Source: an uncultured beta proteobacterium (GTDB taxonomy: Bacteria > Pseudomonadota > Gammaproteobacteria > Burkholderiales > Burkholderiaceae_C). From it: 36,847 nt of DNA. This document shows, in pieces, positions 1 through 36,847 of this stretch. The notes beneath the pieces were generated by a model that worked only from the letters and a program-made list of their open reading frames with translations, was not told the origin of the DNA and made no database searches. The position numbers and the translations under genes are program-made. The number at the start of each line of letters is the position of its first letter. Within the stretch, counting starts at the first letter, position 1. The stretch covers positions 1 to 36,847 of the forward strand of contig CAIYRQ010000059.1 of NCBI GenBank assembly GCA_903928635.1, in the 5' to 3' direction.

Positions 1-253
1 CTTGTCCAAAGACGAAGGTGGCCGCCACACGCCTTTCTTCAACAACTACCGCCCCCAGTTCTACTTCCGTACAACGGACGTGACCGGTGCGATCGAGTTG
101 CCAGAAGGCAAAGAGATGGTGATGCCTGGTGACAACGTGTCAATCACGGTCAAGTTGATCAACCCCATTGCGATGGAAGAAGGCTTGCGCTTCGCCATTC
201 GCGAAGGCGGTCGCACCGTCGGTGCGGGCGTGGTTGCAAAAATCATCGCGTAA
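1..253 (+). CDS. tuf: Elongation factor Tu, C-terminal fragment (5' end outside window)
   Basis: This is the last 83 residues of EF-Tu, the GTPase that delivers aminoacyl-tRNA to the ribosome. The visible part is domain III: the segments [24 protein letters not shown] and the terminal [15 protein letters not shown] are hallmarks of the family. The reading frame is open from the window edge to TAA at 251-253, so the gene is truncated only by the window. It lies 25 bp upstream of rpsJ, the usual str/S10 boundary in betaproteobacteria. Confidence 0.97.
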
Positions 254-278
254 TTCGCAAAGTTATTAAGGAATTACC

Positions 279-593
279 ATGGCAACCAAGCAAAAAATCC
301 GTATCCGCCTGAAGGCATTCGACTACAAGCTCATCGACCAATCGGCCGCTGAGATTGTGGAAACCGCAAAACGCACCGGCGCGATTGTCAAAGGTCCCGT
401 GCCTTTGCCCACCCGCATGAAGCGTTTTGACATTCTGCGTTCGCCGCACGTCAACAAAACCAGCCGTGACCAGTTCGAAATCCGTACGCACCAGCGTCTG
501 ATGGACATTGTCGACCCCACCGACAAGACCGTTGATGCGCTGATGAAGCTCGACCTGCCCGCTGGCGTGGATGTGGAAATCAAACTGCAGTAA
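279..593 (+). CDS. rpsJ: 30S ribosomal protein S10
   Basis: S10 (104 aa; the family is about 103) is a protein of the 30S head and also the NusE partner of NusB in antitermination. The N-terminus [15 protein letters not shown] and the segment [22 protein letters not shown] are diagnostic. The ATG is preceded by TAAGGAATTACC, which gives an adequate ribosome binding site. Unusually for an S10 operon, 216 bp separate it from rplC. That gap holds a perfect hairpin, a promoter-like site and a structured leader. Confidence 0.98.
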
Positions 594-601
594 AGCAGTT
601 C

Positions 602-633
602 GGGTGTTTGCGGCGCAGGTCGCAAACACCCTT
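602..633 (+). terminator. Perfect 11-bp hairpin between rpsJ and rplC (terminator or attenuator-like)
   Basis: Positions 602-612 (GGGTGTTTGCG) are perfectly complementary to 621-631 (CGCAAACACCC), with an 8-nt loop. Only two T residues follow directly, so it lacks the U-tract of a strong intrinsic terminator. It may be a weak terminator, an attenuator or a 3'-end stabilising hairpin for the tuf-rpsJ transcript. Confidence 0.6.
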
Positions 634-653
634 GAGTAGCGATTTGGCGAAAG

Positions 654-685
654 TTTGTGCGCAAGCGCAAACCTGGCGCTATAAT
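654..685 (+). promoter_or_regulatory. Candidate sigma-70 promoter for the rplC operon
   Basis: A consensus -10 box TATAAT lies at 680-685. A poor -35-like TTGTGC at 655-660 is 19 bp upstream. The start of transcription would fall near 692, giving a leader of about 115 nt before rplC. The -10 match is strong and the -35 weak, so this is a prediction only. Confidence 0.55.
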
Positions 686-693
686 CGCAGGCT

Positions 694-803
694 GTCCAAA
701 AGTTGCCGCGTATTAAGCGCAGGTGACTTGGACGGTTTTATTAACAGTCTCTCACGCAAAAACGTTGCTGCCAATTGAAGTGGCAACGGTGAGAGTAACG
801 GAG
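694..803 (+). promoter_or_regulatory. Structured 5' leader of rplC, candidate r-protein autoregulatory element
   Basis: Two hairpins can be drawn. Hairpin 1 pairs 694-699 with 728-733 (GTCCAA/TTGGAC), 702-707 with 722-727 (two G-U pairs), and 708-710 with 718-720. Hairpin 2 pairs 749-755 with 789-795 (CTCTCAC/GTGAGAG) and 763-768 with 783-788 (CGTTGC/GCAACG), with a one-sided A-rich bulge at 756-762. The Shine-Dalgarno GGAG (800-803) starts 4 nt after hairpin 2. In E. coli an L4-binding leader controls the S10 operon from upstream of rpsJ; an analogous role here is inference. Confidence 0.5.
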
Positions 804-809
804 AAAACA

Positions 810-1490
810 ATGAGTCTTAGCAATCACTTAGGGTTGCTGGGTCGCAAAGTTGGCATGATGCGCCTATTCACCGACGACGGGGACGCTGTTCCTGTGACGG
901 TGGTAGATGTGTCAAACAACCGTGTGACGCAGGTCAAAACCCAGGCCAATGATGGCTACGTTGCCTTGCAGGTGACGTTTGGTTCTCGCAAAGCTTCGCG
1001 TATCACCAAGCCCGTGGCAGGTCACCTTGCCAAAGCAGGTGTTGAAGCCGGCGAAATCATCCAAGAATTCCGCATCACTGCCGACGTTGCAGCCCAGTAC
1101 CAAGCTGGCTCTGTACTCGCTGTGTCGAATTTGTTCGCAGTGGGCCAAAAGGTGGATGTGCAAGGCACAACCATCGGTAAAGGCTACGCTGGCACGATCA
1201 AGCGCCACCACATGAGCTCGCAACGCGCGTCGCACGGTAACAGCCGTTCGCACAACGTTCCCGGCTCTATCGGTATGGCCCAAGATCCTGGTCGCGTCTT
1301 CCCAGGCAAGCGCATGACGGGTCACCTCGGTGATGACACGGTTACCACGCAAAACTTGGACGTGATCCGCGTCGACGAAGCGCGCCAATTGCTGATGATC
1401 AAGGGCGCAATCCCTGGTTCGGCTGGCGGTTTTGTCACTGTGCGTCCCGCTGTCAAAGCGAAAAACCCATCTGCTAAAGGAGCGAACTGA
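810..1490 (+). CDS. rplC: 50S ribosomal protein L3
   Basis: L3 (226 aa) is an early assembly protein of the 50S subunit near the peptidyl transferase centre. Diagnostic segments are [12 protein letters not shown] near the N-terminus, [13 protein letters not shown], and the loop [15 protein letters not shown], with GKRMTGHLG following. The frame is open further upstream to 723, but ATG at 810 is chosen because GGAG at 800-803 precedes it and the protein then begins [13 protein letters not shown] as in relatives. Its stop codon overlaps the rplD start by one base, implying translational coupling. Confidence 0.97.
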
Positions 1491-2110
1491 TGCAGCTCGA
1501 ACTCCTGAACGATCAAGGTCAAGCGACCGCCAAGTACGACGCGCCTGAAACGGTGTTCGGTCGTGCTTACAACGAAGACCTAGTGCACCAAGTGGTTGTG
1601 GCCTTTCAGGCCAATGCGCGCCAAGGCACGCGGGCTCAAAAAGACCGCGAGCAAGTGCACCACTCCACCAAGAAGCCTTTCAAGCAAAAGGGAACCGGTC
1701 GCGCACGTGCCGGTATGACTTCTTCGCCCCTGTGGCGCGGAGGCGGTCGTATTTTCCCGAACATGCCTGATGAAAACTTCAGCCAGAAAATCAACAAAAA
1801 GATGTACCGTGCCGGTATGGCCGCGATCCTGTCGCAGCTGGCCCGCGAAGGCCGTCTCGCGGTGGTGGACTCGTTGACGGTGGATTCGCCCAAAACCAAG
1901 CCCCTGGCGGCGAAGTTCAAGGCGATGAACTTGCAGTCCGTATTGGTGATCGCCGACGAAGTCGACGAGAACTTGTACCTGGCCTCTCGCAACCTGGTCA
2001 ACATCCTGGTTGTTGAGCCCCGCTATGCGGACCCCGTGTCCCTGGTGCACTACCGCAAGGTTCTGGTCACCAAGGCTGCTATGGACAAACTCAAGGAGAT
2101 GTTCGCATGA
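1490..2110 (+). CDS. rplD: 50S ribosomal protein L4
   Basis: L4 (206 aa) lines the nascent-peptide exit tunnel and in some bacteria represses its own operon. The family loop [22 protein letters not shown] around residues 60-85 is the tunnel extension. The C-terminal Rossmann-like part contains [19 protein letters not shown]. It overlaps rplC by 1 bp and rplW by 4 bp (ATGA), so the three genes are translationally coupled. It is the best candidate ligand for the structured rplC leader, by analogy with E. coli. Confidence 0.97.
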
Positions 2111-2433
2111 GCCACGGTCCTCAACTTTCCAAATTCGACGAAGGTCGTTTGATGCAGGTTCTGATTGCGCCTATCGTGTCTGAAAAAGCCACGATGGTTG
2201 CTGAAAAGAACAACGTCGTCACCTTCAAAGTGCTCCAGGACTCCACCAAATATGAAATCAAGGCCGCTGTGGAATTGATGTTCAAGGTTGAAGTCAAGGG
2301 CGTGTCTGTCGTCAACACCAAAGGCAAAAGCAAGCGTTTTGGCAAATCCATGGGTCGTCGCGACAACGTTCGCAAAGCCTATGTCATGCTCAAACCTGGT
2401 CAAGAGCTGAACCTCGGCGGGGAGGCTGCGTAA
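2107..2433 (+). CDS. rplW: 50S ribosomal protein L23
   Basis: L23 (108 aa) sits at the polypeptide exit and docks trigger factor and SRP. The motifs [17 protein letters not shown] and [19 protein letters not shown] identify it. The first 15 residues, ending [10 protein letters not shown], form the short N-terminal extension common in Burkholderiales. The start overlaps the rplD stop as ATGA, which supports ATG at 2107 over the internal ATG at 2152. rplB follows after 2 bp. Confidence 0.96.
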
Positions 2434-2435
2434 TC

Positions 2436-3260
2436 ATGGCTGTCATTAAAATGAAACCTACTTCTCCAGGCCGTCGTGGCGTGGTGAAGATTTCGCGTGA
2501 TCACCTCTACAAGGGTGCCCCGCACGCTGCTTTGCTGGAGCCACAATTCCAGCACGCCGGCCGCAACAACAATGGTCACATCACCACCCGTCACAAGGGC
2601 GGCGGTCACAAGCACCATTACCGTGTGGTTGACTTCCGTCGTTTGAAGGATGGCATTCCTGCAAAAGTCGAGCGTATTGAATACGATCCCAACCGTTCCG
2701 CGCATATTGCGTTGTTGTGCTACGCCGACGGCGAGCGCACCTACATCATTGCGCCGCGCGGCTTGGAAGTTGGCGCATCGGTGATGAGTGGCTCTGAAGC
2801 CCCTATCCGTGTCGGCAACACCTTGCCTGTGCGCAACATCCCCGTGGGTTCCATCATCCACTGCGTGGAGTTGCAAGTCGGCAAGGGCGCGCAGATCATT
2901 CGCTCGGCAGGTACTTCTGCCACGCTGCTGGCACGTGAAGGCACCTACGCTCAAGTGCGTCTGCGCTCGGGCGAAGTTCGCAAGATCCATATCGACTGCC
3001 GTGCGACCATCGGCCAAGTCGCCAACGAAGAGCACAGCCTGCGCCAACTCGGTAAAGCCGGTGTCAAGCGCTGGATGGGTATTCGTCCAACCGTTCGCGG
3101 TACCGTCATGAACCCTGTGGATCACCCACACGGTGGTGGCGAAGGCAAGACCGGCGAAGGCCGTCATCCAGTGGATCCTTGGGGCAATCTGACCAAGGGT
3201 TACCGTACCCGTAACAACAAGCGCACGCAGGTCATGATCGTGTCGCGTCGCAAGAAGTAA
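2436..3260 (+). CDS. rplB: 50S ribosomal protein L2
   Basis: L2 (274 aa) is one of the most conserved 50S proteins and is needed for subunit association and peptidyl transfer. The glycine/histidine-rich signature [19 protein letters not shown] near residues 225-245 contains the conserved histidine. [22 protein letters not shown] is the N-terminal RNA-binding part. Length matches the family. The ATG is 3 bases after the rplW stop, preceded by GGGGAGG within the rplW end. Confidence 0.98.
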
Positions 3261-3271
3261 GGGGCAGGTAA

Positions 3272-3550
3272 ATGACTCGTTCTCTCAAAAAAGGCCCCTT
3301 TGTGGACCATCATTTGTTGGCCAAAACGGAAAAAGCCGTTGCCACCAAAGACAAAAAGCCGATCAAGACCTGGTCGCGTCGCTCTATGGTTTTGCCCGAC
3401 TTCATCGGCCTGACCATTGCTGTGCACAACGGCAAGCAGCACGTGCCGGTCTATATCACTGACCAAATGGTTGGCCACAAGTTGGGTGAGTTCGCTCTGA
3501 CCCGTACTTTCAAGGGCCATCCTGCGGACAAAAAAGTCCAAAAGAAATAA
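3272..3550 (+). CDS. rpsS: 30S ribosomal protein S19
   Basis: S19 (92 aa) forms part of the 30S head with S13 and contacts the A-site finger. The signatures [36 protein letters not shown] and the C-terminal [14 protein letters not shown] are all present. GGGGCAGGTAA precedes the ATG and gives a good ribosome binding site. It is co-transcribed with rplB (11-bp gap) and rplV. Confidence 0.98.
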
Positions 3551-3560
3551 GGAGGTGACC

Positions 3561-3890
3561 ATGGAAACTCGTGCAACCCTTCGTGGCGTTCGTTTGTCGG
3601 TTGACAAAGGCCGTTTGGTCGCGGATCTGATCCGTGGCAAAAAGGTGGACCAAGCGCTCAATATTCTGCAATTCACGCAGAAAAAAGCCGCTGGAATCAT
3701 CAAAAAGGTTCTGGAATCAGCCATTGCTAACGCTGAACACAATGACGGTGCGGACATCGACGAATTGAAGGTGAAAACCATTTACGTCGAGCAAGGCGCA
3801 TCGCTGCGTCGCTTTACGGCCCGCGCCAAAGGCCGCGGCAACCAAATCCGCAAGCCCACGTGCCATGTGTACGTGACGGTCGGCAACTAA
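3561..3890 (+). CDS. rplV: 50S ribosomal protein L22
   Basis: L22 (109 aa) lines the exit tunnel, and its beta-hairpin is a site of macrolide resistance mutations in other bacteria. The segments [25 protein letters not shown] and the hairpin tip around [19 protein letters not shown] are diagnostic. An in-frame GTG exists at 3555, but ATG 3561 is preferred because a near-perfect GGAGGTGA (3551-3558) precedes it. It follows rpsS by 10 bp. Confidence 0.97.
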
Positions 3891-3905
3891 GAGGCTCGGA
3901 GAAAT

Positions 3906-4802
3906 ATGGGACAAAAAATCCACCCAACCGGCTTTCGCTTGAGCGTCAGCCGCAATTGGTCTTCTCGCTGGTACGCCAGCAACCGTGATTTCGCCGGCAT
4001 GTTGGCCGAAGACATCAAGGTTCGCGAATACCTCAAAGCCAAGCTGAAAAACGCTTCGGTGTCTCGCATCCTGATCGAGCGTCCTGCGAAGAACGCCCGT
4101 ATCACCATTTACTCTTCACGCCCTGGTGTCGTGATCGGTAAAAAGGGTGAGGACATTGAGAACTTGAAGCGCGACCTGAGCAAGCAGCTCGGTGTGCCAG
4201 TGGCAGTGAACATCGAAGAAGTGCGCAAGCCCGAGATCGATGCCAAGCTGATCGCTGACTCCATCACGCAGCAGCTCGAAAAACGCATCATGTTCCGTCG
4301 TGCCATGAAGCGCGCCATGCAAAACGCTATGCGTTTGGGCGCTCTGGGTATCAAGATCATGTCTGCCGGCCGCTTGAACGGCATCGAAATCGCTCGTACG
4401 GAGTGGTACCGCGAAGGCCGTGTGCCATTGCATACCCTGCGTGCCGATATCGATTACGGTACTTCTGAAGCAAAAACCACCTACGGCATCATTGGTGTCA
4501 AGGTGTGGGTCTACAAAGGCGATACCCTGGGTCGTAACGACCTGCCGGCCGCCAATGAGCCCCGTGCCGAAGAAGAGCGCCGTCCCCGTGGCCCCCGCCG
4601 CGATGACCGTGGTGGTGCGCGCCCTGGCGCAGACCGTCCCGCTCCCCGTGGTGCCCGCCGTCCTGCTGGAGCCGCTTCGGCACCTGCAGATGGCAGCGAC
4701 AAGCCTGTCGAGGCCGGAGGCTTCGAAGCCCCTAAACCCGCCGTTAAGCGCGTTCGCACAGTCGCCGCGCCAGCTGCAACAGCTGACGGCAAAGGAGAAT
4801 AA
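3906..4802 (+). CDS. rpsC: 30S ribosomal protein S3 with long Arg/Pro/Ala-rich C-terminal tail
   Basis: S3 (298 aa) contributes to the mRNA entry channel and its helicase activity. It has the N-terminal [11 protein letters not shown], the type II KH domain with [14 protein letters not shown], and the C-terminal domain with [21 protein letters not shown] and [14 protein letters not shown]. coli S3 is about 233 aa. Here roughly the last 75 residues are an extension, first [10 protein letters not shown]-type repeats and then an Ala/Pro/Lys stretch. Such tails are known in Burkholderiales S3 proteins and are predicted disordered and RNA-binding. rplP starts 2 bp after the stop. Confidence 0.97.
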
Positions 4803-4804
4803 CC

Positions 4805-5221
4805 ATGTTGCAACCCGCTCGTCGCAAATACCGCAAAGAGCAGAAGGGCCGTAACACCGGCATCGCGACCCGAGGCAGCTCGGTCGCATTCGGTGACTTT
4901 GGTCTGAAATGTACTGATCGCGGCCGTCTGACGGCACGCCAGATCGAAGCCGCACGCCGTGCGATTTCCCGTCACGTTAAACGTGGCGGTCGTATCTGGA
5001 TTCGCGTGTTCCCTGACAAGCCGATTTCCCAAAAGCCTGCTGAAGTGCGTATGGGTAACGGTAAAGGTAACCCCGAGTACTACGTGGCCGAAATCCAGCC
5101 CGGAAAAATCGTGTTTGAAATCGTCGGTGTCCCCGAAGAGTTGGCGCGTGAAGCGTTCCGTTTGGCTGCCGCCAAGCTGCCTTTGCGTACCACTTTCGTG
5201 TCCCGCATGATTGGCCAGTGA
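4805..5221 (+). CDS. rplP: 50S ribosomal protein L16
   Basis: L16 (138 aa) organises the A-site tRNA region of the 50S subunit. [17 protein letters not shown] at the N-terminus, FGDFGLKC, and [12 protein letters not shown] with [13 protein letters not shown] identify it without ambiguity. GGAGAAT, which overlaps the end of rpsC, serves as the ribosome binding site. It sits in the usual order rpsC-rplP-rpmC. Confidence 0.98.
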
Positions 5222-5239
5222 TCAGGAGAAGATTGAAAA

Positions 5240-5446
5240 ATGAAAACTACTGAACTGCGCAAAAAAGACGTTGCCGGCCTGCAAACCGAGATCAAAGAGC
5301 TCCAACGCGCTCACTTTGGTCTGCGTATGCAAAAAGCCACGCAGCAAATTTCTAACACCGCTACGCTGCGCATTGCGCGCCGCGATATTGCCCGCGCCAA
5401 GACTATTCTTGTCGAGAAGCAAAGCGCTGAAACATCCGCCAAATAA
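5240..5446 (+). CDS. rpmC: 50S ribosomal protein L29
   Basis: L29 (68 aa) is a small helical-hairpin protein near the exit tunnel that helps bind trigger factor. The N-terminus [15 protein letters not shown], the motif [12 protein letters not shown] and the helix [14 protein letters not shown] match the family. The ribosome binding site is AGGAGAAG at 5223-5230. It lies 18 bp after rplP and 10 bp before rpsQ. Confidence 0.96.
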
Positions 5447-5456
5447 GGAGCGATAA

Positions 5457-5726
5457 ATGACGGAAGCTAAAAAATCCCTCAAGCGCACCTTGATTGGCAA
5501 GGTGGTCAGCGACAAGCGTTCCAAGACCGTTACGGTTTTGATCGAGCGCCGCGTCAAGCATGAGCTGTACGGCAAGATTGTTGGTAAATCCAGCAAGTAC
5601 CACGCCCACGACGAAAACGGAGCCTACAAAATGGGCGACGTGATCGAAATCACCGAGAGCCGTCCTATTTCCAAAACCAAGAACTGGGTTGCGACTCGCT
5701 TGGTGGAAAAGGCTGCTGCGGTTTAA
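5457..5726 (+). CDS. rpsQ: 30S ribosomal protein S17
   Basis: S17 (89 aa) is a primary binding protein of the 16S 5' domain with an OB fold. [42 protein letters not shown] and the terminal motif [18 protein letters not shown] are classical. It starts after AAGGAGCGATAA. In most bacteria rplN follows directly, whereas here a terminator follows and the next gene is a peroxiredoxin. The S10-spc supercluster is therefore interrupted at this point. Confidence 0.97.
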
Positions 5727-5760
5727 GCCCAAGCAGCGCTCGCGCTGCAAAGCTTTCGGA

Positions 5761-5787
5761 AACGGCCCACAATGATGGGCCGTTTTT
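5761..5787 (+). terminator. Intrinsic terminator after rpsQ
   Basis: A perfect 9-bp stem pairs AACGGCCCA (5761-5769) with TGGGCCGTT (5776-5784), with a 6-nt loop and a T-run continuing to 5787. It ends the rplC-rpsQ transcription unit. Confidence 0.9.
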
Positions 5788-5823
5788 CATTTCTGTAGTT
5801 CACAAACCCCCAAAGGAGACACC

Positions 5824-6330
5824 ATGATTCAAGTAGGCGACACCCTCCCCGCAGCTGTGCTGATGGAGTATTCAGAAGTCGAGGGCGAAGGTTGCAGCAT
5901 CGGCCCGAATGCCGTGGACGTGGCTAAAGCTACTGCCGGCAAGACAATTGCATTGTTCGCGCTGCCAGGTGCCTATACCCCCACTTGCTCTGCCAAGCAT
6001 GTGCCCGGTTTTGTACAACACTTTGATGACTTCAAGGCGGCTGGCGTGGACGAGATTTGGTGCGTGAGCGTCAACGACGCGTTTGTGATGGGCGCTTGGG
6101 CGCGTGACCAAAAGACCGGCACCAAAGTCCGCATGTTGGCCGATGGCAGTGCGGATTTCACCAAGGCGACCGGTCTGACGTTGGACCTCACCAGCCGCGG
6201 CATGGGACTGCGCAGCAACCGCTATTCCATGTTGGTCAAGGACGGCAAGGTTGCGTCATTGAACGTTGAAGGCCCAGGCAAGTTCGAAGTGAGCGACGCG
6301 GGCACCTTGTTGGCACAGGCCAAAGCTTAA
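5824..6330 (+). CDS. Prx5-type peroxiredoxin
   Basis: This 168-aa protein belongs to the AhpC/TSA superfamily, Prx5 group. These enzymes reduce hydrogen and alkyl peroxides with glutathione/glutaredoxin or thioredoxin. The active-site motif PGAYTPTC places the peroxidatic cysteine at residue 55. KHVPGF follows, and a conserved arginine lies in LRSNRYSMLV near residue 135. A further cysteine at residue 24 is not known to be the resolving one. The ribosome binding site AAAGGAGACACC is strong. The gene stands alone between the rpsQ terminator and a hairpin shared with the convergent acetyltransferase gene. Confidence 0.93.
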   Translation: MIQVGDTLPAAVLMEYSEVEGEGCSIGPNAVDVAKATAGKTIALFALPGAYTPTCSAKHVPGFVQHFDDFKAAGVDEIWCVSVNDAFVMGAWARDQKTGTKVRMLADGSADFTKATGLTLDLTSRGMGLRSNRYSMLVKDGKVASLNVEGPGKFEVSDAGTLLAQAKA

Positions 6331-6344
6331 ACGCTCCGCGTGAT

Positions 6345-6376
6345 CCGGCCTCTGACGTGGCTCAGAGGTCGGCTTT
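6345..6376. terminator. Hairpin between convergent peroxiredoxin and acetyltransferase genes
   Basis: Positions 6345-6355 pair with 6362-6372 (CCGGCCTCTGA with TCAGAGGTCGG, one G-U pair), with a 6-nt loop, followed by CTTT. The right arm overlaps the stop codon of the minus-strand gene. It could terminate the plus-strand gene, but the T-run is short. Confidence 0.5.
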
Positions 6377-6943
6377 CAGGTAATGCGCCCCGGCGATGGG
6401 GTTGAAGTAGTACGGTGGTATTTCTTCAAATCCCAAGTCTTCGTAGAGGCCGCGCGCAGCCTCCATATCGCTGAGCGTGTCCAGCAGCACGCAGTGGTAG
6501 CCGTTCATTTGCGCAAAGTCCAACTGTGCTTGGGCTAGTAGCCTTCCAATCCCAGACCCTCTGTAGGCACTGTCCACGTACAGGCGGCGCATTTCGCAGG
6601 CATCGGCATAGTCCGCGGTATCGAGCGGGCGCAACGCGCAGCAGCCAGCCACATTACCGTCGACCCACGCGAGCAGCAGTTGCCCGCGAGGCGCGGCGTA
6701 CTCCCCAGGCAGCGAGCGAAGTTCCTGGTCGAAGTCCGTGAAGCATTCGGGCACTGACAACGAGGCCGCATAGGCTCTCAATATGCGCCGGGCGGCGTCG
6801 AGATCACTGGCCGATTCAGGCCGCAACAGCGTTACGCGTACAGGAGGGGTCAAGGTAGATGCTCTGGCTCGCTGAGAAATTCTTTGCAACAGTCTATCGA
6901 ATAATTCAAACACGACTTTTTCACGCACGCCAGCCGCTACCAT
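6362..6943 (-). CDS. GNAT-family N-acetyltransferase
   Basis: This is a GCN5-related acetyltransferase, which transfers acetyl from acetyl-CoA to an unknown amine substrate. The acetyl-CoA binding motif A is CEMRRLYVDSAYRGSGIGRLL, including the RGSGIG pyrophosphate loop. It is followed by LLDTLSDMEAARGLYEDLGFEEI, the usual C-terminal motif B region. The domain proper starts around VTLLRPESASDL. The start is uncertain: ATG at 6943 gives 193 aa and has AAGGAC upstream, but starts inside the next 90 bases would still retain the domain. It is divergent from the lipoprotein gene at 7048. Confidence 0.85.
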   Translation of the reverse strand: MVAAGVREKVVFELFDRLLQRISQRARASTLTPPVRVTLLRPESASDLDAARRILRAYAASLSVPECFTDFDQELRSLPGEYAAPRGQLLLAWVDGNVAGCCALRPLDTADYADACEMRRLYVDSAYRGSGIGRLLAQAQLDFAQMNGYHCVLLDTLSDMEAARGLYEDLGFEEIPPYYFNPIAGAHYLKADL

Positions 6944-7047
6944 GGAACACGTCCTTTTTTTCCAGCTCTCCAATTCAAAGGCAAGCCAGAGTGTATTTAG
7001 CGACCTTGGGTGCAAACCTGCTGCACCGCCCAACCAGAATCAGCGTC

Positions 7048-7533
7048 ATGGCGGCAGTCCTATTGCTGTGCGCATGCAGTCCGGCCCTGAATTGGCGACG
7101 AGTCACCTTGGGCGACATGGCAGTCACACTTCCCTGCAAGCCGTACCACACGCAACGCTCCCTGCCATGGGCGGGTCAGGCCTTGGAGATGGAGATGGTT
7201 GGCTGCGAAGCGGATGGCGCTTTGTTTGCGGCCAGTCGAATTCGCCTTCCGCCAGGTGCCGACCCCAGCCAATTGCAAGCCCAATGGCAAGCCGCCAGCT
7301 TGCAGCAAATGAAGGCCCAGGGCGAGCCGAAGCTTGAGCCGGTTACGACCCACGCGCCAGCGATGGCGACGCAGCAAATTGCTGCGTCCGGCCAGGGCAG
7401 CGACGGTAAAGCCTTGCAAGCACGTCTCGCATGGGTGGTGCATGGCGCAGACCTGTACCACCTGGCCGTCTATGCGGCGCATGTCTCGCCCGAGATGGTT
7501 GACCCCTTTTTTGATGGAATGAATCCCCTGTGA
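7048..7533 (+). CDS. Putative small lipoprotein, function unknown
   Basis: I do not recognise this family. From ATG 7048 the protein is 161 aa and begins MAAVLLLCACSPALNW, a very short hydrophobic segment with a lipobox-like LCAC. This suggests a lipidated, envelope-located protein. The rest is soluble and contains GDMAVTLPCKPY, a pattern seen in small exported proteins. The frame is open upstream to 6859, but a start there would place the hydrophobic lipobox internally. No clear Shine-Dalgarno is seen. Its TGA overlaps the GTG start of the MFS gene, suggesting co-translation. Confidence 0.65.
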   Translation: MAAVLLLCACSPALNWRRVTLGDMAVTLPCKPYHTQRSLPWAGQALEMEMVGCEADGALFAASRIRLPPGADPSQLQAQWQAASLQQMKAQGEPKLEPVTTHAPAMATQQIAASGQGSDGKALQARLAWVVHGADLYHLAVYAAHVSPEMVDPFFDGMNPL

Positions 7534-8774
7534 GTTCGAATGCCTTTGTCGCCCTGCCCGCCCGGCGTGCCGTGACGCTTTTCCTGGCGTTTGCGTTCGC
7601 CTATTTCTTGTCGACTCTGATTCGTGCTGTCACAGCGACCTTGGCGCCTACGCTGGTGCAAGAGTTTTCACTCAGTGCGGGTGACCTGGGGCTGTTGGCC
7701 GGGGGCTACTTTTTTGGCTTTGCGCTCACCCAGTTGCCGCTGGGGTCTTGGCTTGACCGGATGGGCCCCAAACGCGTTGTGCTGTCGTTTTTGACGGTGG
7801 CTGTGCTGGCTTGTCTTGCCTTTGCCCGTGCCTCAAGCTTTGTCGAACTTCTGTTGGGTCGGGTGCTGATTGGCGTGGGTGTGAGCGCGTGTTTGATGGC
7901 GCCATTGACGAGTTACCGCCGCTGGTATGCACCGGGCACCCAAATGCGGGCGAGCTCTTGGATGCTGATGACGGGCGCGTTTGGCATGGTGGCTTCTACG
8001 CTTCCGGTGCAGTGGCTCTTACCACTCATTGGTTGGCGCGGACTGTTCTCGCTCTTGGGCGGTTTGCTAGCCCTGGCGATGGTGTTGATTGCATGGCAGG
8101 TGCCGGGGCAGCCATCCGAGGGCGATGGCAGCAGCACTCAGGCTGGAGAGCAGCCACCCGCCGGCTACGCAATGGTGTGGCGCGATCCCTATTTCCGAAG
8201 TCTGGCGCCCTTTGGCTTTGTGGGCTATGGTGGCATGGTCGCCATTCAGACCCTGTGGGCAGCACCTTGGCTGATCAAGGTGGCGGGCTTTACGCCGGTG
8301 GCCGCATCCACGGCCATGTTCTGGCTCAATGTCGCCATGACGCTGGCCTTTTTGGGGTGGGGCGCGATCAACCCCTGGCTCACACGCAAAGGCCTGCGGG
8401 CGGAACGCCTTATGGCCTGGGGGCTGCCCGTGAACCTGGCCTTGATCCTGTTAATGGTGGTAGGTGGAACCAGCATCGGTGTGTATTCAGGCCTGGCGTG
8501 GACCCTGTTTTGCGTCACTGCCACGGTGGGAACACTGGCGCAGCCCGCCATCGGCATGGCGTTTCCACCCGCCTTGGCCGGGCGCGCCCTGTCCGCCTTT
8601 AACTTGCTGATCTTCAGTGGCGTGTTTGCCGTGCAGTGGTGTATCGGCTTATTGGTCGATGGCTTGCAGGCGCTTGGCTGGCCCTTGGTCAGCGCCTACC
8701 AGGGCGCCATCGGGGCCTACGGGCTCTGTGCACTCTGGGCTTACACCCATTTGCTCAGAGCAAAGGGGCGATAA
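7530..8774 (+). CDS. Major facilitator superfamily transporter
   Basis: A 414-aa inner-membrane protein with about 12 hydrophobic segments is predicted. The MFS signature between TM2 and TM3 is present as GSWLDRMGPKRVV (residues 70-85), and the N-terminal half has FSLSAGDLGLLAGGYFFGFAL. A hydrophilic loop in the middle (QPSEGDGSSTQAGEQPP) separates the two six-helix halves. The start is GTG at 7530, overlapping the upstream stop by 4 bases. The substrate cannot be told; the family includes sugar, nitrate and drug carriers. The PTS genes follow by 32 bp, but they are not known to be functionally linked. Confidence 0.88.
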   Translation: MSSNAFVALPARRAVTLFLAFAFAYFLSTLIRAVTATLAPTLVQEFSLSAGDLGLLAGGYFFGFALTQLPLGSWLDRMGPKRVVLSFLTVAVLACLAFARASSFVELLLGRVLIGVGVSACLMAPLTSYRRWYAPGTQMRASSWMLMTGAFGMVASTLPVQWLLPLIGWRGLFSLLGGLLALAMVLIAWQVPGQPSEGDGSSTQAGEQPPAGYAMVWRDPYFRSLAPFGFVGYGGMVAIQTLWAAPWLIKVAGFTPVAASTAMFWLNVAMTLAFLGWGAINPWLTRKGLRAERLMAWGLPVNLALILLMVVGGTSIGVYSGLAWTLFCVTATVGTLAQPAIGMAFPPALAGRALSAFNLLIFSGVFAVQWCIGLLVDGLQALGWPLVSAYQGAIGAYGLCALWAYTHLLRAKGR

Positions 8775-8806
8775 TTGCGGTCCTATTGCGCGCCGCTTTC
8801 CACTCC

Positions 8807-9253
8807 ATGACCATCGGTATTTTGATCATCGCCCACGCGCCGCTGGCCAGCGCCTTGCGTGCGTGCGTGTTGCATGTGTTCCCCGATGTCGAGCAAAATT
8901 TGGTTGCTTTGGACGTGCGGGCCAATGAGCCTCCGTCGGACACACTGGACATCGCCCGCACCATGGTGGAGCAACTCGACGCACCCGCTGTATTGGTTTT
9001 GACAGACGTATTCGGCGCGACACCCTGCAACGTGGCGCAACAGTTGGTCGACGGTGTGCATTCCAAGCTGGTTGCTGGAGTGAACTTGCCCATGCTCTTG
9101 CGGACCATCAATTACCGCCACGAATCACTGGACTTGCTGGTGGCGCGCGCCTTGGCCGGAGGCGCGCAGTGCATCATGCAAGTGGCAGTGTCTGCCCCCT
9201 TGAACCAAACCAAAAAGCCCCATGATCCAAACCACCGCGACCATAGTCAATAG
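8807..9253 (+). CDS. PTS system EIIA component, mannose/fructose family
   Basis: This 148-aa protein is the EIIA domain of the mannose-type phosphotransferase family. The phosphorylated histidine lies in ILIIAHAPLA at residue 10, and the motif LVLTDVFGATPCNVA around residues 63-77 is typical. No EIIB, EIIC or EIID genes follow, so it is probably a regulatory phosphoryl acceptor rather than part of a sugar importer, as in other betaproteobacteria with incomplete PTS. ATG 8807 aligns with the family N-terminus MTIGILIIAH. The last 32 bases overlap the ptsH gene in another frame. Confidence 0.92.
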   Translation: MTIGILIIAHAPLASALRACVLHVFPDVEQNLVALDVRANEPPSDTLDIARTMVEQLDAPAVLVLTDVFGATPCNVAQQLVDGVHSKLVAGVNLPMLLRTINYRHESLDLLVARALAGGAQCIMQVAVSAPLNQTKKPHDPNHRDHSQ

Positions 9254-9491
9254 GCTGGGCCTACACGCCCGCGCCTCTGCCAAATTGACCAAGTTGGCAG
9301 GCAGCTTTCCCTGTGACATATTTATAAGCCGGGGCGAGCGTCGTGTTAACGCCAAAAGCATTATGGGTGTCATGATGCTGGCGGCCGGCATTGGAAGTGA
9401 CATCACCATCGAGGCCGATGGTGATCGCGCCCAGGAAGCGATGGACGCACTCTTGGCCTTGATCGCCGACAAATTCGGCGAAGGCGAATAA
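9222..9491 (+). CDS. ptsH: Phosphocarrier protein HPr
   Basis: HPr (89 aa) relays phosphate from enzyme I to EIIA proteins. The active-site histidine is His15 in NRLGLHARASAKL. A serine at position 46 in NAKSIMGVMML corresponds to the regulatory Ser46 phosphorylated by HPr kinase in organisms that have it. The ATG lies inside the end of the EIIA gene, and ptsI starts 19 bp downstream. EIIA-HPr-EI is thus one transcription unit. Confidence 0.96.
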   Translation: MIQTTATIVNRLGLHARASAKLTKLAGSFPCDIFISRGERRVNAKSIMGVMMLAAGIGSDITIEADGDRAQEAMDALLALIADKFGEGE

Positions 9492-9510
9492 AACCCAACG
9501 CGCATCACCC

Positions 9511-11298
9511 ATGACCTTTTCCATTCACGGACTAGCGGTATCACGCGGCGTGGCCATTGGCCGCGCGGTGATCGTCGCGTCCAGTCGAATGGACGTGGCG
9601 CACTACTTCATTGAACCCGATGAGGTGGACAAAGAAATCGACCGTGCCCGCGCAGGCCGAAACGCCGTGGTGGAAGAGCTGTACCGCCTGCAGACCAGTA
9701 TTTCGCAGATGGGTCCCAAAGAGGCACCCCACGAGCTCAATGCCTTGCTGGACGTGCACCTGATGCTGCTGCAGGACGAGGAACTGATCCGTGGCGTCAA
9801 AGGCTGGATCACCGACCGCTTGTACAACGCCGAGTGGGCGCTGACCACGCAATTGGAAGTGATTTCGCGCCAGTTCGACGAAATGGAAGACGCCTATCTG
9901 CGTGAGCGCAAGGCCGACATGGAGCAAATTGTCGAGCGGGTGCTGCGTGCCATGCGCGGCGTGGCATCGCCCATCATGGCGCCTGCGCGCAACAGCCGCC
10001 GCCAAGGCCAGCAGGATTTGCTGCTGGGCGATACCGTGGACGTTCCGCTGGTGCTGGTCGCGCACGACCTGTCACCGGCGGACATGTTGCAATTCAAGCA
10101 AAGCGTGTTCGCGGGATTTATCACCGATGTCGGCGGGAAAACCTCGCACACCGCGATCGTGGCGCGCAGCATGGATATTCCGGCGGTGGTCGGCGCGCGT
10201 ACTTGCAGCCAGTTGGTGCGCCAGGATGACTGGATCATTATTGACGGTGACGCCGGCATCGTGATCGTGGATCCTTCGCCCATCATCCTGGCAGAGTACG
10301 GCTTCAAAAAACGCCAAGTGGAGCTCGAACGCAGCCGTTTGACGCGACTGCTGCATACGCCTGCCGTCACTATGGATGGTGAAAAGGTACAGCTGTTGGC
10401 CAACATCGAAATGCCCGAGGATGCGCCTGCGGCACTGCAGGCGGGCGCGCTGGGTGTGGGCTTGTTTCGCAGCGAATTCTTGTTCATGGGCCGCCATGGC
10501 GATTTGCCGGACGAAGAAGAACAATTCCAGGCCTACAGGCGTGCTGTCGAAGGCATGCAGGGCCTGCCGGTGACCATTCGCACGGTGGATGTGGGGGCTG
10601 ACAAGCCGCTGGACAGCAGTGTGCACGACGCTGCGCATTTGAATCCGGCATTGGGCTTGCGCGCTATTCGCTGGAGCCTGGCCGATCCGGCGATGTTTTT
10701 GACCCAGCTGCGTGCCATTCTGCGCGCAGCGGCTTTTGGCAAAGTGCAGCTGCTCGTGCCCATGCTGGCCCATGCCAGCGAAATCCACCAGACCTTGGCG
10801 CACATCGAGCAGGCGCGCCGCACACTGGACAAACGTGGCCAGGCTTATGGCCCGGTGCAGCTGGGCGCCATGATCGAAATACCGGCTGCCGCTCTGACGC
10901 TCAAGATGTTTTTGAAGTACTTCGACTTCTTGTCGATTGGCACCAACGACCTCATCCAATACACCTTGGCCATTGACCGCGCCGACGAGTCGGTTGCGCA
11001 TTTGTACGACCCGTTGCACCCCGCAGTGCTGCAGTTGGTGGCCTCCACCATCGCCGAGTGCCGCTTACAAGGCAAAGGCGTAAGCGTGTGCGGCGAGATG
11101 GCGGGCGACGTGGGCCTGACCCGCTTGTTGTTGGGCATGGGGCTGCGCAGTTTTTCCATGCATCCGGCGCAAATTTTGGCGGTCAAGCAAGAAATTTTGC
11201 GCTCAGACGCCGCCCGTTTGGAGCCTTGGGCGCAGCGCGTGATCCAGGCCGAAAACCCGGCCCAAGAGATGGCCCAAGTGAGCGCTTTCAGCGCCTGA
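9511..11298 (+). CDS. ptsI: Phosphoenolpyruvate-protein phosphotransferase (PTS enzyme I)
   Basis: Enzyme I (595 aa) autophosphorylates from PEP and passes the phosphate to HPr. The phosphohistidine motif GGKTSHTAIVARSMDIPAVVG places the active histidine at residue 213. The PEP-binding TIM barrel carries GLFRSEFLFMGR, GANKPLD-like VGADKPLD, and the C-terminal signature FLSIGTNDLIQYTLAIDR with SVCGEMAGD. Length is normal for EI without a GAF domain, so this is the carbohydrate-type EI rather than EI-Ntr. Its stop is 3 bp from the stop of the convergent aldo/keto reductase gene, with no terminator visible between them. Confidence 0.96.
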   Translation: MTFSIHGLAVSRGVAIGRAVIVASSRMDVAHYFIEPDEVDKEIDRARAGRNAVVEELYRLQTSISQMGPKEAPHELNALLDVHLMLLQDEELIRGVKGWITDRLYNAEWALTTQLEVISRQFDEMEDAYLRERKADMEQIVERVLRAMRGVASPIMAPARNSRRQGQQDLLLGDTVDVPLVLVAHDLSPADMLQFKQSVFAGFITDVGGKTSHTAIVARSMDIPAVVGARTCSQLVRQDDWIIIDGDAGIVIVDPSPIILAEYGFKKRQVELERSRLTRLLHTPAVTMDGEKVQLLANIEMPEDAPAALQAGALGVGLFRSEFLFMGRHGDLPDEEEQFQAYRRAVEGMQGLPVTIRTVDVGADKPLDSSVHDAAHLNPALGLRAIRWSLADPAMFLTQLRAILRAAAFGKVQLLVPMLAHASEIHQTLAHIEQARRTLDKRGQAYGPVQLGAMIEIPAAALTLKMFLKYFDFLSIGTNDLIQYTLAIDRADESVAHLYDPLHPAVLQLVASTIAECRLQGKGVSVCGEMAGDVGLTRLLLGMGLRSFSMHPAQILAVKQEILRSDAARLEPWAQRVIQAENPAQEMAQVSAFSA

Positions 11299-11301
11299 TC
11301 T

Positions 11302-12351
11302 TCACGCCGGACGCTGATCGGTGCTGGGCCGCTGCCACAGGTTGATGCCGCCTTCGACCGCATGCTGGTCAATGGCTTGCAACTCTTCTTGCGAGAAGTG
11401 CATGTTTTGCATGGCGCCTACCAGGTCGATGATCTGCGCGGGTTTGCTCGCACCAATCAGGGCAGACGTGACCCTTGCATCACGCAGTACCCACGCCGTG
11501 GCCATTTGCGCCAGGCTTTGACCACGCGCCTGGGCAATCTCGTTGAGTGCTCGCACATGGCGCAAGTTCTGTTCGCTCAGGTGGGCCTGGGTGAACGAAC
11601 CGCCCCCAGGCCGGTTGATGCGCGCATCCGCCGGTACGCCGTGGAGGTACTTGTCGGTCAACAGGCCCTGGGCCAAGGCGCTGAATGCGATGCAACCCAT
11701 GCCTGTGTCGGCCAGCGCATCGAGCAAATCTTCCTCGATCCAGCGGTTCATTAGGCTGTACGAGGGTTGGTGAATCAGCGCTTGCACGCCCATGCTTTTC
11801 AATATGGCGTGGGCCTCCCGCGTCTTATTGGCTGAGTAGCTGCTCACCCCCACATACAAGGCCTTGCCCTGCTGCACCGCACTGGCCAGCGCACCCATGG
11901 TTTCTTCCAGCGGGGTATCAGGGTCAAAGCGGTGGCTGTAAAAAATGTCTACATAGTCCAGGCCCATACGCCGCAAGCTTTGGTCCAAACTGGCCAACAC
12001 GTATTTGCGCGAACCGCCGCCTTGGCCATAGGGGCCAGGCCACATGTCCCAACCGGCTTTGCTGGAAATGATGAGCTCATCGCGGTAGGGCCGAAAGTCG
12101 CGCTTCAGATGCTCACCGAAGTTTTGCTCAGCGCTGCCATAGGGCGGCCCGTAGTTATTCGCCAAGTCAAAGTGGGTGATACCTAAATCAAACGCGGTGC
12201 ACAGCATCTCGCGCTGCGTTTGCAAAGGTGTGCTGTCCCCAAAGTTGTGCCACAGGCCCAACGACACAGCAGGAAGTTTCAGTCCGCTGGTGCCGCAGCG
12301 GCGGTAGGGCATGCTTCCCTGGTAACGGGTGGAATGGGCGGAGTAGGCCAT
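11302..12351 (-). CDS. Aldo/keto reductase (YghZ/Kv-beta-like)
   Basis: This 349-aa NAD(P)H-dependent oxidoreductase belongs to the AKR superfamily, in the group close to E. coli YghZ (a methylglyoxal reductase). The catalytic tetrad can be read as Asp and Tyr in HFDLANNYGPPYGSAE, Lys in IISSKAGWDM and His in DIFYSHRFDP. The C-terminal cofactor-binding segment is VTSALIGASKPAQI. AAGGAGCTCC precedes the ATG at 12351. It starts 30 bp downstream of the lipA stop on the same strand and may be co-transcribed with lipB-lipA. Confidence 0.93.
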   Translation of the reverse strand: MAYSAHSTRYQGSMPYRRCGTSGLKLPAVSLGLWHNFGDSTPLQTQREMLCTAFDLGITHFDLANNYGPPYGSAEQNFGEHLKRDFRPYRDELIISSKAGWDMWPGPYGQGGGSRKYVLASLDQSLRRMGLDYVDIFYSHRFDPDTPLEETMGALASAVQQGKALYVGVSSYSANKTREAHAILKSMGVQALIHQPSYSLMNRWIEEDLLDALADTGMGCIAFSALAQGLLTDKYLHGVPADARINRPGGGSFTQAHLSEQNLRHVRALNEIAQARGQSLAQMATAWVLRDARVTSALIGASKPAQIIDLVGAMQNMHFSQEELQAIDQHAVEGGINLWQRPSTDQRPA

Positions 12352-12381
12352 GGAGCTCCTTGGAAGTATGACGGTGCAGCT

Positions 12382-13386
12382 TTAGCTGCCCATTGCATGG
12401 CCAGCTTGGACATCCGCGTGGTAGCTGGACCGCACCATCGCGCCTACGGCGGCGTGTTTGAAGCCCATTTCATAGGCCTTTGCTTCAAACATTTTGAAGG
12501 TGTCCGGGTGCACATAACGCCGCACCGGCAGGTGGCTGGTCGTGGGCGCAAGGTACTGGCCAATCGTGAGCATTTCGATGTCGTGCGCGCGCATGTCGCG
12601 CATCACGTCCAAAATCTCGTCGTCGGTCTCACCCAAGCCCACCATCAGGCCGCTCTTGGTGGGCACATCTGGAAACAAGGCCTTGAACTTTTTCAACAAG
12701 TTCAGGCTGAACTGGTAATCGGATCCCGGTCGCGCCTCTTTGTAGAGGCGGGGAATGGTCTCCAGGTTGTGGTTCATCACGTCGGGTGGCGCGGCTTTGA
12801 GGATTTCTAATGCACGGTCATCGCGGCCGCGAAAGTCAGGCACCAACACTTCAATTTGTGTCTGCGGAGACAGCGCACGTGTCTGGCGAATGCAATCGAC
12901 AAAATGCCCCGCGCCACCGTCACGCAGGTCGTCGCGGTCCACACTGGTAATCACCACGTACTTGAGCTTGAGCTGCGCAATCGTCTTGGCCAGGTTGTCT
13001 GGCTCGTTGACGTCCAGCGGGTCGGGCCGGCCATGGCCCACATCGCAAAACGGGCAGCGCCGGGTGCACTTGTCTCCCATGATCATGAAGGTGGCCGTGC
13101 CTTTTCCAAAGCACTCGCCAATGTTGGGGCAACTCGCTTCTTCGCACACAGTAACCAGTTTGTTGCTGCGCAACACGTCTTTAATCTCATAAAAACGCGT
13201 GCTGGGGGAGGCTGCTTTGACCCGAATCCAATCCGGCTTTTTGAGCACTTCTGCGGACTGCACTTTGATTGGAATGCGCGAAAGCTTGGCAGCCGCTTTT
13301 TGTTTGGCGCCCGCCTGGTAGTCCTGCTGCGACTGGGCCTCCCGCACGGTGATGGTGTTTGGTTTTTGCGGTGTTTCAGTGCTCAT
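12382..13386 (-). CDS. lipA: Lipoyl synthase
   Basis: LipA (334 aa) is a radical SAM enzyme that inserts two sulfur atoms into octanoyl-protein to make lipoate. The auxiliary [4Fe-4S] cluster motif [12 protein letters not shown] (C-x4-C-x5-C) and the radical SAM motif CTRRCPFC (C-x3-C-x2-C) are both intact. The C-terminal serine motif RSSYHAD is also present. ATG 13386 gives a start MSTETPQ; an in-frame ATG at 13416 would add 10 residues, and neither has a clear Shine-Dalgarno. It follows lipB on the same strand, completing the endogenous lipoate pathway. Confidence 0.96.
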
Positions 13387-13430
13387 AGCGTCGCTACTTG
13401 GATGGTTGGGAGGCATTGAAAGCTTTTGAT

Positions 13431-14129
13431 TTAAGGCGCAAGGTGAGTGATTAATTTCTTGGCCAATACGTCCTCTACCTCAGCTCTATCAACGCGAACG
13501 CCGATTGTAGAAAGGTCAACCGTTTGCAGAGCGGCGTAGCCACAGGGATTGATGCCATGAAAGGGCGCCAGGTCCATCTCCACATTCAGCGCCGCACCGT
13601 GGTAGGCAAAGTTACGACTGATTTTGATGCCCAGCGCCGCGATCTTGGCCAAGCCCGCAAAGTCGGGCACAGGCTTGCCTGCAACTTGCTTTTGCGGCCG
13701 CTGAGGTAGCACGCCGTGCCCAAACGGGTCGGCCATGTTCACATAAATGCCAGGAGCGCCGCCTATCCGGTGGCCGGTGACACCAAAGTGCAGCAGCGTG
13801 CGAATGAGCGCTTCTTCCAGTCGGTAGACATACTCTTTGACGAAGTAGCCCGTGCGCTTGAGGTCCAAGAGCGGATAGGCCACCACCTGTCCAGGGCCGT
13901 GGTAGGTGACTTGGCCTCCCCGGTCTGTTTGCATGACCGGTATGCCACTCGGGTTCAAAAGATGCTCCGGCTTGCCCGCCACGCCCTGTGTATAGACGGG
14001 GTTGTGTTCGCACATCCACAAAACATCGGGCAAATGGGCGTCCTCTGGGGTGGCGCGATTTCGGCTGTAGGCTTGCATGGCCGAAAAAGTGGTGGCGTAA
14101 TCCACGCGGCCCAGTGATACGACGTCCAT
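13431..14129 (-). CDS. lipB: Octanoyl-[acyl-carrier-protein]:protein octanoyltransferase
   Basis: LipB (about 232 aa) moves octanoate from acyl carrier protein to the lipoyl domains of 2-oxoacid dehydrogenases and the glycine cleavage system, creating the LipA substrate. The signature [18 protein letters not shown] is present. So are the catalytic pair Lys (LGIKISR) and Cys (GINPCGYA). ATG 14129 is taken as the start; a TTG two codons earlier is possible. It lies 12 bp after the DUF493 gene in an apparent DUF493-lipB-lipA operon, an arrangement widespread in proteobacteria. Confidence 0.95.
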
Positions 14130-14141
14130 CGCCAAGACTGC

Positions 14142-14447
14142 CTACAGCACTACTTTGACCATGGGGTGGGTGCTCAGCGTGCGGTAGAGCTCGTCAAGCT
14201 GCTCTCGACTGGTCGCTGTAATCGTGATCGTCACGCCCAGGTAGTTGCCTCCCTTGCTCTCACGCAACTCAATAGTCGAGGCGTCAAACGAAGGGTCAAA
14301 GGCGCGAGCAATCGCAGTGATGGCGTGCACCAAGCCATCGTCGCGCCGCCCCATAACCTTGATTGGAAACTGCGATGGAAAGACGATCAATGACGGAGCG
14401 GGCTGGCTTTGGCCCGTGGTGGGTGGTGAGGTGGGGTGCAGCGCCAT
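14142..14447 (-). CDS. DUF493 (YbeD-like) protein
   Basis: This 101-aa protein matches the YbeD/DUF493 family, a small ferredoxin-like alpha/beta fold of unclear function. FPSQFPIKVMGR opens the domain and HPMVKVVL closes it, both typical. Its position directly upstream of lipB is conserved in many proteobacteria and suggests a link to lipoate metabolism or its regulation, but this is unproven. The start ATG (14447) is about 150 bp from the divergent atpI gene. Confidence 0.88.
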   Translation of the reverse strand: MALHPTSPPTTGQSQPAPSLIVFPSQFPIKVMGRRDDGLVHAITAIARAFDPSFDASTIELRESKGGNYLGVTITITATSREQLDELYRTLSTHPMVKVVL

Positions 14448-14510
14448 AGTGCGAGGTAGGTCTCAAGAATTGATGCCGCAGTCTAATGGCAGCATGTTCA
14501 TTTCAACGAC

Positions 14511-14541
14511 TTCTGGTTTCTACTAAGTTCCTGCGTATAAT
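14511..14541 (+). promoter_or_regulatory. Candidate promoter of the atp operon
   Basis: A consensus TATAAT lies at 14536-14541, about 54 bp before the atpI start. The upstream -35 is poor (TTCTGG at 14511-14516, 19-bp spacing). It is the best promoter candidate in the divergent region between DUF493 and atpI. Confidence 0.45.
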
Positions 14542-14594
14542 CGTGGGCTGCACTGAGCTTGGTTGTAAAGTGCATGTAATCTTGGGTAAGAACA

Positions 14595-15065
14595 ATGCGT
14601 CCGCTGCTGGATACGGAAGATTCAGAGAACGACGGATTCATTGCGCTGAGTGCCGAAGAGGCAAAGAAGTTCAGGCAAGAGCATCCGTCCTTGTCGCCTT
14701 GGCGGGTCGTATTCGGCCAAATCGCCATGGGCGTGCTGGTGGTGGCGTTGGCCTGGCTCGTAACGCAAAACGGCGTTGTTGCTGTTTCTGCGGCCTGCGG
14801 TGCGATGGCCGTTATTGTCCCGGGAGCGCTGTTTGCGCGAGGTTTGATGGGGCGCTTTGCGTCGCTCAATCCCGCAAACGCGGTGACCAGCTTCTTTGTG
14901 TGGGAGCTGGTAAAGATTTTTGTTACGGTGGCAGTCCTATGGGCCGCGCATCGTTGGGTGGTGGGACTGAACTGGCCGGCTATGTTGGTCGGTTTGGTGG
15001 TCACTATGAAAGTTTATTGGTTGGCGCTGCTTTTTAAAGGTAAGCGTCCGCCAGTGCAAGATTAA
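14595..15065 (+). CDS. atpI: ATP synthase subunit I
   Basis: This 156-aa protein with four predicted membrane helices is AtpI. It is an accessory protein not essential for the enzyme, implicated in c-ring assembly and possibly Mg2+ uptake. The N-terminal 40 residues are hydrophilic. The helices follow from VVFGQIAMGVLVVALAWL, and ANAVTSFFVWELVKIFVTVAVL is characteristic of the family. It is first in the atp operon, 38 bp upstream of atpB. Confidence 0.88.
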   Translation: MRPLLDTEDSENDGFIALSAEEAKKFRQEHPSLSPWRVVFGQIAMGVLVVALAWLVTQNGVVAVSAACGAMAVIVPGALFARGLMGRFASLNPANAVTSFFVWELVKIFVTVAVLWAAHRWVVGLNWPAMLVGLVVTMKVYWLALLFKGKRPPVQD

Positions 15066-15103
15066 CAATGCTTAACGGCAAAAGTAACTTACAAGAGTAA
15101 CTG

Positions 15104-15979
15104 ATGGCTGCTGAAGAACACGCTGCGCAAGGGCTTACCGCTGGTGAGTACATTGGCCACCACCTGACGCATTTGCAGACCCACAAGCAAGCTGGGGTCA
15201 TTGATTTCTCGGTGTTCAACCTTGATTCAATTTTTTGGTCCGTCTTGCTGGGTGTCGTTGGACTGTTTGTGATGTGGCGCGTTGCGCGCAGCGTTACATC
15301 GGGTGTGCCTGGCCGCATGCAAGCAGCCATTGAAATCCTGTTGGAAATGGTCGACACCCAAGCGAAGGGCATTGTTCACAACGCGGAGTCCCGCAAATTT
15401 GTCGGCCCCTTAGCTTTGACCGTGTTTGTATGGGTGTTCCTCATGAACTCCATGGACTTCTTGCCGGTGGATTTATTCCATATGGTTTTAGAGTACACGG
15501 GTCTGGAGCACGCCATTCCTTATTTTCGCGTGGTCCCGACCGCTGATCTCTCGATGACCTTGGGTATGTCTACCGCAGTGTTGCTGGTATGTCTGTACTA
15601 CAACATCAAAATCAAAGGCGCTGGCGGCTGGGCGCATGAGCTGGTGACCGCGCCCTTCGGCACCAGCAAGAATCCCGTTTTTGCCCTGATTCTCGGCATT
15701 TTGAATCTGGCAATGCAACTGATTGAATTTACCGCCAAGACCGTGTCCCACGGCATGCGGTTGTTCGGAAATATGTATGCCGGTGAGCTGGTGTTCATGT
15801 TGATCGCGCTCATGGGTGCGGTCGGTTTTGGTTCGGCCACGGGCATTGCATTGTGGTTTGGTCATGTGATTGCGGGTACTGGCTGGGCGATCTTTCACAT
15901 TCTGATCGTCGCTTTGCAGGCCTTCATCTTCATGATGTTGACGCTGGTGTATGTGGGGCAAGCCCACGACCACCACTGA
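15104..15979 (+). CDS. atpB: ATP synthase Fo subunit a
   Basis: Subunit a (291 aa) forms the two proton half-channels against the c-ring. The essential arginine lies in the fourth helix motif SHGMRLFGNMYAGEL. The last helix carries HILIVALQAFIFMMLTLVYVGQA, also conserved. The N-terminus has a hydrophilic histidine-containing stretch (EYIGHHLTHLQTH). Length is typical for betaproteobacteria. Confidence 0.97.
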   Translation: MAAEEHAAQGLTAGEYIGHHLTHLQTHKQAGVIDFSVFNLDSIFWSVLLGVVGLFVMWRVARSVTSGVPGRMQAAIEILLEMVDTQAKGIVHNAESRKFVGPLALTVFVWVFLMNSMDFLPVDLFHMVLEYTGLEHAIPYFRVVPTADLSMTLGMSTAVLLVCLYYNIKIKGAGGWAHELVTAPFGTSKNPVFALILGILNLAMQLIEFTAKTVSHGMRLFGNMYAGELVFMLIALMGAVGFGSATGIALWFGHVIAGTGWAIFHILIVALQAFIFMMLTLVYVGQAHDHH

Positions 15980-16270
<291 letters not shown>

Positions 16271-16306
16271 GCCCTTTCGCCTCATTCAAAACAGAGAGGT
16301 GGTGTT

Positions 16307-16777
16307 GTGAGTATTAACGCAACATTTTTCGCGCAACTGACGGTGTTTTTCCTGTTGGTGGTGTTCACGATGAAACTCGTGTGGCCGCCGATCGCTAAGG
16401 CACTGGACGAGCGCTCAGAGAAAATTTCGCATGGTTTGGCTGCGGCCGAGCACGCCAAGATCGAGCTGAGCAACGCACACAAAGAAGTCGAAATCAAGCT
16501 GGCGGCGACCCGCAGCGAGTCGGCTGCTTTGTTGGCGGATGCCGAGCGACGCGCGCAGCACCTGGTTGACGAGGCCAAAGGCCGCGCGACCGAAGAGGCT
16601 AAACGCATCGTGGCAGCCGCACAGGTTGAAGCGTCACAGGAGTCGGTGAAAGCCCGCGAAGCACTGCGTGAGCAGGTCGCTTTGTTGGCGGTCAAAGGCG
16701 CCGAACAAATCCTCCGCAAGGAAGTCAATGCCCAAGTGCATGCTGACTTGCTGGGGCGTTTGAAGACCGAGCTGTAA
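16307..16777 (+). CDS. atpF: ATP synthase Fo subunit b
   Basis: Subunit b (156 aa) is the peripheral stalk: one N-terminal membrane helix (FFAQLTVFFLLVVFTMKLV) followed by a long charged Ala/Glu-rich helix that dimerises and binds delta. ALDERSEKISHGLAAAE is typical. The start is GTG at 16307, preceded by GAGAGGTGGT; the N-terminus MSINATFFAQ agrees with relatives. Confidence 0.96.
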   Translation: MSINATFFAQLTVFFLLVVFTMKLVWPPIAKALDERSEKISHGLAAAEHAKIELSNAHKEVEIKLAATRSESAALLADAERRAQHLVDEAKGRATEEAKRIVAAAQVEASQESVKAREALREQVALLAVKGAEQILRKEVNAQVHADLLGRLKTEL

Positions 16778-16786
16778 GGGCGCGCC

Positions 16787-17332
16787 ATGGCTGAACTCGC
16801 CACTATCGCACGTCCTTACGCTGACGCTTTGTTCAAGGCTTCGCAGTCTGATGTTCAGGCGGCGTCTGTTTGGCTCGAAGCGCTGGCCGTGGTTACTTCC
16901 GATTCGCAAATACTTGAATTGGCCAACAACCCCTCTTCGTCCGTCGAGCAGGTCTTTGGTGTGATTCAAGGCGTATTGAAAAGCATGCAGCCGTCCACAG
17001 AGCTGCCTGCAGCTGCGCAGAACTTTTTGCATGCCGTGATCGACAATGGCCGCTTGGATGCCTTGCCTGAAATGGCTGCGCAGTTCCGCGCCCATGTCAA
17101 CGCTCAAAGCGGGGCATCCGATGCCCTGGTGTACAGCGCTTTTGACATCGATGCTTCGGCGCTTCAAGAGGTGACGAATGCGCTGGAGAAGCGGTTTGAG
17201 CGCAAGCTCAAGGTGGTCGTGAAGTTGCAGCCGGAATTGATCGGTGGCATTCGCGTCGTGGTGGGTGACGAGGTGCTAGACACTTCGGTAAAAGCCCGTT
17301 TGGAACAAATGAAAGTTGCGCTGGCTGCCTGA
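16787..17332 (+). CDS. atpH: ATP synthase F1 subunit delta
   Basis: Delta (181 aa) caps the F1 hexamer and ties it to subunit b. The N-terminal [15 protein letters not shown] and the C-terminal [26 protein letters not shown] are diagnostic. It starts 10 bp after atpF and precedes atpA by 49 bp. Confidence 0.96.
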
Positions 17333-17381
17333 GCCGCCGGCTCACCAGTAGACAGCCCTAACAAGAAAGAAGGAAAGAGTA

Positions 17382-18920
17382 ATGCAACTCAATCCAGCAG
17401 AAATTTCTGAGCTCATCAAGAGCCGTATCGAAGGTCTGGCAGTGTCTGCCGATGTTCGTAACCAAGGCACCGTTATTTCGGTGACAGACGGTATTGTTCG
17501 CGTGCACGGTCTTTCCGACGTGATGCAAGGCGAAATGTTGGAGTTCCCCAACAACACCTTTGGCCTGGCGCTTAATCTGGAGCGTGACTCCGTCGGCGCC
17601 GTGATTTTGGGTGACTACGAGCACATCTCCGAAGGCGATACCGTCAAATGCACGGGCCGTATTTTGGAAGTGCCAGTTGGTCCTGAATTGATTGGTCGTG
17701 TGGTGAACGCATTGGGCCAGCCCATTGATGGCAAAGGCCCGATCAATGCCAAGATGACCGATGTGATCGAAAAAGTCGCGCCAGGCGTGATTGCGCGTGA
17801 ATCCGTCAGCCAGCCCATGCAAACCGGCCTGAAGTCGATTGACTCCATGGTGCCAGTGGGCCGCGGACAGCGCGAATTGATCATCGGTGACCGCCAGACG
17901 GGTAAAACCGCCGTTGCCATCGACGCCATCATCAACCAAAAAGGTCAGAACATGACCTGCGTGTATGTCGCCATTGGCCAAAAGGCCTCGTCGATCAAAA
18001 ACGTGGTGCGTGCCTTGGAGCAAGCCGGTGCGATGGAGTACACCATCGTGGTGGCTGCTTCGGCATCGGAATCTGCAGCCATGCAGTACGTGTCCGCCTA
18101 TTCCGGCTGCACGATGGGCGAATACTTTCGCGACCGTGGTGAAGATGCTTTGATCGTTTATGACGATTTGTCCAAGCAAGCCGTGGCCTATCGCCAAGTG
18201 TCTTTGTTGCTGCGTCGCCCACCAGGCCGCGAAGCTTACCCTGGCGATGTGTTCTACCTCCACAGCCGTTTGCTGGAGCGCGCTGCTCGCGTGAACGCCA
18301 AGTACGTCGAAGACTTCACCAAGGGTGCCGTCAAAGGCAAGACCGGTTCCTTGACCGCGCTGCCTATCATCGAAACCCAAGCGGGTGACGTGTCCGCCTT
18401 CGTACCTACCAACGTGATTTCAATCACCGACGGCCAGATCTTCTTGGAAACGTCCTTGTTCAACGCAGGTATCCGCCCTGCGATCAATGCCGGTATTTCC
18501 GTGTCCCGCGTCGGTGGTGCTGCACAGACCAAGCTGGTGAAAAACCTCTCCGGTGGTATCCGTACCGACTTGGCCCAGTACCGTGAACTGGCAGCATTTG
18601 CCCAGTTTGCATCCGATCTCGACGAAGCAACCCGCAAGCAGTTGGATCGTGGTGCGCGCGTCACGGAATTGCTCAAACAAGCCCAGTACAGCCCCCAATC
18701 GATCAGTTTGATGGGCGCCACCCTGTTTGCCGTGAACAAAGGCTACCTCGACAGCATTGAAGTCAAGCAAGTTTTGCAGTTTGAAGCGGGTATGCACGCC
18801 TACCTCAAAGACAAGCATGCTGCACTGTTGGCCAAGTTGGAAGCTGATAAAGCGATGGACAAGGACGCCGAAGCCGAATTGAACGCCGCTTTGACCGCCT
18901 TCAAGAAAACCTTCGCTTGA
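17382..18920 (+). CDS. atpA: ATP synthase F1 subunit alpha
   Basis: Alpha (512 aa) carries the non-catalytic nucleotide sites. The Walker A motif [13 protein letters not shown] is near residue 169, [16 protein letters not shown] gives Walker B, and the family signature [17 protein letters not shown] follows near residues 366-382. AAGAAAGGAAAGAGTA precedes the ATG. Length and order are standard. Confidence 0.98.
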
Positions 18921-18948
18921 TTCCAGCTGACCAACCAAGGAGCATTTG

Positions 18949-19815
18949 ATGGCAGCAGGTAAGGAAATTCGCGGCAAGATCAAATCGGTGGAAAACACCA
19001 AGAAGATCACCAAAGCCATGGAAATGGTCGCCGCTTCCAAAATGCGCAAGGCGCAGGAACGTATGCGTGCTGCGCGTCCCTACAGCGAAAAGATCCGCCA
19101 GGTTGCCGGCAATCTGGGTAAAGCCAATCCTGAGTACGTTCATCCCTTTATGGAGATCAACCAGTCCAAGGGTGTTGGCTACATCGTTGTCACGACGGAC
19201 AAGGGTTTGTGCGGTGGTCTCAACACCAACGTGCTGCGCATGTTGACCCACAAGTTGCGTGATGCGCAGACCGCAGGGATGACAGCGCAAGCTGTTGCTA
19301 TCGGCAACAAGGGTCTGGGCTTTTTGAACCGCTCTGGTGTCAAGGTGGTGTCGCAGGCAACGCAGCTGGGCGACACGCCTCATGTGGAGGCGCTGATCGG
19401 CCCCGTTAAAGCTTTGCTGGACGCTTACGTCAATGGCGAGATCAACGCGGTGTACCTGTGCTTCACCCGTTTTATCAACACCATGAAACAGGAGCCTGTG
19501 ATTGAGCAGTTGCTGCCTTTGCGGGCCGAAGACCTGCAAAAAGGTGCGACGCACAGCAGCTGGGATTACATCTATGAGCCGGACGCGCATGTCGTGATTG
19601 ACGACTTGCTCGTGCGCTACGTGGAGGCTTTGGTCTACCAAGCGGTGGCTGAAAGCATGGCGTCCGAGCAATCGGCACGCATGGTGGCGATGAAGTCCGC
19701 GACCGACAACGCTGGGAACGTGATCAACGAACTCAAACTGGTTTACAACAAGACGCGTCAAGCAGCGATCACGAAAGAACTTTCGGAAATCGTGGCTGGT
19801 GCGGCTGCTGTCTGA
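18949..19815 (+). CDS. atpG: ATP synthase F1 subunit gamma
   Basis: Gamma (288 aa) is the central rotor shaft. The N-terminal helix [30 protein letters not shown] and the C-terminal helix [28 protein letters not shown] form its coiled coil; [11 protein letters not shown] is the conserved globular motif. An in-frame TTG lies one codon upstream, but ATG 18949 with CCAAGGAGCATTTG before it is the better start. Confidence 0.97.
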
Positions 19816-19821
19816 TTTTAA

Positions 19822-21240
<1,419 letters not shown>

Positions 21241-21243
21241 GTC

Positions 21244-21660
21244 ATGAACACCATCCACGTTGATGTGGTCAGTGCCGAAGAGTCCATCTTCTCGGGTGAA
21301 GCACGTTTTGTGGCTTTGCCTGGTGAGGCCGGCGAGTTGGGGATTTATCCCCGCCACACTCCGCTGATCACCCGCATCAAGCCCGGTTCGGTGCGCATTG
21401 AGATGGCCGACGGAAGCGAAGAGTTTGTGTTCGTGGCCGGCGGCATCATTGAGGTGCAACCCAACATGGTTACAGTGCTGTCGGATACCGCGATCCGTGG
21501 CAAGGATCTGGACGAGGAAAAGGCCAACGCGGCCAAAGCCTTGGCCCAGGAAGCATTGAAAAACGCCAAGAGTGATATCGACCTTGCGGTTGCTCAATCT
21601 GAGCTGGCCGTGCTGGTGGCACAATTGTCCGCACTGCGCAAGTTTCAGCAGCGGCACTGA
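21244..21660 (+). CDS. atpC: ATP synthase F1 subunit epsilon
   Basis: Epsilon (138 aa) is the rotor foot and an intrinsic inhibitor of ATP hydrolysis. The N-terminal beta sandwich has [30 protein letters not shown] and [18 protein letters not shown]. The C-terminal helix pair is Ala/Lys/Glu-rich. It starts 3 bp after atpD and is the last gene before the terminator. Confidence 0.96.
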
Positions 21661-21678
21661 GCTTTCTTGGCGTCGCGC

Positions 21679-21702
21679 AAAACCGCCTTCGGGCGGTTTT
21701 TT
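21679..21702 (+). terminator. Intrinsic terminator of the atp operon
   Basis: A 9-bp stem AAAACCGCC (21679-21687) / GGCGGTTTT (21692-21700) with the stable TTCG tetraloop is followed by T residues to 21702. It lies 19 bp after the atpC stop. Confidence 0.93.
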
Positions 21703-21746
21703 ATTTGGAGACGGGCAAAGTGCCTCGTGAGGGCAATACACAATTC

Positions 21747-22733
21747 ATGAACTACACCGCACCATGGTGGTTGCCCGGCGGTAACCTGCAAACCATTGTC
21801 GCTGCCAAGCTCAGCAGGCGTTACCCCGACCAGGCGCCTGCCTACGAGCGTGAGCGATGGAGCACGCCGGATCAAGATTTCATCGATCTTGATTGGCAGC
21901 GGGCGGATTCTTCGGGTCGCAAACCCCTGCTGGTACTCTTCCATGGACTGGAGGGAACCTCGCGCAGCCATTACGCAGAGTCGTTTGCCCATTTTGCCAA
22001 GACACAGGACATGGACTACGTCGTCGTGCACTTTCGCGGTTGCAGCGGCGAACTCAATCTGGCGCCGCGTGCCTACCACTCCGGTGATTATGAAGAGATC
22101 GCGTGGGTGTTGCAGCGTCTGCGCGCTGGCCATACCGGTTCCATGGTGGCCGTAGGTATTTCCCTGGGCGGTAACGCCTTGCTACGATGGGCGCAAGAAG
22201 CAGGCACACAGGCCAGCCTGACGGTCAGCGCTGTCGCGTCGGTCTGCTCCCCCATTGACCTAGCTGCCAGTGGCCAGGCCATTGGCAGAGGTTTTAACCG
22301 CCAGGTCTACACCCGGATGTTCTTGCAAACCATGAAACCTAAGGCGCTTCGCAAGCTCGCACAGTTTCCAGGTCTGTTTGATGGTGACGCATTGCGGGCT
22401 GCACGCGACCTCTACGAGTTCGATAATATTTTCACTGCACCCTTACATGGCTTTGGCAGTACGCAACGCTACTGGCGGGAGGCATCGGCCCAACCCCACC
22501 TCCACCGCATTCGTATTCCTGCGCTGGTACTCAACGCCCTTAACGATCCCTTTGTGCCTGCAGCGTCCCTACCTTCCAACAAAGACACGGGAGACTGGGT
22601 CACGCTGTGGCAACCGCGGGGTGGCGGCCATGTGGGTTTCCCTACCGGCGCGCCGCCCGCTGCGGTGTATGCATTGCCACAAGCGGTGGGTGGCTGGTTG
22701 CGGCAACATTGCGCCCCATCCCCCCCTGCCTAG
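21747..22733 (+). CDS. Alpha/beta hydrolase, YheT-like
   Basis: This 328-aa protein matches the YheT/ABHD1-3 group of alpha/beta hydrolases, probable esterases of unknown physiological substrate. The family N-terminus PWWLPGGNLQTI, the oxyanion-region motif FHGLEGTSRSHY, the nucleophile elbow VGISLGGNALLRW (serine), the acid in ALNDPFVP and the histidine in GGGHVGFP form a complete catalytic set. An earlier in-frame TTG at 21705 exists, but ATG 21747 fits the family start. The following gene begins 10 bp downstream and is likely co-transcribed. Confidence 0.92.
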   Translation: MNYTAPWWLPGGNLQTIVAAKLSRRYPDQAPAYERERWSTPDQDFIDLDWQRADSSGRKPLLVLFHGLEGTSRSHYAESFAHFAKTQDMDYVVVHFRGCSGELNLAPRAYHSGDYEEIAWVLQRLRAGHTGSMVAVGISLGGNALLRWAQEAGTQASLTVSAVASVCSPIDLAASGQAIGRGFNRQVYTRMFLQTMKPKALRKLAQFPGLFDGDALRAARDLYEFDNIFTAPLHGFGSTQRYWREASAQPHLHRIRIPALVLNALNDPFVPAASLPSNKDTGDWVTLWQPRGGGHVGFPTGAPPAAVYALPQAVGGWLRQHCAPSPPA

Positions 22734-22743
22734 GAGCCGCGAT

Positions 22744-23295
22744 ATGGACGACATCGTTAAACAAGCCATGGCCAAGTGGCCCAATGTGCCCGATTGTTAT
22801 GGCTGGCTGGGACTGGATGCGCGTGGCAACTGGTACATGCGCGACGACCGCGCCCAGTACTGTGGCGCCTTTGCCAGTGGCCAGCCGGGCGCCAAGGGTT
22901 CCATGCTGCAGCACGTCAAGCTGATTGACTTTATTGAGCGCAATTACGGCAATGACAACACGGGGCGCTGGTTTTTTCAGAACGGACCGCAGCGGGTTTT
23001 CGTAGAACTCGAGGCCACACCCCGCGTCTGGCGCATCAACGCAGAGGGCGCTATCAGCTCCAATGCGGGCCTGACGGCAGAGTTTGAGCGTTGCTTGATG
23101 GACGAACATGGCTGGCCCTATCTGCAAACGTCCATCGGCTTTGGGCTGGTACATACCCAAGATGTCGCTGCACTGTCTGCAGCCATCGATCGAAACGGGT
23201 GGGATGTCGAAGACGTGCTGCGCGCTGAATTGCCAACGCGATTTGGCTACTGCCTTAGCCCCCAGGCGCAACACATCAAAAGCACCACTGAATAA
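22744..23295 (+). CDS. Conserved protein of unknown function
   Basis: This 183-aa soluble protein resembles a family I associate with Burkholderiales genomes, but I cannot name a domain with certainty. It has no signal peptide or membrane segment. Aromatic-rich stretches such as CYGWLGLDARGNWYMRDD and GRWFFQNGPQRVFVELE, with repeated short beta-like segments, suggest a compact beta-rich fold. It follows the YheT-like gene by 10 bp and ends at a strong bidirectional terminator. Confidence 0.75.
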   Translation: MDDIVKQAMAKWPNVPDCYGWLGLDARGNWYMRDDRAQYCGAFASGQPGAKGSMLQHVKLIDFIERNYGNDNTGRWFFQNGPQRVFVELEATPRVWRINAEGAISSNAGLTAEFERCLMDEHGWPYLQTSIGFGLVHTQDVAALSAAIDRNGWDVEDVLRAELPTRFGYCLSPQAQHIKSTTE

Positions 23296-23298
23296 CAA

Positions 23299-23324
23299 AA
23301 AAGCCGACACATGTGTCGGCTTTT
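23299..23324. terminator. Bidirectional intrinsic terminator
   Basis: A perfect 12-bp inverted repeat, AAAAGCCGACAC (23299-23310) and GTGTCGGCTTTT (23313-23324), has A and T tails on both sides. It can serve both the plus-strand unknown gene ending at 23295 and the minus-strand cytochrome gene ending at 23344. Confidence 0.9.
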
Positions 23325-23343
23325 GATGGCGAGAGAAGCAAGC

Positions 23344-23871
23344 TTACTTGGCTGCTTCAGGCGCTGGCTTGGGTGGTTCAGGGAACTTGGCGCCGCCAGC
23401 ATTGGCCATATAGACCACTGCGCGTGCCACTTCGTAGTCGGCGAAGTCGCCGCCACCTTGCGCACCCATGGCGTTTTTGCCCTTGAGTGCCGAATTCCAC
23501 AGTGCATCAAAGCCGGTTTTGATACGTGGGCCCCAGGCCGCTGCATCGCCGAACTTGGGTGCGCCCGCGGCGCCATTGGCGTGGCAGGTGGAGCATTGGG
23601 CTTTAAACACCTCTTCGCCGGTTTTCATTTCGCGGTTGGCATCGCGAATTTCCACCGAGCCCACTTTTTGAATCCGCTCGGACACCGACTTTTCCATGTT
23701 GACCGCGCCTGCGGCAGGCTTGCCTGCGGAATTCACGTAATGCACCAAGCCAATGATCATAAAGATCGGGATCACAAACGAAAAGAAAACCGCAAGCAGC
23801 AGCTGCTTGGGGTTCTTGATCGGGCCAGTGTGTTCCTCTTCGTGCGCTTCGTTGTGGCTGTGGTCGCTCAT
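23344..23871 (-). CDS. Membrane-anchored c5-type cytochrome c
   Basis: This 175-aa protein has a hydrophilic His/Glu-rich N-terminus, one membrane helix (LLLAVFFSFVIPIFMIIGLVHYV, residues 24-46), then a monohaem domain with CSTCH. The C-terminal part YEVARAVVYMANAGGAKFPEP contains the likely distal methionine (YMAN) and is typical of class I c5 cytochromes. It probably carries electrons in the periplasm towards a terminal oxidase or reductase. A TATAAT-like -10 box (complement of 23912-23917) lies about 40 bp upstream of the start. The tail (PKPAPEAAK) is Pro/Ala-rich. Confidence 0.9.
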   Translation of the reverse strand: MSDHSHNEAHEEEHTGPIKNPKQLLLAVFFSFVIPIFMIIGLVHYVNSAGKPAAGAVNMEKSVSERIQKVGSVEIRDANREMKTGEEVFKAQCSTCHANGAAGAPKFGDAAAWGPRIKTGFDALWNSALKGKNAMGAQGGGDFADYEVARAVVYMANAGGAKFPEPPKPAPEAAK

Positions 23872-23962
23872 GGTGTCCTCGGGATAGTCGGGGCTGGTAA
23901 ATCAGCCCACGATTATAACGGGGGCATACAGGGGAAACGCCCTACAATTGAGGGCTTGCTGT

Positions 23963-24038
23963 GCGGCTGTAGCTCAGTGGATAGAGTATTGGCCTCCGAA
24001 GCCAAGGGTCGTGGGTTCGATCCCCGCCAGCCGCACCA
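23963..24038 (+). tRNA. tRNA-Arg (anticodon CCG)
   Basis: The 76-nt gene folds as a standard cloverleaf. The acceptor GCGGCTG pairs with CAGCCGC, the anticodon stem TTGGC/GCCAA encloses CTCCGAA with anticodon CCG, the T-loop is GTTCGATC in context GTGGG..CCCGC, and CCA is encoded (24036-24038). It reads CGG codons. Its 3' end abuts an integrase gene, so it is the probable chromosomal attachment site. Confidence 0.96.
23999..24038 (+). other. Probable attachment site (attL side) at the tRNA-Arg 3' end
   Basis: P4-type tyrosine recombinases usually integrate at the 3' end of tRNA genes, and the integrase starts 175 bp downstream of this tRNA in the expected orientation. The core site would be the anticodon-to-CCA half. 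I found no second copy of the 3' segment in the rest of the window, so the exact core is undefined. Confidence 0.55.
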
Positions 24039-24138
24039 CTTTTTCATGTCAAACCGTCTCAGATGGCTCCAAAAAAGCCAGTTTCTATAGCTACGGCGGT
24101 TTTTGATAGTCTCACCTCACCTCATCTGGTAGCATGAC

Positions 24139-24201
24139 ATACCGCCAGATTGGCGGCATTTTTGGCGGTATCTGCAACTAACGCCAATCCACATACCGCC
24201 A
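24139..24201. repeat. Three ATACCGCCA copies upstream of the integrase gene
   Basis: ATACCGCCA occurs at 24139-24147, inverted at 24163-24171 (TGGCGGTAT), and again directly at 24193-24201, just before the integrase ribosome binding site. An additional internal TGGCGG lies at 24151-24156. They could be integrase arm-type sites, excisionase sites or an autoregulatory operator. Confidence 0.6.
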
Positions 24202-24213
24202 GCAAGGTGAAGC

Positions 24214-25437
24214 ATGGCCCTGAATGACACGTTCATAAAAAACAGCACAAAGCACAGTGGCAAGGCCGCTGGCGACAAGTACACCGATGGTGGCGGCATG
24301 TACTTGCTCGTAACCGCTGCCGGTAAATACTGGCGCATGAACTACAGGTTCAACGAGAAGCGCAAGACGCTGGCTTTGGGTGTCTACCCCACCGTACCCC
24401 TTGCCGAGGCTAGAAAACGCCGTGAAAAGGCGCGTGAGCAGCTTTCTAAGGGCATTGACCCCAACGCTGCCAAGCGTGAAGAAAAGCAGGTCAAGGCCGA
24501 CTTAGCTGCCAACACCTTTGAGCTTGTCGCTCGCGCATGGCTAAAAAAGACAGCAGTAACCCGCAAGGAGATTACTCAGAGCCGTATCACAACCCTGCTC
24601 GAGCATGATGTATTCCCGTTCATCGGGGGGCTGCCAATCAACACGCTGGGCCCAAGAGATGTGCTCAACAAGGCGCTGCGCAAGATTGAGGCACGCGGGT
24701 CAATAGACACAGCCCATCGTGCAAAGCAAATTTGCGGGCGCATCTTCCGCTACGGTGTCGCTGTGGGACTCGCTGAGCGCGACGTCACGTCAGACCTTCG
24801 TGGGGCGTTGGAAGAAATTCCCAAGTCCCACTTTGCCGCCATCACCGAACCCAAGCAAGCTGGCGAATTGATGCGATCCATCTACGGATACACCGGGCAC
24901 CCCAGCACTGTGGGAGCGTTGAAACTGGCACCGTTGGTCTTTGTCAGGCCGGGAGAGCTCCGTCAAGCGGAGTGGACGGAGTTCGACCTCGATGGCGCGG
25001 AGTGGCGCATACCCGGCTCCAAGATGAAAATGAAATTGGATCACATCGTGCCTCTTTCCACGCAAGCACTGGCCATCTTGAGAGGCGTGCACCCTATCAC
25101 AGGGCACGGTCGATACGTCTTTCCAAGTTTGCGGTCTGATGAGCGCCCCATGAGCGAAAACACACTCAATGCAGCATTGCGTGGCATGGGGTACAGCAAA
25201 GACGTTCACACCGCGCACGGCTTTCGTGCCATGGCTCGAACCATCCTCGATGAGGTGCTTGGCGAGCGGGTTGATCACATTGAGCACCAACTGGCGCACA
25301 CCGTCAAAGACCCCAACGGCCGGGCATACAACCGAACCGCGCACCTTCCCGCCCGTCGAAAGATGATGCAACGCTGGGCCGACTATTTGGACAAGCTGCG
25401 CACGGGGGCAGAAATCATCGAGTTCAAGGTTGCATAG
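24214..25437 (+). CDS. Site-specific tyrosine recombinase (P4-type integrase)
   Basis: This 407-aa integrase catalyses insertion and excision of the element at the tRNA-Arg gene. The N-terminal DUF4102-like arm-binding domain has GGGMYLLVTAAGKYWRMNYR and ALGVYPTVPLAEARKRR. The catalytic residues read Arg245 (FVRPGELRQAEW), His335/Arg338 (HGFR), a second histidine in HIEHQLAH and Tyr372 (GRAYNRT). All are present, so the enzyme looks intact. AAGGTGA precedes the ATG. It is oriented away from the tRNA, the usual layout for tRNA-targeting islands. Confidence 0.95.
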   Translation: MALNDTFIKNSTKHSGKAAGDKYTDGGGMYLLVTAAGKYWRMNYRFNEKRKTLALGVYPTVPLAEARKRREKAREQLSKGIDPNAAKREEKQVKADLAANTFELVARAWLKKTAVTRKEITQSRITTLLEHDVFPFIGGLPINTLGPRDVLNKALRKIEARGSIDTAHRAKQICGRIFRYGVAVGLAERDVTSDLRGALEEIPKSHFAAITEPKQAGELMRSIYGYTGHPSTVGALKLAPLVFVRPGELRQAEWTEFDLDGAEWRIPGSKMKMKLDHIVPLSTQALAILRGVHPITGHGRYVFPSLRSDERPMSENTLNAALRGMGYSKDVHTAHGFRAMARTILDEVLGERVDHIEHQLAHTVKDPNGRAYNRTAHLPARRKMMQRWADYLDKLRTGAEIIEFKVA

Positions 25438-25494
25438 CTGCGTAACGGGTGTTGTCAAGATTGAAAATTTAATTGCATATTTGAGGACCAATTT

Positions 25495-26256
25495 GTGACA
25501 ACGCACATCTATGACCTTCAGGAAGAGTTCCTCGGGACTGAAGCCGCCAAATTGATCGCTGGAGCGTACGATAGTCCCCGGGAGCATGCTAGTTATAGAG
25601 TTACTTTGGAGCTTATGAGAAGTTCGTATGAGGTCGCGCTTGGGCACTTCCGAAAAATTTCTCAACTGGATGAATCGCACAATTGGCGTGACTCGCCGCC
25701 TGATACATCACTGCAAAGTGTGGCACTGCAGCAATGCATACGGCTACTTGACGTCGATCCAAAGGGCGCAACAATTGAGGTGTGGTTATCGAGATCCAAG
25801 ACTGTGTTTGAGGCGCAAAAATTCGCCCGTGAAGAGCTACAGAGATGGATCAAGGTCAATGATCTAGAAAGTGCCTATACGTTTATCTTGGTTGGACAAC
25901 TTCATGAAACACCAGCAAATGCGGGTCCGATCCCAACGGCCAACGTTGACCATTCGATGATTTTCCCCCCAGACGATCTGATTGCCGCATTTGGCCCAGC
26001 GACTGGCATGAACTTTAAATGGTTCAAAAATCTCGCGGATCGAGCCGATTTACAAAAGGCAAGGAAGGAAAAAGGACGACCTCAAAGAGGGCACACTCGC
26101 CCCCCGCTTTTTTGCCCGTATTTGGTCATGAAGTTTCTCAATAAGCCAAATCATCGGGTCGGCAGAACTCTGTCCGTACAACATGGATGGCGGCTCCTTG
26201 AGCAACACTTCCCTGCCGTTTATCGAGCTCATTCACGCGAAAATCCGAGCGAATAG
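25495..26256 (+). CDS. Unknown protein encoded next to the integrase
   Basis: I do not recognise this 253-aa protein. It is soluble, without signal peptide or membrane segments, and mixes helical charged stretches (AREELQRWIKVNDLESAY) with a basic linker (KARKEKGRPQRG) near residues 185-200. The start is GTG at 25495 with GAGGACC upstream. By eye the DNA is richer in A/T than the backbone genes, consistent with acquired DNA. Being directly behind the integrase, it could be accessory cargo or an element maintenance gene. No functional claim is supported. Confidence 0.7.
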   Translation: MTTHIYDLQEEFLGTEAAKLIAGAYDSPREHASYRVTLELMRSSYEVALGHFRKISQLDESHNWRDSPPDTSLQSVALQQCIRLLDVDPKGATIEVWLSRSKTVFEAQKFAREELQRWIKVNDLESAYTFILVGQLHETPANAGPIPTANVDHSMIFPPDDLIAAFGPATGMNFKWFKNLADRADLQKARKEKGRPQRGHTRPPLFCPYLVMKFLNKPNHRVGRTLSVQHGWRLLEQHFPAVYRAHSRENPSE

Positions 26257-26414
26257 TCAAATCAGTATTGCTGTACCAAACAGGGTAAATCCTTCATTCC
26301 AGCAAGGTAACGCAACTCTTCCAGCAGGGTTTGCCCTCTGAGACCCGGCTGGGCAATTCCGGAATTTTTTGCCCTGCCATCGTAATTCCCCTGCCAATTA
26401 CAGGAGGAAACACT

Positions 26415-26642
26415 ATGGCAACGCAATCACTCTCATCATTTGACAGACTACCCGAATCAGGGTACGTCAGACAGGCGCAACTCACACCGGACGTAATTCC
26501 ATTCAGCCCGGCGACGCTGTGGCGGAAGTGCAAGACCGGATCATTCCCAAAACCCGTCAAGCTGTCGCAGCGCGTAACAGCTTGGCGCGTGGGTGAGGTT
26601 CGCGATTGGCTTAATACGCAATCGAAAGTAGACCAAGCATGA
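26415..26642 (+). CDS. AlpA-family helix-turn-helix regulator
   Basis: A 75-aa protein with the MerR/AlpA-like winged helix pattern: LPESGYVRQAQL, then FSPATLWRKCKTGSFPKPVKLSQRVTAWRVGEVRDWL. In AlpA proteins this segment binds DNA. They act as excisionases or activators of integrase in cryptic prophages and islands. AGGAGG at 26402-26407 gives an excellent ribosome binding site for ATG 26415. Its place between integrase and primase is typical of P4-like satellites. Confidence 0.9.
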   Translation: MATQSLSSFDRLPESGYVRQAQLTPDVIPFSPATLWRKCKTGSFPKPVKLSQRVTAWRVGEVRDWLNTQSKVDQA

Positions 26643-26685
26643 ACGCCGCGCCTTACTTTCATGCGTCGGCTAGCTGCCGCCCTTC

Positions 26686-26715
26686 GCCCTTCCACTGGCT
26701 CAAGAAGTGGAGGGC
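26686..26715 (+). promoter_or_regulatory. Hairpin covering the ribosome binding site of the next ORF
   Basis: Positions 26686-26690 plus 26692-26696 (GCCCT, CCACT) pair with 26706-26715 (AGTGGAGGGC), leaving one bulged T and a 9-nt loop. The right arm contains GGAGG (26709-26713), the likely Shine-Dalgarno of the GTG start at 26722. It could limit translation until opened. Confidence 0.45.
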
Positions 26716-26721
26716 TGAAAA

Positions 26722-26994
26722 GTGATTAACCCAAAAAGCAACGGGCTGACCACACCACATAGTCAACCCGCCAAGACTTACACGCCTAATGTTATCAATT
26801 TGGATTATCCGACAGGCAGCCGCCCGTGTAAACAGAAAGCGACTACGACTGCGCTGTTTGCACCTGCTGGACATGTTGCGCGCCGTGGCCCTTGTAACGA
26901 TTACACCGACTGCAAATTCGGTCAGTCCCGCTACCGCCAAGACCTAGTCGAATTGAATGCATTTGCGGTGCGTCTGGGGGTGTGCCATGTTTAA
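26722..26994 (+). CDS. Small hypothetical protein upstream of the primase gene
   Basis: A 90-aa open frame begins with GTG 8 bases after GGAGG. It contains four cysteines (RPCKQK, GPCNDYTDCKF, LGVCHV) and no membrane segment. The stop overlaps the primase start by 8 bases, suggesting translational coupling. I recognise no family. It may be a small zinc-binding regulator or a non-coding stretch that happens to be open. Confidence 0.45.
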   Translation: MINPKSNGLTTPHSQPAKTYTPNVINLDYPTGSRPCKQKATTTALFAPAGHVARRGPCNDYTDCKFGQSRYRQDLVELNAFAVRLGVCHV

Positions 26995-29665
26995 CGCACA
27001 CAACCCAGCAATTGAAGCGGATAACGCGATAGCGCCTCATGAGACCCACAACACTTCAAAAACAACGAGTTCTGATTCAAGTAAAAAAATCACGAAGCAA
27101 GCCCCAGAACAGTTTTTGACATTACTCGCTGAGGGAGATGATGCGTTCACTTTCCAAACCTTTGATGACAACAAGAAGCGCAAAGATGTGTCACTGACGC
27201 GCTTGCTTCACGGGACCTTAGATCAACACTTCGACGAGTTATGTCGGCTCAACGCGTTGGGTGCTGGTATTTTCGTGACCGTCAACGAAACAGACCTCAA
27301 GGGCAGGACCAAGGCTAATATTGTCAATGTGCGCGCTGTATTCCAAGAGGCCGATAGGCTTGGAATCCCAATCCCACCGCTGCAGCCGCACATCGTGGTC
27401 CAGACATCTCCGGGTAAATTTCATCGCTACTGGCTCACACACGAAAGTGAAGCCGCACTAAGGGAGTACGAGGGCGTAATGCGCACGATGGTCGACCAAT
27501 ATGGGTCCGACCCAAACGCGCGCGACCTAGCCCGTGTGCTGCGATTACCCGGTTTCTTGCATATGAAGGATGCCGCTAACCCATTCTTGGTTTGTATCGT
27601 AGAAGCGTCGCATGCCCAACCATACACTTGGGAACAAATAACAGCGGTTATCCCGCCAACCCCTCCTGTTGAGTCCACACAAACCCAAGGCAGCAAAGGC
27701 AACGAAGGCGGCTTTGGCAAGGACCATTGGCGCGTACTCAGCGCTGTCAAAGTTCTTGACCCTGATAGCGCATATGGGGCGTGGCTTCACATGGGCATGG
27801 CCTTGCACCACGGGTCAAGCGGCGGCGCAGCTGGCCTAGTTGTTTGGGATGACTGGAGCGCACGGGGCGGAAGCTATCGCGACGGGGAAACAAAATACAA
27901 ATGGTCCACTTTCGGCAAAGGCAACGGCGCGCAAATAACGCTGGCCACCCTATTCCACCATGCCGCACAAAACGGCTGGGAATGGGACCGGCAACATAAA
28001 TTGTCAGTCCTACCAGAGGCTAAAACCTTTGTTGAATCAGCAATCGCAGCCAGCAACCACCAGAACTCCATAGTCAACGATGAGGTTGTCTCTGCGCTGA
28101 GTCTCATCAAATCTTGTGACCCACTGGCATTTGAGTCGCTGCGGATGCGTATCAAGGCGGATTGTCCCGGCGTCCGTATGAGCGCTCTTGATGACTTCGT
28201 CAAAGGTTCTTCTGGCAGCCATGACTTTGAAAGTCTTTCCGACATGCTTGTGCAGTTGGCCTGTGAACGTTGTGAACTTTGGCATGACCCTGAAGGGAGG
28301 TGCTACGCTACGTTTGAGCGGGAGCACCAAGGTAGGACCCACAACGAGCATTGGGAAATATCGTCTACTGGATTTACCGAGTGGATTGGAATGCTGGCAT
28401 ATACCGAACTGGGTAAGGCCCCGTCCAAAGAAACGCTGACCACGGTCAAGAATGCTTTGAACGGAGAGGCTCGCTTCGACGGCGACGAACACAACGTGTT
28501 TCGGCGCGTCGGGAAGGACGAAAGCGGGTACTGGGTTGATTTGTGCAATGACCATTGGCAAGCAGTTTGCATCACGACGGTGGGATGGCGTGTGTGTGAC
28601 GCTCCCAGCGTGCGCTTTGTCCGCACAAAGGCTATGCAAGCTTTGCCCAGCCCACAGCAGGGCGGCTCCTACGAGCCTTTATGGCCTTTACTGAATGTCC
28701 CACCGGAAGACCATATGCTGGTCCTTGCATGGATTTTGGAATGCTTCCGCTGCGATACCCCGTACCCGGTGCTTGAACTTTCGGGCGAACAAGGTTCTGC
28801 AAAAAGCTCCACCCAGTCCTTACTGCGCAGCATCATTGACCCCAATCAGGTGATGCTACGGGGTCGCCCCAAGACCGTGGAGGACGTTTACGTCTCGGCC
28901 AAAAACAATCACCTGTTGAGCTTTGAGAACCTGTCCAACATCACCACCGATATGTCAGACGCACTATGTACCGTGTCAACTGGGGGCGGTACGGCGGGAC
29001 GTACGCTGTACACCAATGACGAAGAGACCACCCTGAAGGCGCACAACCCGGTTGTACTCAACGGCATCAGTGCCGTGGTTCTACGTCAGGACTTGCTTGA
29101 CCGAACCATCAGCATCGGCTTACCTACCATAGCGCAGCGCCGCACCGAGAAGGATATGAAGGAGGGGATTGAAATACGGCTATCGTCGATATTTGGCGGA
29201 ATAGTAACCCTGTTCAGCCAAAGCCTTGAACGGCTACCCTCCGTGGAAATTGCCACCGAAGAACTTCCTCGAATGGCAGACTTTGCCAAATTAGGGGAGG
29301 CCATGTCATCGGCGCTCGGCTATCCACCAAGGCATTGGCTTGCCATGTACAGCGACCACCGCAAGAACGCGGTGCGGCGCACGATTGATTCCTCACCTGT
29401 TGCCGTTGAGTGTCTTAAATTTGTTGAGCAGGGCGGTATCCATAGGGGCACAGTTAAAGACCTATTGGAAAAGCTCGACGGCATTCGTAGTACTGCGTTG
29501 GAGCACAAGGAGAATTGGCCGCGAAGTCCAAGGGGGTTAGCCGAAATCTTGCGCCGGGTTGCGCCAAGCATGCGTCTGCTGGGGGTCCACCTATCCGTGA
29601 ACGACAAACATCGGGACGGCGTCCACTGCTCGCTCTGGAAGATACCAGAGGCTACCTTGGTTTAG
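26987..29665 (+). CDS. Primase-helicase-like replication protein (AEP/RepB-like primase, PriCT, P-loop ATPase)
   Basis: This 892-aa protein has the layout of replication proteins of phage satellites and integrative plasmids. Residues about 40-220 resemble the RepB-like archaeo-eukaryotic primase domain (GIFVTVNETDLKGR, VRAVFQEADRLGIP, VVQTSPGKFHRYWL, ARVLRLPGFLHMKD). Residues about 245-330 resemble a PriCT-type domain (AYGAWLHMGMALHHGS, KWSTFGKGNGAQITLATL). The C-terminal ATPase carries Walker A GEQGSAKSS at 600-608 and a Walker B-like LLSFENLSNI near 645, then a sensor-like VVLNGIS. GGGGGTG precedes ATG 26987; an upstream ATG at 26957 lacks one. It probably starts replication of the excised element. 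Confidence 0.85.
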   Translation: MFNAHNPAIEADNAIAPHETHNTSKTTSSDSSKKITKQAPEQFLTLLAEGDDAFTFQTFDDNKKRKDVSLTRLLHGTLDQHFDELCRLNALGAGIFVTVNETDLKGRTKANIVNVRAVFQEADRLGIPIPPLQPHIVVQTSPGKFHRYWLTHESEAALREYEGVMRTMVDQYGSDPNARDLARVLRLPGFLHMKDAANPFLVCIVEASHAQPYTWEQITAVIPPTPPVESTQTQGSKGNEGGFGKDHWRVLSAVKVLDPDSAYGAWLHMGMALHHGSSGGAAGLVVWDDWSARGGSYRDGETKYKWSTFGKGNGAQITLATLFHHAAQNGWEWDRQHKLSVLPEAKTFVESAIAASNHQNSIVNDEVVSALSLIKSCDPLAFESLRMRIKADCPGVRMSALDDFVKGSSGSHDFESLSDMLVQLACERCELWHDPEGRCYATFEREHQGRTHNEHWEISSTGFTEWIGMLAYTELGKAPSKETLTTVKNALNGEARFDGDEHNVFRRVGKDESGYWVDLCNDHWQAVCITTVGWRVCDAPSVRFVRTKAMQALPSPQQGGSYEPLWPLLNVPPEDHMLVLAWILECFRCDTPYPVLELSGEQGSAKSSTQSLLRSIIDPNQVMLRGRPKTVEDVYVSAKNNHLLSFENLSNITTDMSDALCTVSTGGGTAGRTLYTNDEETTLKAHNPVVLNGISAVVLRQDLLDRTISIGLPTIAQRRTEKDMKEGIEIRLSSIFGGIVTLFSQSLERLPSVEIATEELPRMADFAKLGEAMSSALGYPPRHWLAMYSDHRKNAVRRTIDSSPVAVECLKFVEQGGIHRGTVKDLLEKLDGIRSTALEHKENWPRSPRGLAEILRRVAPSMRLLGVHLSVNDKHRDGVHCSLWKIPEATLV

Positions 29666-29679
29666 GTGAGTACTCCGTA

Positions 29680-29750
29680 CCACGTTCACGACATTCACAA
29701 CGTTCACAGAAAACAAACCGACGTGAACATCGTGAACTATGTGAACGTGG
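29680..29750. repeat. 71-bp symmetric array of six TTCAC/GTGAA boxes (candidate origin or operator)
   Basis: TTCAC occurs at 29685, 29694 and 29703, exactly 9 bp apart. Its complement GTGAA occurs at 29723, 29732 and 29741, again 9 bp apart. The two triplets are mirror images around 29715. The outermost 10 bp (CCACGTTCAC / GTGAACGTGG) are a perfect inverted repeat, and an A-rich 13-bp centre separates the triplets. It begins 15 bp after the primase stop. Iteron-like arrays beside replication genes often mark origins; an operator is the alternative. Confidence 0.8.
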
Positions 29751-29817
29751 TTTTAGGCTCTAACCTTCATTAAACATCCCTTAAGCACCAACCTGAATTT
29801 ACCAACAACTTCACGAC

Positions 29818-30423
29818 ATGGAACGAGCAACTGCAAGAGACGCTATGAAATTACGGGAGCAATCTCTGCGTAAAAGGGTTTCAGCGTCCAAAACCGACCC
29901 AATTCGACGTGCCTGTGACCTTGGTGAGTCCGACGACCTCGCAAGCCAATCCATGGCGCTGATGACCCCTCCTAACCCGCTTAAAACCGGCCTTGGAGGC
30001 GAGGTGATACCCATGGTGGCCCAAGGATTACCGGGGCTGGAACTGGCCCTAAAGGAGCCAGACTTGCTGGACGTGGAGGTCACAATCCAAAGAACTCAAT
30101 TGGCGGACAGGGCCGGTGTGTTTGAGATGGCCATAGAGGCCTCGGAAAGCGTCAGGGCTAAGAACTCGATTCAACGTATGCAAGCCCACCAGTTGGCCCT
30201 CGCCCACAAATACGCCATGGATTTGATGGCGGATGCATCTAAGCAACACGACCCCGTCATCAAGGTGAAGTTAATCAATTGCAGCGCCCGGCTTATGGAT
30301 GTTTACAGCAAGGGTGCGCTTGCCCTTCAACGGTTACAGCAGGGAGCCAATCAAATCGTGCAAGTCCAGCACGTTCAGGTTCACGGACAGGCCGTTATCG
30401 GAAATGTAGGGGGCAGCAAATGA
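29818..30423 (+). CDS. Element-associated protein of unknown function
   Basis: This 201-aa protein is soluble with two parts: a basic N-terminus and a helical C-terminal half with AHQLALAHKYAMDLMADASK, KLINCSARLMDVYSKGALALQRLQQG, ending in QIVQVQHVQVHGQAVIGNV. I recall similar C-termini (QxVxVxHVxVxxGGQAVVGxV) in proteins encoded next to HGG-STGP proteins in alpha- and betaproteobacterial mobile DNA, but their function is not known to me. The ATG at 29818 lacks a good ribosome binding site; ATG 29845 is an alternative. The stop overlaps the next start as ATGA. Confidence 0.75.
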   Translation: MERATARDAMKLREQSLRKRVSASKTDPIRRACDLGESDDLASQSMALMTPPNPLKTGLGGEVIPMVAQGLPGLELALKEPDLLDVEVTIQRTQLADRAGVFEMAIEASESVRAKNSIQRMQAHQLALAHKYAMDLMADASKQHDPVIKVKLINCSARLMDVYSKGALALQRLQQGANQIVQVQHVQVHGQAVIGNVGGSK

Positions 30424-30656
30424 AAAACAGCAACAACCTCATGAAAGAGGCAAGAGCAGCCCTCGCCATGCATCCGCAGTGCGGGGCGAAATGTAAGCAG
30501 TCAGATGGATACTGTCGCAACCCATCCATGTTGAACGGCAGGTGCAGGATTCACGGTGGAAAATCTACTGGGCCAAAGCCTAAGCATGGGCAATATTCTG
30601 CTGGGGCCAAATTGCGACGAAAGCAAATCCGTTCTTTACTTGACGCGATGCAGTAG
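30420..30656 (+). CDS. HGG-STGP motif small protein, first copy
   Basis: This 78-aa basic protein carries a zinc-ribbon-like cluster: CGAKCKQSDGYCRNPSMLNGRC followed by RIHGGKSTGPKP. The HGGxxTGP motif marks a family common in phages and integrative elements whose role is unknown; four cysteines and a histidine could bind zinc. ATG 30420 overlaps the previous stop (ATGA) and has GGGGG upstream, so both genes are translationally coupled. Confidence 0.8.
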   Translation: MKNSNNLMKEARAALAMHPQCGAKCKQSDGYCRNPSMLNGRCRIHGGKSTGPKPKHGQYSAGAKLRRKQIRSLLDAMQ

Positions 30657-31012
30657 TGTGGACGCCGACCGAAAATCCCCCCCCGAGAGGCCATTATTCA
30701 ATCGGCGCGAGCACCATATGGGATCAAATAGGCAATGCGCGCTCCCACGCCCGCAGCACCGGTGCCCCTTGCAAGGCCAAGGCCCTGCCCAACGGACGCT
30801 GCAAGCTGCACGGCGGGCTGAGCACCGGCCCAAAGACTCTGGAGGGCAAGCAGGCCATCGGCGCGGCCACCAAGGCGCGCATGGCCGCTGAGCAGTTACA
30901 GAAGGCCCAAGAGGGCCGCACACGCTGGCTGGATACTGGTGGGCGGGAGTACCTGTCGCGTCTGGCAAAGAGGCGGGCTGCTCGCGCAAACTCGTTTAAA
31001 AGAATGAATTAG
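30656..31012 (+). CDS. HGG-STGP motif small protein, second copy, probably frameshifted near its start
   Basis: The open frame from GTG 30656 encodes 118 aa. Its core STGAPCKAKALPNGRCKLHGGLSTGPKTLEGKQAIGAATKARMA matches the same family as the upstream gene, followed by a helical basic tail. The N-terminus looks unnatural: an ATG at 30718 in another frame begins MGSNRQCA, which would join to RSHARSTGAPC as in family members if one base were restored near 30740-30745. So the true gene is likely 30718-31012 with a one-base deletion (real or sequencing error). It duplicates the function of the first copy, or targets a different partner. Confidence 0.6.
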   Translation: MWTPTENPPPRGHYSIGASTIWDQIGNARSHARSTGAPCKAKALPNGRCKLHGGLSTGPKTLEGKQAIGAATKARMAAEQLQKAQEGRTRWLDTGGREYLSRLAKRRAARANSFKRMN

Positions 31013-31221
31013 CAATACGTATCGCCTGCGGGCGCGCGCCAGCGTCTCGGAGTTTTTTGACGGGGGGATAGCTGGGCCGCAGCGGCAGATTGGTAGTTTT
31101 TGCGCGATGGCAGTAATTTCAAACCTGAAGTTACACAAATTTCAGTTATGCATGTAACACGCACGATCCCTTTGATACAGGCATGTTGCGCGCGTGCGCC
31201 GTGGGGTAGAGGTGCTATAGG
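31013..31221. other. Intergenic stretch with no recognised gene
   Basis: No convincing coding frame on either strand. It includes GC-alternating tracts (GGGCGCGCGCC near 31030 and TTGCGCGCGTGCGC near 31188) and a short inverted pair GTTACA/TGTAAC. No terminator, tRNA or attachment-site duplicate was seen. If the weak minus-strand ORF at 31222-31512 is not real, the gene-free stretch extends to about 31534. Confidence 0.4.
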
Positions 31222-31512
31222 TTATTTGACGTGACAAATGCTTAATGCGTAGAGCCCTGCTAACAAACCTAGCGACACTGAGCCCGTCCGATCCTTGGGC
31301 TTGTGACCCATCGGGTGCAAGACGCGTTTCTTAGTACCCGATTTTTTTCTGGAGGCATAAGCCTGATGGGTCGCAAGAAAGTTGTAATAGCTTGGAGTCA
31401 CTGCAAGCGATAGAGTAAAGAATATTCTCTCCTTCCACGCCAACGACTTTAGCTTCCGACGCAGCGCATCCAAGTATTCGTGAAGCCTTAAATGCTTCAG
31501 CAGTGAAATCAA
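31222..31512 (-). CDS. Possible small hypothetical protein
   Basis: A 96-aa frame begins with TTG and has no clear ribosome binding site. The protein is basic with moderately hydrophobic stretches (ERIFFTLSLAV, GSVSLGLLAGLYAL). I recognise no family. It lies downstream of the frameshifted exported gene on the same strand. It might be a remnant or non-coding. Confidence 0.3.
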   Translation of the reverse strand: MISLLKHLRLHEYLDALRRKLKSLAWKERIFFTLSLAVTPSYYNFLATHQAYASRKKSGTKKRVLHPMGHKPKDRTGSVSLGLLAGLYALSICHVK

Positions 31513-31534
31513 CTTGCGGCGTTAATGCGACAGT

Positions 31535-32007
31535 CTAATTCGCCCCACTTTCAGCGTTGAATCGTTTGGTTTCATCTTCGCGAGTTCGTATTAGTTCTAA
31601 TTCCGCAAGCCTCTTTGTCTCATCGTCCTTCAACTTGCTCCTCGCCTCGGCGTCCCTATTTGCTTCGGCTGTATTTTCCCTTAATGCAGGCGTTGGTACT
31701 GTGGAAGGCGCGGGGGGAGGCGCAGTCACTGGAGCAAGCAAAGCGCGAATGGGCGTGGCAGACTCGTTGCAACGACTGGTAGTCCCAGAAAGTGACTTAA
31801 TGGTCATAAGCGTGCCATTGGCGTAAATCTGATCACCGACCTTGGCGTTCGGCCCAACGCAGTTGTTACCCTCGGAGCCGGTAAGTACTGGACGTCACCA
31901 ATCTTGCTTGTCACCGATCCCGGAAGAAAGAAGAAGAACCAAGCATTCGCATTTGACGAAAACAGAATGAACCAAAGACAGACAAATGTTGCGGTAATAT
32001 TTTTCAT
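31535..32007 (-). pseudogene. Frameshifted small exported protein (FFFFLPGSVT family)
   Basis: Two overlapping minus-strand frames together give one protein. The first (start ATG 32007) encodes a signal peptide, then NAWFFFFLPGSVTSKIGD. The second, another frame of the same strand, reads GSEGNNCVGPNAKVGDQIYANG before its first ATG at 31807 and continues MTIKSLSGTTSRCNESATPIRALL and an Ala/Glu/Arg-rich coiled-coil tail to 31535. Related proteins, as I recall them, join these segments with a short linker, so about one base is missing near 31865-31880. Function unknown; the signal peptide and two cysteines (NNC, SRC) suggest a periplasmic or surface protein. Confidence 0.65.
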
Positions 32008-32022
32008 AAACGCTCGATTCAC

Positions 32023-32192
32023 GATTTGAGGTTCTTTTTCATAGGATTTTTTGAGCGAGTGTGGATGTGGTGGTAGGTGGTTAATCCCCTGACGTTGGAT
32101 GCTGTTAGTGGCGGTCTAAAAGCGTGCCTGAATGGCTTTTGAACGCGCTTTTTGGGTGAATCCTGAAAAAGCTGCCTTATCCTTCGGAGCAA
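32023..32192. other. Intergenic region between exported gene (-) and IHF-beta paralogue (+)
   Basis: About 170 bp of divergent promoter space. An imperfect inverted pair AAAAGCG/CGCTTTT spans about 32117-32148. No consensus promoter stands out. Confidence 0.3.
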
Positions 32193-32510
32193 ATGAACCG
32201 ATCAGACCTCGTGCAACTTCTCTCCGACCGGTTCAGTCAACTGACACAGGGGGATGCTGAAACCGCCGTTTCGACCATCTTGGAGGCGATGAATAGCGCG
32301 CTGGTGCGTGGGCACCGCATTGAGATCAGGGGTTTCGGTAGTTTCTCAGTCATTCACCGTGCCTCGCGGATGGGCCGTAATCCGCGCAGTGGCGCTCCAG
32401 TGGAAATTCCTGCGGCGCGTGTACCGCATTTCAAGGTTGGCAAAGCGTTGCGGGAGGCTGTCGATCTGCCCAGTGAAGAGGTTGCACCCGCAAAGAGTCA
32501 GCGTAAATGA
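32193..32510 (+). CDS. Integration host factor beta-subunit paralogue
   Basis: A 105-aa DNA-bending protein of the HU/IHF family. MNRSDLVQLLSDRFSQLTQGDAE and GHRIEIRGFGSFSVIHRASRMGRNPRSG with VPHFKVGKALREAVD match IHF-beta rather than HU. The conserved proline of the intercalating arm aligns with GRNPRSG. The main ihfB of betaproteobacteria usually lies downstream of rpsA, which is absent here, so this is probably a second copy carried by or beside the element. CTTCGGAGCAA precedes ATG 32193. IHF is a cofactor for integrases and for origin firing, which fits the context. Confidence 0.88.
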   Translation: MNRSDLVQLLSDRFSQLTQGDAETAVSTILEAMNSALVRGHRIEIRGFGSFSVIHRASRMGRNPRSGAPVEIPAARVPHFKVGKALREAVDLPSEEVAPAKSQRK

Positions 32511-32606
32511 AGGTCGGGTATGGAGAAAATCGTACGCCAGCAATGCCGCGTTTGCAGTCCTAGAGTTTTCCGATCTGCCCGCTCCAAACCTGCCGTTGGA
32601 GCCCCT

Positions 32607-33383
32607 TCAATTTACGTCAAACGTCGTTGTCACTGCCACCACCGCGATGCCTAGCAAAACCCAGAAGATACTTCTGGCAGATTTCATTGGCCCAACATGC
32701 CCTTGGAGTTGCGGAATAAGGTCGGCCAGCGCAACATAGACGAAACTGCTTGCAGCCGCAGTCAAGAAGTAAGGCATGAAAGGTCTAAGCGGCTCCACCA
32801 AGAAATATCCAACGATCCCTCCAATGACGGTCACCGCCCCGGCCAATGCGACTTTGATAGCAGCCGTTTTCCGTCCATTGGCTCCCCGTTTTACAACGGC
32901 TAGGTCACCTAAATGATGAGGAATTTCATGGGTAAGTACCGCCAACGATGCCAGTGCACCCAGTCGCACGTCTGCGATAAATGCGGCTGCAATCAGTAGT
33001 CCATCACCGAAGCAATGAACGCTGTCGCCAACCAAAACAGCCCATACACCCCCAGTGGCTTTGTCATCGTGATGACCCGCTTCATCACAGTCTGCCTCTT
33101 TTGAATGATGTTCATGTCCGTGGTGCCATAGCTCGGCTTTGTCCAGAACAAAGAAAACTACCAAACCGATGAGGAGCGCGGTGCAGATGCTTTTTGCTTC
33201 TATGCCACCCTCAAATGCTTCGGGCAATAGATGCAAGCAGGAAGTTGAAAGCAATGCACCAGCCGCAAAGCTCAGCATATCTGGTGCAAATTTACTAGAT
33301 GCGCTCGGGCTAATCAACGCCGCAAACAGCACGCTGCCCAAACCAGCGATGCCTGTGCCAAGAACAATGGAAAGCAAAAGCAT
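32607..33383 (-). CDS. ZIP-family metal transporter
   Basis: This is an inner-membrane transporter of about 258 aa with about eight predicted helices, of the ZIP (ZupT/GufA) family that imports Zn2+, Fe2+ or related ions. The metal-site motifs are VGDSVHCFGDGLLIAAAF in TM4 (usual HNxxDG, here HCFGDG) and LTHEIPHHLGDLAV in TM5 (usual HEIPxExG, here HHLGD). A cytoplasmic loop HHGHEHHSKEADCDEAGHHDD could bind metal. ATG 33383 is preferred; a TTG at 33398 would add 5 residues and has a better-spaced GGA. It is divergent from the Fur-family regulator, 106 bp apart. Confidence 0.92.
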   Translation of the reverse strand: MLLLSIVLGTGIAGLGSVLFAALISPSASSKFAPDMLSFAAGALLSTSCLHLLPEAFEGGIEAKSICTALLIGLVVFFVLDKAELWHHGHEHHSKEADCDEAGHHDDKATGGVWAVLVGDSVHCFGDGLLIAAAFIADVRLGALASLAVLTHEIPHHLGDLAVVKRGANGRKTAAIKVALAGAVTVIGGIVGYFLVEPLRPFMPYFLTAAASSFVYVALADLIPQLQGHVGPMKSARSIFWVLLGIAVVAVTTTFDVN

Positions 33384-33443
33384 GGTGAGAAATTCCAAGT
33401 TAAGTCCAGCTGGAGGACAGGCTTTACAAATTGCACATGAAAA

Positions 33444-33483
33444 TGCAACACAATTGCGTATAGTTTAACGCAATATAGTTGCA
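33444..33483. promoter_or_regulatory. 40-bp nested palindrome in the ZIP/Fur-family divergent promoter
   Basis: Outer arms TGCAAC (33444-33449) and GTTGCA (33478-33483) and inner arms ATTGCG (33453-33458) and CGCAAT (33469-33474) are all centred on the same axis (33463/33464). The centre TATAGTTTAA is A/T-rich and contains TATAGT, a possible -10 box. Its last base lies 6 bp before the regulator ATG (33490). It is the likely operator of the Fur-family protein, controlling both divergent genes. Confidence 0.7.
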
Positions 33484-33489
33484 ATAGTT

Positions 33490-33972
33490 ATGAAAATGCC
33501 TCCAACCGTTGACCCCATCAATGAATTGCTCACAGCCCATGGCCTGCGGCGCACATATGCTGCCAAGTTGGTATTGGGTTGGTTTCTTGCCCACCCAGAT
33601 ACAAGCTACACCCACAGCCAACTGCTTTTGGTCCTGGCAGAAGATCAGCATGAAGAACTGGACAAAGTGACGCTGTATCGCTTGGTCGACCGGCTGACTC
33701 AAGTGGGCTTGCTGTTGTGCCGTGTGGATACCCATCGAGTACGTCGCTTTCAAGCAATGCCCGTCAGCGTGCACGCCATCCCGCACTTTGAATGCCAGTC
33801 TTGTCATCGCGACAGTCCACTGACCGATGCATTGAAGGCCAACGCTGATGACCTGGAACGTGCCGCCCAAAACGCCTTGGCGGCTCTCCAAGCATTGGGA
33901 TACCAAGGTCACAGCATTGACTTTGCAGTTCGTGGCGTCTGTGCGGAATGCGTAACCGGAGCAACCCATTGA
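33490..33972 (+). CDS. Fur/Zur-family metalloregulator
   Basis: This 160-aa repressor belongs to the Fur superfamily. The N-terminal winged helix has RRTYAAKLVLGWFL and the recognition helix DKVTLYRLVDRLTQVGLL. The C-terminal dimerisation part has two CxxC pairs, FECQSCHRD and GVCAECV, the structural zinc site of Zur/Fur proteins. HAIPHFECQSC gives histidines typical of the metal-sensing site. Its coupling to metal-transport genes favours Zur (zinc) over Fur (iron), but the metal is inferred. The next gene's start overlaps its stop. Confidence 0.88.
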   Translation: MKMPPTVDPINELLTAHGLRRTYAAKLVLGWFLAHPDTSYTHSQLLLVLAEDQHEELDKVTLYRLVDRLTQVGLLLCRVDTHRVRRFQAMPVSVHAIPHFECQSCHRDSPLTDALKANADDLERAAQNALAALQALGYQGHSIDFAVRGVCAECVTGATH

Positions 33973-34649
33973 TCAAAACATCGAACCTCGCCTACTGCTA
34001 CCCAGGCAGTGCACCCATCCAATTTCCCGATCTTGATGCCGCACAAGGCAGCGTGGTCCTGTTAAGTGGCCCATCGGGTTGCGGGAAATCAACCTGGTTG
34101 GCTTTGGTTGCTGGGTTGGTAAAACCCAGCGACGGAAGTTTGACGATTGCGAATCAAGCCTTGGGCAATCTCAACGGCATAGCCACAGATGCCTGGAGAG
34201 CCAAGACGATTGGCTTCCTTCCACAAAAGCTCCACTTAAGCGCCGCTCTAACCGTCGCCCAAAACCTAGGCATGGCCCAATGGGCGGCAGGGCAACTCGA
34301 AGACCTGGCCCGCATTGATTTGACCCTGCAAGCGTTGGGTGTGGCCGATCTGGCCCTTAGAAAACCATCGCAGCTTTCCGGTGGGCAGGCCCAACGTGTG
34401 GCCTTGGCTCGTGCTGTTCTGCTCCAACCCAAGGTCATCCTGGCCGATGAGCCTACGGCCAGCTTGGATGATGAAGCAGCCGCATCAGCCATTGAGCTGC
34501 TCGTACAGACAGCAAACAAACAGGGGGCAACTTTGGTCATCGCCACCCATGATGGCCGGGTAGCCCCCGCGATTCCTGCTACGACATCCGGTGAGCCTGG
34601 ATACACCGCATTGAAGCTCACTCGGCAAACTGTTGGAGCAACCGTATGA
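33969..34649 (+). CDS. ABC transporter ATP-binding protein (LolD/MacB type)
   Basis: A cytoplasmic ATPase of about 226 aa that powers the neighbouring permease. The Walker A motif is LSGPSGCGKSTWL, the signature LSGGQAQRVALARAVL, Walker B VILADEPTASLDD and the H-loop IATHDGR. The start TTG 33969 overlaps the regulator stop (TTGA) and has CGGAGCAACCCA upstream; ATG 33948 would add 7 residues inside the regulator gene. Proteins of this group pair with FtsX-like permeases rather than canonical importers, so solute import is uncertain. Confidence 0.92.
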   Translation: MIKTSNLAYCYPGSAPIQFPDLDAAQGSVVLLSGPSGCGKSTWLALVAGLVKPSDGSLTIANQALGNLNGIATDAWRAKTIGFLPQKLHLSAALTVAQNLGMAQWAAGQLEDLARIDLTLQALGVADLALRKPSQLSGGQAQRVALARAVLLQPKVILADEPTASLDDEAAASAIELLVQTANKQGATLVIATHDGRVAPAIPATTSGEPGYTALKLTRQTVGATV

Positions 34650-35848
34650 AAACCATTGCTCTGTCCTGGCGCTATCTGTGGTCCCGCCCAATGGGAGCAG
34701 CCCTGAACGTCCTGCTACTCAGTCTTGGCCTGGCATCCATCACATTCCTATTGCTTGTCAGCTTCCAACTGGACAAGGCGTTTGACAAGGACCTGGCCGG
34801 TATTGATGTGGTCGTTGGTGCCAAGGGCAGCCCGATGCAATTGATTCTTTGCGGTGTGTTTCACATTGACGTTCCACCGGGCAACATCCCGCTCAAAGCG
34901 GTGAAAGCCCTTAAAGACAACCCGTTGGTTGCCTCCGTCATCCCAATCAGCCTCGGTGATAACTTCCGGGGCTTTCGCATCGTTGGAACGTCTCCTGAAT
35001 ATATTAAGCACTATGGGGCTACCCTTGACCAAGGCGGGTTGTGGGACAAACCAATGCAAGTGGTTGTTGGAGCCACGGTTGCCAAGAAGCTAGGCATTCA
35101 GGTGGGCAATACATTTGTGGGATCCCACGGTCTAGGTGCAGGCGGTCATTTGCACGGTGACAACCCATACACCGTCGTTGGCATCTTGCAACCCAGCGGT
35201 ACCGTTATTGATCGGCTTATCGTGACCGATACCGCGTCGGTCTGGAAAGTGCACGAGGATTACACCGCCGTGGACGACGAAGACCGCAAGATCATGGAAG
35301 ACGAGCGCGAAGTCACCATGGCCCTCATTCAATATAAAACCCCGTTGGCAGCGATGAGCTTCCCCCGAATGGTGAACACCACGACAGAAATGCAAGCTGC
35401 TGCGCCTGCGGTTGAAATATCCAGACTTTTGAATATGCTGGGCATTGGGACCGATGTCCTCCGAGCCTTTGCAGGCGTTCTTCTTTTGACAGCGGGCTTG
35501 AGCGTATTTATTGCACTTTGGAACGCGGTGCGCGAACGGCGAGCAGACCTGGCGCTGTTGCGTATGCTGGGCGCACCGCCTGCCAAGATTGCAGCATTAC
35601 TCATGGGCGAGGCTCTGTGGCTGGGCGTGATGTCCGCAATCTTTGGCGTTGCCGGTGGTCAAGCGTTAACCGCTTTGATTGGCTGGATGCTGCAACTGGA
35701 CAACTCCCTGCTGATTGGCGGATTGGTCTGGCCTGCAGAACTTCTTTGGGTGCCTGCTTTGGCGTGCGGTATTTCTCTGGCTGCGGCCATCTTGCCCGCC
35801 TTCGGTGCATATCGTGTCAGTGTTTTGGAACTACTTCAATCAAGGTGA
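34646..35848 (+). CDS. FtsX/MacB-like ABC transporter permease
   Basis: A 400-aa inner-membrane protein with the four-helix FtsX layout: one N-terminal helix (AALNVLLLSLGLASITFLLLV), a periplasmic domain of about 230 residues, and three C-terminal helices (LRAFAGVLLLTAGLSVFIALW, ALWLGVMSAIFGVAGGQALTALI, LLWVPALACGISLAAAILPAF). The periplasmic part includes the MacB-like start DVVVGAKGSPMQLIL and a His/Gly-rich segment SHGLGAGGHLHGDN that could touch metal. It overlaps the ATPase gene by 4 bp (ATGA) and forms one complex with it. Such pairs move lipoproteins, peptides or ligands rather than small ions. Confidence 0.9.
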   Translation: MKTIALSWRYLWSRPMGAALNVLLLSLGLASITFLLLVSFQLDKAFDKDLAGIDVVVGAKGSPMQLILCGVFHIDVPPGNIPLKAVKALKDNPLVASVIPISLGDNFRGFRIVGTSPEYIKHYGATLDQGGLWDKPMQVVVGATVAKKLGIQVGNTFVGSHGLGAGGHLHGDNPYTVVGILQPSGTVIDRLIVTDTASVWKVHEDYTAVDDEDRKIMEDEREVTMALIQYKTPLAAMSFPRMVNTTTEMQAAAPAVEISRLLNMLGIGTDVLRAFAGVLLLTAGLSVFIALWNAVRERRADLALLRMLGAPPAKIAALLMGEALWLGVMSAIFGVAGGQALTALIGWMLQLDNSLLIGGLVWPAELLWVPALACGISLAAAILPAFGAYRVSVLELLQSR

Positions 35849-35852
35849 ATCT

Positions 35853-36095
35853 ATGAAAACATGGTTTGTGGCTTTTACTTCTCTGGCATTGACTGCTCTG
35901 GTGTACGCGGCTGATGTGCCGAAGTTGAACCAGGAAACATTGGATGACATTGCCAAGCACGAGAAGATCGCTGCGGCGCACACTGAGGCGGCGAAGTGTT
36001 TACGCGCAGGTAAGCCCGATGAGGTGTGCGAAGGCGCATTGCTGCAAGCCTGCAAGGGTGTCGCAATTGGCAAATTCTGCGGAATGAAACATTGA
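35853..36095 (+). CDS. Small four-cysteine periplasmic protein
   Basis: An 80-aa precursor with a signal peptide (MKTWFVAFTSLALTALVYA, predicted cleavage before AD). The mature part of about 61 residues has cysteines at 49, 59, 67 and 76 and histidines at 36, 43 and 80, in a helical context (AAAHTEAAKCLRAGK). They could form two disulfides or bind metal. Related exported proteins, as I remember them, occur beside zinc-regulated transport genes, so a metallochaperone role is plausible but unproven. The ribosome binding site AAGGTGAA overlaps the permease stop. Confidence 0.7.
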   Translation: MKTWFVAFTSLALTALVYAADVPKLNQETLDDIAKHEKIAAAHTEAAKCLRAGKPDEVCEGALLQACKGVAIGKFCGMKH

Positions 36096-36123
36096 CCCAA
36101 CTACTAACCCAAAGGGGAATTTC

Positions 36124-36639
36124 ATGAAACTCGGCAAAATAATTGGTTCCCTATTGCTTCTATCAACCTTTGGTGCAAGTCACGCTCAACTGAGTTCGCC
36201 GGTGGGCGACGGAGCCATACCGATGGGTACAGGCGCTGGACACTACGGTGCCAACTCACCTTTTGCACCGATAGAGGCCCGTGCCGATGTCTTGCATTGG
36301 TCCGTTCTGACGAACGTAAAGACCAAGGTTGAGAAAAATGCAGTGATTCCGGTATACCCCAGCACGATCACGGCCTTGGATCAGAAGAGTCAGCGCGTGC
36401 AAGGCTACATGATGCCTTTGGATCCAGGCGAGAAACAGAAGCACTTTTTGTTAAGTTCTGTTCCCTTGACCTGTGCTTTCTGCGTTCCTGGTGGACCCGA
36501 AAGCATGGTGGAAGTCAAGACAAAATCGCCAGTGAAGTATTCCATGGAGGTGGTGGTGGTTGAGGGTCAGTTCGCAGTATTGAAGAACGACCCCTATGGT
36601 CTGTACTATCGAATGACTGACGCAGTTGCTGTCAAGTAA
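36124..36639 (+). CDS. DUF3299 exported protein
   Basis: A 171-aa protein with a signal peptide cleaved after SHA (residue 21). The core QRVQGYMMPLDPGEKQKHFLLSSVPLTCAFCVPGGPESMVEV is characteristic of DUF3299, a family of secreted proteins of unknown role often linked to zinc-responsive operons. CAFC with nearby HF could bind metal. AAGGGGAATTTC precedes the ATG. It is the last gene of the regulator-ABC-cysteine protein cluster; no terminator was found after it. Confidence 0.88.
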   Translation: MKLGKIIGSLLLLSTFGASHAQLSSPVGDGAIPMGTGAGHYGANSPFAPIEARADVLHWSVLTNVKTKVEKNAVIPVYPSTITALDQKSQRVQGYMMPLDPGEKQKHFLLSSVPLTCAFCVPGGPESMVEVKTKSPVKYSMEVVVVEGQFAVLKNDPYGLYYRMTDAVAVK

Positions 36640-36721
36640 TCGCAACGTGAACATTCAGCGCAAGAATTAGACAGCCAGATAGCTGCCATTCACCAATACC
36701 TGCAAACAGCCCATTGCCGAC

Positions 36722-36847
36722 CTAAAACGGCACATCCTCATTATCAATATTTGCTGACCGGGATGGCGTTTTGACGGTGCGATCCAGGCGCGCAGCCTGC
36801 TGAATCTTCTGCGCGTAGCCGTCCACAACCAGATCCCTCAGATCATC
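36722..36847 (-). CDS. C-terminal fragment of a minus-strand protein with SSB-like acidic tip
   Basis: The minus strand is open from the window edge to a TAG at 36722-36724, encoding 41 residues, DDLRDLVVDGYAQKIQQAARL... and ending NIDNEDVPF. The tail resembles the acidic, phenylalanine-terminated tip of single-strand DNA binding proteins, which recruits replication and repair partners. The body does not look like SSB, so it may be another DNA-metabolism protein. The rest is outside the window. Confidence 0.45.
   Translation of the reverse strand, partial: DDLRDLVVDGYAQKIQQAARLDRTVKTPSRSANIDNEDVPF

Follow-up and report, generated by a model that had tools for sequence, protein, structure and literature searches.

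What is the function of a short, strictly mirrored array of repeats that follows directly on the gene of a primase-helicase? In the 36,847-nucleotide stretch of DNA analyzed here, which we call the window, such an array occupies positions 29680–29750. A first-pass annotation had described it as six TTCAC/GTGAA boxes at an exact 9-bp spacing, three on one side mirrored by three on the other around an A-rich center, had judged it far too regular for chance, and had offered two readings, an origin of replication bound by the primase-helicase or an operator of the HGG operon that begins downstream. We consider it highly likely that a small integrative element has its replication origin here and that the boxes are read by the initiator whose gene lies directly upstream.

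The reported geometry was reproduced at every position, including the span of 71 bp and the distance of 68 bp from there to the ORF that starts at 29818. The TTCAC 5-mers start at 29685, 29694, and 29703 and the GTGAA 5-mers at 29723, 29732, and 29741, with steps of exactly 9 bp within both arms. Extended to hexamers, the first arm reads GTTCAC gac ATTCAC aac GTTCAC on the + strand (box 1, 29684–29689, which is GTGAAC on the − strand and begins at the 19th base past the primase-helicase stop; box 2, 29693–29698; box 3, 29702–29707; all three oriented to the − strand). After the 15 bp AGAAAACAAACCGAC (29708–29722) that separate the hexamer arms, the + strand continues GTGAAC atc GTGAAC tat GTGAAC (boxes 4, 5, and 6 at 29723–29728, 29732–29737, and 29741–29746, oriented to the + strand). 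The two iteron sets are inverted and hold three boxes each, with the core GTGAAC in five of the six and one mismatch in the remaining one, box 2. The center is A-rich, as had been claimed, with nine A, six G or C, and no T among its 15 bases. Chance is a poor explanation of this regularity: a 3+3 mirror arrangement in 9-bp steps, whatever its 5-mer, occurs once in the window and in none of 100 dinucleotide shuffles of the whole window. In the element's own genome (2.83 Mb in 297 contigs), the pattern GTGAACN3GTGAACN3GTGAAC with at most one mismatch has two matches, which are these two arms, and the reversed control pattern has none. A perfect GTGAACgttGTGAAC pair at 28263–28277 was considered as a second site and set aside as a probable coincidence; it lies inside the helicase gene, over the partly conserved CEL motif.

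The intergenic region that holds the predicted origin (29666–29817) has a G+C content of 43%, versus 54% in the gene before it (26957–29665) and 57% in the genes after it (29818–31012). The description of the array as neither coding nor a terminator stands for the most part; what qualifies it is an overlapping 82-aa ORF, which we judge to be mechanical, and one weak terminator-like site on the − strand in a consensus scan of 29600–29900 (shuffle mean, 0.4).

The surrounding genes, all on the + strand, are those of a mobile element. A tRNA-Arg(ccg) gene (23963–24038, by tRNA call), the probable integration site, is followed by the tyrosine integrase of the island (24214–25437; Pfam Arm-DNA-bind_3, Phage_int_M, and Phage_integrase), a 253-aa ORF (25495–26256) with no family in Pfam, PHROGs, or NCBIfam, and an AlpA-family regulator or excisionase (26331–26642; Pfam Phage_AlpA, E = 7.5e-9). 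Next comes the predicted initiator of 902 residues (26957–29665), which combines a RepB-type (AEP) primase and PriCT-2 (Pfam RepB_primase and PriCT_2) with a D5-like helicase assigned by fold match and a predicted C-terminal winged helix. Beyond the array lie a cargo ORF of 201 aa without assigned function (29818–30423), with relatives in four other genomes of the same genus, and two small HGGxSTG-domain ORFs (30420–30656 and 30656–31012; NCBIfam NF041373). The extent of the element is uncertain because no second att site was found: no exact copy of at least 11 bp of 23963–24214 occurs further right in the window on either strand, a search for exact copies within the window that a degenerate or distant repeat would escape.

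If the array is the origin of this initiator, it should accompany the gene in its relatives, and its absence there was the outcome that the first-pass annotation had named as speaking against an origin. Relatives were collected at several levels. In an order-level sample, 31 of 300 genomes (own included) matched the whole protein, most in the primase domain only; in a phylum-level sample, 12 of 398 (own included) matched the helicase part; and from viral contigs, the best 80 of 148 confirmed helicase relatives were taken. One more locus, L039, found through its DNA pattern, was added to the helicase loci. With a profile, the helicase ORF was located in all but one of the 103 loci examined (102), and in 101 it has a stop (L094 is without one); clustering removed 47 of the 101 as near-duplicates, leaving 54 non-redundant loci. 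The order-level loci in the array count are L040–L046 only, L046 being without a helicase match. L047–L068, whose matches lie in the primase part except for those of L050 and L056 in the helicase part, were left out of it; outside the count, L050 has no array and L056 has a GTTAA array 3′ of the gene.

An array was defined as a 5-mer or 6-mer repeated at 8–11 bp and found again inverted within 350 bp, between −450 and +600 around the stop. Such mirrored boxes are present near the stop in 33 of the 54 loci for 5-mers and in 23 for 6-mers, versus 7 and 0 of 1080 shuffles, and in 31 and 22 of 52 loci when the window and the pattern-selected L039 are left out; L107 and L161 are included among the 33 even though inspection by eye suggests chance. 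These frequencies did not refute the origin reading. The other 21 loci, among them the fairly close L043 and L151, have no array by this rule, nor was one found in those whole loci. Over spacings of 6–20, the preferred spacing of 5-mers is 9 bp (27 of 52 loci), followed by 18 bp (7), 17 bp (5), and 8 bp (4). When whole loci were scanned for 5-mers at 9 bp, array centers fell at −300 to −1 in 16 of 52 loci and at 0 to +299 in 12 of 52, often inside the 3′ end of the helicase ORF, and just six locus-bins elsewhere between −3600 and +2999 were occupied. Because the arrays center so close to the stop, with few elsewhere, the array is a property of the 3′ end of this helicase gene. L042, from a genome of the same order (G037), has both helicase and array, with the same score and reading as L009.

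The position of the array is retained in these relatives while its sequence changes. GTTCAC boxes occur in L042, L040, L070, L152, and L039, GTCCTG boxes in L041, and GTCCT in L074 and L153. CGTCCG-type boxes are found in L073, L045, L076, L078, L099, and L158, CGTCAG-type boxes in L044, L087, L083, L088, L090, and L098, and CGTCAC-type boxes in L079, L096, L102, and L159, with further types in other homologs. The closest order-level homolog, L040 (52% identity), keeps GTTCAC/GTGAAC at 8–9 bp with its arms about 200 bp apart. Among 31 loci (L107 kept; L159 and L161 out, their proteins falling below the alignment cut-off), box distance correlates with winged-helix distance (Mantel r = 0.54; partial r = 0.25 given the helicase core, a value reached in 2 of 5000 permutations). 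It also correlates with the distance between helicase cores (r = 0.59; partial r = 0.38, reached in 0 of 5000). These correlations indicate that box and protein evolve together. As a pointer to the reading domain, the test was discarded, the winged helix and the helicase core not being separated by it; the winged helix is not singled out as the reader because box distance tracks the helicase core at least as well.

Structure prediction suggests how such an initiator might be built. An AlphaFold2 model of residues 383–902 from 43 sequences (pLDDT 91, pTM 0.86) has as its best solved Foldseek match the SCCmec Cch helicase 5dgk (E = 1.4e-9), followed by primase-helicases of large DNA viruses, NrS-1, the SaPI5 primase-helicase 7ola (TMt up to 0.59), and the PriRep1–dsDNA structure 7pds. 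By this model, the window helicase has the D5-type fold of Cch and SaPI Rep. The last 131 residues modeled alone (pLDDT 94) show the order H-E-H-(short H)-H-E-E, which is that of a winged helix, and a C-terminal winged-helix domain is predicted at about residues 814–895 (29396–29641), which we propose as the reader of the boxes. Searched alone with Foldseek, this domain has no PDB match at an E value of 0.001 or better, the highest-ranked entries including O-methyltransferases and DNA-bound chains of archaeal Orc1 (2v1u, E = 0.058, TMq = 0.52). In 49 family members, the C-terminal domain gave no convincing Pfam match (best E = 0.014, each family in one member), and a profile search of PDB sequences returned a myosin heavy chain (E = 0.0007) and weaker designed or helical proteins, all taken as chance.

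Several known systems share parts of this layout. Among them are the SaPIs and related PICIs. According to the sections of PMC7581432 and PMC6092414 on which we draw, SaPI Rep recognizes, through its C-terminal domain, iterons directly downstream of its gene (PMC7581432), and the PICI origin lies 3′ of rep, the primase-helicase gene, with two iteron sets flanking an AT-rich region (PMC6092414); a pri-rep-ori plasmid was tested there for maintenance with mutant controls. The window element resembles a PICI in origin and gene order, with integrase, AlpA-type gene, and pri-rep all in one direction (PMC6092414, in the same sections), and its modeled helicase fold matches the SaPI5 primase-helicase. 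Unlike the PICIs, it has a short center, a host in Burkholderiales, no att repeat that we found, and no packaging or interference gene family recognized among the downstream ORFs in Pfam, PHROGs, or NCBIfam; because of these last two points, we do not file it as a PICI. In SCCmec, which provides the best fold match (5dgk), the C-terminal domain of Cch2 binds repeats 3′ of its gene, although there the primase is a separate protein and the iterons are three AAGTG only (PMC7581432, same sections).

Phage P4 offers a likeness at the level of the boxes. The P4 record annotates type 1 ori repeats (core GTGAACA) in crr directly 3′ of alpha. Along the alpha strand, a single forward box of crr is followed by boxes in inverse orientation, by a stretch rich in A, and then by GTGAACagtGTGAAC at 9 bp. 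The motif GTGAACN3GTGAAC lies 3′ of alpha in each of the 10 P4-like loci examined, of 80 collected. We take the GGTGAACA repeats to be the alpha-binding sites of P4. This assumption fits a passage in PMC4234260. Window array and crr share the GTGAAC core, the 9-bp spacing, inverted boxes, an A-rich stretch, and the place directly 3′ of the initiator gene. They differ in that the flanking bases of the P4 octamer are not kept at all window boxes, that crr, which is duplicated, is the less regular of the two and has a forward box preceding its inverted ones, and that P4 carries type 1 repeats in a separate ori region as well; alpha, moreover, has a TOPRIM-type primase in the account excerpted from PMC4234260. 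The winged helix was considered as a homolog of the P4 origin-binding domain and rejected: BLASTP detected no similarity between alpha and the window protein, hhalign of the C-terminal domains gave a probability of 0.3%, and the P4 domain is not among the 50 listed structural matches of the winged helix.

Another such system is orf904 of pRN1, which in the same excerpts unites an AEP primase with a helicase and a winged helix in a single protein and has an essential region 3′ of its gene, but an origin that is a 100-nt stem-loop without iterons (PMC4234260). The RepA iterons of PLE, as given in a portion of PMC7145576, are of the RepA_N kind, a different system. The sections of PMC8628076 and PMC10061031 consulted hold nothing on such repeats. 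By title, none of the literature matches to the box sequences concerns replication origins, and none of the papers on iteron origins of such elements concerns this primase-helicase family. The window array very probably extends a known kind of origin to this little-studied family.

The operator that the first-pass annotation had offered as its second reading, with the boxes as sites for AlpA or another regulator of the 201-aa/HGG operon, has in its favor that the operon begins so soon after the array, that inverted arrays are typical of operators too, and that an AlpA protein controls the induction of a PICI (PMC6092414, in the part cited above). We nevertheless regard it as quite unlikely, because the array follows the helicase gene in homologs, where it often lies within the coding sequence. 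Relatives of the 201-aa gene occur in 5 of 61 genomes searched (own plus four of the same genus), and in none of these four does a GTGAAC array precede the gene; at one of the loci, L260, a different ORF contains a mirrored pair of a 5-mer with 10-bp spacing. A consensus scan of 29600–29900 found no sigma-70-like promoter. The cargo relatives (L258–L261), three of which are accompanied by HGGxSTG genes, come after genes of other kinds, some of them replication-like on visual inspection, and cargo and replication modules seem to be exchanged in these loci; in L259, inverted GTTCCC boxes seen by eye after a RepA-like ATPase gene, upstream of the cargo relative, would agree with a swap of the replication module next to a cargo that is retained.

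Two further readings concern the form of the repeat itself. The array could act as a hairpin or cruciform, a structure-based origin rather than a set of separate double-strand binding sites, and its + strand can indeed form a broken hairpin, with a better fold than most shuffled sequences reach (z = −2.6; 2 of 200 as good). In the window, however, the boxes of this predicted hairpin pair whereas the 3-base spacers do not, a hairpin needs no 9-bp phase within an arm, and in some homologs (L040 and L070) the arms lie about 200 to 255 bp apart. Spacer bases are complementary across arms at 46 of 60 positions in 20 helicase-family arrays and at 28 of 48 in 16 RepA-type arrays, but this agreement may reflect nothing more than a repeat unit that exceeds six bases, and as a test of a hairpin it is confounded and was dropped. 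Even with the pRN1 stem-loop as a precedent 3′ of a primase-helicase gene (PMC4234260, in the excerpts cited), this reading seems unlikely to us. A selfish or incidental repeat, such as a REP-like hairpin that happens to follow the gene, is very improbable: although 14 of 35 pattern matches in genome contigs (see below) have no assigned replication gene, the array is unique in its own genome and recurs at the 3′ end of one gene with changing sequence.

We return, then, to an origin read by the primase-helicase, which is supported by the arrays beside homologs and by the likeness in layout to the origins of SaPIs and PICIs, SCCmec Cch2, and phage P4, the systems from which binding and origin function are carried over. 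Our proposal sets out from what was computed, namely an array in 9-bp phase that sits 3′ of the initiator gene and does so again in homologs, together with the winged-helix model and the helicase fold match; initiator binding, melting, and loading in both directions are borrowed from published relatives. The primase-helicase of the element would bind the six boxes through its C-terminal winged helix, three per arm and in opposite directions. Helicase rings could then assemble on the two arms, the DNA would melt at or beside the array, and the fused RepB-type primase would start both strands. That the origin acts after excision of the island we infer without a direct parallel. Features that count against an origin include the center of only 15 bp, with 60% A+T, and the arrays missing from 21 of the homologous loci. 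Should the proposal be correct, gene plus 71 bp would form a predicted minimal replicon of 2.8 kb for primase-helicases whose reading domain has no Pfam model, and the natural pairs of winged helix and box would offer ready material for studying DNA recognition by this domain. The layout also supplies a simple rule, opposed boxes in 9-bp phase where an initiator gene ends, for finding candidate origins in unannotated elements.

The same box and spacing recur more widely, beside unrelated initiators of other phyla too. A search of viral contigs and genome contigs with GTTCACN3GTTCACN5-35GTGAACN3GTGAAC matched 3 viral contigs and 35 stretches of genome contigs, and in 21 of the 35 a replication-type gene contains the array or has it at its 3′ end. 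In 16, the gene of an AAA_25 RepA-type ATPase stops no more than 13 bp from the array (all by Pfam; e.g. L013, 2324–2374); in L009 and L039 the gene is a homolog of the window's helicase, and L007, L012, and L032 have AAA_25, Toprim_3, and DUF3631 genes, respectively. On the other side of 13 of the 16 AAA_25 arrays is a DUF6371-type gene (one by Pfam, the rest linked by phmmer), and an array so placed between a RepA-type initiator and a primase-like gene is likely an origin. In L024 and L027, the array adjoining AAA_25 is the first of several. The remaining 14 stretches have no assigned replication gene, L031 being too short and the other 13 having had one neighboring ORF checked against Pfam, which proved to be something other than a replication gene or to lack a family.

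All three viral matches adjoin replication genes, RepA twice and an NrS-1-like protein once. Of RepA relatives found by protein in viral contigs, 4 of 5 have a mirrored array directly 3′ by the same rule (a sixth, L165, is the contig already selected as L003), with boxes GTTCA in L164 and TGTAAC in L166, L167, and L169, the first two of which look alike; L168 has no array by the rule, although irregular GTTCAC/GTGAAC boxes are visible by eye. In the relatives with TGTAAC boxes, the RepA end with its helix-turn-helix also differs by eye. By count alone, the GTTCAC hexamer is not special, because the control hexamers TCTGAC and CATCTG give 0 and 2 stretches in viral contigs versus its 3; the two control matches lie in repeat-rich ORFs, structural by eye, whereas the three GTTCAC matches adjoin replication genes.

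A layout like that of the PICIs (two iteron sets 3′ of the initiator gene) has been said to be restricted to them in the part of PMC6092414 on which we draw. Its occurrence beside other initiators would extend it beyond PICIs to many replicons and argues against that restriction, at least for the layout. It is even conceivable, although we consider it rather doubtful, that mirrored 9-bp GTGAAC arrays at initiator 3′ ends are an origin language common to non-homologous initiators across phyla, among them P4 alpha, the RepB/D5 family, AAA_25 RepA-type ATPases (mainly of Bacteroidota), and DUF3631 and Toprim/NrS-1-like proteins. Origins might, equally tentatively, have been exchanged between elements, or the box might serve a shared step such as primer start. 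Most of the cross-phylum examples were found through the hexamer itself.

Two minor observations concern arrays in other settings. Mirrored GTTCAC/GTGAAC clusters lie between ordinary chromosomal genes in L005, L006, L008, L021, L025, L026, L028, L029, L033, L035, and L036, as do the further arrays of L024 and L027, mostly in Bacteroidota (Mucilaginibacter and SZAS MAGs); the neighbor checked is not a replication gene, and these clusters might be hairpins of a terminator-like or selfish kind, or else origins that elements have taken with them. In L007, L009, L012, and L032, the 3′ end of the initiator ORF contains the array, whose translation is a repetitive tail (for example VHSVHSVH, VNVVNV), so that the putative origin there doubles as coding sequence.
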